IMG/VR virus record: IMGVR_UViG_3300048927_000792
Coordinates: 1 to 54,233 of that record
From: a virus
DNA length: 54,233 nt
Strand: one strand, 5' to 3'
A program made the translations under genes and the position numbers. The notes under the pieces are model-generated. The model made no database searches. It saw only the letters and a program-made list of their open reading frames with translations, and was not told the DNA's origin. This document shows, piece by piece, positions 1 through 54,233 of this stretch; within the stretch, counting starts at the first letter, position 1; every line of letters starts with the position of its first letter.

Positions 1-1251
1 CATGACGCCCGCGCTTTCCTGCATCGGGTTCCCGGTAGCCGGCACGAGGCCCGAGCCAAGGATGTTGAGGAGCTGCGGGAAATCTTCCGAAGTCAGGGCG
101 TCGCCGTCGCAGAACACCGCTGCGCGGAACAATACCGCCTGGAGCTGGCGGACATTGCCCGGCCAGTCGTAAGCGGCAAGCAGGGAGAGCGCGCCATCGG
201 TGATGCCCAACTCGCGCAGGCCCGGCTGCTCGCCGATGCGGGCGAGGAAAAAGCGGGCGAGCGCGGGAATATCGCCGATGCGTTCGCGCAGCGGCGGCAG
301 GCTGACTTTGGTCGGCGACAGGGCTTCCAGCAGTTCGGGCAGGAAATGGCCTTCACTGACGAGGTCCTGCAAAGGCAGGTTGCTGGCAGCGATCAGGCGG
401 GCATCGATGCGGAACGAATGGCGCGCACCGATCGGGCGCACGTCGCTCTTGCGGATCGATTCCAGCAGACGTTCCTGCACGGAAAGCGGCAGGCGGTCGA
501 TCTCGTCGAGCGCGAGCGTAGCGCCGTCGCAATGTTGGAGCGCGCCGATCTGCCGGTCGAAAGCACCGGGGAAGGCGCCTTTTTCGTGGCCGAACAGCGT
601 GGATTCGATGGAATTGGCCGGAAGCCCGCCGACATTGACGATCCGCAGCGGCGATTTCGCGCGCGGGCTGGCCGCGTGCATCGCCCGGATCAGCATCTCC
701 TTGCCCGAGCCGGTATCGCCTTCGATCAGCACGGGACCATGCCCGCGCGCGGCCTTGGCGGCGACGGCCAGCGCCTTGCGGAAGTTCGGTGCGGCCCCGA
801 TCATCGATTCGAAATCGGGGTTGGAGGGCATCTTCTCGGTGAGCGGCGCCAGTTCGTCGCGCGGGGCTTCGCGTGTGGTGGCGGAGCGCAGGGCGTGCAT
901 CAGCCGGTCCGGAGCGACCGGTTTCACCAGGTAGTCGGTCGCGCCCGCACGCATGGCCTCCACCGCGAGGAGCGGCGAAGTGCTGGCGGTGAGCATGAGG
1001 ATCGGCAAGGCCGGGCGGCGGGATTTCAGCTCGGCGATCAGCGCGCAGGCGTCGTCTCCGGGAACCCACTGGTCGAGGATGATCGCGGAAAGCTGCATGC
1101 CCTGCCGCGTGCCGAGCGTGGCGATCGCGGTCTCGGAATCGCGCGCGATGACCGTGCGCCAGCCTTCCCGCGCCGCCAGCGCGGAGACCAGGCGGCTCTG
1201 GGCCGGCTCGTCATCGATGAGCATGAGGAGGCGCTGTTCCTGGTCCGCCAT
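1..1251 (-). CDS. sigma-54-type response regulator (host gene, partial)
   Basis: NtrC-family response regulator, 417 residues visible; the C-terminus runs off the left edge. The ATG at 1251 opens a receiver domain with acidic pocket LIDDEP (11-16), phosphoacceptor Asp60 (IILDQW) and Lys110. An AAA+ domain follows with Walker A GDTGSGKE (178-185) and Walker B-like ALDEID. The sigma-54-contacting loop, normally GAFTGA, reads GAFPGA (225-230); its Thr is usually needed to remodel sigma-54 polymerase, so target or mechanism may differ. The gene is on the host side of the prophage and points away from it. Only the DNA-binding C-terminus is not visible. Confidence 0.9.
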   Translation of the reverse strand, partial: MADQEQRLLMLIDDEPAQSRLVSALAAREGWRTVIARDSETAIATLGTRQGMQLSAIILDQWVPGDDACALIAELKSRRPALPILMLTASTSPLLAVEAMRAGATDYLVKPVAPDRLMHALRSATTREAPRDELAPLTEKMPSNPDFESMIGAAPNFRKALAVAAKAARGHGPVLIEGDTGSGKEMLIRAMHAASPRAKSPLRIVNVGGLPANSIESTLFGHEKGAFPGAFDRQIGALQHCDGATLALDEIDRLPLSVQERLLESIRKSDVRPIGARHSFRIDARLIAASNLPLQDLVSEGHFLPELLEALSPTKVSLPPLRERIGDIPALARFFLARIGEQPGLRELGITDGALSLLAAYDWPGNVRQLQAVLFRAAVFCDGDALTSEDFPQLLNILGSGLVPATGNPMQESAGVM

Positions 1252-1438
1252 AATTCGCCCGCCCGTGTCGCCTCCTTGGTGTTGCCTAGCGCATGTAGAA
1301 GAAACCGGTAAAGACCGAATTAAGATTGATCCGCAGACTTCCGCCGATTTTGGGCCCTACGGTGGGAAAACCGAATCCAAAATCGTCAATAGCTTAGCGC
1401 ATCTTGGGAAAACCGGAAGAGATCTAGAAACGGCCCTT
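1252..1438. other. candidate left phage-host junction (attL region)
   Basis: Non-coding stretch between the host regulator and the first phage gene. It holds an imperfect direct repeat (tagcgcat...aaaccgg near 1288-1308 and 1395-1415), two copies of gggaaaaccg (1364-1373, 1406-1415) and a 9-bp inverted repeat cgattttgg/ccaaaatcg (1345-1353, 1377-1385). These could be integrase arm or core sites or the regulator's control region. The att core cannot be defined because the other junction is outside the window. Confidence 0.35.
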
Positions 1439-1726
1439 CGCGACCTCATCATCCCGGTCAAGGGCATCTACTTCGACCAGATCGTGGCAGGCACGAAGCC
1501 GCACGAGTTTCGCTTGCATACCCCGCATTGGGCCAAACGCCTCGAAGGCCGGACCTATCGCCACGTCGTGATGACGCGGGGCTATCCGAAGGGTGGTGGT
1601 GTGGAGGGCGTGACCCGCCTGACGCGCATGTGGCGCGGATACGACCTGCGCACCATCCAGCATGAGCACTTCGGCGCAGATCCGGTCGCCGTCTTCGCGA
1701 TCGATGTTTCGAAGGCGGCGGTATGA
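1439..1726 (+). CDS. ASCH-domain-like phage protein lacking a start codon
   Basis: About 95 residues beginning RDLIIPVKGIYFDQI and continuing with the ...GTKPHEFRL..., RLEGRTY and TRGYPKGGGVEG blocks typical of small ASCH-like phage proteins (putative RNA or nucleotide binding). No ATG, GTG or TTG exists in frame between the expected N-terminus and the candidate junction; the codon before RDL is CTT. Integration may have removed the start, which would lie beyond attP next to the integrase in the circular phage. An unusual start codon is the alternative. Its stop overlaps the next ATG. Confidence 0.6.
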   Translation, partial: RDLIIPVKGIYFDQIVAGTKPHEFRLHTPHWAKRLEGRTYRHVVMTRGYPKGGGVEGVTRLTRMWRGYDLRTIQHEHFGADPVAVFAIDVSKAAV

Positions 1727-1908
1727 AGCGGCCCTGCATCCACGGCGCGGAGTGCGACGGGACCGGCCTCGACTGCGGGCCTGATTTCAGCCGCAAGAAG
1801 CCGACGCCAAAGCCCGCTGCCGAACTCACCGAAATTCGCGCCCGAGCATGGGCCACCCGCCGCGCCAAGTATGGCGAGCGCGGCCATCATGGGAGCTATT
1901 CGCGATGA
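1723..1908 (+). CDS. small Cys-rich basic phage protein
   Basis: 61 residues with three Cys in the first 18 (PCIHGAECDGTGLDCG) and a basic tail (RAWATRRAKYGERGHH). ATGA overlap with the gene before and 4-nt overlap with the gene after indicate translational coupling. I do not recognise a function; the Cys cluster could bind a metal. Confidence 0.65.
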   Translation: MKRPCIHGAECDGTGLDCGPDFSRKKPTPKPAAELTEIRARAWATRRAKYGERGHHGSYSR

Positions 1909-2429
1909 CCATGCCTGAGACCACCCAGAGCGATCTTGTCGAGCGGCTGCGGGACTATGCGCCAAGCGATGGCATGTTCATTCGCTGCCATAACCGATCT
2001 ACGCGGCAGATGAACGCCGACATTCGCAAGGCGGCAGACGAGATCGAACGCCTCCGGGAGATCGAAAGCCAGATCGACGGCGGCCGCTTCGAGGAATGGC
2101 CCACCGAGACCTTCGTCGGCCAGCTCCGGATGCAGTCGCGCGACAACCTCGATCCCGAGTTCGGCCAGTTCATGGCAGCCACGGCGACGCATATGGGCAT
2201 CCTGAGCGGGCAGTTTGATGCGCAGCGGGAAATTGCCGAACGCGCGAAAGAGGATGCAGCCCGCCTGCGCGCCCACTGCGAGGCTATGGCGAGGGGATTG
2301 GAGGCTGCTGAGCGCCAGATCAGCGCCGCGTTCCGTATTGTCTACCCTGGCGACACGGCCCTGCTTGAAGGATCACTTGAGAACGTCCGGCAGCCTCTCT
2401 CCGCCTATCGGAAGGAGGGCCGCGCATGA
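1905..2429 (+). CDS. hypothetical helical phage protein
   Basis: 174 residues. The ATG at 1905 is chosen over an upstream one at 1848 because it makes an ATGA overlap with the preceding stop. The N-terminus (LVERLRDYAPSDG) and helical middle (ADEIERLREIES) resemble Ea22/Ead-type accessory phage proteins. The centre is charged and probably coiled coil. Part of a tightly overlapping plus-strand run across attP from the integrase. Function unknown. Confidence 0.7.
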   Translation: MTMPETTQSDLVERLRDYAPSDGMFIRCHNRSTRQMNADIRKAADEIERLREIESQIDGGRFEEWPTETFVGQLRMQSRDNLDPEFGQFMAATATHMGILSGQFDAQREIAERAKEDAARLRAHCEAMARGLEAAERQISAAFRIVYPGDTALLEGSLENVRQPLSAYRKEGRA

Positions 2430-2638
2430 TGCTCACCTTCATAAAGGGCGCGGCACTTCTCACGCTGATCATTGCGATGGGAGGCAGCATGGTTTTCCGG
2501 ATGGGGAATAGGTGGATCTGCAATGGCATGAGCCGTTTTGAGAGGGCTGCCTGGTGGCTCGGCACGATGTCATGGGCTGGCTTGGGCTTGGTCCTGTTTG
2601 CCTTCCTTTCGTACTCTCTAGGAGGATTGTTCCCATGA
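2426..2638 (+). CDS. small two-helix membrane protein
   Basis: 70 residues with two hydrophobic segments (about 4-23 and 44-66) joined by a short basic loop. ATGA overlaps on both sides. Unlikely to be the main holin because a LydA-like holin sits in the lysis cassette at 5254. Role unknown; inner-membrane location inferred. Confidence 0.65.
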   Translation: MMLTFIKGAALLTLIIAMGGSMVFRMGNRWICNGMSRFERAAWWLGTMSWAGLGLVLFAFLSYSLGGLFP

Positions 2639-3033
2639 CCCCTAACCCCAAGCAATCAGAGAGGCTTCTTGCGCTGGCGGCGCGTGTCGAAGCGGCGGAG
2701 GGGCCGGATCGGGAGTTGGATGCGGAGATCGGCGCAATGTTTTTTGTCGAGCCGAAGCGATCAAACGTCTATCGGCGTGGTCGCTATCCGTTGCAACTCC
2801 TGCGCGTAAAGGAGGTTTTCCCTCCGTATACGAAATCCCTCGACGCGGCGATGACGCTGATCCCGGCCCAATACCGCCTCGGGACTCTCATAGAGTTCGA
2901 CGGCGAAGGACGGTGGGCCGCGAAGCTGTTCAACCGTGGTAAGCCGGGCGGGCTTCCCGCTGCTGGTGGATCGTTGGCGGCACTTGCGCTCGTTGTCACT
3001 TGCCTTCGCGCCCGCGCAGGAGACGGAGTATGA
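2635..3033 (+). CDS. hypothetical phage protein (PDRELDAEI/YTKSLDAA family)
   Basis: 132 residues from the ATG at 2635, which overlaps the preceding TGA. An N-terminal helix with GPDRELDAEIGAMFF, then PPYTKSLDAAMTLIP, is a layout I know from many alphaproteobacterial phage hypothetical proteins of unassigned role. The C-terminus is hydrophobic (SLAALALVVTCLRAR). Confidence 0.75.
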   Translation: MTPNPKQSERLLALAARVEAAEGPDRELDAEIGAMFFVEPKRSNVYRRGRYPLQLLRVKEVFPPYTKSLDAAMTLIPAQYRLGTLIEFDGEGRWAAKLFNRGKPGGLPAAGGSLAALALVVTCLRARAGDGV

Positions 3034-3320
3034 GCCAATCCCCTGAGGCGGTGAAGGTGTGGTGGGAGGCTCGGCGCGCATGGCACAGTCGCCCACTCAC
3101 CCCCCATGAGAATGGCTCTGTCTCACTTGGCCACTCTGAGGCCGCCGCCTCCGTCATCGAAGCCGCTCTCCAGAAGGCAAGAGACGAGGAGATGGCGGCT
3201 GTTGTGGCTTGGTTGCGGAACGACGCCAGCACAGCATGGGGAGAGGCCTGCGACGGCATGGAGGAAATGTCGTGGTGCATCGATGCTATCGAGCGCGGCG
3301 AACACAGGAGGGAAGGGTGA
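3030..3320 (+). CDS. hypothetical helical phage protein
   Basis: 96 residues; ATG at 3030 overlaps the previous stop. Trp-rich N-terminus (VKVWWEARRAWH) and an Ala/Glu-rich helix (ALQKARDEEMAAVVAWL). No recognised domain; cotranscribed with its overlapping neighbours. Confidence 0.65.
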   Translation: MSQSPEAVKVWWEARRAWHSRPLTPHENGSVSLGHSEAAASVIEAALQKARDEEMAAVVAWLRNDASTAWGEACDGMEEMSWCIDAIERGEHRREG

Positions 3321-3535
3321 TGCTGAAATTTCATGAATTTATGGACAGACTGCGGTATTTCATCGGCAATTCACGCCTAAGTCTTGCGGCCTGGATCGCC
3401 GGGGACATGACGCTGGTGTGCAACCTCACCATTCGCAATGGTGGTATCGTAATAGACGAAGACGCAACAGCTCTATTTAAAGAAGTATTTGTGATCGGTG
3501 CTGACGGGCCTGGCCTCACTCTGGTAAGGAAATAA
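3320..3535 (+). CDS. hypothetical phage protein
   Basis: 71 residues, started at 3320 where TGATG overlaps the preceding stop. Compact alternating strands (CNLTIRNGGIVIDEDATALF) suggest a small globular domain. Slightly more AT-rich than its neighbours. Function not recognised. Confidence 0.6.
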   Translation: MLKFHEFMDRLRYFIGNSRLSLAAWIAGDMTLVCNLTIRNGGIVIDEDATALFKEVFVIGADGPGLTLVRK

Positions 3536-3540
3536 CGCTG

Positions 3541-3858
3541 ATGACCGATCTTCGCCAGAAGGTGGCTAGGGCTATATCAGACGCATCGGATCACTCTGGC
3601 GGCAATAGTCCGAAAATGTGGGAAGTTGCGAAATCGCTTCCCCTGCCCCTTTATATCGATGGCAAATTGGCCGAAGCCGACGCCGCGATAAAGGCCGTGC
3701 TGGAGGCGCTCAAGGAGCCGAGTGAGGCGATGGTTGAGGCATATAACCAACATGACCTTTCATTCGTCCTGAGTGGCTACCACGACTTTCTCCGGACCTT
3801 CACGCGCGACCATTACCTCTCGGCGCTGGCTGAGGAAGATGGTAAGCTGATCGAATGA
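3541..3858 (+). CDS. hypothetical phage protein with EPSEAMV motif
   Basis: 105 residues. An N-terminal helix (LRQKVARAISDA) and a C-terminal KEPSEAMVEAYNQHD block ending in ALAEED. The EPSEAMV block recurs in the minus-strand gene at 27966 and belongs to a frequent accessory family of sphingomonad and rhizobial phages. Function unknown. Confidence 0.75.
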   Translation: MTDLRQKVARAISDASDHSGGNSPKMWEVAKSLPLPLYIDGKLAEADAAIKAVLEALKEPSEAMVEAYNQHDLSFVLSGYHDFLRTFTRDHYLSALAEEDGKLIE

Positions 3859-4019
3859 CCGACCTATCCACCCTCCGCCAAGCTACCGAGGACGACGTAG
3901 AGCGCGCGCTCAAGGATGCGAACTTCACGGGGTGGCCGCATGACGAGTCGGCCCTGCTGGAGTTCTTCAACCGGATGCTCGACGTCCTGGCGGGCGAGGG
4001 CGCCGGGTCTGACGACTAG
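3855..4019 (+). CDS. small acidic phage protein
   Basis: 54 residues starting MTDLSTLRQATEDDVERAL and ending in a Gly/Asp tail. ATG at 3855 overlaps the preceding stop (ATGA). Last gene of the plus-strand left-end run; its stop meets the convergent gene at 4016 with a 4-nt overlap. Acidic and helical; function unknown. Confidence 0.6.
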   Translation: MTDLSTLRQATEDDVERALKDANFTGWPHDESALLEFFNRMLDVLAGEGAGSDD

Positions 4020-4216
4020 CCCGCGAAGTCCCGCCGCAGCACACCAAGCGACGCCCGCGCATAATCTTTCATGATACGCTGCCAGTAGGGCCCAGCGTCT
4101 TCCCACGGGCTCCAATCGGTATGGGTGTCTGCACTCTCCTGTGTGGACCACATGGCCTCCGCCATCTGCTCGACCAGCGATTCCTCATCGTTCGCTGTGC
4201 AGATACGGCAACTCAT
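4016..4216 (-). CDS. small phage protein, two-gene divergent operon
   Basis: 66 residues with a Cys pair CRIC, helix EQMAEAMW, a Trp-rich centre (TDWSPWEDAGPYWQRIMKDY) and basic end. The pattern is typical of small phage accessory proteins. Start overlaps the stop of the gene at 4213 (ATGA), so the two are co-translated from the promoter near 4393-4421. Confidence 0.65.
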   Translation of the reverse strand: MSCRICTANDEESLVEQMAEAMWSTQESADTHTDWSPWEDAGPYWQRIMKDYARASLGVLRRDFAG

Positions 4217-4371
4217 CGCCTGCGCCTTTCGTCCTCGATGCGCTTCCTCACCTCGGCGAACATCATCAGCGTAGGCGCGTCATTGACGCCACCGGCGCGG
4301 GCGGCCGTGCCGAGCAAGCGCTCGGCCACCTCGATCGGCAGGTTCACGGTTCTCTCCACGACAAACTCCAT
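4213..4371 (-). CDS. putative ribbon-helix-helix-like regulator
   Basis: 52 residues: ERTVNLPIEVAERLLGTAARAG followed by a helical, Arg-rich end (VRKRIEDERRRR). The strand-helix start is consistent with an RHH DNA-binding fold, but short and weakly supported. The ATG at 4371 is preferred to 4392 because a promoter-like -10 (TATAGC on the minus strand) ends at 4393, leaving a short leader for 4371 only. Confidence 0.5.
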   Translation of the reverse strand: MEFVVERTVNLPIEVAERLLGTAARAGGVNDAPTLMMFAEVRKRIEDERRRR

Positions 4372-4392
4372 ATGAGAACAGATAGTGAACAT

Positions 4393-4421
4393 GCTATAAG
4401 CCGGGAACGCTGATTCGTGAA
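4393..4421 (-). promoter_or_regulatory. promoter of the minus-strand pair at 4371
   Basis: On the minus strand, TTCACG (4421-4416), 17 bp, TATAGC (4398-4393). Four of six bases match consensus in each hexamer. Start near 4386, about 15 nt before the ATG at 4371. The 61-bp gap is shared with the divergent gene at 4433. Confidence 0.45.
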
Positions 4422-4432
4422 AGGGCCATCCC

Positions 4433-4663
4433 ATGGCAATCGACCAATTGACGCTTCCGCTCTCCGACGATGACCTCGTAAGGCTTGCTGAGCACCGGCA
4501 CAGGCAGGCAGATCGGGAAGGGGTAACGATCGACGATTACGTCCAGCTCGTGGACATATTCCCGGCGGTGCTCCAGCGGCTGCGGGAAAAGATGCAGCAG
4601 GCCGTCGAGGTCATCGAGATCCCACAGCTGCGCGACGCTGAGCTTGACCGCATCTGCTATTGA
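4433..4663 (+). CDS. hypothetical small acidic protein
   Basis: 76 residues: MAIDQLTLPLSDDDLVRLAEHRHR, then a predicted helical region. GAAAGG about 10 nt before the ATG serves as ribosome site. Divergent from the RHH-like gene at 4371 and convergent with the spanin gene, overlapping its stop by 7 nt. Function unknown. Confidence 0.55.
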   Translation: MAIDQLTLPLSDDDLVRLAEHRHRQADREGVTIDDYVQLVDIFPAVLQRLREKMQQAVEVIEIPQLRDAELDRICY

Positions 4664-4938
4664 GGTTTCCGCCCGGCGCGGGCCTCGGCATCATGGGCTC
4701 GGATCGCATCGACCTTCGCCGCGCACTTGTTGAACGCCTTGATGTAGATGCCCCTGCTCTCGATGATCGAGGCGACCGTCTCCTGCGGCACGTCCTGCAC
4801 GGTGCAGCGCTCCATCAGCCCGGCAGGGATGCCTTCATAGACAAGCGGCGGCGCCGAGGCGATCTCACCTTTGCTGTTCGAGCACCCGGCGCAGGTCAGC
4901 AGGCAGGCGGCGAGCCATGAGTTCGCGAACTTCCGCAT
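4657..4938 (-). CDS. Rz1-like outer-membrane spanin lipoprotein
   Basis: 93 residues from the ATG at 4938. The signal sequence MRKFANSWLAACLLTCAGC ends in a lipobox-like CAGC, so the mature lipoprotein would be anchored in the outer membrane. The gene starts inside the Rz gene in another frame and runs about 210 nt past it, the classical overlapping Rz/Rz1 layout. Longer than lambda Rz1, with a charged rather than Pro-rich C-terminus. Acts last in lysis by fusing the two membranes with Rz. Confidence 0.8.
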   Translation of the reverse strand: MRKFANSWLAACLLTCAGCSNSKGEIASAPPLVYEGIPAGLMERCTVQDVPQETVASIIESRGIYIKAFNKCAAKVDAIRAHDAEARAGRKPQ

Positions 4939-5257
4939 TGCTTTTCTCCAGTTCACGGATCTGGACGGCTGAGGCGACGCCCTGTTGTTCGATGAGAGCG
5001 AGCTTGTCTTGAAGGAGGATGGTGTTCTGCTGCTCAAGTGCCCGCAGGCGATCCTGCTCGGCGACGTGCGCGGACAAACCTTTGTTGGCGACGCCGAGGG
5101 CTGCGATCTGGTCGTCTTTCGTGGAAATCTGATCGTTCTGCCGCTGGATGTGTAGGTAACCCGCGATCGTTGCGCCGATGCCGCAGACGGCCAGCACGCC
5201 GACCATTGCGAACAGTTCGGACTTCCAGGGGGTCAGAAAGCTGATGAGCCATTTCAC
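4865..5257 (-). CDS. Rz-like inner-membrane spanin
   Basis: 130 residues: one N-terminal transmembrane helix (about 15-35), then a periplasmic coiled coil rich in Gln/Glu/Arg (QRQNDQISTKDDQ, LEQQNTILLQDKLALIEQQ). This is the i-spanin architecture. ATGA overlap with the holin stop. The Rz1 partner begins within this gene in another frame. Confidence 0.85.
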   Translation of the reverse strand: MKWLISFLTPWKSELFAMVGVLAVCGIGATIAGYLHIQRQNDQISTKDDQIAALGVANKGLSAHVAEQDRLRALEQQNTILLQDKLALIEQQGVASAVQIRELEKSNAEVRELMARRLPADLRRVLEQQR

Positions 5258-5619
5258 GGCCTGTCCTCCTCTTGAGCTTTGGCGGCTTCAACGCGAACAT
5301 CGGTATTGGCGCGCAGTTTGATGCCGAGTTTCTCGTAGGCGATGCGTTCGAGGAGCCGGATCGACGCGTTTGCGCCCAGCCATCCGAACACGCCGGTAGC
5401 GAATGCGGTCCAGAGCGGATCGACCTTCATGGCTTCACACAGCAGCGTGACCAGTACGCCGACAAAGCCGGACGAAGCCATGTTTAGGCTCACGCGCCAG
5501 AACACGATTTTGTTGCCCTTGTCGTTCTCCTGCATCACGTGGGCGAGGCCGCCGCCGATCGACGAGATCGCAAGGCCGATACCGACCTTGAGCCATAGAG
5601 ATAGGTCGAAGTGTTCCAT
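5254..5619 (-). CDS. LydA-like phage holin
   Basis: 121 residues with hydrophobic segments around 10-28, 45-65 and 70-90 and a charged C-terminal tail. The start MEHFDLSLWLKVGIGLAISS and the Gly-rich first helix resemble LydA-type class holins. Would form the inner-membrane lesion that releases the endolysin. Sits between endolysin and spanins. Confidence 0.8.
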   Translation of the reverse strand: MEHFDLSLWLKVGIGLAISSIGGGLAHVMQENDKGNKIVFWRVSLNMASSGFVGVLVTLLCEAMKVDPLWTAFATGVFGWLGANASIRLLERIAYEKLGIKLRANTDVRVEAAKAQEEDRP

Positions 5620-5635
5620 GTGCCCCCGATGTAGC

Positions 5636-6229
5636 TCAGCGAGCCCATTCGCCGGTCTTGCCGTGCAGCCAGGTTAGGAACTGGCCGACGGTTTTACCCT
5701 TGAGAATCGAAGGGTTCGCATTCGTCGCCGCAATTCCGGCAATTTGGTCTGCCCGGTCGTTCACGTCAGCAGCGATCACCTTGGCCGCCGTGCCCGCGCC
5801 GAAGAAGTGCGCGGCATAGAGCGACGCCTTGTTGATCGGGATGCCCTTAGCCGTCAGGATCGCGACGTTCTTCTCGGTGAAGGTCTTGGCGCGCGCGGTC
5901 TGCTCGCTCTCCGGCGGGGTGAGGCCACCGAACGCCTTGCTCGCATCCGCGCCCCACTTGCCGCCTTCGCCGATCCAGGTCGACTTGATGAACTGGTAGA
6001 GGCCGGATGCGCTGGAGGTGCTCGCCTTGATGTACGGGCGATTATTGCTCTCGATCTTTGAGAGCATGGGCCAGTAGTCTTCGGGGATGCTGGTGGTCGC
6101 GGACATGCGCGGTGCTCCGAAAGCGTCGAGGAGGTTGTCGAGGGCAAGGATGTTGCCCGGATCGTCGAACAGGCCGGGAGGCGAAACGGAGCGGACGGCA
6201 TCAAAGACGGCCTTGCGGGGATCGGACAC
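5636..6229 (-). CDS. lytic transglycosylase endolysin
   Basis: 197 residues. After about 45 linker residues comes a lysozyme-like transglycosylase fold with catalytic Glu60 in KIESNNRP and the SASGLYQFIKSTW block (73-85). Cleaves peptidoglycan between MurNAc and GlcNAc. No signal peptide or SAR segment, so release should depend on the holin. The C-terminal VGQFLTWLHGKTGEW is often seen in this phage family. Confidence 0.88.
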   Translation of the reverse strand: MSDPRKAVFDAVRSVSPPGLFDDPGNILALDNLLDAFGAPRMSATTSIPEDYWPMLSKIESNNRPYIKASTSSASGLYQFIKSTWIGEGGKWGADASKAFGGLTPPESEQTARAKTFTEKNVAILTAKGIPINKASLYAAHFFGAGTAAKVIAADVNDRADQIAGIAATNANPSILKGKTVGQFLTWLHGKTGEWAR

Positions 6230-6234
6230 CGTGT

Positions 6235-6525
6235 TCAGGCCTCGGTCTGTGCGTCGACCATCGACTGCACCCGCGCCACTTCGCCCTCGAAGTAGTTCGT
6301 CACGTTGCGCATGGTGGTGACGACCGCCGATGCCTGGCTGAACGGCGTGCCGAGCGAGTTGTCGGACGCGATCTGCGGGAGCAGGGCGGTGATGTCGTCG
6401 GCCAGGGTGGCGGCCTTGCCTGCCTTCAGGGCGGCGAGGATGGCCTGGAGCCCTTCGAGATTGGCGATGGCGATCTGGCGATCAAGGTCATTGCGCTGTG
6501 CCAGCAGTTCGGCGGCGGTTGGCAT
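6235..6525 (-). CDS. hypothetical helical phage protein
   Basis: 96 residues, almost all helical: ELLAQRNDLDRQIAIANLEGLQAILAALKAG followed by a softer C-terminus. 5 bp from the endolysin start, so cotranscribed with lysis genes. Possibly a virion or lysis accessory; no family recognised. Confidence 0.7.
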   Translation of the reverse strand: MPTAAELLAQRNDLDRQIAIANLEGLQAILAALKAGKAATLADDITALLPQIASDNSLGTPFSQASAVVTTMRNVTNYFEGEVARVQSMVDAQTEA

Positions 6526-6528
6526 CGG

Positions 6529-6768
6529 TCAGGCTCCTTCGGGAGGATAGAGCAGGTCGATCACCCGCTTGTTGATGGAGGAAAGCTGACCTGCGAGGGT
6601 CGCGACGGTGCATTCAAGCTGGGCGATCCGGGATGCGAGGGGCGGCTCAAGCTCGCCTTCACCCGCAGCAGTGGTCGCCAAGCTCTTGATGATGGCCAGA
6701 TCGCACGAGACAGTGGAGAGCGCGCACGATGCCGCAGTGACATCGGTCGAAATCTGGGGGAGGCTCAT
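6529..6768 (-). CDS. hypothetical small phage protein
   Basis: 79 residues with two Cys in the first third and a helical C-terminus (RIAQLECTVATLAGQLSSIN). Spaced 3 bp from both neighbours, so part of the unit starting at 7269. Function unknown. Confidence 0.65.
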   Translation of the reverse strand: MSLPQISTDVTAASCALSTVSCDLAIIKSLATTAAGEGELEPPLASRIAQLECTVATLAGQLSSINKRVIDLLYPPEGA

Positions 6769-6771
6769 GGG

Positions 6772-7269
6772 TCAGGCTCCTTCGGCCGGCAGCGGCATGG
6801 GGATGGGCGGGGCGATCGGCGCGTCATCCGCCTCCACGCCGTCCAGCTCGTCGAGTGTGTCGGCGATGTTGATCGGCATCACGCCGCCGAGGAGGTTGAC
6901 GAACAATCGCGACTTACACCCCGGAACGGCGTCCCCTTTCACCTCACGGCGCCCGGAGATCAGCGAGCGCGAGAAGAACATGCGCCCTTCGTTGTAGGGG
7001 ACGCCGAAGATCGGGGCGCCATTGTCCGCGGTGGCGATAATAGCCCCCTCGATATGGCGGACCTCGATCGCGTTCACGATCGCCATGCTGTCGATGACGT
7101 TCTTCTTCACGAACCCGTATTGGTCTGAGAGCTGATCGAGCTGTTGCCCGAAGCCCATGTCGTAGACCACAGCGCACGGGTTCTCGCCGTCACACGGCTT
7201 GATGACAGCGATGATGCATCCGGCGGGGATCTCAAGCCGCTCACCGGCGGCCGTCTTGAGGTGCAGCAT
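6772..7269 (-). CDS. hypothetical protein, first gene of the lysis unit
   Basis: 165 residues, beta-rich with KTAAGERLEIPAGCIIAVIKP at the start and a Pro-rich end (APPIPMPLPAEGA). Preceded by AAGGAG and by late promoter copy 1, so it opens the late unit ending in the spanins. Not recognised; a small capsid- or tail-associated protein would fit the context. Confidence 0.65.
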   Translation of the reverse strand: MLHLKTAAGERLEIPAGCIIAVIKPCDGENPCAVVYDMGFGQQLDQLSDQYGFVKKNVIDSMAIVNAIEVRHIEGAIIATADNGAPIFGVPYNEGRMFFSRSLISGRREVKGDAVPGCKSRLFVNLLGGVMPINIADTLDELDGVEADDAPIAPPIPMPLPAEGA

Positions 7270-7287
7270 GAAAACTCCTTCCGCTCG

Positions 7288-7324
7288 AGCATGCCGGGGG
7301 AAGGGCGGTCAAATTACCGCCGTC
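7288..7324 (-). promoter_or_regulatory. late promoter copy 1 (lysis unit)
   Basis: Minus strand: GACGGCGGTAAT (7324-7313), 19 bp, CATGCT (7293-7288). Expected start near 7281 gives a 12-nt leader holding AAGGAG before the ATG at 7269. Member of the RAYGGCGGTAAW family. Confidence 0.75.
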
Positions 7325-7790
7325 AGACAGGCTTGCGGAATGCCATTGCAGCCTTTCTCAAGGGTGCGTCGATTTCGATACCGAGTTCGGCGTAACCCCG
7401 GACGTCGCGCTTAGCCTTGTCGATCGCTGTAGGGACAAGGCTCCATGATACCGCACGGAGAGCTGCTACCAGGTGCGGGCGGGCGACGAGGCAGCGGATT
7501 GTCGCGCCGTTAATCGGAACGTCCATGATGTCGGCATGATGTACGATGGTCGGCAGCAAATGACCGCGCAGGTCGATGTCGATGTTCAGGCCTTGACGGT
7601 CGAAGTGGTAGCAACGATCTGGGCTGTGTTCGATAATTTCGCCACCCAAGCGCCCCAGCAATAACTCGGCGGCCGGGCGAGTGCAGATGAAGTCTATGTC
7701 GCCCACATGCCCATCCCGCCAATCCGGAAGGCAGCCGCGCAAAAGCGCTGCGTACGAGCCGATTAGTAGGGCTTCAGTGATTGGTGACAT
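7323..7790 (-). CDS. polymerase-beta-fold nucleotidyltransferase
   Basis: 155 residues from the ATG at 7790, overlapping the upstream gene by 17 nt. All three hallmarks of the minimal nucleotidyltransferase fold are visible: Gly-Ser at 11-12 (LIGSYAALLRG), the DxD pair at 31 and 33 (GDIDFI) and a further acidic strand (NIDIDLRG, 69-76). It could transfer a nucleotide to protein, RNA or a small molecule; the target cannot be read. Last gene of the tail unit, a usual spot for cargo. MenT/AbiEii-like toxin and minimal NTase are both possible. Confidence 0.75.
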   Translation of the reverse strand: MSPITEALLIGSYAALLRGCLPDWRDGHVGDIDFICTRPAAELLLGRLGGEIIEHSPDRCYHFDRQGLNIDIDLRGHLLPTIVHHADIMDVPINGATIRCLVARPHLVAALRAVSWSLVPTAIDKAKRDVRGYAELGIEIDAPLRKAAMAFRKPV

Positions 7791-8412
7791 CGAGGACGAG
7801 GTAATCGCTGAGGCTAGGATCGTACACGGCATCGGAGCTGAATCCAAAGTGATCCGTCGTCGTGAACGATTGAATGGAGAACGATGCTCCGTCGAAGACC
7901 CAGCCCCCAACCGCGGTGATCCGTCGAAAGATCGGAATGCCGAAAGTGTCCACGTCCGCGTCGACCTGCTCCCGGAAGTATGGGCCGGTTGAAGGCGAGA
8001 TCGCATAGACCCGGCCCGCTGGCTGTGAGGATTGTGGCGCAAGCACCATTGGGGTTCGCGCCGTGCTGAACGTGCAGTTGCCGTTTACGTCGAGTAGGAA
8101 CAACGCCGCTCCGCTGGTCGGCTTGACTGGAGGTATCTTATCGTAGACCCAATAGTCCACATAACCCCCGCTCGACTGGCTATACATCTTCATGTCGTAG
8201 GTGAACGTCGAACCGCTGCGGCCCTGAGTGGCGATTGCTGCATTGCAGTTTATGGGTCGGAACGCGACCAGAGGGTTGATCCCGCCCGTGACGGTGATCG
8301 TTTGTGTGAGCGTCGTAATCCTGCCTTTCCCGACGAGGGCCATCTGTGGCCACAGCGCGTCGAACAGAATTCTTTGACCATCAGGCGCCCAGATCGTGGA
8401 GATAGCGGCCAT
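7774..8412 (-). CDS. tail-tip-associated protein, possible receptor-binding
   Basis: 212 residues, beta-rich, rich in Ser/Thr/Gly/Tyr, with no strong helix: the composition of a distal tail or receptor-binding protein. ATG at 8412 forms TGATG with the preceding stop; a GTG at 8421 is the alternative. Directly downstream of the tip protein. No family recognised. Confidence 0.65.
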   Translation of the reverse strand: MAAISTIWAPDGQRILFDALWPQMALVGKGRITTLTQTITVTGGINPLVAFRPINCNAAIATQGRSGSTFTYDMKMYSQSSGGYVDYWVYDKIPPVKPTSGAALFLLDVNGNCTFSTARTPMVLAPQSSQPAGRVYAISPSTGPYFREQVDADVDTFGIPIFRRITAVGGWVFDGASFSIQSFTTTDHFGFSSDAVYDPSLSDYLVLDVTNH

Positions 8413-8705
8413 CACTTCCACCCATAATGGACGTGAGTGATCGCCCCTGCGGGCAGGTAGCGAACGTCATAGCTAATCGTCGTCGCATTGATCAGCTTCA
8501 CCAATGCGTCCTGAAGATTCATGACCGGCACATTGTAATACTGCACGTCGATCCAGGCTTGGTTACCTGCCTGCATGCCGGTGATAGCGAAGTTTCCTTG
8601 GGCAGGTCCGGTCAACACCAGGGTCCCGGCGTATCGCCCGGCTATCGACGTGGTGTCGAAAACCAGTGCGTTGGCCGTATTCCAGATCAAAAGTCCGGTA
8701 GGCAT
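8412..8705 (-). CDS. small beta-rich tail-tip accessory protein
   Basis: 97 residues with a repeated strand pattern (LLIWNTANALVFDTTSIAGRYAGTLVL) and the WIDVQYYNVPVMNLQDALV block. Start overlaps the stop of the tip protein (TGATG). Likely virion-associated by position and composition. Confidence 0.65.
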   Translation of the reverse strand: MPTGLLIWNTANALVFDTTSIAGRYAGTLVLTGPAQGNFAITGMQAGNQAWIDVQYYNVPVMNLQDALVKLINATTISYDVRYLPAGAITHVHYGWK

Positions 8706-11700
8706 CAGACCACCGAGGAATCGCCGAGCTGGTACATCTTGTTGCCATTCGGGTAGTAACCGATGATTGTGCCCTGTCGGATCTCAAACGTCTTCGTGCC
8801 GCCCGTTGCAGTCACGACGGAAACGCGATCAGCCCGCAGCTTGATATCGCCGGTGGTACCGTTGTTGTTCACCTCCCACCCAGTGATGACCCCGCCAGCC
8901 TCGATCGTCAGTGCGGCGCGACCGTATAGCGTCGTCACGTTCCCGTTGATCGTCGTGATCGCCGTCTGCTGCTGGGTGATCGTTACCCCTTGGGTGCTGA
9001 CGGTGGTAGAGAGGGAGGCGTATTGGGTGTTCAGGGTCGTGAGCGTTTGGAACGACTGAACGACGCTCGCCTCCTGCGAGAACGAGGTAGCCACCGTGCC
9101 CTGTTCCAGCTTGACCTGCCGGACGTGGAAGTTCTGCACCGTCCCGCTCTGCTTGAACCACACGGCATAAATGCGCAGCTTCGCCGTCCCGGTTGGCGCG
9201 GATGGCAGAGTTACTTTCAACTGATCCCTGCTAGCGCCTGTCGCGTCAAAGCTCACTCCGCTGGCTCGCGCGGGACCATTAACCGGAGATCCGAGCGCTG
9301 CTCCCGAGGCGTCAAGCGGCTCGATCACGAAGTAGTGACTGCCGACACCGCCTGTAATGAGCTGCCCCATGTCCCCGGTGAGGGTGTAGGGAACGCCGGC
9401 ACGCGCAGGAACTTCCCGGTAAAGGATCGCAGAAGCTCCATTCGCGATCGTGCTGGTGGTCGCTGCGTAAGCCCCCCATGCATCCGAGGCGGAACCAGGG
9501 TAGAAGGCGGCATTCGAGGACCAGCCATCGGTGCCGTTTTCAAACCCTCCATTGGGCGCAAGGTTAGAGGTACTTGCCCTGACACGAGTTGTCAGCGTGG
9601 CGATGTCGCCAGATTGGGTAGAAACAGCTGTGGCCAGCGACGTGATCGACGAGCCGTGAGCCTCTACCGCAATGGTCAGATTGGCGATGTTGGTATTCGC
9701 ATTGCTGATTGCCGTGGCGTTGGTCGTAATTGCCGACCCTTGCGCTGAAACCGTATTTGTCAGAGTGGCGATCTGCCCGGCCTGCGTAGACGATGCGGTC
9801 TGCAACGACGTGATGCTGGCGCCCTGCGTGGACACCGTCTGGGACAACGTCGACACGCTGCCCTGCAAGGTGGTGATCGCGGTAGCGTTGGTGCTGATCT
9901 GCCCGCCCTGCGTCGCCACGGTCTGCGACAACGTTGAAAGCTGGCCCGCCTGGTTGCTGGCGGTCTGCTGGAGCGTAGTGATCGAGGCGCCCTGATCCCC
10001 GACCGTAGTGGTCAGGGTCTGGATGTTCTCGCCGTTGGCCAGTATGTCGGCCTGAGCTGCAAGGATATCGTTCTGGGCCTGGGTCAGGGCCGCCTGCGTG
10101 GCAGCGGCGTCTGCCTCGATGCTGGCGATCGTTTGCTGGGCTGCGGCAATGTCGATCTCAGCTTGGGCAATGTCGGCGTCTAGCTCGGCGAGAAGATCCT
10201 TCTCCTCCTGGTTCGCACCGTCGGTTGCGCCGGGTTCGGCGGGACGCAGATCGTCGATCGGGACGCCATCGGCATACTTCGGCTCCACCACGTCCTGATA
10301 GATCGGGTTCAGATAAGGATCGTAGCTGGTGGGCTCGACAGGCTGGATCGCTGGGCGCTCGTCCCGGTCCCAGAGGTAGATGTCCGCGTTCTCGACTTGC
10401 AGGACCATCGGGACCTCACCGTCCACCTGCACAGCCGTCTCGATCACGCGGAACAGCTTGTTGGTCCAGCCCAGCGCCCCGAAGGTGAGGCGGATGACGT
10501 CGTTCTTCTGGACCTTCCATGCCCGATAGCTGAACGTCGCGGTGAACCGGCCCGAGTAGAGCATGCGCGCGATGCGCTGCTTGACCAGGCGCTGCGCCTG
10601 CGATGCGTCCTGCACCGTCTGGAAATCGACAGTCTCGATCCGGTCGATGCCGTCGAGGCTGGCAATCCGCACTTCGGGGAAGTCCACCGCCTGATAGAGC
10701 GAGGTGGTCGAGGGATCGATGAAGGTGCCACGCACGACGTTGTACGTCTCGTCGAGCGGCGCGGTCTGGTCCCAGGTGAACCCACCGAGGATGTCGTCGT
10801 CGTTGAAGTCGGCGATGGGGGTGGCGAGGTCGTTGTGCAGGACCGTGATGCGGATCTTGCCGTCCACGTCGTCCAGCTCGGCATTCATGGCCGCCTTGAG
10901 CTGGTCCAGCACGGTGCCGGTGGCGTCGGCCTCGGAGAACACACCGTCGGACCGATACCGGGGCTGGGTGCCGCCCGCTGCCAGCGTCACCGGCTCATCA
11001 CAGAGGTTCGCCGCGGTGATGAAGCTGGCGAGGTCGATACGCGCGGCGGGGATGCCCTTGCCGACGGCGAGGCGCCACTCGTTCGTGGCCGGGTTCTTGA
11101 TGCGCCAGCCCAGCAGATACCAGAGCAACTGGAGCGCTGGGTTGCGGCTCGCCGCGTCGTTCCATGCCCAGGTCGTCTGGTCTGCGGCGCGGTGGGCGCC
11201 GGACCCGCCCGCGACGGTGCTGTCCAGGCGGGGGTCATAGGTCGGCGCGCCCTTGCCGATGATCGTCACGCGGGTCGGGATCGACTGCGCGAAGGGGCTC
11301 TCCGCCTTCTTGCTGTTGCCGGTCAGCTTGAAGCGAAAATAGACATACGACAGGCCGGTGTAGCGCCGGGTCGCGCCCATGCGAGCACTGAGGTTGATGG
11401 CGTTCGCCGCCGAACCCTCAAGGATCGGGGTGACGGTGAGATAGCCAGCGAAGTCGCTGGTCACGCCGCCGGTGGACGACCACGCCTTCTTGTCGTCGAA
11501 CCAGATCTCCTCGATCGCGCTGGCCTTGTGGCTCGACGTGACGACGAAGCGGTGGAGGTACTCCTGGTTGTTGGAGAACTCCTGGTCGCGGATGTCGGTG
11601 GCCATGGCGGTGCGGCCGAGGACGAACTTGCGCGGCGCGCGCGGGTCCATGCTCACGGAGAGGCGATCGGTGGATTCGGAAGAGGTGGCCGGCGCCTTTG

Positions 11701-11893
11701 GGCGCGAGAGCATCGACGCACCAAGCGAGACGACCCCAGCGACGGTCGCGATGGTGGATGCCGCGATCGACGCACCGAATGCGGTGAACAGCATGGTACC
11801 GCCAAGGGCTGAGCCGATGCCAGATGCGACCAGTGCGACGCCAGCTACGACACCAGCGATCTTGCCTACGGTGGAAAAAAGCTTTTTGCTCAT
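8705..11893 (-). CDS. tail-tip/host-specificity protein (lambda J-like)
   Basis: 1062 residues. ATG at 11893 makes ATGA with the upstream gene. Residues 1-60 are hydrophobic Gly/Ala-rich, usual in tip proteins of siphophages with GTA-like tails. Residues 60-550 form the conserved baseplate-hub region. Residues 561-773 are a long Ser/Thr/Gln-rich trimeric coiled coil with repeats such as TLSQTVATQGGQIS. Residues 774-940 look like a CBM4_9-type carbohydrate-binding beta sandwich (LAPNGGFENGTDGW start). A short C-terminal cap follows. Determines adsorption. Confidence 0.85.
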   Translation of the reverse strand: MSKKLFSTVGKIAGVVAGVALVASGIGSALGGTMLFTAFGASIAASTIATVAGVVSLGASMLSRPKAPATSSESTDRLSVSMDPRAPRKFVLGRTAMATDIRDQEFSNNQEYLHRFVVTSSHKASAIEEIWFDDKKAWSSTGGVTSDFAGYLTVTPILEGSAANAINLSARMGATRRYTGLSYVYFRFKLTGNSKKAESPFAQSIPTRVTIIGKGAPTYDPRLDSTVAGGSGAHRAADQTTWAWNDAASRNPALQLLWYLLGWRIKNPATNEWRLAVGKGIPAARIDLASFITAANLCDEPVTLAAGGTQPRYRSDGVFSEADATGTVLDQLKAAMNAELDDVDGKIRITVLHNDLATPIADFNDDDILGGFTWDQTAPLDETYNVVRGTFIDPSTTSLYQAVDFPEVRIASLDGIDRIETVDFQTVQDASQAQRLVKQRIARMLYSGRFTATFSYRAWKVQKNDVIRLTFGALGWTNKLFRVIETAVQVDGEVPMVLQVENADIYLWDRDERPAIQPVEPTSYDPYLNPIYQDVVEPKYADGVPIDDLRPAEPGATDGANQEEKDLLAELDADIAQAEIDIAAAQQTIASIEADAAATQAALTQAQNDILAAQADILANGENIQTLTTTVGDQGASITTLQQTASNQAGQLSTLSQTVATQGGQISTNATAITTLQGSVSTLSQTVSTQGASITSLQTASSTQAGQIATLTNTVSAQGSAITTNATAISNANTNIANLTIAVEAHGSSITSLATAVSTQSGDIATLTTRVRASTSNLAPNGGFENGTDGWSSNAAFYPGSASDAWGAYAATTSTIANGASAILYREVPARAGVPYTLTGDMGQLITGGVGSHYFVIEPLDASGAALGSPVNGPARASGVSFDATGASRDQLKVTLPSAPTGTAKLRIYAVWFKQSGTVQNFHVRQVKLEQGTVATSFSQEASVVQSFQTLTTLNTQYASLSTTVSTQGVTITQQQTAITTINGNVTTLYGRAALTIEAGGVITGWEVNNNGTTGDIKLRADRVSVVTATGGTKTFEIRQGTIIGYYPNGNKMYQLGDSSVV
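9575..10205 (-). repeat. coiled-coil repeat region of the tip gene
   Basis: Degenerate tandem repeats encode successive S/T-L-x-x-x-V-x-x-Q-G-x-x-I units (residues 561-773). The number of units probably changes by recombination and sets the length of the central fibre. Confidence 0.65.
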
Positions 11894-12303
11894 TCGCCGA
11901 CACCCCACGCGTGGGACCATTCGGCGCGGTCGACGCGATAGAGCCCGTCCACTCCGTCGCGCTCGCCGATGAACAGCGCGGCACCGCCGATGCAGATGCC
12001 CACGGCCCCGTCACTCATGACCACATCGCCCCGGCGCGCGTAGCCGATGGGCTTGGGCGGCAGCAGCGTGTCGAACGTGGACTTGAGGTCGCCAGCGCCG
12101 TAGCGCTTGAGGGCACGGGCCGATCCTGCGGCCGTGCTATACTTGCCGCGGAACAGCGCGGCGATGTCCTCGCCGGTCATCGCAAGCACTGCGTCCGCTG
12201 TAACGAGGGCACAATCCGATCGCCCCCAGGTGAAGACGGCATCGTCCATGAGCGGTGCAAGGTAGGCGCTGAGGCGCGCCTCCCAGTCGGGTAGGCGGTT
12301 CAA
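11890..12303 (-). CDS. NlpC/P60-like tail peptidase (DUF6950 type)
   Basis: 137 residues. No ATG fits; TTG at 12303 overlaps the previous TGA and gives NRLPDWEARLSAYLAP. WGRSDCALVTADAV places a Cys where NlpC/P60 enzymes have the nucleophile, and GYARRGDVVM and the C-terminal HAW carry further fold features. In gene transfer agents and related siphophages the gene in this position (between DUF2163-like and tip genes) is a tail-tip cell-wall peptidase. Catalytic activity is inferred. Confidence 0.75.
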   Translation of the reverse strand: MNRLPDWEARLSAYLAPLMDDAVFTWGRSDCALVTADAVLAMTGEDIAALFRGKYSTAAGSARALKRYGAGDLKSTFDTLLPPKPIGYARRGDVVMSDGAVGICIGGAALFIGERDGVDGLYRVDRAEWSHAWGVGE

Positions 12304-12944
12304 GACAGCGCTCCTGCGGTCTTCCAGAGGTTCGAGCGCCCGGAGGATTGGGCGATCGGGGTGGTGTTGGAGGTCGAGGTGCCGTTCGCGATGGCGATGG
12401 CGGCCAAGGCGGACTGGTCGCCGGGGTCGAACAGCTCTTGGTCGAGATAGGTCCGGTTGCTGGCCTGGTTGAAGGCTGAGAGATAGCCTTCGATCGAAAG
12501 GCGGATGAGCTGCTCGCTGGCGTCGCCTTCGATGGCCAGAGAGGTCATGTACCCGGTGTAGTAGTGCTGGATCGCGCCGCGCTGGACACCGTTCTCGTCG
12601 CGGATCATCCGCCAGAGGTAGGCGGGACGGCCCTGCCACTTGGCTTGGTCGCCGATCACGTTCAGCGTCTCGTTGTCGATGTCGCGGAGGCCCGAAAGGC
12701 TGCACTCCAGCTGGTCGGAACCGCCGGACTTCGCCTGCACGGAGCCGATGTCGACGAACTTGCCGTTGGTGCCGATGAACGGCTGATCGTTCATCTCGGG
12801 GAATGAGGTGCCCGTGATGGTCACGTCATAGCCGAGCGTGTTGAAGCGCACCGGATTGGTATCGATGTCGAGGAACACGAAGAAGCCGGGGCGGATGACG
12901 TCGTCATCGAGGGCCGCGGCGGCGGCTGCGTCGGGGCGGCTCAT
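12300..12944 (-). CDS. tail hub/baseplate protein (DUF2163-position)
   Basis: 214 residues. ATG at 12944 is supported by GGAGG 6 nt upstream and an ATGA overlap with the HNH gene. Beta-rich (PGFFVFLDIDTNPVRFNTLGYDVTITG) with a QHYYTGYMTSLAI block. Its place matches the GTA gp13-type component between the distal tail protein and the peptidase. Sequence match to that family is not certain. Confidence 0.75.
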   Translation of the reverse strand: MSRPDAAAAAALDDDVIRPGFFVFLDIDTNPVRFNTLGYDVTITGTSFPEMNDQPFIGTNGKFVDIGSVQAKSGGSDQLECSLSGLRDIDNETLNVIGDQAKWQGRPAYLWRMIRDENGVQRGAIQHYYTGYMTSLAIEGDASEQLIRLSIEGYLSAFNQASNRTYLDQELFDPGDQSALAAIAIANGTSTSNTTPIAQSSGRSNLWKTAGALS

Positions 12945-13483
12945 ACGTGCCTCCACGCTTGGTGCTGTCGAATTTTGGAGATTGTGGTCCCAGTGACCCC
13001 ATAATCGCGAGCCACATCAATACCTGCGCGAGTGTCAGCCCGAATGGCGAGGACGTCAGCCTCAGTAAGTTTCGATCCGCCGTTCGCGCTGCCGCGCAAA
13101 ACCTTCTCTGGCTTGACGCGCGCACCGTGTGTGTCACCTCGTGCACGGCGATGCGGTTGGAGATTTGTCCAATGTCTATCGCGGCCTACAGCGCGCCCGC
13201 GAGAAACCATGTCTGCGGCGTTCTCTTTAACCGTCCCCCAGCGGAGATGATGTGGATTAACGCATATCGGGTTGTCGCAAGAGTGCAGGGCCAGCAAACC
13301 AATCGGGCGCGGGCGGCCATCCAACGTCAACGAAATGTGGGTTGCTTGCAGCCGGCGACCGCCGATGCACGCAATGCCATAGCCCGTGTTTTGCTTTGGT
13401 CCGGTCCAAGGCCAACAATCTCGCTCGCTCCCGCCAGGGCAACGCGCAACGAAATAATCTCGGAGTTCATGAATAGGCGGCAT
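12941..13483 (-). CDS. HNH homing endonuclease
   Basis: 180 residues. The core has the HNH_3 pattern ALHSCDNPICVNPHHLRWG and KENAADM (His, Asn, His metal-binding set). A helix-turn-helix follows at the C-terminus (DYGVTGTTISKIRQHQAW), resembling that of the second endonuclease at 36800. The ATG abuts the TAG of the upstream tail gene with GGAGG inside that gene, and the stop overlaps the next ATG, so the insertion leaves the tail operon intact. Probably a selfish free-standing endonuclease. Confidence 0.88.
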   Translation of the reverse strand: MPPIHELRDYFVARCPGGSERDCWPWTGPKQNTGYGIACIGGRRLQATHISLTLDGRPRPIGLLALHSCDNPICVNPHHLRWGTVKENAADMVSRGRAVGRDRHWTNLQPHRRARGDTHGARVKPEKVLRGSANGGSKLTEADVLAIRADTRAGIDVARDYGVTGTTISKIRQHQAWRHV

Positions 13484-14080
13484 CTAAAGGGCCTCCTCCG
13501 TGCTGATCATGAAGGCGGTGACGCCGTTGCTCGTCTTCCAGCCCTGGCGGGAATTATCGAACGAGGCGTGCAGATAGGGCGCGATGGTCTCCACCGTCGT
13601 TCCCTCGGCCGGGGCTTCCATCAGCTCGGGCACGAAGGTGGCCGTCCCTTGCCCGGCGCCGTTGGTCACCAAGTCTTCGGTCAGCATCACCAAGCGGTGG
13701 TGGCCGGAGGGAAGGGGAACGGTCAGGTAGTGGCCGCCCTTGAGAACGGTCGTGTTCGCAGGCAGTCCCTGAAGGGGTAGGGTGGTCAGCGGGGTCGCGC
13801 CCGCTCTGACCGTCGGGTTCGGGCCGGCGCGCTGGCTGCATGCCACGGGGAAGCGGAAGCGGTGGACCGGCCCGCGCAGCTTGAGGAAGAACAGTCGCCA
13901 AGGCCGCTCCTCGTCCTCGGTGGCGATATCGACCTGAGCGCTGGCGTACCACTTCTGTGCGCCCGGCATGCCGCTGACACGGCGGCGACCCGTCCATTCC
14001 GAGCGGTTGACCTGAAAGTTCTGGTCAAGCTCGATCTGTACGTCTTCAAGGTCACCGGCGGGCATGGGGATTTCGGCCAT
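13484..14080 (-). CDS. distal tail protein-like hub component
   Basis: 198 residues, beta-rich (DLEDVQIELDQNFQVNRSEWTGRRR, RPWRLFFLKLRGPVHRFRFP). First gene of the tip unit, directly after the tape measure region, where distal tail proteins (GTA gp12 position) lie. No Shine-Dalgarno is visible; late promoter copy 2 predicts a transcript starting at the ATG. Confidence 0.75.
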   Translation of the reverse strand: MAEIPMPAGDLEDVQIELDQNFQVNRSEWTGRRRVSGMPGAQKWYASAQVDIATEDEERPWRLFFLKLRGPVHRFRFPVACSQRAGPNPTVRAGATPLTTLPLQGLPANTTVLKGGHYLTVPLPSGHHRLVMLTEDLVTNGAGQGTATFVPELMEAPAEGTTVETIAPYLHASFDNSRQGWKTSNGVTAFMISTEEAL

Positions 14081-14086
14081 GCCGTG

Positions 14087-14123
14087 AGGGTAGGTTTGCC
14101 CCCGGCCTCAGATTACCGCCGTC
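14087..14123 (-). promoter_or_regulatory. late promoter copy 2 (tail-tip unit)
   Basis: Minus strand: GACGGCGGTAAT (14123-14112), 19 bp, TACCCT (14092-14087). The -10 ends 7 nt before the ATG at 14080, so a leaderless mRNA is predicted. Confidence 0.8.
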
Positions 14124-14173
14124 GATTGACTCCCTTTTTCGGGACGGCATCGTGTACCTGAAAAGGAGAAGTC

Positions 14174-14365
14174 ATGACCGATTCGACACTGCAGGAAATT
14201 GAGAAGCTGCGGGCATCACTTAGGGCTGCATACCAGATGATAGCGATTTTGGCTAAGGCCGGGATTGACGGGGATCATAGCAACGTGTCCCTGCACTTAA
14301 GCTTGGCGCAGAATTACATTCTTGACCCTGAGGTTCGAGAGACGTGGGACAAGAATAAGCCGTAA
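14174..14365 (+). CDS. plus-strand cargo gene, small helical protein
   Basis: 63 residues: TLQEIEKLRASLRAAYQMIAILAKAG, then a Leu-rich second helix. AAAAGGAG lies 7 nt before the ATG. A TTGACT at 14126 may be its -35, with a poor -10. It faces against the late genes, so expression from the lysogen is likely. Its 3' end overlaps the minus gene at 14253. Function unknown. Confidence 0.65.
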   Translation: MTDSTLQEIEKLRASLRAAYQMIAILAKAGIDGDHSNVSLHLSLAQNYILDPEVRETWDKNKP

Positions 14366-14528
14366 CGCCAGCGATGCTGAACTGGTGCAGTCCGCCTGCA
14401 CCAGCGGCATAGCCGAGGCCAAGTAACGCTTGCAGTTTCTCGGGCGTGATCTCGCCCTCCAGCGCGCCGATTTTATGGACGTGCTGGAGGGCATCCTCGT
14501 AATTGCTGATAGCTGTCTGAGTATCCAT
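14253..14528 (-). CDS. hypothetical protein between tape measure and hub genes
   Basis: 91 residues. The first 55 (TQTAISNYEDALQHVHKIGALEGEITPEKLQALLGLGYAAGAGG) look truly coding; the last 30 are Cys/Ser/Pro-rich and overlap the convergent plus-strand gene, so a frameshift or extension near the end is possible. It has its own late promoter (copy 3) ending 7 nt before the ATG. No Shine-Dalgarno. Function unknown. Confidence 0.55.
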   Translation of the reverse strand: MDTQTAISNYEDALQHVHKIGALEGEITPEKLQALLGLGYAAGAGGLHQFSIAGVTAYSCPTSLEPQGQECNSAPSLSAGTRCYDPRQSRP

Positions 14529-14534
14529 AGCGGT

Positions 14535-14571
14535 AAAATGCGGTCACTTGGCGGTGAAGATTACCGCCGTC
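14535..14571 (-). promoter_or_regulatory. late promoter copy 3
   Basis: Minus strand: GACGGCGGTAAT (14571-14560), 19 bp, CATTTT (14540-14535). Transcript start is expected at the ATG at 14528. It overlaps the last bases of the tape measure gene. Confidence 0.75.
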
Positions 14572-17083
14572 ACATGCGGGGGCGAGACATCGCCTTGAGG
14601 TCGCGGGCTGCCAGCGCCCGGCCGCCCTGAGCGCCTTGGATCGCAGCATCTTGCGCCATCTGGTTCATCTGTGCGAGCAGGTATTCCGTCACTACGGCAC
14701 CGCGGAGATCGAAGTGAAGGGCTTGGGCAACTGTGCCGGTCGATCCTGCTACGGCGGCGCGCACTCCGGTCATCGATGCGGCCGCCGTGGCGTTCAGCTG
14801 GTGGTTCGGGACGATCGTGCCGCTGGTCGGTGCGCGGAACAGTTCGGGTCCGTTCTCGCCGACGAGATAGGTTTGGCCGCCGGACACAGGGCCGCCAGCG
14901 GCGCGGGCGCCCGCGATCCCGAACAGCTTGCCGATACCGCCCAGTAGGCCGCCACCCGAACCAATGCCGCCGCTGCCGAAAATCGCTTGCTGGGCTGCGA
15001 GTCGCACGAAGTCGCTGATGATCGAGTTCAGGACATCGCCCGCGACACCCCCGAGTTTGATGAACTCGGTCGATGCCCTGGCGAGGCCATCGGTAAGTTC
15101 GTCTACCGCATTGAGTTCGATCCCTTCGATCGCGTCAGAGAGGTTATCGGCGGTATCACGGGCCTGTCGGCGGCGCTGTTCGAGCGGGGATTCGTACTGG
15201 CGGCCGATTCGCTCAGCGTCGTATCCCTTGAGCTGGTCGAGGATACGGAGGCGCTGTTCGGCGATTTCCTTTTGGGCGTCGGACGCGGTATTGCTGTTCT
15301 GGACGGCCTCCAGCTCCGCACGCTCCTGCTCATAGCTAAGGTCAAGCAGGCGGAACTCGATGTCCCTGCGCTCCTGCCGCGTAGCCACCAAGTCGGCTTG
15401 CGCGCGGAGAAGATCGCTATTGTCCTGGATGGAGGCGTTGTATCTCTCCAGATTGTCACGCCGATTGCTTTCGTCAGCAATCCGCTGTGCGCGTTCGCGC
15501 TGGAGTTCGGCGATCTCCTTTACCGCGGCAGTTCGTTCAGCAAGCTCCTGCTCGCTGATGCGGCCCAACTTGCGCTGGGTTTCGTACTCCGCAAGCCTTT
15601 GACGTTCGTCGCTGTCGATCGCCTGGAGGTTGTAGGCTAGAACGTCTTCCGTAGCCGTCGCCAAGGCAGCCTTTGCGGCATTTACATCGTCCTGCAATCT
15701 CGCCGCGTCACGCGCCTTCGAGGCGTCGTCGCGTATGGCTCGCAGACGCTCTTGCTCCGCCCTTCTGGCCTCAGCTTCAGCTTTACGCTGGGCGGCCGCA
15801 GCCTTTTTCTGATCGGCGTCCGACGGACCTGCCGGCTTAGGAACGTTTCGCTGCAACGGATTGCCGAACCGATCGAAGTACGTGTTAGCCAGATCCGCCG
15901 TTGAGCGCTCAGCCATTTCGTTACGCAGCCTGGCGGCCGAGGCGTCGCGGGTTTTTCTATACCGCCCAAGCAGGTTCGGATTGTATCCGCTCAGACCAAC
16001 CGCGCCGTCGATGTTATAAAGAAGCCCTTCAGCACCGATACTCGCGCCGGTCTGATCCTTGAGGAAGTCAGACACGCCAGAAGCGCTTTCGCGGATAAAC
16101 GAAAACGTCGTTTTCGCTGCTTGGAACAGCGGATCGAAAACGTCGCCAAGGCCTTCGAGGCTTGACCGTATTGAAACACCAAGATCCAAGGCGTCTTGTT
16201 CAAGCGACGCGAACCCTTTGCCTCCATCGGTCACAAAGTTGGCAATGGCGGTTGAGAATTGTCCGCCTCGATCAAAGGCCCCAAAAGTAGTGATCGCAGC
16301 ATTGTTGATCGATGTCATCGCCTGCTCGAAAGTGGTGGGCAGGCCATCAAATTCGGCATTGAGCTGCTTCAGAATCTTCGGGTCATTGAGGGCGTCGAAA
16401 AGCATCTGGCCAGAGAGTTTTCCGTCCTCCGCCATCTTCTTGAGCTCTTGGCGGGTGATCCCCAAAGAGTCGGTGAAGACGCGAGCCAGGCGCGGCGAAG
16501 CCTCCAGAATTTGACCAAGCTCCTCCCACTGCACATTGGTAGAGGCGAGCGCTTGCCCAAGCTGGAGTGTCGCGGATGCTACCTGAGCTTGACCGGCACC
16601 GCCAATTTTTAGAGCCTTTGAGAACGACTCCGTAGCCTGTGCGGCCTCATCCTGACCTCGCCCCAGCTCCTGCGCGGTTCGAGCAAAACTGCCGTAGAGT
16701 GAGGATGTTTCTTCAAGGCCAGAGCGAGTTTCGGCCGCCACTCTCTGGACATCAGCTTGAGCCTGGGCGAATGACCCGAACCCGTTTGTGGCCAAGCGAA
16801 GCTGAGCTTCCATGGACTTCGAGGCGTCGGCGAGATCAAGGAACTGCTTGGCAACCGCAATGAGTGAAACGCCTGCTGCCAAGCTCGAAACTGCGGTACC
16901 TATCCGGTTGACCGATCCGGTAATCGCGCCGGATGAGGTCCGCATCTGGTTTTCTAGGCTGAGGATTGATCGCTCTTGCAGGTTCAAGCTGGCCTGAACC
17001 CGCCTTGCTGTCTGCTGCATGTCAGCGTTATATTTCAGCACGTCAGCACGAAGCTGAAGAATTACCGGGTCGATCTCTGCCAT
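14570..17083 (-). CDS. tail tape measure protein
   Basis: 837 residues. Residues 75-240 match the tape-measure N-terminal domain (SMEAQLRLATNGFGSF, ASPRLARVFTDSLGITRQELKKMAEDGKLSGQMLFDAL). Residues 420-650 are charged coiled coil; the C-terminus is hydrophobic and Gly-rich (GGIGSGGGLLGGIGKLFGIAG) with a GGQTYLVGENGPELF block. Sets tail length and enters the cell envelope during ejection. No Shine-Dalgarno precedes the ATG; late promoter copy 4 puts the transcript start on it. Confidence 0.92.
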   Translation of the reverse strand: MAEIDPVILQLRADVLKYNADMQQTARRVQASLNLQERSILSLENQMRTSSGAITGSVNRIGTAVSSLAAGVSLIAVAKQFLDLADASKSMEAQLRLATNGFGSFAQAQADVQRVAAETRSGLEETSSLYGSFARTAQELGRGQDEAAQATESFSKALKIGGAGQAQVASATLQLGQALASTNVQWEELGQILEASPRLARVFTDSLGITRQELKKMAEDGKLSGQMLFDALNDPKILKQLNAEFDGLPTTFEQAMTSINNAAITTFGAFDRGGQFSTAIANFVTDGGKGFASLEQDALDLGVSIRSSLEGLGDVFDPLFQAAKTTFSFIRESASGVSDFLKDQTGASIGAEGLLYNIDGAVGLSGYNPNLLGRYRKTRDASAARLRNEMAERSTADLANTYFDRFGNPLQRNVPKPAGPSDADQKKAAAAQRKAEAEARRAEQERLRAIRDDASKARDAARLQDDVNAAKAALATATEDVLAYNLQAIDSDERQRLAEYETQRKLGRISEQELAERTAAVKEIAELQRERAQRIADESNRRDNLERYNASIQDNSDLLRAQADLVATRQERRDIEFRLLDLSYEQERAELEAVQNSNTASDAQKEIAEQRLRILDQLKGYDAERIGRQYESPLEQRRRQARDTADNLSDAIEGIELNAVDELTDGLARASTEFIKLGGVAGDVLNSIISDFVRLAAQQAIFGSGGIGSGGGLLGGIGKLFGIAGARAAGGPVSGGQTYLVGENGPELFRAPTSGTIVPNHQLNATAAASMTGVRAAVAGSTGTVAQALHFDLRGAVVTEYLLAQMNQMAQDAAIQGAQGGRALAARDLKAMSRPRM

Positions 17084-17089
17084 GGGGGC

Positions 17090-17126
17090 AGGCTAAGGTG
17101 CCAAGATATGGCGAATTACCGCCATT
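17090..17126 (-). promoter_or_regulatory. late promoter copy 4 (tape measure)
   Basis: Minus strand: AATGGCGGTAAT (17126-17115), 19 bp, TAGCCT (17095-17090). The -10 ends 7 nt before the ATG at 17083; leaderless transcript predicted. Confidence 0.8.
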
Positions 17127-17137
17127 AGGGAGGCGAT

Positions 17138-17596
17138 GTGAAGAGGTGTCCGAAGTGCGCAGAGAAAATCCAGGTGAAAGCCTCTGTCTGCCGGTACTGT
17201 GGTGCGGAACAGCCAAAGCTGGGTAAAACCAGCAACTGGCCAATTCTCGGTGTTTCAGTGGCCGTTTTAGGCGTTTTCTATCTGGCCAGTACCATTGGTG
17301 GGAAACCTAATCCCCGCCCGGTGGTAGCGGAATCACCGAAGCCAGTGATACCCGGTGAAAAATGCAAAGGATACAAAGGAGAGTCCTTCAATTTCTCCGG
17401 AATGGTGAAGCGCTCTCTTCGAAACCCCGCCAGTTTCGAGCATGTCCTCACCGCATATGGCCCAGTGGAAAACGGCGTGATGCTGGCGACTATGCAGTAC
17501 CGGGCGACCAACGGGTTCGGAGCGGTCGATACATATGTGGCAACTGGAGAGGTTAGGGTTTCAGACTGCTTTTCGCGGGTAATATCGGCAGAGTGA
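17138..17596 (+). CDS. zinc-ribbon membrane protein, cargo gene
   Basis: 152 residues from a GTG at 17138 just after GGGAGG; the nearby ATG is followed at once by a stop. The N-terminus is a zinc ribbon (CPKCAEK, then CRYCG), then one transmembrane helix (about 33-52) and a periplasmic domain of about 100 residues with two Cys. Lower GC than its neighbours and divergent from the tape measure. The layout suits a lysogeny-expressed envelope protein such as a superinfection-exclusion factor, but this is inference. Confidence 0.75.
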   Translation: MKRCPKCAEKIQVKASVCRYCGAEQPKLGKTSNWPILGVSVAVLGVFYLASTIGGKPNPRPVVAESPKPVIPGEKCKGYKGESFNFSGMVKRSLRNPASFEHVLTAYGPVENGVMLATMQYRATNGFGAVDTYVATGEVRVSDCFSRVISAE

Positions 17597-17607
17597 ATAT
17601 GTCGGAT

Positions 17608-17886
17608 CTAGGGCAGCGCCCCTCGATCCGACGACACCGCCAATAGCTCTGCGATAGCAGCCTCTGCCATATCCTGAAAAAGGCGTGGCACTGCGTCTAC
17701 TGCATACGTATCGCCGAGAGCATCCGCGATCGTAATCTCAAGGTGGGTCGCGAGCGTCATCGTATCTGCTGGATTAGGTCTGATCTCAGCGATGACGGGA
17801 TGCAAAACGCTCAAAGCTGCGCGGATGATGCGCCGCTGCTCGTTCCACGTAATCTGGGCCTTAGGCGGCGTAGGCTCGGTGAACAT
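17608..17886 (-). CDS. hypothetical helical protein
   Basis: 92 residues, mostly helical (RIIRAALSVLHPVIAEI, TLATHLEITIADAL, LFQDMAEAAIAELLA). Downstream of the antirepressor genes on the same strand. No recognised family. Confidence 0.6.
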   Translation of the reverse strand: MFTEPTPPKAQITWNEQRRIIRAALSVLHPVIAEIRPNPADTMTLATHLEITIADALGDTYAVDAVPRLFQDMAEAAIAELLAVSSDRGALP

Positions 17887-17905
17887 AAGCTATCTCCATA
17901 TTGAT

Positions 17906-17923
17906 GGCGGCCCTAGAGCCGCC
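17906..17923. other. short intergenic hairpin
   Basis: ggcggc (17906-17911), 6-nt loop, gccgcc (17918-17923), between the genes at 17608 and 17933. No T-run; could be an mRNA processing or attenuation structure. Confidence 0.35.
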
Positions 17924-17932
17924 CGCAAAGCG

Positions 17933-18361
17933 TCATGCCGAAAGACGTGCCTCATCTCGCGCGACGCCCTGACGGAATGGTTCGTAGAAATCACCCTCCG
18001 CATGCAGCCAGACGTGTCCGATGCCGCGCTTCTTCATCTTGATCTGCTGCCTGGTCATGGCTGGGGTCTCCGCGAGGCGAACGGCGGCAGTAAGCTGGCG
18101 GGCGAACGCGGCATCCCTCTCGCCCGAAAGCGCGGCCGAATTGCCGAGACGGTGAGCTGCTGCCCAGCGCGCTTCGACCAGATCGCGTTCTGCGCTGGCG
18201 ATCATAGCTTCATTGAAGGCCAGCAGGAACGTCATCTTCGGATCTACTATGCCGTCGATGACTTTCAGGACCGGCGCGCCCGCGTAAGGCGGTGGCGGGG
18301 TTGGATCGGTGCGATTGTCATTGGCAAGGGCGCGCGGAAAGGGTATGACGTTCGAAGCCAT
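17933..18361 (-). CDS. hypothetical protein
   Basis: 142 residues. The N-terminus (NVIPFPRALANDN) is a low-complexity signature common in alphaproteobacterial proteins; residues 40-110 are helical, and the end (RGIGHVWLHAEGDFYEPFRQGV) is aromatic. GGAG before the ATG. A strong hairpin lies just upstream, so expression may depend on read-through from the antirepressor unit. Confidence 0.65.
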   Translation of the reverse strand: MASNVIPFPRALANDNRTDPTPPPPYAGAPVLKVIDGIVDPKMTFLLAFNEAMIASAERDLVEARWAAAHRLGNSAALSGERDAAFARQLTAAVRLAETPAMTRQQIKMKKRGIGHVWLHAEGDFYEPFRQGVARDEARLSA

Positions 18362-18386
18362 GATTGATCTCCATCGATTTGGTTAT

Positions 18387-18419
18387 GAGCGGCGCGGGAT
18401 CACTACTCCCGCGCCGCTC
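18387..18419. terminator. strong hairpin terminator of the antirepressor unit
   Basis: Perfect 13-bp stem gagcggcgcggga/tcccgcgccgctc with a 7-nt loop. It follows the stop at 18425 on the minus strand. The T-rich side (tcttcgttt) is on the plus strand, so it may block plus-strand transcripts better; attenuation on the minus strand is possible. Confidence 0.65.
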
Positions 18420-18424
18420 TTCGT

Positions 18425-18592
18425 TTAGTTGTTGGCTGCCTTCACGCGATCGGCCTCGTCGAGGTATTCTCGCATCCAGTGCCCGGCCTGCTCGCCGAAC
18501 AGATCGGCGTAGAGTTCGATCTTCGCTTCCCTGAGTTCGTGAGGCGACATTTCGTGATCCTCGTCGTCGAGGAGTTCGAGATACTTGCCCAT
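18425..18592 (-). CDS. small acidic phage protein
   Basis: 55 residues, MGKYLELLDDEDHEMSPHEL then HWMREYLDEADRVKAANN; acidic and helical. ATG at 18592 overlaps the previous stop (TGATG). Last gene of the antirepressor operon before the hairpin. Function unknown. Confidence 0.7.
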   Translation of the reverse strand: MGKYLELLDDEDHEMSPHELREAKIELYADLFGEQAGHWMREYLDEADRVKAANN

Positions 18593-18873
18593 CAGTCGAT
18601 CGGCCTGATCGAGATTTCAGGGCCGTTGAACAGAAGCTCTTCCAGTTTCATGATGACCAAGCTGATTGCGGCCTTGGAAACCACTGCAACGCCGTCATCC
18701 CATCCCGTGCCCTGATCTTCAAGGCTAATGCACTGCATCGCGGTGTGGAGCCATTCGTTCGGTGTTCCCATATTTTCGGGAAGATCGAACAGGGCGGGGC
18801 TGATGGTGCGCATCAGGTGAAGGCGAGAGCCGGCGCGTTCGTCCGGTGTCGGCAAATTCACGATATTGCTCAT
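18592..18873 (-). CDS. hypothetical protein in the antirepressor operon
   Basis: 93 residues, one globular domain (SRLHLMRTISPALFDLPENMG, VVSKAAISLVIMKLEELLF). Start overlaps the antirepressor stop. No family recognised; translational coupling suggests a role tied to the antirepressor. Confidence 0.65.
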   Translation of the reverse strand: MSNIVNLPTPDERAGSRLHLMRTISPALFDLPENMGTPNEWLHTAMQCISLEDQGTGWDDGVAVVSKAAISLVIMKLEELLFNGPEISIRPID

Positions 18874-19430
18874 GCAGCCTCCTGCCGGATCATGCCGTAA
18901 TGGAAGAGGTCATTCTGTTCCGGACGGTACATCTCCGGGACGCGCGGCAGGTTCATCTTGAAGTAGGCTTGCCGGAAGGCCATCGTACCGAAGCCTTTAT
19001 GGATCATGTCGCAGAGGCGCATCTTTTCGGAGATCGACATTTCCTCGTGCGGCTCGCCATCAGGGTCAACAATGGCGCGCTTGCCAGCGAAGTGGTCGTG
19101 GAGAACCTGATAGCACTCGCGCTGATACAGAATCACCCGCTCTTTGACCGCTTCGTCTTTGATGCGATGCGTGTCGATGCCGAAGAGCCATCCATTGACC
19201 AGCTCAAGCTTGATGCAGAGAGCATCCTGTGCCCCACCTCGACCGAAAGGGATATGCATGACACATATACCTTCGCTGAGAACGGGGTCGCGCTTCACGC
19301 GCTGCTCTTGTCCGGACCAATTCAGCCCCATACCTTCTACGAGCGGCTTGAGGGCCACAAAGGTTCCGTCGTCGCGCTTGAACCCGCAAAGGTCATCTCC
19401 GCGGAAGTTGACAGTCACAATCTCACCCAT
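18870..19430 (-). CDS. ant: phage antirepressor (P22 Ant N-terminal domain)
   Basis: 186 residues. Residues 5-115 match the P22-type antirepressor N-terminal domain (VTVNFRGDDLCGF, FVALKPLVEGMGLNWSGQEQRVKRD, DALCIKLELVNGWLFGID, CYQVLHDHF). Such proteins bind and inactivate phage repressors to trigger lytic growth. The C-terminal 70 residues differ from P22 Ant. Preceded 63 bp upstream by an Arc-type gene, matching the P22 immI order arc-ant. Confidence 0.85.
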   Translation of the reverse strand: MGEIVTVNFRGDDLCGFKRDDGTFVALKPLVEGMGLNWSGQEQRVKRDPVLSEGICVMHIPFGRGGAQDALCIKLELVNGWLFGIDTHRIKDEAVKERVILYQRECYQVLHDHFAGKRAIVDPDGEPHEEMSISEKMRLCDMIHKGFGTMAFRQAYFKMNLPRVPEMYRPEQNDLFHYGMIRQEAA

Positions 19431-19493
19431 GATATGGGCCTTTCATGCTTGGCGCTATGCGCCGGGTTTTTGGAGTGGCCTCGAACCTGGTTC

Positions 19494-19667
19494 CTACGCC
19501 GAGTGGTTCGAGGCCGCTTTATGTGCGCTGATGGCGCTCTTGAGATGAAAGATCATCTCACCGCTCAGCGTCCTGCAATTGGCAGATGCCAATTCTTCCA
19601 ATTCGGCCCGCATGCCCTCAGGCACGCGGAAGATCATCTTGTCCTCTTTGCGTGGAGTAGTGGTCAT
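19494..19667 (-). CDS. Arc-type ribbon-helix-helix repressor
   Basis: 57 residues from the ATG at 19667, GGAGG 8 nt upstream. KMIFRVPEGMRAELEELASANCRTLSGEMIFHLKSAI is a complete RHH: basic strand, helix A, turn, helix B. Should dimerise and bind its own operator region at 19690-19739, repressing the antirepressor operon as Arc does. Confidence 0.85.
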   Translation of the reverse strand: MTTTPRKEDKMIFRVPEGMRAELEELASANCRTLSGEMIFHLKSAISAHKAASNHSA

Positions 19668-19689
19668 ACATACCGCCTCCTTTCTGCGG

Positions 19690-19739
19690 TATGGCGAGAC
19701 AATTGCATCGCCATATGGCGATGTCAATGGGTCGCCATA
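19690..19739. promoter_or_regulatory. 50-bp symmetric operator between divergent RHH genes
   Basis: Four half-sites: TATGGCGA (19690-19697), TCGCCATA (19708-19715), TATGGCGA (19714-19721), TCGCCATA (19732-19739), symmetric about 19714.5. The centre is an 18-bp perfect palindrome catcgccatatggcgatg (19706-19723). A minus-strand -35 TTGACA (19727-19722) lies inside, with AATTGT as possible -10. Bound RHH tetramers would cover both divergent promoters. Confidence 0.8.
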
Positions 19740-19781
19740 TGAGGTAGTGAATTTTTTTGAGAAGGCGGCTAACGAGTATCT

Positions 19782-20225
19782 ATGAAGAATCGTGCACCAA
19801 GCGACAAAGCCGACAAAATCATCATTCGCCTGCCTGATGGGATGCGCGAGCGCCTGCAGCTACGCGCTGCGGCGGGCGGGCGATCGATGACGGCCGAGGT
19901 TGTTGATATGCTGGAGCGCGGCTTAGGTGAAATGCCAGTCAGCGATCTCAAGTCGCTGTACGAAGACGGCATGGCCATCGAAGCGCAGATTCGTGCGGTA
20001 GAGGTCGATCTGGAGCAGAAGAGGGCACGCCTGGAGGCGATCCATGAGCAAATCCGCCAGCATATCGGGCGGGATATGGGCGATCACGATCCCCTTCAAT
20101 ATGCATGGGTCTACATGCAGAGCGAGATCGAAAGCGATGATGCCGCCGCCCGCCAGAAGCGCATTTTCGACGCTATCGGTAAGGTCGTGGACAGCGATCG
20201 GGCGAAGGGCAAGCTGCCTGAATGA
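19782..20225 (+). CDS. RHH repressor with coiled-coil C-terminus (Mnt-like)
   Basis: 147 residues. Residues 10-48 are an RHH domain (ADKIIIRLPDGMRERLQLRAAAGG, SMTAEVVDMLERGL), then a long coiled coil (IEAQIRAVEVDLEQKRARLEAIHEQIRQHIG) and an extra helical domain. Mnt also joins an RHH to a coiled coil, so this and the divergent Arc-type gene make an arc/mnt-like pair across the 50-bp operator. Confidence 0.8.
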   Translation: MKNRAPSDKADKIIIRLPDGMRERLQLRAAAGGRSMTAEVVDMLERGLGEMPVSDLKSLYEDGMAIEAQIRAVEVDLEQKRARLEAIHEQIRQHIGRDMGDHDPLQYAWVYMQSEIESDDAAARQKRIFDAIGKVVDSDRAKGKLPE

Positions 20226-20259
20226 CCAAAGCCGAGAAGCCCTAGAGCCGCCCTCGACT

Positions 20260-20300
20260 CCCTGATGATGCCTGATCCATAGTTGGGCGTCGAATCAGGG
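20260..20300. other. inverted repeat after the RHH gene
   Basis: ccctgat (20260-20266) and atcaggg (20294-20300) with a 27-nt loop, just before the retropepsin-like gene. Weak; may be a terminator or a regulatory fold. Confidence 0.3.
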
Positions 20301-20306
20301 GGTTGT

Positions 20307-20759
20307 ATGGCGATCTTGAAAGTCCGGTACATCGATGATTTAGGGCGCCCGTCGGACCCTGTTAATGGCTATCCGTGCGTTGATCTGAGGATGAGTTTTC
20401 GGTCTCCGCATGACCCTGCTGGCAACCCCATCTCGCTGGAGGATGTGTTTCCAATCGTCGCCGTAATCGACACCGGCGCTCATATAAGTGGGATTGTGCC
20501 GCGCTGCATTCCGCATTGGGCTAGGGCAGAGATTGTCACAAAGTCGACAGGCGTCACTGGCGTTGGAACATCGAATATTTATCGGGCGACAGTCTATGTT
20601 GAGGATGCGAAGTGGATGGCGGCAGGGGTTCTTTTCGGGTCAATCTCGATGGAAAACACGCCGTTCGATGTCGTTCTGGGTCGAGAATTTCTCCGACACA
20701 CGAGCTTCGATTATGATGGAGCTTCCGGCATTACCTGGCTGAAGGTGCCAACCGCGTAG
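20307..20759 (+). CDS. retropepsin-like aspartic protease domain protein
   Basis: 150 residues from the ATG at 20307 after a GGGGG run. FPIVAVIDTGAHISGI places Asp-Thr-Gly at 55-57 after a hydrophobic strand, as in clan AA aspartic peptidases; PFDVVLGREFLRH (119-131) matches their late conserved block (h-LG-x-D/E-FL). A single domain of this size would act as a dimer. AT-richer than its neighbours and on the opposite strand to the structural genes; likely acquired cargo. Substrate unknown; inactive binding domain possible. Confidence 0.75.
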   Translation: MAILKVRYIDDLGRPSDPVNGYPCVDLRMSFRSPHDPAGNPISLEDVFPIVAVIDTGAHISGIVPRCIPHWARAEIVTKSTGVTGVGTSNIYRATVYVEDAKWMAAGVLFGSISMENTPFDVVLGREFLRHTSFDYDGASGITWLKVPTA

Positions 20760-20826
20760 CTGTGTGAACGAGGAAGTGGTTCCTGTGGTGGGAACTGGCT
20801 CGTCCTCCCGAGTGATGCTGATTTCG

Positions 20827-20979
20827 TCACTGGCCACGATGCGCCTCCACAAACCTCCGAAGCCGGTCAGGATCACCGGGGGCTTTCGGTTCTGACCCTG
20901 GCGAGGCATGTGCCTCGTTATGGGCCTCCAACGCTTCGAAGTAGCCCGAGAGCGAAAGCCGCTCCCAGTCCAGATGCAT
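20827..20979 (-). CDS. second tail assembly chaperone ORF, probable frameshift product
   Basis: 50 residues from the ATG at 20979, MHLDWERLSLSGYFEALEAHNEAH. No ribosome site precedes the ATG (GGCGGG abuts it). The frame stays open upstream (RKGQLISNCGG) and overlaps the end of the chaperone at 20997 in the -1 frame, near CGAAAAG. Like lambda G/GT, expression by -1 frameshift to a longer fusion is more likely than independent initiation. Confidence 0.65.
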   Translation of the reverse strand: MHLDWERLSLSGYFEALEAHNEAHASPGSEPKAPGDPDRLRRFVEAHRGQ

Positions 20980-20996
20980 CCCGCCGCAGTTGGAGA

Positions 20997-21446
20997 TCAG
21001 TTGTCCTTTTCGGAGAGGCTGGGGGCCAGCGGCTCCTCCCCCGCGCCGGGCGCTTTTTTTAGGCTGATGCCGACAATCGCCGCATGCAGGATCGACCAGG
21101 CGACGTGGAGCCCCTCGACCATGGGGCGGCTCGGGAACACATAGCCCTCGACCAGTTCGCGAGCCTTCTGCGGGCCGACCTCGATCTCGGCGCCGTCCAC
21201 CATGCCGGAATTGCCGCCGATCAGGCCGAGGCGGATCGTCTCGCGGATTTCAGCGACCATCGCCGAGCCGCCGCCGAGGTAGACTGGCGCAGTGCCATCG
21301 ATGGCCAGCCCGGCACCCATGGCGTCGTACATCGCGAAGATGGACTTATCCCCGCACTTGCGCTCCAGCTCGACCACCTGAGGGAGGCCGAGCCAGAAAC
21401 TATAGTCGCCATCCCCAAAGGCTAGCGTGACGGCAGTGTCAGGCAT
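20997..21446 (-). CDS. tail assembly chaperone (GTA gp10-like)
   Basis: 149 residues: beta-rich start TLAFGDGDYSFWLGLPQVVELERKCG and ARELVEGYVFPSRPMVEGLHVAWSILHAAIVG fit the GTA gp10-type tail chaperone family. Follows the tail tube gene, as in siphophages, but is separated from the tape measure by the 3.7-kb island. Confidence 0.8.
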   Translation of the reverse strand: MPDTAVTLAFGDGDYSFWLGLPQVVELERKCGDKSIFAMYDAMGAGLAIDGTAPVYLGGGSAMVAEIRETIRLGLIGGNSGMVDGAEIEVGPQKARELVEGYVFPSRPMVEGLHVAWSILHAAIVGISLKKAPGAGEEPLAPSLSEKDN

Positions 21447-21895
21447 CAGGCGGCGGCGGTCCAGGTGAGGGCGCCTTCGCCTTCCAGCGTGATTTCAGCC
21501 GTGCCCGCGCTGTCCTGCGAATAGGACTGGTTGCGCGTGGTCATCAGAGCGGTGCCGCCATAGGTGCCCATGAGGTCGCCGCCGTCGGTGCCGTCGTCGC
21601 GATACAGCTCGATCGCGTAGGTTTTGCGGACGCCGAAAGCGTCGCTCATCTCTTCTTCGAGATCGATATTGTCTGAGCCGGTGCCGCTGATCGACCAGGA
21701 CGAGCCGGTAACGCGCAGCTTGCGGGTGCCAGGCCGGTTGGGCTTGGCGCAATCGCGGCGATAAGTCTCGTTGGTCTGGGCGGTGCGGTTGATGGTGACG
21801 CCCTCGATGCCGCAGACGAGCGTGAGCACGGCGGGCGGGCCATCGGCGGTCTGAATCTTGATGAGGGCGAAATCTGCGCTATTCGGCTCGGACAC
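21446..21895 (-). CDS. major tail tube protein
   Basis: 149 residues. The start at GTG 21895 is chosen for GGAG 7 nt upstream; TTG at 21901 is the alternative. Beta-rich with GVTINRTAQTNETYRRDCAKPNRPGTRKLRVTGSSWSISGTG and IELYRDD, typical of TP901-1/GTA-type tail tube proteins. Forms the hexameric tube rings. Ends overlapping the chaperone gene. Confidence 0.85.
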   Translation of the reverse strand: MSEPNSADFALIKIQTADGPPAVLTLVCGIEGVTINRTAQTNETYRRDCAKPNRPGTRKLRVTGSSWSISGTGSDNIDLEEEMSDAFGVRKTYAIELYRDDGTDGGDLMGTYGGTALMTTRNQSYSQDSAGTAEITLEGEGALTWTAAA

Positions 21896-21922
21896 GGGCA
21901 ATCTCCAGCATGGTCTGTGCCG

Positions 21923-21959
21923 AAGTTATGGGTTCGGGCGCTAGCCGTTTACCGCCGTT
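21923..21959 (-). promoter_or_regulatory. late promoter copy 5 (tail tube unit)
   Basis: Minus strand: AACGGCGGTAAA (21959-21948), 19 bp, TAACTT (21928-21923). Start near 21916 gives a leader of about 20 nt, which contains GGAG. Confidence 0.78.
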
Positions 21960-21964
21960 GGGCA

Positions 21965-21997
21965 AACGAAAAGGGCGGCCATCGCTGACCGCCCCTT
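21965..21997 (-). terminator. intrinsic terminator after the 22018 gene
   Basis: Minus strand: AAGGGGCGG, 10-nt loop, CCGCCCTT with one bulged G, then TTCGTTT. Ends the short unit from late promoter copy 6 just before copy 5. Confidence 0.65.
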
Positions 21998-22017
21998 CTA
22001 CTTCGGAGGCCTTAGCC

Positions 22018-22206
22018 TCAGGCCATACCGGCGCGGCGGGTCTCGAAGATCGAGCGCGGATGATCGGCGACGAAGCGGAATTCATCGGCGCCGGCGAAAG
22101 TCGGGATGAGATCAAGCGTGCGCGAAATTGCGGCCGCGATGGCATTGGATGCGAAAACGACTGCGGCCGTGGCGGCAAGCGCGATGAAGCTGAAGATGCG
22201 TCCCAT
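22018..22206 (-). CDS. small secreted or membrane protein
   Basis: 62 residues with a signal-like hydrophobic start (RIFSFIALAATAAVVFASNAIA) and a soluble C-terminus. AGGAG 8 nt before the ATG. Has its own promoter (copy 6) and terminator, so it is a single-gene late unit inside the head-tail region. Function unknown. Confidence 0.7.
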   Translation of the reverse strand: MGRIFSFIALAATAAVVFASNAIAAAISRTLDLIPTFAGADEFRFVADHPRSIFETRRAGMA

Positions 22207-22247
22207 GGGTTTCTCCTGAGCCTTGGGTATTCAGTCAAGGAACCTGG

Positions 22248-22284
22248 AGATTGGAGGCGACCTTCAGTCGGGGTTACCGCCGTT
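22248..22284 (-). promoter_or_regulatory. late promoter copy 6
   Basis: Minus strand: AACGGCGGTAAC (22284-22273), 19 bp, CAATCT (22253-22248). The 12-mer lies in the last codons of the 22264 gene. Leader about 35 nt with AGGAG before the ATG at 22206. Confidence 0.65.
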
Positions 22285-22512
22285 GCCGTCGACCACATGA
22301 AACCGGGCACGGGCACGATCGGCATTCCAGTCGGACAGATTTGGCGCGGCGGCCTCGACCACCAAGGCCTTGAGGGCGTGGGCAGCCTCCTCATCGCCAT
22401 CCCGTGACAGACGATCGGCGGCCTCAATGATATCGTCGGGATCGACGGCCTCGGATCGGATCATCTGCGTCAGGAATGCGCGCAGCATGCGCTCGGCGAG
22501 AGGGGCGTCCAT
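22264..22512 (-). CDS. hypothetical head-tail region protein
   Basis: 82 residues, helical N-terminal half (LAERMLRAFLTQMIRSEAVDPDDIIEAADRLS). Twelve bp after the DUF3168 gene. Its last codons double as a late promoter element. Function unknown. Confidence 0.65.
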   Translation of the reverse strand: MDAPLAERMLRAFLTQMIRSEAVDPDDIIEAADRLSRDGDEEAAHALKALVVEAAAPNLSDWNADRARARFHVVDGNGGNPD

Positions 22513-22524
22513 CCCGCCGCTGTA

Positions 22525-22962
22525 TCAGCCCTGATAGGCCCTTGCACGAACAAACGCGATCCCGTGCCAGGCGTCGGCCTCGCCACCGTCGCGCATCAGG
22601 CGGGACGACTGGACGAGGAACTGATAGCGGCGGCCGCTGACCTCGAAGGCGTGGCCGTGGAGGGCTTCCACGACGGCAGTATTGATCTCCCCGGCGTGGT
22701 CGCGCGCCGTCTTGGTCATTGCCCCGGCGCCGTTGTAGATCGGCTTGGCGAAGGAATGCAGCTGGAACGAGACCTCGGCACGGGCGGTGCAGCCACGACC
22801 CTGCGGTAGCGACTGAGTTCCTTCGAGACGGATGAACGGCCAAGCGGGTGCTTCGGCGACGGGATCGATCGATGCCTTCGCAACGATCTGGGCAAGCGGT
22901 GCATCGGCCTTCAGTGAAATGATGCATGCGCGCTCGACTGCACGGAGCAAGTCATTCGCCAT
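22525..22962 (-). CDS. tail terminator/completion protein (DUF3168-like)
   Basis: 145 residues. ATG at 22962. Pattern of tail completion proteins: LLRAVERACIISLKADAPLAQIV, then WPFIRLEGTQS and a central HSFAKPIYNGAGAMTKTARDH. Follows the HK97 gp10-like gene, the usual order. Caps the tail and joins it to the head. Confidence 0.8.
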   Translation of the reverse strand: MANDLLRAVERACIISLKADAPLAQIVAKASIDPVAEAPAWPFIRLEGTQSLPQGRGCTARAEVSFQLHSFAKPIYNGAGAMTKTARDHAGEINTAVVEALHGHAFEVSGRRYQFLVQSSRLMRDGGEADAWHGIAFVRARAYQG

Positions 22963-23128
22963 CAACCTTGGCCTTCCCGTTTCTCGCCTTGGGCTTGATG
23001 GCGCCTGCGGTTCGGGCAGCCTTGGCGACGGCGTCCGTCACCTCGATCTCGACGTTGGGCGGATAGACGGCCTCGCGAAGCTCATCCAGCTTGTGCCGGT
23101 ACTCGTGGGCGAAAGTGACGGTCTGCAT
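22952..23128 (-). CDS. small basic phage protein
   Basis: 58 residues: MQTVTFAHEYRHKLDELREAVYPP then a Lys/Ala-rich tail. ATG at 23128 overlaps the HK97 gp10-like stop; its end overlaps the next gene by 11 nt. Widespread minor gene at this position; function unknown. Confidence 0.7.
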   Translation of the reverse strand: MQTVTFAHEYRHKLDELREAVYPPNVEIEVTDAVAKAARTAGAIKPKARNGKAKVDGE

Positions 23129-23559
23129 TATGCGTCTCCTGATTTGCTGGATTTCACGGCTTTGTCGACGGCGCGGCGAACGAGCTGCTCAACCTCGCGG
23201 CGCTTCGCATCGCGCGCCGGCTGCATGTACGGGCGCGATTCCATCCGGGAGGTTCCGAACTCCAGCGCGGCCGCGTAAGGCGCGTTACTGCTGACCTCGA
23301 CTACCAGCGGCGCGACCTGGTTCGTCTCGATCGCGCCAGCCAGCGTGCCCGTGTCATTGTTCGGCGCCTCGCCGGGGGCGGACGGCTTGTGCTGCTTGCC
23401 TGACACCGCCCCGGCCGTGATCGAAATCTGGGCCTCTACCTGGATCAGCTCGCCCGCGGCGAACAGGGCCTTGCCCACCTCGCGCACCATGGCTTGGCCG
23501 GTGAGCTTCTTGAGCCGTGCTGCGTGGGCTTTCGCGCCAATTAGACGTGACTTCGCCAT
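23128..23559 (-). CDS. HK97 gp10-like head-tail connector
   Basis: 143 residues with KALFAAGELIQVEAQISI, APGEAPNNDTGTLAGAI and APYAAALEFGTSRMESRPYMQPA, the typical HK97 gp10 family blocks. Component of the neck or tail completion complex. Overlaps both neighbours. Confidence 0.88.
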   Translation of the reverse strand: MAKSRLIGAKAHAARLKKLTGQAMVREVGKALFAAGELIQVEAQISITAGAVSGKQHKPSAPGEAPNNDTGTLAGAIETNQVAPLVVEVSSNAPYAAALEFGTSRMESRPYMQPARDAKRREVEQLVRRAVDKAVKSSKSGDA

Positions 23560-23936
23560 CAGGCCTGCCGTCCGCGCAGTTCGAACCCGGCCGCCGCGGT
23601 GTCGCGCACGGCGCTCTCGATCATCCAGAGGCCGACGAACGGCCCCTCAAGAAACTCGATCCGGTCCTCGGTCGTGATCTCTGGGCCCTCCAGGGTGGCC
23701 GCAAGCACGATGATGCGACGGTCCTTCTCGGCGAAGCCCTCGGTCTGGCGCATGGCGAGCGTGGCGGCGTCGACCTGGGCCTGGCAGTCGCGCTTGACGA
23801 CACCGCCGGGGACGATGATCGAGCCGCCGTCGTCGTATTCGGCAGGTGTGTTCGTGATGATCTGGGCAGGCCAGAAGATGCCCCCGAAAGCCTGCGAGAA
23901 AGCAAGGCCGATGTCCGCGAAGGCTTGATCCAGCAT
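23559..23936 (-). CDS. head-tail connector protein
   Basis: 125 residues from the ATG at 23936 (TGATG overlap). MLDQAFADIGLAFSQAFGGIFWPAQIITN, then strands with KDRRIIVLAATL and GLWMIESAVRD. The place between DUF4054-like and HK97 gp10-like genes fits a neck stopper or connector. Exact family not certain. Confidence 0.75.
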   Translation of the reverse strand: MLDQAFADIGLAFSQAFGGIFWPAQIITNTPAEYDDGGSIIVPGGVVKRDCQAQVDAATLAMRQTEGFAEKDRRIIVLAATLEGPEITTEDRIEFLEGPFVGLWMIESAVRDTAAAGFELRGRQA

Positions 23937-24331
23937 CAGCAGGGCACTCCGGTGAAGCCGATGAGCACCGGCCCGCCGAACAGCCGGCGCTGGATCTCGG
24001 CGAACTGCTGTCCCCACACGGTGGCGGCGTACCCGCCCTTGGCCCGCTGGGCGACGACGGTATCCGACACGGATGCCTGGAACGTACCGCTCTTGAACGA
24101 GGTCGCGCCGGTGGCGGCCAGCATTGCCGCGCCGGGCGCCCCGCCGATTCCATTGAGTGCGAGCAGGTGTGCCGTCAGCAGCTCGGTCGCGTCCTGCTGC
24201 TCGTCGCCGTAGCTTTCACCGACGCGCCCCTCAGCCTTGGTCGCCCAGGCGGCATAGGGTTCTTCGGTCAGGGTTGAGAAGGCCGGGTAGGTGGCCTTGA
24301 ATTGGGCGAGCGGAAGGCGAGCGTAAGCCAT
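23936..24331 (-). CDS. DUF4054-like head-tail adaptor
   Basis: 131 residues from the ATG at 24331. AQFKATYPAFSTLTEEPYAAWATKAE and ELLTAHLLALNG match the DUF4054/head completion pattern. First gene of the connector unit; no Shine-Dalgarno, and late promoter copy 7 places the start of transcription on the ATG. Confidence 0.8.
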   Translation of the reverse strand: MAYARLPLAQFKATYPAFSTLTEEPYAAWATKAEGRVGESYGDEQQDATELLTAHLLALNGIGGAPGAAMLAATGATSFKSGTFQASVSDTVVAQRAKGGYAATVWGQQFAEIQRRLFGGPVLIGFTGVPC

Positions 24332-24336
24332 GCTGC

Positions 24337-24373
24337 AAAGTGCCGGGGCATGCGATGGTATATTACCGTCATT
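24337..24373 (-). promoter_or_regulatory. late promoter copy 7 (connector unit)
   Basis: Minus strand: AATGACGGTAAT (24373-24362), 19 bp, CACTTT (24342-24337). The -10 ends 6 nt before the ATG at 24331; leaderless mRNA predicted. Confidence 0.75.
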
Positions 24374-24535
24374 GCGGAAAAGCATGTGCGCCGGTGGTGC
24401 CTCTGACACTCACCGGCGCCCCCTTCGTGCGACCCGACGGGGAATAAGGTCAACCGCTAAAAACGATTGCGAATGGGATTATTGCCACAATCCATATTTC
24501 AAAAGGGTGAACAGGTCACTTTGATACATAAAAAA

Positions 24536-24563
24536 TACCCGGCCCAAAAAAATGGGCCGGGTA
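24536..24563 (-). terminator. strong intrinsic terminator of the capsid unit
   Basis: Perfect 10-bp stem tacccggccc/gggccgggta around an A-rich loop. On the minus strand it is followed by TTTTTTATG, so it ends capsid transcripts. Lies in a gene-poor stretch 24374-24745. Confidence 0.85.
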
Positions 24564-24580
24564 GGTGAAAGAGGAATCGC

Positions 24581-24625
24581 TTACGCTCTTCCCCTCGGGT
24601 CGCGTGTGTTTGCTGCGACAAACAT
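24581..24625 (-). CDS. possible 14-residue ORF upstream of the terminator
   Basis: ATG at 24625 to TAA at 24581 encodes MFVAANTRDPRGRA. It ends 18 nt before the terminator stem. No clear ribosome site. Could be a short peptide or chance within a small RNA. Otherwise I see no gene in 24374-24745. Confidence 0.25.
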   Translation of the reverse strand: MFVAANTRDPRGRA

Positions 24626-24745
24626 GATTGATTGACAAGCAATTAAACGGTTTGCCGCTGTAAATTTTTAGTCTGACGAAACTTGGGAACTCAAATGCGT
24701 AAACTGACGTTTAGGCGCGCAAACCTGACCGGTATGACTAGAGAA

Positions 24746-24771
24746 GGCCGCCCCGGCTCTGCGAGGCGGCC
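24746..24771. other. GC-rich hairpin downstream of the 24811 gene
   Basis: ggccgcc (24746-24752) pairs with ggcggcc (24765-24771). On the minus strand it lies 40 nt after the stop at 24811, with no T-run. May be a weak terminator or 3'-end stabiliser ahead of the strong one at 24536. Confidence 0.4.
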
Positions 24772-24810
24772 CATGTGTGTCGCGGAGAGAAAAATTGCTT
24801 GGCGGCCTCG

Positions 24811-25038
24811 TCAGGCTTTCCGACTGCGCTTCCTCGGTGCATCGGCCTTGGGGGCGGAAGTAGCCGCAGGTGCCGGGGCCTCCACGGCTTCGACCACGTC
24901 AACGCCCGGCGAACGGCGCAGCAGGGCCGCATACTGATCGGAGAATTCCGCCGTGACACTGCCCATGGCGGGGAGCCGGTGGCCGCCCTCGATATCGAAC
25001 GGCGAATTGGTGAGATTGCGGACTGTCAGTTTCGTCAT
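24811..25038 (-). CDS. small capsid-unit protein
   Basis: 75 residues from the ATG at 25038. MTKLTVRNLTNSPFDIEGGHRLPAMGSVTAEFSD is beta-rich, with a Pro/Ala/Lys tail. This type often follows major capsid genes in siphophages and may be a minor head or tail-joining protein; role not established. Confidence 0.7.
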   Translation of the reverse strand: MTKLTVRNLTNSPFDIEGGHRLPAMGSVTAEFSDQYAALLRRSPGVDVVEAVEAPAPAATSAPKADAPRKRSRKA

Positions 25039-25104
25039 GTCAGGCTCCAGCAAAAAAGGCCCGCCCGGTTAAAGGCGGGCCTCTGATGTGTCGGGCTGTG
25101 CCGA

Positions 25105-26082
25105 TCAGGCAGCGGGAGGCTGCGAGATACCGTCCACGTAGCGGAACGCCACGGTGGTCAGCAGTTCGATGCCGCCGGTACGGAAGATACCGGGGATCAT
25201 CCAGTTCAGCGGGCCGTCCTGATAGACGGGCAGGAACTGGTGCGGCATCGGCAGGTGCAGCTTCACGTAGTCCTGGTCGTTCTTGTAGACGACCATACGG
25301 CCCGTGCCGCCGGCGCCTGCGGTGCCCAGCTCGCGAACCGCGCGGATCGTTAGCGGGCGGCCCGTGGTCAGCGTGTAAATGTTGGTCCGCTGCACGAACG
25401 AGAGGATCGTCTCCATCGTGGTCGCGCTGTAGGGCGTGGCCGCGATGTAGTTGTAGGCCTCGACCGGCAGCAGGATCGTGTCAGCCATCTCGACTTCGTA
25501 GGTCGCGAGGCTGATGCCCTGGAGCGCCACGTTGATGTCACGTACGATCTGCGCGGGGGTCTTCGTGCCCACGCCGTCTTCATCGACCCAGAACGATACC
25601 GATCCAGTGCCATCGGCGGGAGCGGTAATGGTGGTGACGCCCGGATAGTTCGTGATGCCGCCCAGGCCCTTCTCGGCCGAACCGAACAGGGTGATGTCGT
25701 ACATGAACTTGGTGTAGGCGAGGCGGGCAGCGCGGGCGCGGCGATCGGGCAGGCTTGCGCCGACCTGGTAGGCCGTGTTCACTTCCTCGATGTTCCACTG
25801 ATAGCCGATGGCTGCGAGCTGGAACGTCTTGGTCTGCATGTCCTGCGACACGTCAGCAAGCGGGATGTCCTTCGCGGCACCCGACTGCCAGTTTGCCCGA
25901 CCCGACAGGTCCGAGGTGTAGGTCAGGATGCCGGGCGACCAGGCAGGGCCGCTGGTATCGACGAACACGAGGCGACCGAAATCCCAGTCCGGGAACCGAG
26001 TCTCGTAGACGGTCTGATTGACCCGGTAGGCCTGCGCAGTGACCAGCGAGAGGGCCTGCGCGTCGGTGAGAAGCTTCTGCAT
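25105..26082 (-). CDS. major capsid protein (DUF2184-type)
   Basis: 325 residues. Aromatic N-arm (FPDWDFGRLVFVDTSGPAWSPGI), AKDIPLADVSQDMQT, MYDITLFGSAEKGLGGITNYPGV, LLPVEAYNYIA and WMIPGIFRTGGIELLTTVAFRYVDGI fit the major capsid family close to DUF2184/encapsulin-like proteins. Flanked by cement and protease-scaffold genes. Assembles the icosahedral head. Confidence 0.88.
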   Translation of the reverse strand: MQKLLTDAQALSLVTAQAYRVNQTVYETRFPDWDFGRLVFVDTSGPAWSPGILTYTSDLSGRANWQSGAAKDIPLADVSQDMQTKTFQLAAIGYQWNIEEVNTAYQVGASLPDRRARAARLAYTKFMYDITLFGSAEKGLGGITNYPGVTTITAPADGTGSVSFWVDEDGVGTKTPAQIVRDINVALQGISLATYEVEMADTILLPVEAYNYIAATPYSATTMETILSFVQRTNIYTLTTGRPLTIRAVRELGTAGAGGTGRMVVYKNDQDYVKLHLPMPHQFLPVYQDGPLNWMIPGIFRTGGIELLTTVAFRYVDGISQPPAA

Positions 26083-26088
26083 GTGCGG

Positions 26089-26565
26089 TTACCCCGAAAC
26101 AGAGAGAGAGGGAACGGGGCGGCGGTAGCGAACCGCACCGACCGAGCCGGATGCGCCATCCTCTTCGAACTGCGCGCCGGGGATGGTGACGACGGTTGCG
26201 GACTGGGCGGCGCCGGTCCACGTCTTGTTGGCGGTGTTCCAGCGCGCCTGCGCGCCCTTGGTGACGTTCGCGCCAAGCTGCACGCCGATCACACCGACCT
26301 CGCAGACGCCGACATTGTCGTACTGGGCGTAGGCGTCGCCGGGGCGGGGAAGGGTCAGCGCGGCCTCGGTGATACCGAGAACATTGCGGCCGGTGGTGGC
26401 GTCAAGCTCGGCGCAGGTATGCGCGCCAGCGCCCGGCATGACCGGCACGCCGAACCCGAGGGCAGCTTCGCCTTCCTTGGTGCGGGTGAAGGTGTTCCAC
26501 TCTTCCGAGTTGACACGGCGTCCCAGCGCGAAGGCGGCGAGCGAGTTCCTGAACGTGAGGGCCAT
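26089..26565 (-). CDS. structural cement/decoration protein (Gp24-like)
   Basis: 158 residues: ALGFGVPVMPGAGAHTCAELDATTGRNVLGITEAAL, YAQYDNVGVCEVGVIGVQLGANVTKG and KTWTGAAQ are typical of Gp24-like structural cement proteins. Starts at the stop of the protease-scaffold gene and precedes the capsid gene by 6 bp. Stabilises the expanded head. Confidence 0.8.
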   Translation of the reverse strand: MALTFRNSLAAFALGRRVNSEEWNTFTRTKEGEAALGFGVPVMPGAGAHTCAELDATTGRNVLGITEAALTLPRPGDAYAQYDNVGVCEVGVIGVQLGANVTKGAQARWNTANKTWTGAAQSATVVTIPGAQFEEDGASGSVGAVRYRRPVPSLSVSG

Positions 26566-27698
26566 TATGCATTCCTCCAGGCGTTGAGATCGGTATTCGC
26601 CTTGGCCAGGGCCGTGTCGGCGAGGGTGGCGGCGTCCTGAAGGACAGGCGAGCCGAGGGGCTGCACGCCGGTCGTTTCGACCTTGGCGTCCTTGGTCAGG
26701 ACCGCGAACGAGGCAGCGATCTGGTCGGCGGTCCAGCCCTTGGCGGCGTCGCCCATCTGCTTCGAGACGGTGGCAGCCATGATCGCGGCTTCATCCATCT
26801 CGTCGGAGACGGTGACGCCCAGAGCCTTGGCCTTGCCAGCGGCGACGAGAAGCGCCTTACCGGCGTCGCGCAGCTGGGCCGGGGTCGGCTTCGCGTCCTT
26901 CACCTGCTGTTCGAGCGTGGTGATCTTCGCGTCCTTGGTCTGGCCCTCGGCGGTGAGGGTGGCGACCTGGGTTTCGAGGCCTGCGACCTTGCTGTTTGCA
27001 GCGTCACGGGCGGTCATGAGGGTGGTGATGGTCGTAGCGGCGATGTCCGCGTTCGACACGTCGACGGAAAGCCCGTCGATGAGAACGATCTTCGGCACAG
27101 GGCTCTCCTGAGTGAGTGAATCGAGAATGTTGGAGGGAAGGGCGTCGCAGACGGCGAACCCGTCCTTGATGGCGCATTCGGAACCGGCGCGGCCGCGATC
27201 GACCAGTGCAACGTGGTTTCCGAAGATGGACTTCTGGCGGGCCTGACACTTGGTGCCGTCGGGTGCCGTGAAGTCGCCGAATTCGAGGTCGCTGCTGTAG
27301 CCGTTGCTCAGCTCGCGTTTGCCGCCGTCCACCTTGGCGATGGCCTCGGCGTCGGTCAGCAGCAGGTCGAAGGCGAGGTAATCTCCGTCGCGCATCGCAC
27401 CCATGATCGTGCCGCGCGCGTGATCCCGCCAGTTTTCGGTCGTGACGGGGGCGGCGGGGTGGTCGTCGGTGACGGGCTTGCCGATGAAGCTGCGGACGGA
27501 CTTCTCGTCGAAGACGGTGCCGTCGTCGCGGAGCACGTTGACCAGGGCGGTATCGCGAAGGCCGTGCTTGTTCTCGGGATCTACCTCGGAGCCGCCGTAC
27601 TGATAGACGCCGGTGCGGGCCGCGCGAGCGCGAACGGCCATGGCGCCGCCTTCAATGCGGCGGGGGGCGTCAAGGGTGAGGCTGTCCCGAAATTGCAT
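26565..27698 (-). CDS. prohead protease-scaffold fusion (DUF2213)
   Basis: 377 residues from the ATG at 27698. Residues 1-180 are a DUF2213 protease-like domain (GKPVTDDHPAAPV, RELSNGYSSDLEF, RQKSIFGNHVALVDRGRAGSEC). Residues 200-290 are a scaffold-like coiled coil (LETQVATLTAEGQTKDAKITTLEQQV); the rest is Ala-rich. One chain acting as protease and scaffold is common in this type of head module. No Shine-Dalgarno; late promoter copy 8 is placed for a leaderless mRNA. Confidence 0.85.
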   Translation of the reverse strand: MQFRDSLTLDAPRRIEGGAMAVRARAARTGVYQYGGSEVDPENKHGLRDTALVNVLRDDGTVFDEKSVRSFIGKPVTDDHPAAPVTTENWRDHARGTIMGAMRDGDYLAFDLLLTDAEAIAKVDGGKRELSNGYSSDLEFGDFTAPDGTKCQARQKSIFGNHVALVDRGRAGSECAIKDGFAVCDALPSNILDSLTQESPVPKIVLIDGLSVDVSNADIAATTITTLMTARDAANSKVAGLETQVATLTAEGQTKDAKITTLEQQVKDAKPTPAQLRDAGKALLVAAGKAKALGVTVSDEMDEAAIMAATVSKQMGDAAKGWTADQIAASFAVLTKDAKVETTGVQPLGSPVLQDAATLADTALAKANTDLNAWRNA

Positions 27699-27705
27699 GC
27701 CTCGC

Positions 27706-27742
27706 ACGGTATTCGCGCGCGAGGCATGGCTTTACCGCCGTT
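27706..27742 (-). promoter_or_regulatory. late promoter copy 8 (capsid unit)
   Basis: Minus strand: AACGGCGGTAAA (27742-27731), 19 bp, TACCGT (27711-27706). The -10 ends 8 nt before the ATG at 27698. Confidence 0.78.
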
Positions 27743-27759
27743 GAAGCACCCGCCTTATC

Positions 27760-27906
27760 TCACCTACCGTGAACTGCGGCGTCATTCGGTTCAAGAAGCG
27801 CGTCCGCAGGGCCACTTTCCGAGGCCATCGATATGACGCAAACGGCGACAACGGCGGCAATGAGCAAGAGAATGATGGCGACTGCGATCAATTTGCGAAG
27901 AAACAT
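27760..27906 (-). CDS. small single-helix membrane protein
   Basis: 48 residues: MFLRKLIAVAIILLLIAAVVAVCVISMASES then a soluble acidic tail. One transmembrane helix, inside-positive. Lies between the 27966 gene and late promoter copy 8, so probably the second gene of a short unit. Function unknown. Confidence 0.65.
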   Translation of the reverse strand: MFLRKLIAVAIILLLIAAVVAVCVISMASESGPADALLEPNDAAVHGR

Positions 27907-27965
27907 CAAGCGCCATTGCCGTAGTCAACGCTAATTGCCAATGATTGTCGCGGATCGCTGTGGTT

Positions 27966-28229
27966 TCACCCTTCCTCCAGTGCTGCGTCGATCATGGCTG
28001 CCCAGGCCACTGGCCAAATGACTTCATCCTCGCCATGTCCGATCCAGCACGGCGAAGCATCTGCTGCCTGAACCATCGCCTCGCTCGGCTCCCGAATAGC
28101 CGACAAGGCCGCCTTAGCCTCAGGCAGATAGTCCATCCACAGAGGCTTGCCGCCCATGGTGGCGCCGGGAGGGTTGTTGTCCAGCTCACAGAGGGCGCGG
28201 GCAGCACGTTCGAGCGGTGATTTGGGCAT
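27966..28229 (-). CDS. hypothetical phage protein with EPSEAMV motif
   Basis: 87 residues from the ATG at 28229 (28244 possible). SPLERAARALCELDNNPPG, REPSEAMVQAADAS and WPVAWAAMIDAALEEG; shares EPSEAMV with the gene at 3541 and belongs to the same common accessory family. A degenerate late promoter lies upstream. Confidence 0.7.
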   Translation of the reverse strand: MPKSPLERAARALCELDNNPPGATMGGKPLWMDYLPEAKAALSAIREPSEAMVQAADASPCWIGHGEDEVIWPVAWAAMIDAALEEG

Positions 28230-28275
28230 GAGCGATCCTATCATGCTGAGAATCGGCGGGCTAGCAGTCTGCCAA

Positions 28276-28312
28276 ACGATTCTGTCGCGCAGAATTCAGG
28301 TTTACCAGCGTC
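28276..28312 (-). promoter_or_regulatory. degenerate late promoter copy 10
   Basis: Minus strand: GACGCTGGTAAA (28312-28301; two changes from consensus), 19 bp, AATCGT (28281-28276). Spacing and the A2/T6 bases of the -10 fit. Would drive the 28229 gene with a 40-nt leader. Confidence 0.45.
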
Positions 28313-28353
28313 ATCGGAAGAAATAGCGTCGGACCCCGAAAGGGGTGATATCA

Positions 28354-28848
28354 ATGGCTTTTCTTCCATCGACTATCGCGAAGATCGCGGACATCAAAGG
28401 CGTCCGCAATGTCGCATTTGTGCGCCTACTCAAGCACAGCAATCTTTCCATTCTGCTTACCGGCGGGAGCGAACCTCACATCGTTTTTCTCGGTGGAGAT
28501 CGAAAAGGAAAGGGTTTCCCTTTGGCAAATGCCGATTCCGAAGATGCTCTAATTATTGAGGGTATCGAGTTCGAGTGCGATTGGGATACCATGTATAAAC
28601 CGGCCCTAGTTGACCAACCGGTCGGAGCTTTCAAAATCGCGAGAGATTTCTACGGCCTCGCCGTCGAAAGTGTTGATGGTCATGGCTTCGCCGTGATCAA
28701 AGACATCGATTTGGGGCACACTGATGTTCTCCGGCGAGACCCACTCGCAGGCACTACCGGTTTCAAGACCTGGCGCATCTCGAAGGCGGTTGGGGATCGG
28801 AAAATCGATCTGTTTACGTTTGAGGCTACCAAGACAGCTCACTACTAA
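28354..28848 (+). CDS. plus-strand cargo gene, unknown
   Basis: 164 residues from the ATG at 28354, AGGGGTG upstream. Compact mixed alpha/beta protein (AFLPSTIAKIADIKGVRNVAFVRLLKHSNLS, IEFECDWDTMYKPALVD). GC is visibly lower than in the head genes around it. Stands divergent from the 28229 gene and convergent with the head morphogenesis gene (4-nt overlap). No family recognised; a lysogen-expressed cargo gene is the likely role. Confidence 0.7.
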   Translation: MAFLPSTIAKIADIKGVRNVAFVRLLKHSNLSILLTGGSEPHIVFLGGDRKGKGFPLANADSEDALIIEGIEFECDWDTMYKPALVDQPVGAFKIARDFYGLAVESVDGHGFAVIKDIDLGHTDVLRRDPLAGTTGFKTWRISKAVGDRKIDLFTFEATKTAHY

Positions 28849-29648
28849 AAAGTGATCACCGCTTGCGAGCGGCACCCGCAATAAGGCAGCCGGCCCGGCA
28901 AGTCCTGCGGCGCCGTCTCGTCGGTGTATTCGTTCCCATCCCGCGCCTGGTGATTTAGGCGCGGGTGGGCCTTCCGGCTATGCCGCCAGATCCACGTATC
29001 AATTCCCGCCTCGCGCCGCCGCTCGTCCGCGAGCGCGCTGGTCAGCTTGTTGAGCTGGTCCGAGGCGATCCGGGTCGCACGCTTTCGGCTCATGCCTACG
29101 CTGTCCCGGATGGTGCTGGCCACCTCGCGCGCCGGGGTGCGGTTGCGCAGCCCATCGAACACGGCGTTGCTTATCTTTTGGCGCGTCACGTCGGACACGT
29201 CCTTGACTAGGGCAACGTTCCACTCGATCGAGGTCTCAAGGCTGGCGCGCACGTCGCCGGCGCCGATCATCGTCTCCAAATCCACACCGGTGGCCGACAG
29301 GACCGCGCCGCGCCACTTGCCGCGGTACCATTGCTCCGTCCGAAGCGCCCAGTCGCGCACTTCTGGCGTCAGCAGCAGCACAAGCCGGTTGATCTGCTCG
29401 GCAGCGCCGTCGATCTCGGCGCGCACGTCGGCCGGGGCGTCCGTCGTCATCTCGGAGACGGTAGCCGAGTAGGCTGCGATGATGCGTTCTGCACCGGCTG
29501 CCCACCCTTGAACCACAGGGTTATACACAGCCCGGTAGAGGTTCGTCGCAAGCGTTCCCGGAGGATCGATGTCGCGCAGGACAATGGAGCGCTTGCGCAT
29601 GCCCGGCTTGGCCCGGCGCGTCATGGCCGCGAGGTCGTAGCGGGGCAC
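28845..29648 (-). CDS. SPP1 gp7/Mu F-like head morphogenesis protein
   Basis: 267 residues from GTG 29648, directly after the upstream stop; ATG 29624 is an alternative. The C-terminal half has the Mu F/SPP1 gp7 pattern: VASTIRDSVGMSRKRATRIASDQLNKLTSALADERRREAGIDTWIWRHSRKAHPRLNHQARDG and a closing LPYCGCRSQ. Minor head protein made with the portal; may act in DNA ejection. Confidence 0.88.
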   Translation of the reverse strand: MPRYDLAAMTRRAKPGMRKRSIVLRDIDPPGTLATNLYRAVYNPVVQGWAAGAERIIAAYSATVSEMTTDAPADVRAEIDGAAEQINRLVLLLTPEVRDWALRTEQWYRGKWRGAVLSATGVDLETMIGAGDVRASLETSIEWNVALVKDVSDVTRQKISNAVFDGLRNRTPAREVASTIRDSVGMSRKRATRIASDQLNKLTSALADERRREAGIDTWIWRHSRKAHPRLNHQARDGNEYTDETAPQDLPGRLPYCGCRSQAVITF

Positions 29649-29649
29649 G

Positions 29650-29931
29650 TCAGGCCTCGCGCGTAGGCTCTGCGTCAGCCTGCGAGCCACGCCACATGGT
29701 TTTCCAGCCAAGCGCCAAGAGGCGGATCGATCGAACGCTCAGGTCCGACCGGATGCTGTCGCGGGCGGCAATGACTGCTGCCTCAGTCGCATTCCAGCAG
29801 ACTGCGAGCGGAAAAGCGAGAAGCCGCCAGTTGAAGTGCCAGAGGATAAGCAGCGGAAAGACGATCACCATGGCCACGCGGCGGAGTGCGGCGTTGCGTA
29901 TACGGGCGATTGGAAGGCGGGGGCCGCTCAT
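29650..29931 (-). CDS. small membrane protein after portal
   Basis: 93 residues from the ATG at 29931 (ATGA overlap with the portal stop). Basic N-terminus and two hydrophobic stretches around VAMVIVFPLLILWHFNWRLLAFPLAVCWNA, then a basic region with an acidic end. Role unknown. Confidence 0.65.
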   Translation of the reverse strand: MSGPRLPIARIRNAALRRVAMVIVFPLLILWHFNWRLLAFPLAVCWNATEAAVIAARDSIRSDLSVRSIRLLALGWKTMWRGSQADAEPTREA

Positions 29932-31880
29932 GCCTCGGTGACCTTCCGCTTCCAATCGAGGTCCAGCGGCTCGAACAGTTCCTCGCCGAATTCGAGCGCG
30001 CCCGCGTAAGGCTTGATGGCCGTCAGATCGACGCCATCGGGCACCTCATATGACAGGGTGATATGTGGGTGATAGGAATCGAAGTCGTGGCTTCCGCCCG
30101 CGTCCACCATGGAGCGGTGGCGGCTCTCCAGTTCCCACGAGGCGAACAGCAGCACGACGGCATTCTCGCCGAAGCGCTCGATCGCGCGCGGACCGCCGGG
30201 CTTCACGCGGATTCGGCCCTGTTCGTCGCCTGCCCAGCTCTCGCCCATTTTCATGGGGTCAACAGCGGTCTTCGAATACAGCACCGTGACGTGGAGGTCG
30301 TCGGCGGCCAGCGTGGACTTGAAGCCGTTATCCTTTGCCCAGGCGATCAGCGCGGCGCCGTTCAGGAGCTTGCGCTGGACGTAGAGCGGGCGGGGGGCGG
30401 CATCGGCAAAGAACCCGGCCGCGGCATCGTTCGCAGCCCGGCGAGGCGGCACGCTTCCATTCGCGCCGCCTGCGCCTTCGAGATTAGGATCACCTCCTTC
30501 GGCCGCTATGGCAGACGGGTCCGTACCGTCGTCGTCCGGGTTCAACCCGAACCTCTCGTTTTCGGGGATTTCTGCGAGGGCGCCTTCGAGGCCGGGTATC
30601 CACCCCCGCTCGGTCATGAGGTTCTGCAGGCCCCTCGCGAATGCCTCGTCTGGGATCGCGCCGGTCGCTTGAAGCTTCGCCATGGCGTCCATGGTGACGT
30701 TGAAGGTGTCGGCCTCTTCCTTCTCGCTGGGCGTGTCGAGCGGCGCCCAGTCGGCCCAGACTTCGGCATCATCGGTCGCGGCCACCCCGGCGGAAGCCAT
30801 CAGAAGCGGGTCGAGCTGGTCCATGCACGGCTGTAGCTCAAGCGTCTGCTTGGCCTTGACCATGCGGTTCCAGTTCGCGGTGTCGCTGTCGCCGGTGGAG
30901 TTCTGGCCGTCGGGCGACTTGCTTAGAAGGCGAGTGGCAGGAATGTCGGAAACTGCGGCGAGGAAGGCTCCGAACGCCATCATCACGTCGGGAATGCCAG
31001 CCCAGTTAACCTGGCGGTGGTCGATCGTCTCGCCCGCGCCCGGGGTGCCATCCCCTGCATCGCGGAGCATGGCGTTGTACATGCTCTCCCCAAGGATCAT
31101 AGCGGACAGGCGGCGGCGCAGTGCAGCCTCGCCGTCGGCGTCCGAAACGAGGTCCATCAGGCCCGGAATGCCGATGATGACGTTCCGCACCTTGGTGATC
31201 AGTGAGGCGAATGCACCTTGGGAGGTGTCGACGTTCTGGACTGCATCGAGCACGCGCTGGACGCGGGCACGGCCCCAGAAGCGATCATCGAGCGACACAG
31301 GGAGAATCGGCGGGACCGGATCGCCTCGGAAGCAGATTACGCGGGAAGGGTGGATGTTCGTCTGGCTGCTGCCCATGCGCCAATAGGTGGGCTTGCCGTA
31401 ATTCGGATCGGCTATCTCGTCGACCAAATCGACGCCGGTGATCTGCCAGCGTGTCACGACGTTGATCGCAACGATACCGCCCTTGGTGATCTGCTCGGGC
31501 TTCAGCTCCGAAGAGTGATCGCCCGCGGTGACGATGACCAGGGCGCCACCACCGAGGCCGCGATAGGTCTCCGCCATGCGGACCTTCTCGCGCAGCCCAA
31601 GGCGGCGCTCCTCTGCCTCTAGCGCCTTGATCTGCTTCGCATCGGCCTGCCAGTTGCGCCACTCCCGCACCATGTCGAGCGCAGGAATGTCGATGACCTT
31701 CGCCATCATGCCGGAGCCGTCGTAGGCGGCGGCGATCTGGAACTGATCAAGGTTGCGTGGCAGGAACCGGTTGTAGCTGCGCGGGTCAGCATGCGTGCCA
31801 AAGCCCGAGACCGCGTTGGTCAGGCTATCGACGGTGTATCCGTCCTTGAAGCGAATGGATCGGATGCGGCCGCCGGACAT
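29928..31880 (-). CDS. portal protein fused to Acb1-like 2H phosphoesterase
   Basis: 650 residues from the ATG at 31880. Residues 1-460 are a DUF1073-type portal (YNRFLPRNLDQFQIAAAYDGSGMM, HPSRVICFRGDPVP, FGAFLAAVSDIPATRLLSKSPDGQNSTGDSD). After a Gly/Asp-rich linker, residues 498-650 form a 2H phosphoesterase domain with both HxT motifs, HVT (530-532) and HIT (606-608). This architecture is annotated for the anti-CBASS Acb1 family, whose T4 member cleaves cyclic oligonucleotide signals. Thus the portal may carry a defence-blocking enzyme into virions. No Shine-Dalgarno; late promoter copy 9 upstream. Confidence 0.85.
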   Translation of the reverse strand: MSGGRIRSIRFKDGYTVDSLTNAVSGFGTHADPRSYNRFLPRNLDQFQIAAAYDGSGMMAKVIDIPALDMVREWRNWQADAKQIKALEAEERRLGLREKVRMAETYRGLGGGALVIVTAGDHSSELKPEQITKGGIVAINVVTRWQITGVDLVDEIADPNYGKPTYWRMGSSQTNIHPSRVICFRGDPVPPILPVSLDDRFWGRARVQRVLDAVQNVDTSQGAFASLITKVRNVIIGIPGLMDLVSDADGEAALRRRLSAMILGESMYNAMLRDAGDGTPGAGETIDHRQVNWAGIPDVMMAFGAFLAAVSDIPATRLLSKSPDGQNSTGDSDTANWNRMVKAKQTLELQPCMDQLDPLLMASAGVAATDDAEVWADWAPLDTPSEKEEADTFNVTMDAMAKLQATGAIPDEAFARGLQNLMTERGWIPGLEGALAEIPENERFGLNPDDDGTDPSAIAAEGGDPNLEGAGGANGSVPPRRAANDAAAGFFADAAPRPLYVQRKLLNGAALIAWAKDNGFKSTLAADDLHVTVLYSKTAVDPMKMGESWAGDEQGRIRVKPGGPRAIERFGENAVVLLFASWELESRHRSMVDAGGSHDFDSYHPHITLSYEVPDGVDLTAIKPYAGALEFGEELFEPLDLDWKRKVTEA

Positions 31881-31887
31881 GCGGGTA

Positions 31888-31924
31888 ATGGTAGGTATGT
31901 GTGCCAATCCCGATTACCGCTATC
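31888..31924 (-). promoter_or_regulatory. late promoter copy 9 (portal unit)
   Basis: Minus strand: GATAGCGGTAAT (31924-31913), 19 bp, TACCAT (31893-31888). The -10 ends 8 nt before the ATG at 31880. First late promoter of the structural region. Confidence 0.78.
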
Positions 31925-31959
31925 AGGGGCACATATTTCCACATCGAATCGGGGGAACG

Positions 31960-32658
31960 ATGAGCAATCACCAGACGGCGGTTGAGGTATTTGCAAGTTT
32001 GAGCTTTGAACAAGAGTTGCCTTATCCAGTCGACAACTCTCATTATTGCGCGCACGCGGGCTGTGGCACATTCGCCCTCCACCATTGGGGGATGGTTAGG
32101 AGTTTGGCTTACTGGCCATCGCATTCCCGCTCATCTGGAAGAACTAACATCGTCATCGCGCGGTGCAGTGCGTGCAGTGCAGAAACGATATTTGCGGATG
32201 GCAAGCTTGTGTATCCTGCGACGATTTCTGCTCCGGCTCCGGCAGCCGATTTGCCAGACACGTTGAAGATTGATTTCGAGGAGGCGAGGCTTATTTGCAA
32301 CCAATCGCCGCGAGGGGCGGCGGCACTACTGCGTTTGGTTGTGCAAAAACTTTGTCCTATTCTTGGATCGGAACAAAAGGACATCAATAAAGCGATCGGA
32401 GATCTGGTCGAAAGAGGGGTAATTAATGTGGCTTTACAGCAAGCTCTCGATTCAGTTCGTGTTATCGGAAACGAGGCCGTTCATCCAGGTGAGCTTGATC
32501 TGAAGGACGATCCTGCAACTGTCCTTTCGCTGTTTAAGCTTATCAACTTCATTGTCCAAAAGGCAATTACCGAGCCGAAGGAGATCGGCGCGATCTACCA
32601 GGCGCTTCCTGCGAGCAAGCTGGCCGGGATCGAGATTCGGGACAAAGCCAAGGCCTAA
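31960..32658 (+). CDS. DUF4145 protein with zinc-binding N-terminus, cargo gene
   Basis: 232 residues from the ATG at 31960, GGGGG upstream. N-terminal Cys/His set (HYCAHAGCG, later CSACSAETIF) suggests a zinc site. Residues 105-205 match DUF4145 (ARLICNQSPRGAAALLRLVVQKLC, DINKAIGDLVERGVINVALQQALDSVRVIGNEAVHPGELDL). DUF4145 domains often accompany restriction and other defence proteins. The gene is on the opposite strand between terminase and portal, lower in GC, and convergent with terL (4-nt overlap): lysogen-expressed cargo, possibly defence. Confidence 0.8.
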   Translation: MSNHQTAVEVFASLSFEQELPYPVDNSHYCAHAGCGTFALHHWGMVRSLAYWPSHSRSSGRTNIVIARCSACSAETIFADGKLVYPATISAPAPAADLPDTLKIDFEEARLICNQSPRGAAALLRLVVQKLCPILGSEQKDINKAIGDLVERGVINVALQQALDSVRVIGNEAVHPGELDLKDDPATVLSLFKLINFIVQKAITEPKEIGAIYQALPASKLAGIEIRDKAKA

Positions 32659-34082
32659 GCATTCCTGATATCGTACCGCGTCCCAAGCGCGATGGCCCCG
32701 AACGCCCGAGAGGTGCTATCCGGTGTGTCATCGTGCTTGGCGCTGGGGAAGTTCTCGTTGGCTGAGAACCACGCCTCATTCCACGGGCCGCGCAGCACAT
32801 CGACGTTTCCGGCTTCAGCCTGAGCGGAGAACGGCCCGAAGCGCGTGACCTTGTCGCCCGATTCCGGTGACGATCGCACGTTGTACCCCGCCAGCTTGAG
32901 CTTGAGGCTCTGGACCTGAGCCTTGCCCGCCTGACCGGGGTCCTGCGGCAGGTAGATCAGGCACCCCTTGCCGTCCTGCGACGCGGTGTTGACTATCAGG
33001 CTCTCGACGCCATTGGGCGACAGGCAATCAGCATGGCTATCGACCACGATGAATCGGCCGTCCGGCATGCGACCGATCTTCGTCGATGCGGTGGCGTCCG
33101 GGTCGGGATTGTCGGCGGTGCGCGGCGTGGCGGCAAGGTCATAGCCGCGCGCGAACACTGTTCCGGCAGGAATCGCATCTACCACCCGGCACCAGGCCCG
33201 CTGGAAGTAGAGCCCGGCGGCGGGCCTGATCTTCCAGTTGCCGCCTAGCAGGCGCTCGCGCTCCACCAGCGGCAGGGCCAGCAGCGAGGCCATGTACCCC
33301 GGATCGGCGGCCATCAGCGCCTTGTTGTCGGTCAGCTTGGCCGGGATAAACGTCAGCGACTTCGGCGGGATCGGTACGCTCTCGCCCGCGTCGTTGAGCA
33401 TGGTGTATTGCTCAAGCTCGGACGGATCATCAGCCCAGCGCAGGTCTTCGCCCACGCGAACGAACCAGCGCAGCTTGCCGGAGCGATCCGGAATCGGCAG
33501 GCCCGTGTCTTGGTCGATCCACCAGGCGATGAGGTCCGCGACCCAGCTATCCGCATCGGGGTTGCAGGTCGCACGGATGTAAGGCCGGACACCGCACATG
33601 GAGCGGTTGCGGCTGACCATGTACCAGAACTGGGTCGGCGTGAAATGCGTCAGCTCGTCGAAGCAGATCAGCGGGATCTGCGAGCCCTGCCAATTGAAGC
33701 GGGTCTTATCGTGCTCCAGGTGGGCGAAGCTGACGCTGGCACCGGTGGGAAATGTCCACGAGAGCGTGTGCTCCTTCGGCTCGGCGCGCAGCAGGGGATA
33801 GAGCGTGGTGCTCTCGTCCCATAGGCCGCCCTCGTTGCGGATTTGGACCGTGGAGCGCCGGAAGAACACCGCACCGAAGCCGGGATTGCTGACATGGCGC
33901 AGCGGCTCCATGAGCAGACCCCAGGTCTTCCCGCCGCCCGCGCCGCCGCCGTATATGACGATATCGGCGGGCGAGGACAGGAAAGCGGTCTGGGGGCCGG
34001 GCTGGGGCTTGATCGTCTCGGCGGTGATCTCCGGCCCGCCGTTGTGACCCATGCCGGAAGTGATGGAGGTGTGGGCGTTCAC
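32655..34082 (-). CDS. terL: terminase large subunit
   Basis: 475 residues. ATPase domain with Walker A GGGAGGGKT (45-53), Walker B LICFDE (138-143) and the motif III region ATCNPD (171-176). The nuclease domain follows, with ARGYDLAATP (Asp315) and HADCLSPNG. Packages DNA through the portal. It has no late-type promoter and belongs by overlap and spacing to the early leftward operon. Confidence 0.93.
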   Translation of the reverse strand: MNAHTSITSGMGHNGGPEITAETIKPQPGPQTAFLSSPADIVIYGGGAGGGKTWGLLMEPLRHVSNPGFGAVFFRRSTVQIRNEGGLWDESTTLYPLLRAEPKEHTLSWTFPTGASVSFAHLEHDKTRFNWQGSQIPLICFDELTHFTPTQFWYMVSRNRSMCGVRPYIRATCNPDADSWVADLIAWWIDQDTGLPIPDRSGKLRWFVRVGEDLRWADDPSELEQYTMLNDAGESVPIPPKSLTFIPAKLTDNKALMAADPGYMASLLALPLVERERLLGGNWKIRPAAGLYFQRAWCRVVDAIPAGTVFARGYDLAATPRTADNPDPDATASTKIGRMPDGRFIVVDSHADCLSPNGVESLIVNTASQDGKGCLIYLPQDPGQAGKAQVQSLKLKLAGYNVRSSPESGDKVTRFGPFSAQAEAGNVDVLRGPWNEAWFSANENFPSAKHDDTPDSTSRAFGAIALGTRYDIRNA

Positions 34083-34091
34083 GGCTTGGCT

Positions 34092-34370
34092 CTACCCCTC
34101 CCTCTCACCGCTGCGGAGGGCGCGGATAGCGGTGGCAACTTTCACAGACTTGTGCGGAGGAAGTCCATAGTTCGGGCTTTCCGCCACCTTAGCCGCCTGC
34201 TCCAGCGCCTCGGCGCGCGCCTCGTGGCGAACCTGTTTCACAAACCGATCGATGAGGACCGAGGCGTTGCCGCACCCCTGGTTGCGCAGCACAATGGTGT
34301 CCGCAAGCCTGCATACGGCAGCGTCAGTCACGGCTTCGATGTCGTCATCGGTGATCTCGATCTCGCTCAT
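34092..34370 (-). CDS. hypothetical helical phage protein
   Basis: 92 residues from the ATG at 34370 (ATGA overlap). Acidic start MSEIEITDDDIEAVTDAAV, then helices and a basic end. Between terL and a set of small accessory genes. Function unknown. Confidence 0.7.
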   Translation of the reverse strand: MSEIEITDDDIEAVTDAAVCRLADTIVLRNQGCGNASVLIDRFVKQVRHEARAEALEQAAKVAESPNYGLPPHKSVKVATAIRALRSGEREG

Positions 34371-34720
34371 GACCGTTCCTTTCCGAGAGCGCGGCGGGCA
34401 AGGTCTCGCGCCCAACGATCACTGCTTTCGTTCGCGATGTCGCCCAACGCCTCCCTGAGCCGCTTATTCTCCTCTGCCATTGCGAGGATGGCGGGGACGA
34501 GGTTGCGCAGATAGGCGATCAGTTCGGTGTCTTCGTCGATCGCGTGGATTTCGGTCGCGCTCTGCATGTCGTAGACCGTTTGGGCTACATAGATGCGGTC
34601 TGGGCCGCCCAAAATGATAGGGCCTTTAAGGCCATCGTATGGGACACCCTGGGTGACCCAAGGCGCAGGGGTGGCTTCAGCATCCAGCGCGCGCAGCTTT
34701 TCAGCGTCAATCTCGGTCAT
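34367..34720 (-). CDS. Ea22/Ead-like accessory phage protein
   Basis: 117 residues: LRALDAEATPAPWVTQG, GPDRIYVAQTVYDM, EDTELIAYLRNLVPAILAMAEENKRLREAL. The APW...ELIAYLRN...LL-E pattern is that of Ea22-like phage proteins. ATGA overlaps with both neighbours. Role unknown. Confidence 0.75.
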   Translation of the reverse strand: MTEIDAEKLRALDAEATPAPWVTQGVPYDGLKGPIILGGPDRIYVAQTVYDMQSATEIHAIDEDTELIAYLRNLVPAILAMAEENKRLREALGDIANESSDRWARDLARRALGKERS

Positions 34721-34878
34721 AGTTCGTGCTCGCTTTCAGTTTCGCGCACATGGACAAGGCGCCCCTTGTGCGCTTTCATTTCGAGGCCGCGCCGGGTTCG
34801 GGTGACAGGTCGTTCGCGAGGGGTTGCTAGGACGGCGAGCACGAAGCCCACCGCCAGCACTGCGATAAGGCCGCTCAT
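34717..34878 (-). CDS. small membrane protein
   Basis: 53 residues: one N-terminal hydrophobic helix (SGLIAVLAVGFVLAVLA) then a basic cytoplasmic-type tail. ATGA overlap at each end shows it is a real operon member. Function unknown. Confidence 0.7.
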   Translation of the reverse strand: MSGLIAVLAVGFVLAVLATPRERPVTRTRRGLEMKAHKGRLVHVRETESEHEL

Positions 34879-35102
34879 TTCAGAGCCCCTCTATGGATGC
34901 AGAACAAGCCGGAGTGAGGGGATATGCTGGGCCAGTGCGAGGCGGGCGTTTTACACCAACCGGCCTCGCCAAGGCGTCCCTTGCGTGCTGGCGAAATGTC
35001 CTCTGGGATGAAGCATGGGCCATAAGCAACGGTCGCACCCTGATAGTCGATGACGTTGCCGAACTGGTCCAGCGACCCCGGCTTTATGCGAGCTAGCCTC
35101 AT
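34875..35102 (-). CDS. hypothetical small phage protein
   Basis: 75 residues from the ATG at 35102 (ATGA overlap). ARIKPGSLDQFGNVIDYQGATVAYGPCFIPEDISPARKGRLGEAGWC, beta-rich. Not recognised. Confidence 0.65.
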   Translation of the reverse strand: MRLARIKPGSLDQFGNVIDYQGATVAYGPCFIPEDISPARKGRLGEAGWCKTPASHWPSISPHSGLFCIHRGALK

Positions 35103-36337
35103 TCCCCCTCTCCCTCCTTCAAAGGCGCGGCGGTAATGGCGGCGCGGATCATTGCCCCTAGAGGAGTGAGAATGCCGGAGACGCAATCCGCTATCGCTTC
35201 GGACAGGTCTTCCGCGACCTCGGGATGGTCCTCATACTTGGTGGTAAGAACCCATTCGCCGCCGATGAAAACCGCGCCAGCAATCGCCTTTTTCTGCACT
35301 TCGGTCAGATCGGCAAAGAGCCGCATCGCCTCCACCAACCTTTCGGGATTGGTCGGGGTGGCGGACCCGGCCACGTCGGCGGCAGGGGGAATAACCTCGT
35401 CCATGCTGGCGATCATGGCGCGGTGCAGCGCCTCGGACTGTTCCGGCGTGACTTCCACCGCCTTTCCAGCGACAGGGCGAAGGCCCTTGTCTCCGAAGCA
35501 CCGCTCGCAGTCGCAGAAGCCGCAGACGGCGTTTCCGTCCGGGTTCTTGACGCCGCACATGCACTCCCATTCAGCGGGCTTGATGCTCACCCCGAGGCCG
35601 TCTTCGGTGAATGTCGCCACCACCTTCGCAACTTCGGCGGGCTTGGGGTTCATGGCTGCTATCGCGCGCCTGGCGTCTTCCCGATACATCTGCTTGGTGA
35701 ATTCGGAAGCGTCCTCCCAGCGCTTGCCCTGATACATCGCCTGCGCCACCCTATCGACATCATCACCGATCGCCGGTTCTTCTGGCGCGGCCTGAATGTC
35801 GGCCATGGCAAAAGCCCGAACCGCGTCCTTCTCCATGTCGAAGGCTTCGAGTAGCCATTGCGGCGCTGGATGCCATTCGGTCGCGCCGTGGTAGACACGG
35901 ATCGGCCTGACAGTGCGCTCGGAAACTTCGCCACGGTAGTTCTTGTACCGGAAGCAGAGGAAACCCTCCCCGCTCACTTCCTCACGAGCAGGTTCGGCGC
36001 TCTTGGCTTGCATTGCGGCGATGGACTCCCGAACCGTTTCTTTCACGAATGATGGCGACTTCGCGATCTCCGCAGGATCGAGGTTGTCGATCTGGAACAG
36101 CAGGTCGAGAACTTCCGCCTCCACCTCATCGGCGGCCGGGGCGGGGTGGCGGGTGTTCCAGGCGGTGATGGATTCGGCCTCAGACGCAGAGGTGATCTTG
36201 AGATCGCAATCTCGGCATCCGGCAGTCCCGAAGGTTATCCCAGCATGCACGGTCCCGTGCGACAGGTTGTTGCCGTGACACAGCGGACACGGCATCAGCT
36301 TCTCAGTCATGGTCTTGGTCTCCGGGGAGGGGGTCAT
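35099..36337 (-). CDS. mosaic protein of several small phage modules
   Basis: 412 residues. Residues 11-64 form a Lar-like zinc ribbon (MPCPLCHGNNL, GCRDCDLK, AWNTRH). Residues 120-190 carry a WYL-like block (FLCFRYKNYRGEVSERTVRPIRVYHGATEWHPAPQWLLEAFDME). A helical module follows (RVAQAMYQGKRWEDAS). Residues 252-282 hold a second Cys cluster (ECMCGVKNPDGNAVCGFCDCERC), then a helical C-terminus. These blocks normally occur as separate small phage proteins. Lar modulates restriction in Rac prophage; a similar role here is only a guess. Confidence 0.75.
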   Translation of the reverse strand: MTPSPETKTMTEKLMPCPLCHGNNLSHGTVHAGITFGTAGCRDCDLKITSASEAESITAWNTRHPAPAADEVEAEVLDLLFQIDNLDPAEIAKSPSFVKETVRESIAAMQAKSAEPAREEVSGEGFLCFRYKNYRGEVSERTVRPIRVYHGATEWHPAPQWLLEAFDMEKDAVRAFAMADIQAAPEEPAIGDDVDRVAQAMYQGKRWEDASEFTKQMYREDARRAIAAMNPKPAEVAKVVATFTEDGLGVSIKPAEWECMCGVKNPDGNAVCGFCDCERCFGDKGLRPVAGKAVEVTPEQSEALHRAMIASMDEVIPPAADVAGSATPTNPERLVEAMRLFADLTEVQKKAIAGAVFIGGEWVLTTKYEDHPEVAEDLSEAIADCVSGILTPLGAMIRAAITAAPLKEGEGE

Positions 36338-36807
36338 GCCGGGGTGTCCCGGCCATTGTCGGGAAGGGCAAACACGGCGACGGCGGGCGCCGCAGAGGGC
36401 AGATCCTTCCCGTCCTTGCCGGTCAGTTCGCGGCGATTGGTGTAGGCGTTGCCCATTTCCTCGGCGGCTTGTTTGTGCAGCTGGGCGGCCAGGGGGAAGT
36501 TGCCTTTGTCCTCGGCCTTCGTAGCCATGCGCTGGAGTGCGCGGAGGCGGGTCGATCGGTGCGCGATCGCGATCTGCGAGGAATCGTCCACGAACGACCT
36601 ACGGGCCGCTTCGAACAGCGTGCGCCACTTGGCCGAAACCTTCGCCCCGGCGACCTTCGTAGGATCGTACTTCTCGACGTTCTGCCGGGTGATCGTCAGG
36701 CCGAATTCTTGGTTGACGGCGGTAACCACCTGCGAGGGCGTGTCAAAGCACGCGAGCGCCTGCACGATGAAGGTTCTGACGTCGTCGGTGAGCTTGGCAT
36801 CAGCCAC
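36334..36807 (-). CDS. terS: terminase small subunit (DUF2280-like)
   Basis: 157 residues. N-terminal HTH-like region (TFIVQALACFDTPSQVVTAVNQEFGLTITRQNVEKYDPTK) and helical middle (FEAARRSFVDDSSQIAIAHRSTRLRAL) match DUF2280, regarded as a phage small terminase. Would recognise the packaging site. Separated from terL by five small genes and flanked by an HNH gene. Confidence 0.8.
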   Translation of the reverse strand: MADAKLTDDVRTFIVQALACFDTPSQVVTAVNQEFGLTITRQNVEKYDPTKVAGAKVSAKWRTLFEAARRSFVDDSSQIAIAHRSTRLRALQRMATKAEDKGNFPLAAQLHKQAAEEMGNAYTNRRELTGKDGKDLPSAAPAVAVFALPDNGRDTPA

Positions 36808-37351
36808 GGCCTTGTCTCCCCTGCGTCAACTCGGGGCCGGTCTGGACATGCTGCCATGTTCGCCCCTTCACGATGTCGCGAATGGTGCTCGGGCTAACGC
36901 CATACCGCCGAGCAAGAGCGGTCTGATCTCCCCGCTTGGTGCACCCGTCTCGAATTGCCCGGACATCGCTTTCGGTGAGAAGCGCTTGGCCGTTTCCAGA
37001 TCCGCGAGCATCCCGCAGGCCAAGCGCATATGCGTGTTCGACGTTCTCGGTCTGGGTGACATATTCGAGATTATCGATGCGGTTGTTCTGCCGGTTTGCA
37101 TCAATGTGATTGACGCATTTCCCCGTTGGGCACGGCCCTATGAAAGCCTCTGCCACCAAACGGTGGATGCTCGTGCTGGTCCTGACCCCGTCACGGCAAA
37201 GTTGCACGAACGGATATCCGTTTCGCAACGATGCCTTGAGGATCGAGCCCGCCTTGGCGAACGTGCGCGAAAGCTCCCGCCTCACATTGCCGAAGTTAGA
37301 AACCGAATAGATTCCCTCGTACCCCGGGACAGGTTTCCATTCTTCGATCAT
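36800..37351 (-). CDS. HNH homing endonuclease with NUMOD4
   Basis: 183 residues: NUMOD4 start (EEWKPVPGYEGIYSVSNFGNVRR), HNH core (IHRLVAEAFIGPCPTGKCVNHIDANRQNNRIDNLEYVT, with Asn-His and Asn positions) and a C-terminal HTH (ARRYGVSPSTIRDIVKGRTWQHV) close to that of the endonuclease at 12941. Inserted between the metallopeptidase and terS. Independent homing element. Confidence 0.9.
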   Translation of the reverse strand: MIEEWKPVPGYEGIYSVSNFGNVRRELSRTFAKAGSILKASLRNGYPFVQLCRDGVRTSTSIHRLVAEAFIGPCPTGKCVNHIDANRQNNRIDNLEYVTQTENVEHAYALGLRDARGSGNGQALLTESDVRAIRDGCTKRGDQTALARRYGVSPSTIRDIVKGRTWQHVQTGPELTQGRQGRG

Positions 37352-37977
37352 GCTACCCTCAGGTTACAGGTGCCGCACATGTTGGCGATGCTAGCCCGGC
37401 CGATCGTCGGGGTTCGGTTTGCTGCGGCCACCATTGCAGCCACCTCGGGGTCGATTGCCCCGTAGCGCTCGACGACGCCGACAAATTCTTGAACGTCATG
37501 GCCGCGCATCACGAGGATCGGCTTGCCGGTATCCTTGTTGAAGGCGGGCATCCCGTATTTGTCCCGCTTCTGCGCGCAGTGATAAAGCTCGTGCTCTACC
37601 AGGGCGCAGAACGAGGGATCGTCCATCCCGGCGGCAGCGGGCGCGCTGAACGTCAGCAGGAAGTCGGGCATACCGCCGAACCATTCCTCTACTTGCTGGA
37701 TCGCCCGCGCGCGCTGCCACTTGCCCATAGCCATCGGCGGCATCAGCTCGGCCTGGCCAATGACGGCCCGCATCTGCTTGCTATTGTCGCAGTTGGTCCA
37801 GAGCACGCCGAGCGCTGCGTCGCTCAGGTGGACGTGCTCGATGTTGAATAGCGGGCTCGCCTCATCGAGGAACGTGGCGCGGATCCAGTCCAGCAGGTCC
37901 GGCGCAGGCACGAACCGATCGAGCATCTCCAGATCGGAGAGCGTTGCAAGGTCGTGGGGCGGATACGGGCGGTTCAT
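37348..37977 (-). CDS. phage zinc metallopeptidase-like protein
   Basis: 209 residues. LVEHELYHCAQ is a clear HExxH zinc site with Glu as general base; RGHDVQEFVGVVERYG further on is typical of the putative phage metallopeptidase family (PhageMetallopep). Aromatic N-terminal region and a final pair CGTC. Early-operon location suggests action on a host protein rather than virion maturation. Target unknown. Confidence 0.82.
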   Translation of the reverse strand: MNRPYPPHDLATLSDLEMLDRFVPAPDLLDWIRATFLDEASPLFNIEHVHLSDAALGVLWTNCDNSKQMRAVIGQAELMPPMAMGKWQRARAIQQVEEWFGGMPDFLLTFSAPAAAGMDDPSFCALVEHELYHCAQKRDKYGMPAFNKDTGKPILVMRGHDVQEFVGVVERYGAIDPEVAAMVAAANRTPTIGRASIANMCGTCNLRVA

Positions 37978-38171
37978 CGTGCAGCTTCCTCCTTCAGGAA
38001 CCGCTTGCGCTCACGAGCCATGCGCTTGGCCCCGATCGCCTTTCGCCAGGCGAGCACCGTGGACTTGCCCCAGATGTTCTCCACTCGGCGCCAGCCATGG
38101 CGCTTGAACTTCTCCATGAACTCCGGTGGGATGCGCTTCGGTGCGGAGGTGGGCAGCAGTTTACGCGTCAT
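37974..38171 (-). CDS. small very basic protein
   Basis: 65 residues with about 20 Arg/Lys (KRIPPEFMEKFKRHGWRRVENIW, AKRMARERKRFLKEEAAR). Nucleic-acid binding is likely from charge alone. Overlaps both neighbours. Confidence 0.65.
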   Translation of the reverse strand: MTRKLLPTSAPKRIPPEFMEKFKRHGWRRVENIWGKSTVLAWRKAIGAKRMARERKRFLKEEAAR

Positions 38172-38763
38172 CTTCGTAATCCTCGTCGTCTTCGCAGGCT
38201 TCATCCGGGTCGATGATGGTCTTGCCGTGCTTGATGGCGAACATGAGCGTTTTGGCGGCGCGCTCTTGATGCTCAGGGTATGAAGCCATCCGATTGAAGT
38301 CGCGGTACAGGATCGCTTCGAGGCTAGACCCCATATCGTCGTCGCTGAAGTTCTGCCCGGTATCGAGCCGCCGTTGCACCACCGCCTCACGCAAGTCGCT
38401 GGGCTTTAGGCGCTCCACTGAGGCCATCTTGAGCAACGGCAATGCGTCTTCGATATCCAAGCTGGCGATAGCGGCGTGGTGCTCGACGGAAAGGCTCGGA
38501 TCGCGCAGGGCGGGCGGGAACTTGCCCGCGGCGACGGAAGCCTCGCGAAGCTTTGCAGGGGCGATGCCCAGTTCCTTGCCAAGCGCGGCGAAGTCGAAGC
38601 CAAGCTGCTTGGCGTGGCCGTCACGTACGCCCTCGGCAACCCATTCGGCCATGTCCCATTCGAGGGCGACCTTGCGGTGGGCAATGTCCCGGCCGCGGTT
38701 CAGCCATTCCTCTTGCGGAGTGGCTGGAGTACCGGCGGGGATGATGGTGGTGATCGCGTTCAT
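38161..38763 (-). CDS. hypothetical protein with HTH-like middle
   Basis: 200 residues from the ATG at 38763 (ATGA overlap). AALGKELGIAPAKLREASVAAG and SVEHHAAIASLDIEDALPLLKMA...LKPSDLREAV resemble ParB/KorB-type HTH segments; the C-terminus is strongly acidic (EACEDDEDYEDD). A DNA-binding regulatory or partition-like role is possible but unproven. Confidence 0.65.
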   Translation of the reverse strand: MNAITTIIPAGTPATPQEEWLNRGRDIAHRKVALEWDMAEWVAEGVRDGHAKQLGFDFAALGKELGIAPAKLREASVAAGKFPPALRDPSLSVEHHAAIASLDIEDALPLLKMASVERLKPSDLREAVVQRRLDTGQNFSDDDMGSSLEAILYRDFNRMASYPEHQERAAKTLMFAIKHGKTIIDPDEACEDDEDYEDDA

Positions 38764-39053
38764 GCGGCGTCGTCCTCGCGATAGAAGCGCGCCCATCCTC
38801 GGGCATGCTGGCGGATGCGGTCCCAGCGTGAGCCCATCTTCCAGGCGTGAGTGTTGGTCGGCAGGACGGTGGTTACCGAGCCTTCCTCGATCACGACGCG
38901 GTGACCAGTGCCGAGGCGCACATACTTGGCGCCAAACCCAGCGGCCGCCAGTATCGCCCGCGACGTAAGCAGAGTGCGGGCCTGCTCCTCGGTGGTGATG
39001 CCGGGGACACGCTCAATGCAGCGGTCGATGGCGTGGCGGGTGATGTGGATCAT
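38760..39053 (-). CDS. hypothetical phage protein
   Basis: 97 residues from the ATG at 39053 (ATGA overlap). IHITRHAIDRCIERVPGITTEEQARTLL, then KYVRLGTGHRVVIEEGSVTTVLP: a helix followed by a small beta sheet, a common phage family of unassigned function. Confidence 0.7.
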   Translation of the reverse strand: MIHITRHAIDRCIERVPGITTEEQARTLLTSRAILAAAGFGAKYVRLGTGHRVVIEEGSVTTVLPTNTHAWKMGSRWDRIRQHARGWARFYREDDAA

Positions 39054-39469
39054 GCCGCGGTCTCCTTCGCCCATTCCAGGCCGTTCGGGCCTTCGACGAG
39101 CCAGCCCTGCTGGAGCCCGATGCGCTTGAGGCCTGCCATCAGCGTTTCCGGATCAGGCAGGGGCTCACCGACGCCCAGCTTCTCCGGTGCGACCAGGCGC
39201 AGCACCGGGGGCGTCTTGGGCCGGTTGTGCCAGGACAGCGCGTCCTTGGTGGCCTCGATCACGGCCGGGACAATCTTGGACGGGTGGTCGCAGGTTAGGC
39301 GAGCCGCCCGGATGCCGTCGCGGAAGATGTGGAGCGGCAGGTGCGCCAGCGCGTCGAACGCGGCGTCCAGCCAGTCCTCGGCCTCCTTCGAGGTCATGCC
39401 GGCGGGCTTCACAAGCGCGAGGCTTGCCGACAGCATCGCGGCCATTTCGATTTCGGGTTCATCGTGCAC
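39050..39469 (-). CDS. putative replication accessory protein
   Basis: 139 residues from GTG 39469 (ATG 39445 possible); overlaps the O-like gene by 11 nt. ALVKPAGMTSKEAEDWLDAAFDALAHLP and CDHPSKIVPAVIEATKD is a widespread alphaproteobacterial phage pattern. Position next to an O-like protein would suit a helicase-loader role as in lambda O-P, but I see no ATPase motif. Confidence 0.6.
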   Translation of the reverse strand: MHDEPEIEMAAMLSASLALVKPAGMTSKEAEDWLDAAFDALAHLPLHIFRDGIRAARLTCDHPSKIVPAVIEATKDALSWHNRPKTPPVLRLVAPEKLGVGEPLPDPETLMAGLKRIGLQQGWLVEGPNGLEWAKETAA

Positions 39470-40277
39470 CGATTGCGATCCTCTGTTCCTGCTCCACGCG
39501 CTCGCGGCGCTTCCGGGCGGCGAGATCCATGCCGATCTCCCGGACTGACGCCCGCTCTGGGAATTGTTGCTGGGGTTGCGGGGCCTGGCCGGCCGCGCGC
39601 TGCTGTTCGGCCTGCAAGGCCTTGGTGATCCACTCGATCGGGCTCGAAGGCGCGGGCTGGGCAGTCTGGCAGCGAGCCAGAACAGCGAGCACGGCGCCAT
39701 CCGAGTAGGTTTTTCTCCACCGGCCAATGATCGAGCGGGCTGCGGGCTCTTTGTGGCCAGAGGCCATCAGGAGCTTGAGGCCGGTGCGGAAGATTGCTCC
39801 TGCGAGGTCCAGGGCCAAAGGCTCCGGCGCGTCGCGCCCGTCTCCGATAGGAGACGGAATATCTTTGGTTTCTTGGTTTCCTTGTTCTTTTGCTGTCCGA
39901 TCGCTGTCCGATCGCTGTCCGGTTGGCTGTTCGGTTGCCTGTCCGGTCTTCTCTTCGATGTCCTGATATTTCCCGTAATTGCATACGGTTATGATGGTGC
40001 GGCCTTGTCCGGTTGCCCGTCCGATCATCTGTTCGGTTTCGAGCCGGACCAAAAACCGCTCGACCGCCGAAGGGGACCATCCCCATGCTTCGGCAAGCTG
40101 CGCGCGCGATGCGCAGAGCTGGCCGCGATCGAGGGAAACGATCTTGCCGTTGACGTCGTAGGGTGTGGGCTTCCAGCAGGCCTTGGCCACGATCCAGAAC
40201 CACGCACGGAAGCGCTCCGCATCCTTCAGGAGCGGGTGATCCAGCGCGCTACGGTCCAAGGCGACGAAGCCGGTCAC
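39459..40277 (-). CDS. O-like phage replication protein
   Basis: 272 residues from GTG 40277 (GTGA overlap with rusA). The N-terminal 110 residues form a winged-helix replication-initiator type domain (VALDRSALDHPLLKDAERFRAWFWIVAKA, SRAQLAEAWGWSPSAVERFLVRLETEQMI, ITVCNYGKYQ). A Gln/Thr-rich repeat (GQATEQPTGQRSD) links to a helical C-terminal domain that could bind the host helicase. Origin sites were not identified inside the gene. Confidence 0.78.
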   Translation of the reverse strand: MTGFVALDRSALDHPLLKDAERFRAWFWIVAKACWKPTPYDVNGKIVSLDRGQLCASRAQLAEAWGWSPSAVERFLVRLETEQMIGRATGQGRTIITVCNYGKYQDIEEKTGQATEQPTGQRSDSDRTAKEQGNQETKDIPSPIGDGRDAPEPLALDLAGAIFRTGLKLLMASGHKEPAARSIIGRWRKTYSDGAVLAVLARCQTAQPAPSSPIEWITKALQAEQQRAAGQAPQPQQQFPERASVREIGMDLAARKRRERVEQEQRIAIGAR

Positions 40278-40630
40278 TGGTCGGCGCCTCCGACACGGAT
40301 CACGAACTCGCCGGTGCGGGTGGAGGCGAACTCCACTGTCGGCGTGGCGAAATGCCTGTCGTCGATGCCGAGAGCCTGGGCGATGCCGTCCTGATAGCTC
40401 TTGCAAGCAGCCACGACGTTGTCCTTGTCGGGCAGCGGGCCGGTGCGCTTGGCGTGGACGATGATGTGCAGGCCGATGGTCTCGCTTGGCGTGAAGTCGG
40501 CCCGCGCGGCGAGGGCAGAGCCCCAGGCCATCTGCTTGTGCGACTTCACCTTGCGCGCCTTGGCGTGAGGGCTGCGGGTGCGGCCATTGGGCCAGAGCAG
40601 CTTGTCCGGATAGGGGAGACGCAAGATCAC
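40274..40630 (-). CDS. rusA: RusA-type Holliday junction resolvase
   Basis: 118 residues. PLPDKDNVVAACKSYQDGIAQALGIDDRHF carries the conserved Asp residues and Lys of RusA (metal-dependent endonuclease that resolves four-way junctions). Usual length. Sits with replication genes and completes the recombination set encoded on the right arm. Confidence 0.88.
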   Translation of the reverse strand: MILRLPYPDKLLWPNGRTRSPHAKARKVKSHKQMAWGSALAARADFTPSETIGLHIIVHAKRTGPLPDKDNVVAACKSYQDGIAQALGIDDRHFATPTVEFASTRTGEFVIRVGGADQ

Positions 40631-40941
40631 GGGCGCACCACCATTCGCCCCGAGCGCTCGGCAGCGTCGAACACATAGGGGTGGTTGTAGTAAAGCGAGG
40701 TGAGCAGCCGCCGGCTGCCCTCTTCCATGGCGCTGGCGTTCTCTTGGCCGAGAAGGGGGTCATGTATCCGCCCGCTGTATTCCGCCTCGTTGCGACGGCG
40801 GGGGCCGGGCCTTGCAATCACTGCCTTGCCCCGGCGCCCCTCAGCCTCGCGGGCGCATGTGGCGCAGCGCGGGTTCAGGATGCTCTTGAGGTTCGCCAGG
40901 TCGTGCGAGTGCCCGCAGGGGAAGACGATCGTCGGGGTCAT
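40627..40941 (-). CDS. small Cys/His-containing phage protein
   Basis: 104 residues. CGHSHDLANLKSILNPRCATC could form one zinc site; the C-terminus is helical and aromatic (LLTSLYYNHPYVFDAAERSGRMVVRP). ATGA overlaps on both sides. Function unknown. Confidence 0.7.
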   Translation of the reverse strand: MTPTIVFPCGHSHDLANLKSILNPRCATCAREAEGRRGKAVIARPGPRRRNEAEYSGRIHDPLLGQENASAMEEGSRRLLTSLYYNHPYVFDAAERSGRMVVRP

Positions 40942-41126
40942 AGAGTGCTCCAGTCGATCGGCGTCATGCGCGCATGACCCTTGGCGAGCAGGTCAGCCCG
41001 CAGACGATCTGTCATCGCGCGGCGAAGGGCTCGGCTCTTGTCGGCTTTGACCTGGTTGAGTGCTCGGCCGGGATTAACCGGCTCGGCAACGGCGGGGGCC
41101 GGCGCGCGACGGAACAGCCGGATCAT
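40938..41126 (-). CDS. small basic protein
   Basis: 62 residues from the ATG at 41126 (TGATG with the GapR-like stop). RLFRRAPAPAVAEPVNPGRAL, then a basic helix. No family recognised. Confidence 0.6.
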   Translation of the reverse strand: MIRLFRRAPAPAVAEPVNPGRALNQVKADKSRALRRAMTDRLRADLLAKGHARMTPIDWSTL

Positions 41127-41362
41127 CACTCCATCCCCAATGCGTTGAGGTAGGTCTGGAGCAGCATGTCCATTTCTCGGCGATCGTCCGGCTTCATCTT
41201 CCGGAGGCGCACGATCTGGCGCATGATCTTGGTGTCGTATCCGACAGCCTTGCCCTCTGCGTAGACGTCCTTGATGTCGTCTGCGATGCCCTTGGCCTCC
41301 TCAGCCAAACGCTCAATACGCTCCAGCAGCAAGCGGAGGCGGTCGTCAGTCACTTCGGCCAT
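41126..41362 (-). CDS. GapR-like DNA-binding protein (DUF2312)
   Basis: 78 residues: RLRLLLERIERLAEEAKGIADDIKDVYAEGKAVGYDTKIMRQIVRLRKM matches GapR almost throughout. Caulobacter GapR encircles overtwisted DNA and helps topoisomerases ahead of replication and transcription. A phage copy in the replication operon may support phage DNA synthesis or redirect the host factor. Confidence 0.88.
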   Translation of the reverse strand: MAEVTDDRLRLLLERIERLAEEAKGIADDIKDVYAEGKAVGYDTKIMRQIVRLRKMKPDDRREMDMLLQTYLNALGME

Positions 41363-41375
41363 GTGAATGGTCCTT

Positions 41376-41570
41376 TCAAAGCATGATGGGTTCGTCGCGG
41401 GCGCGGTCAGCAATCCAGGCAGACCGGCCAGCGACGGCGGAATCGAGAGAGTGTTGAGCGGCTGCCAGCTCGGCCTCTTCGGCGGCGATCTTCGCCTTCG
41501 CGCGGCGGACACGCTTTTCAGCGAGGCGCACGAGGGTTTCGTGATCGTCGAGGCTGGCCGGGCCGGACAT
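41376..41570 (-). CDS. small coiled-coil protein
   Basis: 64 residues from the ATG at 41570. Strong heptad pattern (HETLVRLAEKRVRRAKAKIAAEEAELAAAQHSLDSAV). TGATG coupling with the upstream gene. Function unknown. Confidence 0.65.
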   Translation of the reverse strand: MSGPASLDDHETLVRLAEKRVRRAKAKIAAEEAELAAAQHSLDSAVAGRSAWIADRARDEPIML

Positions 41571-42028
41571 CAACCGACCGCACGCAGAACGGCGACCTTG
41601 TCGTCCAAGTCGTCCTGTTCGCATTCGGCAATCTCGCGGCCGCCGGGGCTGTCAGGGTGGTGTGCCTTACCCTTGGCGGCGAGGAAGTCGCGGGCGGCCT
41701 CCTCGACCTCGTCGTGGTCGATGCCTTCCGGCTTATGGAAGGCGACCTGTCCGGCGAGCTTGATCCACTCCGAGGTGAACTCGGGTCCGAGGAAGGACAT
41801 GAGCGACATCTGCGCGCCCATGTGCATCGGGCGGTGGTCGGGGTGGCCCGAAGGGTAGGACCGGCAGCAGTCGATCAAGCGATGCGAAACACCGGTCCCG
41901 ATCTGGACTTCCTTCGAGCTGTACCGGCGCCCGCGGCCGACAAAGAGGTTCAGGGCTGCGCGGAATGCGTTCTCCGATTGTTCGCGTGAAATAATCGGAA
42001 ACAATTCCGCAGCTTGCGTCTCAGACAT
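41570..42028 (-). CDS. hypothetical early phage protein
   Basis: 152 residues from the ATG at 42028, GAGG 6 nt upstream. FRAALNLFVGRGRRYSSKEVQIGTGVSHRLIDCCRSYPSG looks like a helix-turn-helix; the centre resembles phage early regulators (FTSEWIKLAGQVAFHKPEG). Might act as a CII-like transcription factor, by position downstream of cro, but the evidence is thin. Confidence 0.65.
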   Translation of the reverse strand: MSETQAAELFPIISREQSENAFRAALNLFVGRGRRYSSKEVQIGTGVSHRLIDCCRSYPSGHPDHRPMHMGAQMSLMSFLGPEFTSEWIKLAGQVAFHKPEGIDHDEVEEAARDFLAAKGKAHHPDSPGGREIAECEQDDLDDKVAVLRAVG

Positions 42029-42221
42029 GGGATACCTCAGAGGCATGAGATTGATTGTGAGCAGAAAGGCCCGCCCGGCCTTGGAGGGGGGTGTGGGTTT
42101 CAGACCGGGCGGGCAGGGGCGTCGCCGGGCCGGCGACGTTTGGGACGGGTACGAGCCCAGCGAACTCCAGATCGGAGTGCGAGCAGGTGGCCTTGCGGCA
42201 GGCGGCGCAGAGAGCGATCAT
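42021..42221 (-). CDS. possible small Cys-rich protein
   Basis: 66 residues. ATG immediately follows the upstream TGA. MIALCAACRKATCSH could bind a metal; the remainder is low-complexity Pro/Ser/His. Overlaps the next start by 8 nt. Coding status uncertain. Confidence 0.45.
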   Translation of the reverse strand: MIALCAACRKATCSHSDLEFAGLVPVPNVAGPATPLPARSETHTPLQGRAGLSAHNQSHASEVSHV

Positions 42222-42473
42222 TCAGGCTGCCTCTCGAACTTCGATCTCGATCGATCGGCCGTTTTTGCCGTCGATTTTGACAGTGCTGGATATCTGAGGG
42301 CCGAGGCCGACGAACTGGCGGCGGCTCCAGACAGCGCGAAGCTGATCTTCAAGGATCAGTCCGAGCAACTGGGCGGTCGAGGCCGGGCGGCGCTTCACGA
42401 TCTCTATGCCGACGACGATGCCGAGCATGAAGGGGATGGCGAGGGCGGCCAGCGCGGGGATGATGTCTTCCAT
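42222..42473 (-). CDS. small membrane-anchored protein
   Basis: 83 residues with one N-terminal helix (IIPALAALAIPFMLGIVVGIEIV) followed by a basic soluble domain (SSTVKIDGKNGRSIEIEVREA). Three bp after the previous gene. Function unknown. Confidence 0.65.
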   Translation of the reverse strand: MEDIIPALAALAIPFMLGIVVGIEIVKRRPASTAQLLGLILEDQLRAVWSRRQFVGLGPQISSTVKIDGKNGRSIEIEVREAA

Positions 42474-42476
42474 AGC

Positions 42477-42752
42477 TCAGGCTCCCATGACTTCTGGATT
42501 GGTCTGGACGGACCCGACACGGCCCAGTTCGGCGAGCAGGTCGCGCTCAACCTTCCGGGCGGCCCGGCGCGAGATCGTGCAGCCGAGGACGGTGATGGGG
42601 TCGGCGAACGGGTCGGCATCCAGCGCGGCAGTGACGCGCGTGAGCAGGGTGTGTTGCTCGCTGCTCACGAGAACGGGTTTTCCGAGCGCGCTCGCTGCAT
42701 CGCCCGGCGCGTAAGTGAGCAGCTCGTTCTGCTTTGCGGTGAGGCTGATCAC
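42477..42752 (-). CDS. hypothetical early protein
   Basis: 91 residues from GTG 42752, which overlaps the upstream TGA (GTGA). LTAKQNELLTYAPGDAASALGKPVLVSSEQHTLLTRVTAALDAD and a basic middle CTISRRAARKVERDLLAELG. May be a small HTH regulator; not certain. Confidence 0.6.
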   Translation of the reverse strand: MISLTAKQNELLTYAPGDAASALGKPVLVSSEQHTLLTRVTAALDADPFADPITVLGCTISRRAARKVERDLLAELGRVGSVQTNPEVMGA

Positions 42753-43225
42753 AGTTCCGACCCTCCACCGAGGCGACTTGACGCCGCCCCGGCTTCGGTC
42801 ATCGTGCAAGTTCCGATACACGCACGAGGAATCGAGAATGAATCACTCCGAAGCGACGAAGGCAGCTCTGCATCTGGCAAGCGAAGCAACCGCGCTATCA
42901 GCAGGATTGATCCTGTTGCTATGGCGAAAAGGGCTTCTACAAGATGCTGACGCAGAGACTTACGAAGCCCGGCTTCGCTCGATTGCTCAAGCGATGGAAG
43001 GCTTTGACTGCGATGCTGCCGCAGCTGATCTCTGGACAGCTGCAAATCTTCTTCGGAGGCAATCGCCGACAGGCCAGGAATAAAGGATTCAGGCGCCAGG
43101 ACGCCAACCCTAAGAACGCGGGCGCCGCTCATCCACTTTCTGTAAGCCCGGTCGTCACGTTGAAAGGCGCGGCGCTCGCGGAACGTCTCGATGTCGCGGG
43201 GCTTGCGGGTGCGGGGCGCGCTCAT
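42749..43225 (-). CDS. early protein with doubtful C-terminal half
   Basis: 158-residue frame. The first 50 residues (RDIETFRERRAFQRDDRAYRKWMSGARVLRVGVL) look coding and follow cro with an ATGA overlap. The rest is antisense to the plus-strand gene at 42838 and has poor composition until the last 17 residues. One reading: a cargo gene was inserted near the 3' end and the frame stayed open by chance. Confidence 0.45.
   Translation of the reverse strand: MSAPRTRKPRDIETFRERRAFQRDDRAYRKWMSGARVLRVGVLAPESFIPGLSAIASEEDLQLSRDQLRQHRSQSLPSLEQSSEAGLRKSLRQHLVEALFAIATGSILLIARLLRLPDAELPSSLRSDSFSIPRACIGTCTMTEAGAASSRLGGGSEL
42838..43083 (+). CDS. plus-strand cargo gene inside the early operon
   Basis: 81 residues: SEATKAALHLASEATALSAGLILLLWRKGLLQDADAETYEARLRSIAQAMEG. 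GAGGA 8 nt before the ATG. Helical, with one possibly membrane-active hydrophobic helix. It opposes the leftward early genes and overlaps the 42749 frame completely. Confidence 0.6.
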   Translation: MNHSEATKAALHLASEATALSAGLILLLWRKGLLQDADAETYEARLRSIAQAMEGFDCDAAAADLWTAANLLRRQSPTGQE

Positions 43226-43449
43226 GCTGCGGCCTTCCGCTTCTCGCTCTGGTCGCGAGGAGCGCCAAACACGAGATCGTGCGCAGTCACCTTGCCCTTT
43301 GTCGCTTTGACGATCGCCTTGATGGCGGAGTGAGAGGCGTTCTGTTCCCCAAAGAGAATGCGCCCGATGGAGACTGCGCTAAGACCGGTCTTCCGTGCGA
43401 GTTCGGCGGGCGTAATCGCGCCGCTTTTCAGATAGGCATCCAGCGTCAT
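43222..43449 (-). CDS. cro: Cro-like helix-turn-helix repressor
   Basis: 75 residues from the ATG at 43449. TPAELARKTGLSAVSIGRILFGEQNASHSAIKAIVKATKG is an XRE-type HTH. First gene of the leftward early operon, divergent from cI across three operator sites. A -35/-10 pair (TTGACC 43485-43480, TAAGTC 43461-43456) puts the start of transcription at about the ATG, so the mRNA may be leaderless. Confidence 0.8.
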   Translation of the reverse strand: MTLDAYLKSGAITPAELARKTGLSAVSIGRILFGEQNASHSAIKAIVKATKGKVTAHDLVFGAPRDQSEKRKAAA

Positions 43450-43456
43450 GCACAAG

Positions 43457-43532
43457 ACTTACACCCCATGTAAGTTTGAGGTCAAGTCCGATTTACGCCC
43501 GATGGCATTATCAACTTACGCCAGATGCCGGA
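43457..43532. promoter_or_regulatory. OR-like operator cluster, three sites
   Basis: O1 ACTTACACCCCATGTAAGT (43457-43475), O2 ATTTACGCCCGATGGCATT (43491-43509), O3 ACTTACGCCAGATGCCGGA (43514-43532). O1 is a near-perfect palindrome overlapping the leftward -10; O3 fills the spacer between TTATCA (43508-43513) and GATAAT (43531-43536) of the rightward cI promoter. Confidence 0.8.
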
Positions 43533-43543
43533 TAATGCCCGGC

Positions 43544-43879
43544 ATGACCGATAAGCGCATATACCTCAAAGAGTGGCGCAAGATGGCCGGGTTGACCCAG
43601 GCCGAGGTCGTCGCGCGCCTAGAGATCCATGATGACGAACGGCTTCCGAAAACCGGGGCCAGCTTGTCGCGTCTGGAGAACGGGACCCAGCCCTATAGCG
43701 AGCGGGTGCTCCATGCCCTTGCCGACATCTACGGGTGCGAGCCTTGGGAATTGATTGGCCGCAACCCGAAGAAGGAGGGTCACGTCATAGACTTGGTCCG
43801 CAAGCTGGACGAGCGAGAGCAAGAGCGTGTGCGGGCCTACATCGAGGGCATGCGCGCCAACGGCGGGAGCGCGGCGTGA
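43544..43879 (+). CDS. CI-like prophage repressor, short form
   Basis: 111 residues from the ATG at 43544. XRE-type HTH (LKEWRKMAGLTQAEVVARLEIHD, LSRLENGTQPYSERVLHALADIYGCEPWEL) then a short helical tail. There is no S24 autocleavage domain, so RecA-triggered self-cleavage is not expected. GATAAT ends 7 nt before the ATG and no Shine-Dalgarno is present: leaderless mRNA predicted, as for lambda cI. Confidence 0.85.
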   Translation: MTDKRIYLKEWRKMAGLTQAEVVARLEIHDDERLPKTGASLSRLENGTQPYSERVLHALADIYGCEPWELIGRNPKKEGHVIDLVRKLDEREQERVRAYIEGMRANGGSAA

Positions 43880-43909
43880 TTTTTTGCGCTGGCACTGGGG
43901 GCTAAATCA

Positions 43910-44149
43910 TTGTCTTTTGATGACTACGAGAAGCGCATGCTTCAGCTCTCGATATATCACCTCGCTCAGGCGACGCGGCACAACGGGATAGCGATACGCC
44001 AATTGGCTATCACCCAATTGCTAGGCGACCGTGACGCAAAAAGAAGCAGCGAGGCGCTGGAGCTGATGAAAAGCTCTCTTGAAAAGAGTGATGCATCTCT
44101 TCAGGAGGCGCAGGAATCCATCCAAAACGCAGTGAGAATTGGTCAGTGA
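43910..44149 (+). CDS. lysogeny-operon helical protein
   Basis: 79 residues from TTG 43910 (GGGGG upstream; next ATG 43937). All helical, ending in KRSSEALELMKSSLEKSDASLQEAQESIQNAV. Follows cI by 30 bp and overlaps the next gene (GTGA). Expected to be expressed in the lysogen. Confidence 0.65.
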   Translation: MSFDDYEKRMLQLSIYHLAQATRHNGIAIRQLAITQLLGDRDAKRSSEALELMKSSLEKSDASLQEAQESIQNAVRIGQ

Positions 44150-44541
44150 ACATTTCTCAAGAGCGCGTTGATGAATTGATCCGCGACTTGCAGGCTTTAC
44201 CAGGCGTCCCTGTTGACATGCCACCACCTCCTCCACCGTCCTTGCCGCCGCAATTCGGTGGTGGTAATGGAGGTGACATGGAACGCCGGGTCGCCAACCT
44301 AGAATTCGACATGGGCCACGTCAAAAAAGGCGTAGATCGCCTTGAGGCAAACATGTCTGAAATCAAGAAGACCCTCCAGGACATGCGGCTTGATGCCACT
44401 AAGGTTTCAGGAGAAACCAAGGCCTCGCTTGCAACCATAGAAGAGCGAAGCAAGCACCTGCCTACGAAATTCGAAGTTTTCGGAATAGTCGCCGGCGTTA
44501 TGGGCGCCATAGGGGTTGTGGCCCGCCTGCTGGCCCATTAG
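44146..44541 (+). CDS. coiled-coil tail-anchored membrane protein in the cI operon
   Basis: 131 residues from GTG 44146. Pro-rich segment (VDMPPPPPPSLPP), Gly-rich linker, coiled coil (MERRVANLEFDMGHVKKGVDRLEANMSEIKK) and one C-terminal transmembrane helix (VFGIVAGVMGAIGVVARLL). Resembles XhlA-type small membrane proteins. Being last in the repressor operon, the place of rexAB in lambda, it is a candidate superinfection-exclusion protein. Confidence 0.7.
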   Translation: MNISQERVDELIRDLQALPGVPVDMPPPPPPSLPPQFGGGNGGDMERRVANLEFDMGHVKKGVDRLEANMSEIKKTLQDMRLDATKVSGETKASLATIEERSKHLPTKFEVFGIVAGVMGAIGVVARLLAH

Positions 44542-44569
44542 GCCCACCGATCACAGTAACATTGCACCA

Positions 44570-44592
44570 GCCTCGCTTCGGCGGGGCTTTTT
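44570..44592 (+). terminator. intrinsic terminator of the cI operon
   Basis: gcctcgc, ttcg loop, gcggggc, then ttttt (44588-44592). Typical rho-independent terminator 28 nt after the 44146 gene stop. Confidence 0.88.
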
Positions 44593-44668
44593 CGTGCCCA
44601 GAATTCGCGCGCTTTCCGTTTTCCTACACGGCGAAGCGATGTCATGCTTGCGCAGCCGAGTCGCGCCA

Positions 44669-44736
44669 AGTGTAAGAAAACTTACGCCACATGTAATTTA
44701 CCGTTGACAGCAAACTTACGCCCAGCGTAATTATAC
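44669..44736 (+). promoter_or_regulatory. OL-like operators and rightward early promoter
   Basis: ACTTACGCCACATGTAATT (44680-44698) and ACTTACGCCCAGCGTAATT (44714-44732) repeat the OR palindrome; a half-site gtgtaag lies at 44670-44676. TTGACA (44704-44709), 18 bp, TAATTA (44728-44733) forms the early promoter, with the second operator between its hexamers. Repressed by CI and Cro, it drives the recombination operon. Confidence 0.82.
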
Positions 44737-44798
44737 CCCCATCAGCCCAGCAGTGAGCCGCAAGCGCAGACCTGCCGGGATCCCCGATGGAGATCGCC

Positions 44799-45233
44799 AT
44801 GCGCATCTTTACCCGTTTCATTGCAGAGGACCGCTTCCACGACGCGCACATTGCCGCGCTCGATGCGGCCTGCGAAGTTCCCGGCGGATATGACCGCCAG
44901 TTCCTGACTGCCCTCCGTGGGATTGCTCAGGGCCGTCTGCTCCACAACGAGGCAAACCCGGTTCCGACCGATGGCCCGGAATGGGCCGTCACCGCTCGCC
45001 GCGACAACCGCGACCGCGACAACCGCCGCCTTCGCGAAATCGCTGGCCTTGCCACCATCCTGCTCGAAGGCGTCCCCAGCGAGTTCGAAGAGGCTTCGAT
45101 CGAGCTGGAGCACTGGCTCGCGGAAGACCCCAGCAACATTGAGGCCGCCGCCTACCATGCGGTGAGGTCGTCAGCTCTCCTCCGGAACGTCGCCACCGGC
45201 CTGATCGCTGGCATGGACGAGGGGTGCGCCTGA
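44799..45233 (+). CDS. first protein of the rightward early operon
   Basis: 144 residues from the ATG at 44799, preferred to 44787 because GGAG lies 6 nt upstream. Helical, with NRDRDNRRLREIAGLATILLEG and FEEASIELEHWLAED. No known family. First early gene in many lambdoid phages is a host-takeover protein or antiterminator; nothing in the sequence proves either. Confidence 0.65.
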   Translation: MRIFTRFIAEDRFHDAHIAALDAACEVPGGYDRQFLTALRGIAQGRLLHNEANPVPTDGPEWAVTARRDNRDRDNRRLREIAGLATILLEGVPSEFEEASIELEHWLAEDPSNIEAAAYHAVRSSALLRNVATGLIAGMDEGCA

Positions 45234-45460
45234 TGCGCTGGTTCATCATCCCCGCGCTCGCGATCGCCGCTGGCATTGCCGGTATCAACCTCTGGATCGA
45301 GCACCTCGCCACCACGCAGCCGGACGCGCTCCGTTTCGCTGACGGGTTCTGGTTCACCGTGTGGGCCGTTCTCGGCGGCATGGCTTGGGCACCGTGCGCT
45401 GCCTACGCCGCCTATCGCCTCCTGCGCACCTTCGCCCGTCACACCGGGGAGGGCCAGTGA
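45233..45460 (+). CDS. small two-helix membrane protein
   Basis: 75 residues with helices at about 2-22 and 42-66 and a basic C-terminus. ATG at 45233 overlaps the previous stop (TGATG). Function unknown. Confidence 0.7.
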   Translation: MRWFIIPALAIAAGIAGINLWIEHLATTQPDALRFADGFWFTVWAVLGGMAWAPCAAYAAYRLLRTFARHTGEGQ

Positions 45461-45555
45461 TGTCCATCCGCCGTGAACTGACGCTGATCGTCGTCGCACT
45501 CTCTACCGCTTCCGGCCTCGGCGCGCTCTGGGCGCAGCTGACAGCCTGGCACTGA
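45460..45555 (+). CDS. 31-residue membrane peptide
   Basis: MSIRRELTLIVVALSTASGL then GALWAQLTAWH: one hydrophobic helix after a basic start. ATG at 45460 overlaps the preceding TGA with GGGAGGG upstream, so translation is plausible. Function unknown. Confidence 0.55.
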   Translation: MSIRRELTLIVVALSTASGLGALWAQLTAWH

Positions 45556-45571
45556 CCTCAAGGACACGCAC

Positions 45572-46693
45572 ATGAACGCACAGACCAAGATTGAGGGCGG
45601 AACCGATATCGTCTCGCTCGTCAACGCCACGCCCGTCCTTGTGCTGACGGACAAGGCCAAGTTCAGCGAATTTTACGACGCCATGAAGGCGGAAACCGAT
45701 GCGCTGGACGCCGACGTTTCGACCAAGAAGGGTCGCGATGCCATTGCCTCGATGGCCTACAAGGTCGCTCGCACCAAGACCGCCATCGACGACGCGGGCA
45801 AGAAGCTGAACGAGGATGCGCGCGCCAAGATCAGCGCCGTCGATGAAGCGCGCCGGGCGATCCGCCAGCAGCTCGATACACTCAAGGATCAGGTTCGCGC
45901 CCCGCTGACCGCATGGGAAGAGGCCGAGAAAGCCCGGCAGGAGATGGCTGGCGAAGAGATCGCCGGAATCCTCGCCGCCCAGCGCGTCGATGTGGAGGAC
46001 ACCTCTGCCACGATCCAGGCGCGCATCGATGGATTGAACGCCCTCAAGCTTGATGCCGACGTGCACGGCGAGGGGATCGAGACCGCAAAGCAGGTCCGTG
46101 GGACGGCGATCGACCTTCTGGCTGCTGCTCTGGTTCGCGTTCAGCGCGCCGAGGAAGAGCGGGCGGAGCTTGACCGTCTCAGGGCTGCGGAGGCCGAGCG
46201 CGCCGAGCGAGAGGCCGCCGAAAGGGCGGAGCGCGAGCGCGCCGAGGCCCAGCGCCAAGCGGCGGAGCGGGCTGCACAGGAAGCCGCTGAACGAGAACAG
46301 GCCGAGAAGGAGCGCGTCGCCCGCGCTGAGCGAGAGGCCGAGGAACGCGCTAAGGCCCAAGCTGAAGCTGCTGCCCGTGCCGAGCGTGAAGCCGCGGACC
46401 GTGCCCACGCCGACGCATTGGCAGCGGAACGCCGCCGCGCCGAGGCCGCCGAGCGCGCCGCTCAGGAAGAGCGCGACCGTATAGCCCGTGAGGAAGCTGC
46501 CCGCCGGGCCGAAGAACACCGCGTCGCCGCAGAGCGTGCCGCGCGTGAGGCCGACCGCGAGCACCGCTCGAAGATCATGAGCGCCGTGAAGGAAGCGATC
46601 ATGCAGGCCGGACAGGTCGATGAGGCTGCCGCCAAGGCCATCGTTCTCGCTCTCGTCGGCGGGAAAGTCCCCCACACCTCCGTGCAGTTCTGA
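45572..46693 (+). CDS. DUF1351-like recombination-operon coiled-coil protein
   Basis: 373 residues. The N-terminal 190 (DKAKFSEFYDAMKAETDALDADVSTKKGRDAIASMAYKVARTKTAIDDAGKKL) match a domain common beside phage annealing proteins. Residues 195-325 are an extremely charged Ala/Glu/Arg coiled coil, then a folded C-terminus (KIMSAVKEAIMQAGQVDEAAAKAIVLAL). Probably assists ERF-mediated recombination; mechanism unknown. Confidence 0.75.
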   Translation: MNAQTKIEGGTDIVSLVNATPVLVLTDKAKFSEFYDAMKAETDALDADVSTKKGRDAIASMAYKVARTKTAIDDAGKKLNEDARAKISAVDEARRAIRQQLDTLKDQVRAPLTAWEEAEKARQEMAGEEIAGILAAQRVDVEDTSATIQARIDGLNALKLDADVHGEGIETAKQVRGTAIDLLAAALVRVQRAEEERAELDRLRAAEAERAEREAAERAERERAEAQRQAAERAAQEAAEREQAEKERVARAEREAEERAKAQAEAAARAEREAADRAHADALAAERRRAEAAERAAQEERDRIAREEAARRAEEHRVAAERAAREADREHRSKIMSAVKEAIMQAGQVDEAAAKAIVLALVGGKVPHTSVQF

Positions 46694-46718
46694 CTGCCAG
46701 ACCGAAGGAACAAGCACC

Positions 46719-47486
46719 ATGAACGCAGTTGCCACCAAGATCGAAGAGGGAGCCGCTATCGCCGACTTCGGCGCCAGCCTCCTCGACGTGATCTCCCGCG
46801 CCGCTCGGGACCCGGCGGTCGACATCGACAAGATGGAACGGCTGATCGCGATGCAGGAGCGCATCCAGGCGCGCGACGCCGAGCTGTCCTTCAACCGTGC
46901 GATGGTTTCGGCGCAGGCGGAAATGCGCCCGATCGCGGCCAACGCCTCGAACCCCCAGACCAAGAGCCGGTACGCGACTTATGACAAGCTCGACCGGGTT
47001 CTGCGCCCGATCTACACGCTGCACGGCTTCTCGCTGAGCTTCGACGAGGGCGAAAGCCCGAAGCCGGATCACGTCCGTGTCGTCTGCTACGTCTCCCACT
47101 CGGACGGACACACCCGCACCTATCACCGCGACATGCCTGCCGACGGCAAGGGCGCGAAGGGTGGCGACGTGATGACCAAGACCCACGCCGCCGGTGCCGC
47201 TGGTTCCTACGGCGCTCGCTACCTGCTCAAGGGCATCTTCAACGTCTCGGTCGGCGAAGAGGACGACGATGGCAACGGCGCGTCCGGCTATCGCGGTCCG
47301 GTCGTCGTCAATGACGCTCAGTGGTCGGAGCTTATCACGCTCATCGAGAAGAGTGGAACCGACACCGGGCGATTCTGCGCGGCCTACAACATCCCCAGCG
47401 TCCGCGAACTCCCGGCGGCAGCATTCCCGCGCGCCCGAAAGCAACTGAACACGAAGCTCCAGAATGCGGAGGCCTCCAATGGTTGA
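46719..47486 (+). CDS. erf: ERF-family single-strand annealing protein
   Basis: 255 residues from the ATG at 46719, GAAGGA upstream. SFNRAMVSAQAEMRPIAANASNPQTKSRYATYDKLDRVLRPIYTLHGFSLSFDEG and THAAGAAGSYGARYLLKGIFNVS are signature blocks of ERF proteins. Anneals complementary single strands during phage recombination and circularisation. Followed by its exonuclease partner. Confidence 0.92.
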   Translation: MNAVATKIEEGAAIADFGASLLDVISRAARDPAVDIDKMERLIAMQERIQARDAELSFNRAMVSAQAEMRPIAANASNPQTKSRYATYDKLDRVLRPIYTLHGFSLSFDEGESPKPDHVRVVCYVSHSDGHTRTYHRDMPADGKGAKGGDVMTKTHAAGAAGSYGARYLLKGIFNVSVGEEDDDGNGASGYRGPVVVNDAQWSELITLIEKSGTDTGRFCAAYNIPSVRELPAAAFPRARKQLNTKLQNAEASNG

Positions 47487-48108
47487 GCAGCGCACCGACG
47501 AATGGTTCCAGCAGCGCGCGGGGAAGGTGACCGCCTCCCGCATCGGCGACCTGATGGCCAAGACGAAGACCGGCTTCGGTGCATCGCGCGCCAACTACAT
47601 GGCCGAGCTGATCGCCGAGCGCCTGACCGGCGTGCCAAAGCAGGGCTTCACCAATGCCGCGATCCAGCATGGCGTTGATACCGAGCCACAGGCCCGCGCC
47701 ATGTACGAGATGGAGACGGGACGCAGTGTCGTCGAGACCGGCTTCCATGAGCACCCGGTGATCGCCGGGACCGGCGCGTCCCCCGACGGGCTGGTGGGCG
47801 AAGACGGCTTGGTCGAGATCAAGTGCCCGAACACTTCGACCCACATCGAGACCCTTCGCGGTGGCTCGATCGATCGCAAGTACCTGCTCCAGATGCACTG
47901 GCAGATGCTCTGCACCGGACGCGAGTGGTGCGACTTCGTCAGCTTCGATCCACGCATGCCGCCGGAAATGCAGCTGTTCGTCCAGCGAGTGCCCAAGGAC
48001 GTCGAGCTGGCCGAAGACATCACGGCCGCCGTGACCGTCTTCCTCGCCGAACTCAACACCATCGTGGCTGATCTTGAGGCCCGCTACATGATGAAGGACG
48101 CGGCTTAA
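47479..48108 (+). CDS. YqaJ/lambda Exo-type exonuclease
   Basis: 209 residues from the ATG at 47479. RTDEWFQQRAGKVTASRIGDLM starts a YqaJ fold; GASPDGLVGEDGLVEIKCP holds the PD-(D/E)xK catalytic Asp, Glu and Lys; QMHWQMLCTGREWCDFVSFDPRMP follows. Degrades 5' ends to expose single strands for ERF. Confidence 0.92.
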   Translation: MVEQRTDEWFQQRAGKVTASRIGDLMAKTKTGFGASRANYMAELIAERLTGVPKQGFTNAAIQHGVDTEPQARAMYEMETGRSVVETGFHEHPVIAGTGASPDGLVGEDGLVEIKCPNTSTHIETLRGGSIDRKYLLQMHWQMLCTGREWCDFVSFDPRMPPEMQLFVQRVPKDVELAEDITAAVTVFLAELNTIVADLEARYMMKDAA

Positions 48109-48599
48109 TGTCATCGCTCAATTCGTGCCAGTTCATTGGCAACCTCGGCGCAGACGTCGAAGTCCGCTCGTTCCAGAATGGCGGCCGTGTCGCGAACCTT
48201 CGCATCGCTTGCACGGAAAAGTGGAAGGATCGCGAAGGAAATCGCAAAGAAAAGACCGAGTGGGTCAGCGTCGCCATTTTCAACGACGGGCTCGTAGGAA
48301 TCGCTGAGCGCTACTTGCGCAAAGGCAGCAAGGTCTACGTTTCCGGCAAGATGTCCACCCGCAAGTACCAGGCGCAGGACGGCAGCGATCGCTACACCAC
48401 CGAGATTGTCCTGAATGGGTTCGATGCGAAGCTGATCCTGCTCGACGGCGCTCAGTCCGGGGGCGGCTCGCGCGGCGATGGCGTCCGGCAGCCGGGCGAC
48501 CGCGAACTCTACAACTCCGGCCGAGGTGGTTGGCAGGACGGCGCCGGATCGACCGGCGGCGGCTTCGGCGACGATCTCGACGACGATCTGCCGTTCTAA
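48108..48599 (+). CDS. ssb: single-stranded DNA-binding protein
   Basis: 163 residues: OB-fold (NSCQFIGNLGADVEVRSFQNGGRVANLRIACTEKWKD), TEWVSVAIFN, RKGSKVYVSGKMSTRKYQ, a Gly-rich linker, and the acidic tail DDDLPF that recruits host replication and repair proteins. Start overlaps the exonuclease stop by one base. Confidence 0.95.
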   Translation: MSSLNSCQFIGNLGADVEVRSFQNGGRVANLRIACTEKWKDREGNRKEKTEWVSVAIFNDGLVGIAERYLRKGSKVYVSGKMSTRKYQAQDGSDRYTTEIVLNGFDAKLILLDGAQSGGGSRGDGVRQPGDRELYNSGRGGWQDGAGSTGGGFGDDLDDDLPF

Positions 48600-48610
48600 G
48601 GGGAGCTGTC

Positions 48611-48946
48611 ATGAAGATCGACACCCGCCCACGCCGCCGCAATGCAGCCCGCCCGGCATGGAAGGTGGCCACGGCCTACCACCAGTGGCTCCGTGGTCGG
48701 CAGTGCGCAATGGCCTCGCGGGGTGATTGCAGCGGCAAGATGGAAGCCGCCCACACCCCGGACCCGGCGTCGAAGGGTATGGGCACAAAGGCGGCGGATC
48801 ATAACGCTATCCCGCTCTGCCATGGCCACCATTCCCAGCATACGGCGCAAGGATGGTCTGCCATCGGTCTCACCCGGGAGACCGCAATGCAGATGGCCGC
48901 AGCTTACTGGAATGCCTGGAAGGGCGACAAGGGAGAGTTGGCATGA
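48611..48946 (+). CDS. HNH-like nuclease (DUF968/NinG-like)
   Basis: 111 residues from the ATG at 48611. Basic N-terminus, WLRGRQCAM...CSGKMEAAHTPDPASKGMGTKAADHNAIPLCHGHHSQHT has the His/Asp/His pattern of HNH-type recombination nucleases found near NinB. Likely acts in phage recombination. Confidence 0.78.
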   Translation: MKIDTRPRRRNAARPAWKVATAYHQWLRGRQCAMASRGDCSGKMEAAHTPDPASKGMGTKAADHNAIPLCHGHHSQHTAQGWSAIGLTRETAMQMAAAYWNAWKGDKGELA

Positions 48947-49359
48947 ACAGCGAAAAGCGCACCGTCTTTCTCGTCGGTGACACCCAGAAGCAATTTGCGA
49001 AGAACCTGATTGACCGCGCGCCATCCAACTTCGTGATGCGGCTTGGTGAGGCCACGCGCAGCGATGCGCAGAACCGCCTTATGTGGCCGCTCATCGCGGA
49101 TACGCAGGCCCAGGTTGCCGAGTTCGCCACGTTCAGCGCGGAGGATATGAAGCTGCGCTTCATGAACGCGTTGGGTGTCGAACTGCGGTTCCTGCCGGCG
49201 CTGGAAGGTGCGGGAATGTTCCCGGTCGGCATGCGCTCGTCGAAGCTGACAAAGTCGCAATTCACGGCCCTGATCGAACTCATTTTTGCCAATGGCGCGC
49301 GGCACGGCGTCGAGTGGTCACACCGATCGCTCCGCAGCATGGAGGATTTGGCGGCATGA
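48943..49359 (+). CDS. ninB: NinB recombination mediator
   Basis: 138 residues from the ATG at 48943. LIDRAPSNFVMRLGEATRSDAQNRLMWPLIADTQAQV, KLRFMNALGVELRFLPALEGAGMFPVGMRSSKLTKSQFTALIELI match NinB (lambda Orf), which loads recombinases on SSB-coated DNA. The C-terminal ANGARHGVEWSHRS resembles the end of the HNH protein encoded next, a sign of local duplication. Confidence 0.88.
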   Translation: MNSEKRTVFLVGDTQKQFAKNLIDRAPSNFVMRLGEATRSDAQNRLMWPLIADTQAQVAEFATFSAEDMKLRFMNALGVELRFLPALEGAGMFPVGMRSSKLTKSQFTALIELIFANGARHGVEWSHRSLRSMEDLAA

Positions 49360-49871
49360 CACGACTTCGCCACGGCATGAAACGCACAAAAATCTACGGC
49401 GTCTGGTCAAGCATGAAGTCTCGCTGTCTGAACCCCAATGTTCAGGCGTATGCTGACTATGGCGCGCGGGGCATCACGGTCTGTGAGCGCTGGATGATCT
49501 TCGACAACTTCTACGCTGATATGGGCCTTCCGCCCCGCGGCATGACCCTTGAGCGCGTCAACAACGACGAGGGCTACAATCCTGGGAATTGCAAATGGGC
49601 GCCGCGCATCGATCAAGCCCGCAACCAGCGCAGCAACCGCCTCCTGACCATCGACGGGCAAACCCTGACGATGACCGAGTGGGGCGAACGCTCTGGGATC
49701 AAGCCCACGACGATCTGGAACCGCCTGAAGCTTGGCTGGCCTCCGGAAGACGCGGTCAAAGTTCCCACCACCCACAAGCGCAAGGGCATCCCCCGGGGCC
49801 AGCGCATCTACGCCTTCGGCGCCGAGCACGGTGTCGAATGGAGCGAACCCGCTGAAAGGCACGCCGCATGA
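49356..49871 (+). CDS. homing endonuclease-like protein with a NinB-like tail
   Basis: 171 residues from the ATG at 49356 (ATGA overlap). MKSRCLNPNVQAYADYGARGITVCERWMIFDNFYADMGLPPRGMTLERVNNDEGYNPGNCKWA is a family of free-standing phage HNH-type homing endonucleases; a HTH-like TMTEWGERSGIKPTTIWNRL follows. The last 20 residues (YAFGAEHGVEWSEPAERH) align with the NinB C-terminus, so the element probably entered near the 3' end of ninB and now ends in the displaced tail. Confidence 0.8.
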   Translation: MTRLRHGMKRTKIYGVWSSMKSRCLNPNVQAYADYGARGITVCERWMIFDNFYADMGLPPRGMTLERVNNDEGYNPGNCKWAPRIDQARNQRSNRLLTIDGQTLTMTEWGERSGIKPTTIWNRLKLGWPPEDAVKVPTTHKRKGIPRGQRIYAFGAEHGVEWSEPAERHAA

Positions 49872-50134
49872 CCTCCCCCACCTCAGATATCGCTGCGGGC
49901 ATGCTTGAAGCTGGCTGGCTTCCTATTGCCGACGCGCCGAAGGATCAGCGCATCCGGGTAGCCCATCTGCTCGACCCCAGCTCGAAGAACATCGACACCA
50001 TCATGCCTGTTTATGGCGAGTGGGATGGCGATAGCTGGGCCTGCAACGCTGGTTTCGTATGCGTCGATGGCATGTTCAGGTTCGCTCCGACGCATTACCT
50101 CCCCGCCTCCCCCTCGCAGATCGGGGAGGGGTGA
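49868..50134 (+). CDS. DUF551-like phage protein
   Basis: 88 residues. GWLPIADAPKDQRIRVAHLLD and FAPTHYLP match the DUF551 pattern (W-x-P-I...APKD...PTHW). ATGA overlap with the previous stop. Widespread small phage protein of unknown role. Confidence 0.75.
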   Translation: MTSPTSDIAAGMLEAGWLPIADAPKDQRIRVAHLLDPSSKNIDTIMPVYGEWDGDSWACNAGFVCVDGMFRFAPTHYLPASPSQIGEG

Positions 50135-50407
50135 ATGGCTGAGCAATGGGCATATGACCGCGTTCGCCAGCTGGTAGACGCGCAGACCAAGCCGGGTTGG
50201 CACGATAATCACACCCCGTCGGGCGTTGCCAATGCCTTCGCCCGCTACATCGCTGAGCACGAGGATGAGCCGGAAGACCCGCTGCTCGATGAAGTTCAGA
50301 ACCTCGCCGACGAATTGCGGATCAATCTCTCGGCCATGCCTTGGGCGGAGAAGGCACTTCTCGCCGCCCTCCGCCGCGGCATCGAAATCGGAAAGGCACA
50401 GGCATGA
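50135..50407 (+). CDS. hypothetical helical phage protein
   Basis: 90 residues: WAYDRVRQLVDAQTKPGWHDNH, ANAFARYIAEHEDEPEDPLLDEVQNLADEL. ATG directly follows the previous TGA; GGGGAGGGG upstream. Function unknown. Confidence 0.7.
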   Translation: MAEQWAYDRVRQLVDAQTKPGWHDNHTPSGVANAFARYIAEHEDEPEDPLLDEVQNLADELRINLSAMPWAEKALLAALRRGIEIGKAQA

Positions 50408-50649
50408 GCGATACTGTTCAAGGCTTCCGCGATCTCAAGGATTTGAGGCAGGCCGAGCGCAGGGCTTTCGGCCTTCCATGCCCAGAGTGCCAGCGCCGCC
50501 TGCCTCGCGCCCACCCCAAGATTTTGCAGCCGGGGCAGCAGTGCCGAGCACACAAGCCCTACTACCGCGACACTCGCCCTGAACCCTCGGCCGCCGAATG
50601 GAACGAGCGGATGAACGGATCGGGCTGGACAACGGGAGAACGCCCATGA
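50404..50649 (+). CDS. small zinc-binding-like phage protein
   Basis: 81 residues. FGLPCPECQRRLPRAHPKILQPGQQCRAH has a CxxC and CxxH pair consistent with a zinc site. ATGA overlaps on both sides. Function unknown. Confidence 0.68.
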   Translation: MSDTVQGFRDLKDLRQAERRAFGLPCPECQRRLPRAHPKILQPGQQCRAHKPYYRDTRPEPSAAEWNERMNGSGWTTGERP

Positions 50650-51110
50650 CCGACACCCGCACTGAGCATACGCCGGGGCCTTGGGGCTGGTTTGGCAACG
50701 CCAACAGCAACAGCCTCTATCTCGCCACCAAGCATAGCGGCCGCCGCTACGTCATGGGCTTCAAGCGTTGGGGCTTCTCGGGCGGGCAGCCCGAGTTTCA
50801 GCCTGCCGGTCGCGGCATGGTCGACGCCAGCGAGCTTCTGCAGTTCGAGGTCGGCGATCGCGATGTTGTCGGCGTCGAGGCCGCGCGCAAGAACACCAGT
50901 GTCTATCGCATGGACGTTCGCGGAATCGACTGCGCCGACGCCCGCCTGATCGCCGCTTCTCCCTGCCTGCTGGCTGCATTGGAAGCGGCCCGTGCCGCCC
51001 TCCACCAGCATTACGTCGACTGGGATGGTGAGCCTGATGACGCGGTTCCGCTGCAAGAAGCGCGCGCCGCCTGTGATGCCGCCATCGCCAAAGCCCGAGG
51101 TGTCGCATGA
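50646..51110 (+). CDS. Ea22-like accessory phage protein
   Basis: 154 residues. HTPGPWGWFGNANSNSLYLATK at the start and ARLIAASPCLLAALEAARAAL near the end are hallmarks of Ea22-type accessory proteins. ATGA overlap with neighbours. Function unknown. Confidence 0.75.
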   Translation: MTDTRTEHTPGPWGWFGNANSNSLYLATKHSGRRYVMGFKRWGFSGGQPEFQPAGRGMVDASELLQFEVGDRDVVGVEAARKNTSVYRMDVRGIDCADARLIAASPCLLAALEAARAALHQHYVDWDGEPDDAVPLQEARAACDAAIAKARGVA

Positions 51111-51361
51111 AGACCTTCACCGTAGAGGTGACCCAGGTAGTGCAGGCAAAGGCCGTGCTCGAACGCGCTCTGGTCGGGTCACCGAAATACCTGCGCGCCC
51201 GCGTCAACACGGCCATTAGCATGCTCGGTGCATACCAGGCCCCCGACGACCTCGCCGCGGCCGCCCAGCTTGAGCACTCCGGCCTCATCTCCCGCGAGAA
51301 GTACAATCACATCGTAGAGAACATCAGGGCTCGGGAACGCATGAGGGAGGCTATGGCGTGA
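51107..51361 (+). CDS. hypothetical phage protein
   Basis: 84 residues: beta start KTFTVEVTQVVQAKAVLERALVGSP then helices and the acidic/basic end VENIRARERMREAM. Overlaps both neighbours. Not recognised. Confidence 0.65.
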   Translation: MKTFTVEVTQVVQAKAVLERALVGSPKYLRARVNTAISMLGAYQAPDDLAAAAQLEHSGLISREKYNHIVENIRARERMREAMA

Positions 51362-51744
51362 TGCAGCTTGACTTGTTCGCACCGGCACCGATGCCAGCTC
51401 TGGCGATCCTCCCGAATGACCACGGCGTCTATCCCGATGACGAGGCGGAGACGTTTACCTGTCCGCGCCAGCAGGCAGGCTGGCGGGGCATGCCGCTGTG
51501 CGAGATCAAGTTGCTGCACCTCGATCGTGGCTGGTTGCAATCGACCAATGTCATGCTGGCCGACCAAGGCGGCGGCCACGGGCTTAGTGAGAAATTTGGC
51601 GGTGGTTTTCACGAGACGCGGGGTTCGGCGCTTTCGGCCGCGCTCGACGCGATAGCGCGACGCACCGCCGTTATGCCCGGATGGACCACGGTTGCGGCAC
51701 ATGACGCATGGCGCGTGCGGGAATGGATGGGAGGCATCTCATGA
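51361..51744 (+). CDS. hypothetical phage protein
   Basis: 127 residues from the ATG at 51361 (TGATG; GTG 51358 possible). Hydrophobic MQLDLFAPAPMPALAIL, one Cys pair region, and a helical end (RGSALSAALDAIARRTA). ATGA overlap with the methyltransferase suggests co-translation. Role unknown. Confidence 0.65.
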   Translation: MQLDLFAPAPMPALAILPNDHGVYPDDEAETFTCPRQQAGWRGMPLCEIKLLHLDRGWLQSTNVMLADQGGGHGLSEKFGGGFHETRGSALSAALDAIARRTAVMPGWTTVAAHDAWRVREWMGGIS

Positions 51745-52976
51745 CCCACATCGAAAAGATCGGTACGGCCACGCTCTACCTGGGTGACTGCCGGGATACT
51801 CTGGCCAGCCTGCCTGAGAACTCGGCTGACAGCATCGTCGCCGATGCACCGTACGAGCTCGATTTCATGGGACGGGCCTGGGACCGGACCGGCATTGCGT
51901 TCGAAGTGGCGATGTGGAAGGCGGCGCTGCGCGTGCTCAAGCCGGGCGGCTACCTGCTCGCGTTCAGCCATGCCCGCACCTACCACCGCATGACCTGCGC
52001 GATCGAGGATGCGGGCTTCGAGATCCGCGACCAGATCATGTGGATCTATGGCTCTGGCTTCCCCAAGTCCCGGAACCTGCAGGGCGACCGGGAGGGCTGG
52101 GGTACCGCGTTGAAGCCAGCGCATGAGCCGATCGTTATGGCGCGCAAGCCGCTGATCGGCACCGTCTCGCGCAACGTGGAATCGCACGGCACGGGCGCCA
52201 TCAATATCGCCGGCTGCCGGGTGCCGACTGACGAAGTGCTGCGCGCAGGTGCAGGGGCGATGCCGGTGAGGCATGACCCCGAGGTTCCGCGTGGCAAGCC
52301 CGGTGCTCGATACAGCGCGGAGCAGCGCGGCTCGCTGGATGAGTTCAAGCGCCTGCCTCAGAACGTCGGCACGAACCCAGCGGGGCGGTGGCCTGCTAAC
52401 GTGGTGCACGACGGAAGCGACGAGGTGGTCAGCGCCTTTCCAGTTGCACCAGGCCAGCAAGGCGACCTGAAGCAACAGGGACATGCGGTTCCGCAGGGTA
52501 ATGCCTTTGGCCAGTTTGGGCCCAAGGGCCCACACGCAGCGCGAAAGGACTCGGGCACCGCGGCCCGGTTCTTCTACTGCGCGAAGGCCAGCAAGGCCGA
52601 TAGAGACTCAGGCATGGACGCGTTCGAGCCCAAGGCTTTCGTCGCGTTCCAGACCGCCAACGGCACGAGCGGCAAGGCCAGCAGCATCAGCGAGGGCCGG
52701 GACACCCAGTACCGCAACACGCACCCAACGGTGAAGCCCACCGACCTGATGCGCTGGCTGGTCCGCTTGGTCACGCCGCCGGGCGGGGTTGTGCTCGACC
52801 CTTTCATGGGCAGCGGTTCGACTGGCCGGGCGGCCATGCTGGAAGGTTTCGAATTCATCGGCTGCGAGCTGACGGCGGAATACCTGCCGATCGCCGCCGC
52901 ACGCATCAAGGCGGCCCAGGACGAGGCCGAGCAGGCAAGTCGCCAAGGCAACCTTTTTATCGGGAGTGCAGCATGA
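51741..52976 (+). CDS. DNA methyltransferase, beta-class (N6A/N4C)
   Basis: 411 residues from the ATG at 51741. The catalytic motif comes first, ADAPYEL (34-40), where DPPY is usual; the SAM-binding motif DPFMGSGSTG (353-362) and HPTVKP (328-333) come last, an order defining beta-class enzymes. A large insert (about 140-290) is the probable target-recognition region. No cognate endonuclease is visible, so an orphan methylase that protects phage DNA or alters regulation is likely. Sits beside excisionase and integrase. Confidence 0.88.
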   Translation: MTHIEKIGTATLYLGDCRDTLASLPENSADSIVADAPYELDFMGRAWDRTGIAFEVAMWKAALRVLKPGGYLLAFSHARTYHRMTCAIEDAGFEIRDQIMWIYGSGFPKSRNLQGDREGWGTALKPAHEPIVMARKPLIGTVSRNVESHGTGAINIAGCRVPTDEVLRAGAGAMPVRHDPEVPRGKPGARYSAEQRGSLDEFKRLPQNVGTNPAGRWPANVVHDGSDEVVSAFPVAPGQQGDLKQQGHAVPQGNAFGQFGPKGPHAARKDSGTAARFFYCAKASKADRDSGMDAFEPKAFVAFQTANGTSGKASSISEGRDTQYRNTHPTVKPTDLMRWLVRLVTPPGGVVLDPFMGSGSTGRAAMLEGFEFIGCELTAEYLPIAAARIKAAQDEAEQASRQGNLFIGSAA

Positions 52977-53221
52977 CCCCCCATAGCATCGCCCGCTGGC
53001 CTGCAATGATGAAGCGCAAGACCGCGGCGGAGTATTGCGACATGAGCGAGGCGGCATTCGAGCGCGAGATCATCGCTGGTCGCTTGCCGTCCGGAATCAT
53101 GTTCGGAGGGCGGGAGCACTGGCGCAAGGATGCGCTTGACGCCGCATTCGCTCGCCTTTCCGGCGAAACCGTGCCTGACTATCGCCGCAGGCTGAGGGGA
53201 GACTATGGCCAAGCTGCCTAA
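52973..53221 (+). CDS. excisionase-like DNA-binding protein
   Basis: 82 residues. MKRKTAAEYCDMSEAAFEREIIAGRLPSGIMFGGREHWRKDALDAA fits the MerR/AlpA-type winged helix of excisionases. ATG at 52973 overlaps the methylase stop; a start at 53006 is also possible. Overlaps the integrase start by 17 nt. Should direct excision. Confidence 0.78.
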   Translation: MTPHSIARWPAMMKRKTAAEYCDMSEAAFEREIIAGRLPSGIMFGGREHWRKDALDAAFARLSGETVPDYRRRLRGDYGQAA

Positions 53222-54233
53222 GCTCGAACATGTGAAGTATGTCCGGTCGAAGGGGAAGGTCTATGCCTACTTCAACACCGGGAAGCGGACCAGTCAGGGA
53301 ACGGCGATATATTCGCCGCTGCCGCACCCGAGCGACGTTGGCTTCTACGACAGCTACGCGGCGATGAAGGGCGCGCGCACGAAGCGGAAGTCGGTCGGAT
53401 ATCTGATCTCCGATCTCGTCCGCGATTACGAAGTGTCGATGGAGAATCGCGCCGATCTCGCGAAGGGCAGCAAGGATCTCTACCGGTCGACCAACCGGCG
53501 CATCATCGAGCACCTGGGCGACTTCCCTGTGAACGACCTCCAGCAAGGCGACGTCCAGTTTGTTCTGGAGAACAAGATGGCCGGGGCGGGCGCCCACAAC
53601 ATCTTTCTATCCGTTCTCGGCATTCTCTACACTTGGGCGCGGCAGAACGGGAAGACGAAGCTGGAACCCACGAAGGACGTGCAGCGGCGTAAAGGCGGCG
53701 AGCATGAGCCATGGCCTGAGCCGATCCTACAGGCCGGACTTGTGGCCAAGGACGATCGGACGCGCCTGGCGATCAACCTCCTCTATTACACCGGCCAACG
53801 GATCAGCGACGTGGTGAAGATGCGGTGGTCTGACATCCACAACGGCGAAATTTTCGTCTTCCAGAAGAAGACCAGCAAGGAAGTCTCGCCTCCACTGCAC
53901 CGCAACCTGAAGGCCGAGCTTGACCGGACGCCCAAGCGCGGCATGACGATCATCTCCAGCCCCTCAGGCCGCCCGGTCGGCGATGAGGCTATCCGGAAAG
54001 ACCTAAAGAAATTCAGCAGTGCGCAAGGCAAGGAGTGCATCCCGCACGGCCTGCGCAAGAACGCGGTCATCGCCTTGCTGGAAGCAGGCTGCACTGTCGC
54101 CGAGGTGTCTGCGATCACTGGCCAGACGTTCCAGATCGTCGAGAAATACGCGACCCAAGTGAACCGGCGCAAGCTGGGGCAGGCAGCCATTCTCAAGCTT
54201 GAGAACATGACAGGTACAGGAAAACGCCCGTAA
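53205..54233 (+). CDS. int: tyrosine integrase
   Basis: 342 residues, complete to the final base. N-terminal arm/core-binding domain (1-165), then the catalytic domain: Arg199 (GQRISDVVKMRW), Lys225 (KKTSKE), His281 and Arg284 (HGLRKN), Gln307 where His or Trp is usual (ITGQT), and nucleophile Tyr315 (EKYAT). Catalyses insertion at attB; attP should lie just beyond this gene, on the far side from the ASCH gene in the circular phage. Confidence 0.93.
   Translation: MAKLPKLEHVKYVRSKGKVYAYFNTGKRTSQGTAIYSPLPHPSDVGFYDSYAAMKGARTKRKSVGYLISDLVRDYEVSMENRADLAKGSKDLYRSTNRRIIEHLGDFPVNDLQQGDVQFVLENKMAGAGAHNIFLSVLGILYTWARQNGKTKLEPTKDVQRRKGGEHEPWPEPILQAGLVAKDDRTRLAINLLYYTGQRISDVVKMRWSDIHNGEIFVFQKKTSKEVSPPLHRNLKAELDRTPKRGMTIISSPSGRPVGDEAIRKDLKKFSSAQGKECIPHGLRKNAVIALLEAGCTVAEVSAITGQTFQIVEKYATQVNRRKLGQAAILKLENMTGTGKRP

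What the first reader, a model, noticed from the sequence alone, without database searches (positions are those of the whole stretch)
17138..20759. P22-like second immunity unit inserted between tail chaperone and tape measure
Tail chaperone and tape measure are normally adjacent. Here 3.7 kb intervene, containing Arc-type RHH, Mnt-like RHH, antirepressor, three coupled genes, a zinc-ribbon membrane protein and the retropepsin-like gene. P22 immI sits near tail genes too, but not at this position. The block looks like a self-contained regulatory cassette with its own operator and terminator.
Basis: partly seen in the sequence, partly recalled or inferred. Interest (0 to 1): 0.72.

Follow-up and report, generated by a model that had tools for sequence, protein, structure and literature searches.

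The report
Swappable antirepressor cassette in phage tail operon
Between two tail genes of this bacterial virus sits a self-contained genetic switch, two small repressors with their own DNA sites controlling an antirepressor, of the kind known from Salmonella phage P22; relatives carry it, lack it or hold a different version in the same spot, so it is a plug-in module of a known type in a less familiar place.

Summary
About 3.7 kb separates the tail assembly chaperone genes from the tape measure gene, and it contains a divergent pair of Arc/Mnt-type ribbon-helix-helix genes, a P22_AR_N antirepressor and a tandem operator over the antirepressor promoter. The interpretation needs trimming. Only 17.93-20.23 kb (o142, o55, o93, Ant, Arc, Mnt) is the immunity cassette. 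It is bracketed by a 15-bp direct repeat (17910-17924, 20239-20253) that in relatives ends whichever accessory gene fills the slot. The zinc-ribbon gene, the retropepsin-like gene and o92 are separate: relatives have the first two without the cassette. Near relatives show the slot without it (L159, L162) or with another version (L157, L161: Rha/KilAC antirepressor, other RHH pair, other operator). The same arrangement at this position already exists in Erwinia phage Midgardsormr38 and in L039, and a 91% identical Ant follows the putative chaperone genes of a contractile-tail phage (L016). It is therefore a P22 immI-type "ant moron" in the chaperone/tape-measure slot. New details: exact edges, swappable antirepressors, and DNA-contact residues matched within each RHH pair (permutation P about 1e-4), suggesting one shared operator instead of P22's separate Arc and Mnt sites. 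Lysogeny effects are untested.

The parts
20997..21446 (-). tail assembly chaperone (GTA gp10-like), left neighbour of the slot
   Evidence: Phage_TAC_11 1.2e-8; PHROG tail 3e-15; 91-99% identical in relatives
20827..20979 (-). second small chaperone ORF (TAC2, 50 aa); slot begins at its stop codon
   Evidence: conserved 49-100% in relatives; no family hit
20307..20759 (+). retropepsin-like gene (D-T-G and G-R motifs), a separate moron
   Evidence: RVP 9e-4, TIGR03698 0.0012; kept without the cassette in L159
20239..20253 (.). right boundary repeat GCCCTAGAGCCGCCC
   Evidence: only direct repeat of at least 14 bp within 17-21 kb; homology to L159 begins exactly here
19782..20225 (+). Mnt-like ribbon-helix-helix regulator, 147 aa
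   Evidence: Pfam Arc 2.6e-8; PDB 1mnt 0.0034
19690..19739 (.). tandem operator: two TATGGCGA-N10-TCGCCATA palindromes
19699..19727 (-). candidate Pant: TTGACA-N17-AATTGT, inner half-sites lie in the spacer
   Evidence: same geometry as annotated P22 Pant; the -10 matches only 3 of 6
19494..19667 (-). Arc-like ribbon-helix-helix regulator, 57 aa
   Evidence: Pfam Arc 2e-6
19477..19515 (.). hairpin over the arc stop codon, at the place of P22 t-sar
   Evidence: 11 bp stem, 3 compensatory pairs in 4 cassettes; P22 t-sar position
18870..19430 (-). antirepressor Ant (P22_AR_N plus a short C-terminal part), 186 aa
18592..18873 (-). o93, 93 aa, overlaps ant by 4 bp; absent from L016 and L157
18425..18592 (-). 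o55, 55 aa, conserved partner gene
   Evidence: 81% in L016, 96% in L157
18387..18419 (.). terminator-like hairpin (13 bp perfect stem) after o55
   Evidence: equivalent hairpins read in L157, L016, L161
17933..18361 (-). o142, 142 aa; N-terminal part shared with L157
17910..17924 (.). left boundary repeat GCCCTAGAGCCGCCC, inside a full palindrome
17608..17886 (-). o92, unassigned ORF outside the repeats
   Evidence: no family hit, no relative
17138..17596 (+). zinc-ribbon, one-TM protein; separate moron beside the tape measure
   Evidence: present without the cassette in L002, L003, L155, L156
14570..17083 (-). tape measure protein, right neighbour of the slot
   Evidence: TIGR02675 4e-16

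Best explanation
The cassette at 17.91-20.25 kb is a P22 immI-type antirepressor switch carried as a moron in a late-operon slot between tail chaperone and tape measure. In the prophage the Mnt-like protein, made from its own promoter on the opposite strand, and the Arc-like protein occupy four half-sites that straddle the antirepressor promoter and keep ant silent (inferred from sequence and from P22). When ant is expressed, on infection or induction, its product is expected to inactivate the phage's own repressor or that of another prophage and push toward lysis; arc, the first gene of the same transcript, then shuts the promoter down. arc-ant lies in the same direction as the late genes, so late transcription must pass through it to reach the tape measure; the conserved hairpin at the arc stop may limit Ant output there, as sar RNA does in P22 (weak inference). 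The unit moves as a block between repeats and swaps antirepressor type. Shown here: gene families, operator, edges, presence/absence and alleles. Inferred: all regulation and any effect on lysogeny.
For: Gene families. Operator and promoter geometry like P22: Pant TTGACA-N17 with the operator between -35 and -10 in the window, L016 (N18) and P22, and usable -35/-10 pairs in most other cassettes examined. Matched DNA-contact residues in the paired RHH proteins: position 9 in 8 of 11 cassettes, positions 9 and 11 in 5 of 11, permutation P 1.5e-4 and 2e-5, with only a small excess in the helices (0.36 against 0.31 identity). Presence and absence in near relatives with an exact break at 20239. Alternative alleles with Phage_pRha plus ANT/KilAC antirepressors. 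15-bp bracketing repeat. Independent carriers in the same slot: Midgardsormr38, L039, L157/L167. Candidate primary repressor elsewhere in the window, HTH_31 at 43448-43879. In P22, deleting immI reduces lysogeny (PMC11016777).
Against: No expression or binding data. The -10 of Pant is weak and the promoter scan found none. Ant is only 186 aa and lacks the long C-terminal part of P22 Ant (300 aa). In P22 Arc and Mnt bind separate operators, so a shared site is a departure. No antisense sar transcript is shown. The target repressor is only guessed.
Confidence: 0.78

Rival explanations
1. The whole 17138-20759 block, including the zinc-ribbon and retropepsin genes, moved in as one element.
For: All of it has lower GC than its surroundings and lies in one interval.
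Against: The retropepsin gene stays in L159 without the cassette and the zinc-ribbon gene stays in L002, L003, L155, L156 without it; L157 has the retropepsin gene with a different antirepressor and no zinc-ribbon gene.
Confidence: 0.05
2. The RHH/Ant genes act mainly on other prophages or superinfecting phages (anti-immunity or exclusion) and not on this phage's own lysis-lysogeny choice.
For: Trans-acting antirepressors that hit non-cognate repressors are known in Salmonella prophages (PMC3121763); related cassettes occur in phages with unrelated tails (L016, L157), so they are unlikely to be tuned to one cognate repressor.
Against: P22 Ant does act on its own C2 repressor, and immI deletion changes P22's own lysogeny.
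Confidence: 0.3
3. A toxin-antitoxin or defence unit: RHH antitoxin-like proteins controlling small unknown genes (o93, o55, o142).
For: RHH proteins are common antitoxins; FitA-like hit for the Mnt-like protein; the small genes have no known family.
Against: No PADLOC hit for the small genes; the constant element is an antirepressor (P22_AR_N or Rha/KilAC), not a toxin family; o93 and o142 are missing or variable between alleles.
Confidence: 0.07

Closest known systems
Salmonella phage P22 immI region (mnt, arc, sar, ant)
   Same: divergent RHH genes, arc first in the ant transcript, P22_AR_N antirepressor, operator inside the Pant -35/-10 spacer, hairpin at the arc stop, moron inside the late operon in late-gene direction
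   Different: slot is chaperone/tape measure, not gene 16/gene 9; Ant lacks the long C-terminal part; Mnt-like protein longer (147 aa); one tandem operator with matched RHH contact residues instead of separate Arc and Mnt operators; three extra small genes; sar not shown
Erwinia phage Midgardsormr38 ORF16-ORF21
   Same: Arc-family (-) | Arc-family (+), antirepressor, second antirepressor and two small genes between the ORF after the major tail protein and the tape measure
   Different: Ant 28% identical, second antirepressor, different tail proteins; its paper does not use the words antirepressor or immI in the main text
HK97 gp15 moron
   Same: moron between tail chaperones and tape measure
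   Different: single small exclusion gene, no regulatory cassette; the zinc-ribbon protein shows no sequence similarity to it
Phage ES18 genes 18-20
   Same: three possible morons in the same slot
   Different: one is a DUF4041 protein, no RHH/antirepressor unit

Membership tests
P22 immI-type unit ('ant moron') | two divergent Arc/Mnt-type RHH genes | tested here: met
P22 immI-type unit ('ant moron') | antirepressor with P22_AR_N downstream of arc | tested here: met
   E 1.9e-27, phrog_524 1e-38
P22 immI-type unit ('ant moron') | P22 Ant C-terminal part | tested here: not met
   only P22_AR_N found, protein 186 aa; alleles vary widely in this part, so I treat it as a variant feature, not one that decides membership
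P22 immI-type unit ('ant moron') | operator overlapping Pant between the divergent genes | tested here: met
   binding itself not tested
P22 immI-type unit ('ant moron') | separate Arc and Mnt operators | tested here: inconclusive
   a single repeated site type and matched contact residues point to one shared operator
P22 immI-type unit ('ant moron') | sar antisense RNA in the arc-ant gap | tested here: inconclusive
   conserved hairpin at the t-sar position; no Rfam hit; transcript not testable here
P22 immI-type unit ('ant moron') | inserted in the late operon, variable between relatives | tested here: met
P22 immI-type unit ('ant moron') | Ant inactivates the prophage repressor | not testable with these tools
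   needs genetics
HK97 gp15-type exclusion moron (for the zinc-ribbon gene) | sequence relation to gp15 | tested here: not met
   no alignment
Retropepsin-like aspartic protease (clan AA) | D-T-G motif and family profile match | tested here: inconclusive
   motif present, profiles 9e-4 and 1.2e-3 below cut-offs; structure prediction failed, pLDDT 33

The most novel reading that the evidence does not exclude
The chaperone/tape-measure gap is a dedicated plug-in slot. Next to the tape measure it nearly always holds a divergently transcribed membrane or exported protein (zinc-ribbon TM protein, two-TM protein or putative lipoprotein) that could be a tape-measure-linked superinfection exclusion gene like HK97 gp15. 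Next to that, a swappable antirepressor switch sets immunity, and its two RHH proteins read one shared operator code.
Probability: 0.28. Interest if true: 0.62.

Novelty: new variant of a known kind. Interest (0 to 1): 0.42.

Why it matters
It shows that P22-type secondary immunity units travel as replaceable cassettes with short repeat edges into a late-operon slot in unrelated tail backgrounds. It also gives a natural set of RHH-pair/operator alleles in which DNA recognition by ribbon-helix-helix proteins and antirepressor swapping can be tested directly.

Tried and rejected
Near-identity DNA search of phage records: no match. Rfam and tRNA scans: nothing. PADLOC on the unknown slot genes: nothing. 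Structure prediction of the retropepsin-like protein alone: pLDDT 33, unusable, so no fold search. Zinc-ribbon protein against HK97 gp15: no similarity. Search with Ant of the bacterial family of the Sphingopyxis hit: 2 of 397 genomes, the known Sphingopyxis hit and a 38% one, so no host assigned. Boundary hairpin as a slot-exclusive element: rejected, since of 16 IMG/VR contigs holding the palindrome 5 are this slot and 11 show no match to the slot proteins. One-to-one pairing of tape measure type with adjacent gene: rejected, L157 has the L155/L156 tape measure type but a different neighbour gene. Half-site TATGGCGA at 17107 as a second operator: not supported, no paired half-site within 3 mismatches.

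Full report
What is there. The window is a virus record of 54,233 bases. On the minus strand run the tail tube, tail chaperone (20997-21446), a 50-aa second chaperone ORF (20827-20979) and, after a gap, the tape measure (14570-17083). The gap holds, left to right, a zinc-ribbon one-TM gene (+), o92 (-), o142 (-), o55 (-), o93 (-), Ant (-), Arc-like (-), Mnt-like (+) and a retropepsin-like gene (+). Family searches support the named genes; o92, o142, o55 and o93 match no family. ant and o93 overlap by 4 bp and o93 and o55 by 1 bp; in L016 ant and o55 overlap directly, so o93 is an extra gene here.

Operator and promoter. The 114-bp divergent gap contains two TATGGCGA-N10-TCGCCATA palindromes with a 24-bp repeat distance. 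On the ant strand the first holds TTGACA in its spacer and the second the -10 position, so the inner half-sites sit between -35 and -10. L016 has the same plan with a different half-site: TATGCC-N14-GGCATA twice, 26 bp apart, around TTGACA-N18-GATATA. In P22 the Arc operator likewise lies between TTGACA and TATATT of Pant. The general promoter scan did not report the window site because its -10 is poor.

Paired specificity. I aligned the beta-strand contact residues (Arc positions 9, 11, 13) of 11 divergent RHH pairs found in the window and its relatives. Position 9 matches within the pair in 8 of 11 (2.4 expected from shuffled pairing, P 1.5e-4), and positions 9 and 11 together in 5 of 11 (0.46 expected, P 2e-5). 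The helices are only slightly more alike within pairs than between them (0.36 against 0.31, P 0.005), so recent duplication explains little of it. The alignment was made by hand-anchoring on the R-x-P motif and the sample is small. P22's own pair, from my knowledge of the proteins, does not match at position 9, which agrees with its separate operators.

Edges. Contig 3300048928_000624 (L158/L159) has a chaperone 98.7% identical, but between chaperone and tape measure only the retropepsin gene and a 145-aa gene; its homology to the window stops at 20239. At 20239-20253 lies GCCCTAGAGCCGCCC, repeated at 17910-17924, the only direct repeat of 14 bp or more in 17-21 kb. The two copies bracket exactly o142-o55-o93-Ant-Arc-Mnt. 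In L002, L003, L157, L159, L161 and L162 the same hairpin, or half of it, follows the last gene of an accessory unit in the slot. It is not exclusive to this slot: a scan of IMG/VR found 16 contigs with the palindrome, 5 of them this slot. I read it as a terminator-like boundary at which cassettes recombine; that is inference.

Alleles. L161 (chaperone 91%) carries another RHH pair with a Phage_pRha + ANT/KilAC antirepressor. L157, with a distant chaperone (29%) and tape measure (51%), carries the retropepsin gene at 100%, o55 at 96%, a third RHH pair and another Rha-type antirepressor. L162, L160, L163, L155 and L156 have no immunity cassette. So the cassette is neither ancestral nor fixed, and the antirepressor can be exchanged while its neighbours stay.

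Recurrence of the position. Erwinia phage Midgardsormr38 has Arc(-) | Arc(+)-Ant-Ant2-two genes-tape measure. L039 has chaperone, small ORF, a putative exported protein, Mnt | Arc-Ant, tape measure. L016, with a tail sheath, has the cassette (Ant 91% identical) right after its putative chaperone ORFs, but no tape measure is within the fetched stretch. Among 92 antirepressor clusters with enough downstream sequence, 16 have a detected tape measure within 6 kb on the same strand; this is a lower bound, since L039 was missed. The term 'ant moron' for such a variable late-operon insertion was used for P22-like phages (PMC2629481).

Hairpin at the arc stop. Window, L157, L016 and L161 share an 11-bp stem over the arc stop codon; 97.7% of cells pair and 3 pairs change on both sides, against 0-1 in slid controls, with only 4 sequences. 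P22 has t-sar at this place. A TTGACA-N17-GATATG sequence reads toward it from the start of ant in the window and L016, but it overlaps conserved coding sequence, so I give it little weight.

Mechanism. By analogy with P22 (immI deletion lowers lysogeny, PMC11016777): the RHH proteins silence ant in the lysogen; Ant, when made, disables a repressor. The target may be the phage's own repressor (candidate HTH_31 gene at 43448-43879) or others, as with Salmonella antirepressors (PMC3121763). None of this was measured here.

Separate morons. The zinc-ribbon gene lies directly beside the tape measure in the window and four contigs; other relatives have a two-TM protein or a putative lipoprotein there, on the opposite strand to the tape measure. 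The lipoprotein call is from reading its N-terminus; my simple lipobox and TM scan did not flag it. HK97 gp15 and ES18 genes 18-20 occupy the same gap. ES18 gp19 is annotated DUF4041, the domain of the SNIPE defence protein that contacts tape measure proteins. This makes an exclusion role for the tape-measure neighbour plausible but unproven.

Noticed in passing
window 17138-17596; L002, L003, L155, L156, L157, L159, L160, L162, L163: Every relative examined with a readable slot has a divergently transcribed membrane or putative exported protein gene directly beside the tape measure start; its type changes with, but is not strictly tied to, the tape measure N-terminus.
   Followed up: partly
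window 20307-20759: Single-domain retropepsin-like protein (D-T-G motif) next to the tail chaperone, found otherwise in only two IMG/VR contigs, 99-100% identical; function unknown.
   Followed up: partly
window 12941-13483: HNH endonuclease gene that looks like a clean insertion: in L159 the flanks at window 12943 and 13491 are contiguous.
   Followed up: partly
window 21918-22284: About 0.37 kb after the tail tube gene is absent from L158, L160, L161 and L162, whose flanks are nearly contiguous.
   Followed up: no
L152 (phage ES18) 2145-3674: A DUF4041 (SNIPE-domain) gene sits between the gene after the major tail protein and the tape measure in ES18, the same slot.
   Followed up: no
window 17107-17114: A lone operator half-site TATGGCGA lies between the tape measure and the zinc-ribbon gene; no partner half-site.
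   Followed up: yes
L016 6001-8774: Two P22_AR_N antirepressors in tandem in one phage, the second of a different subtype.
   Followed up: no
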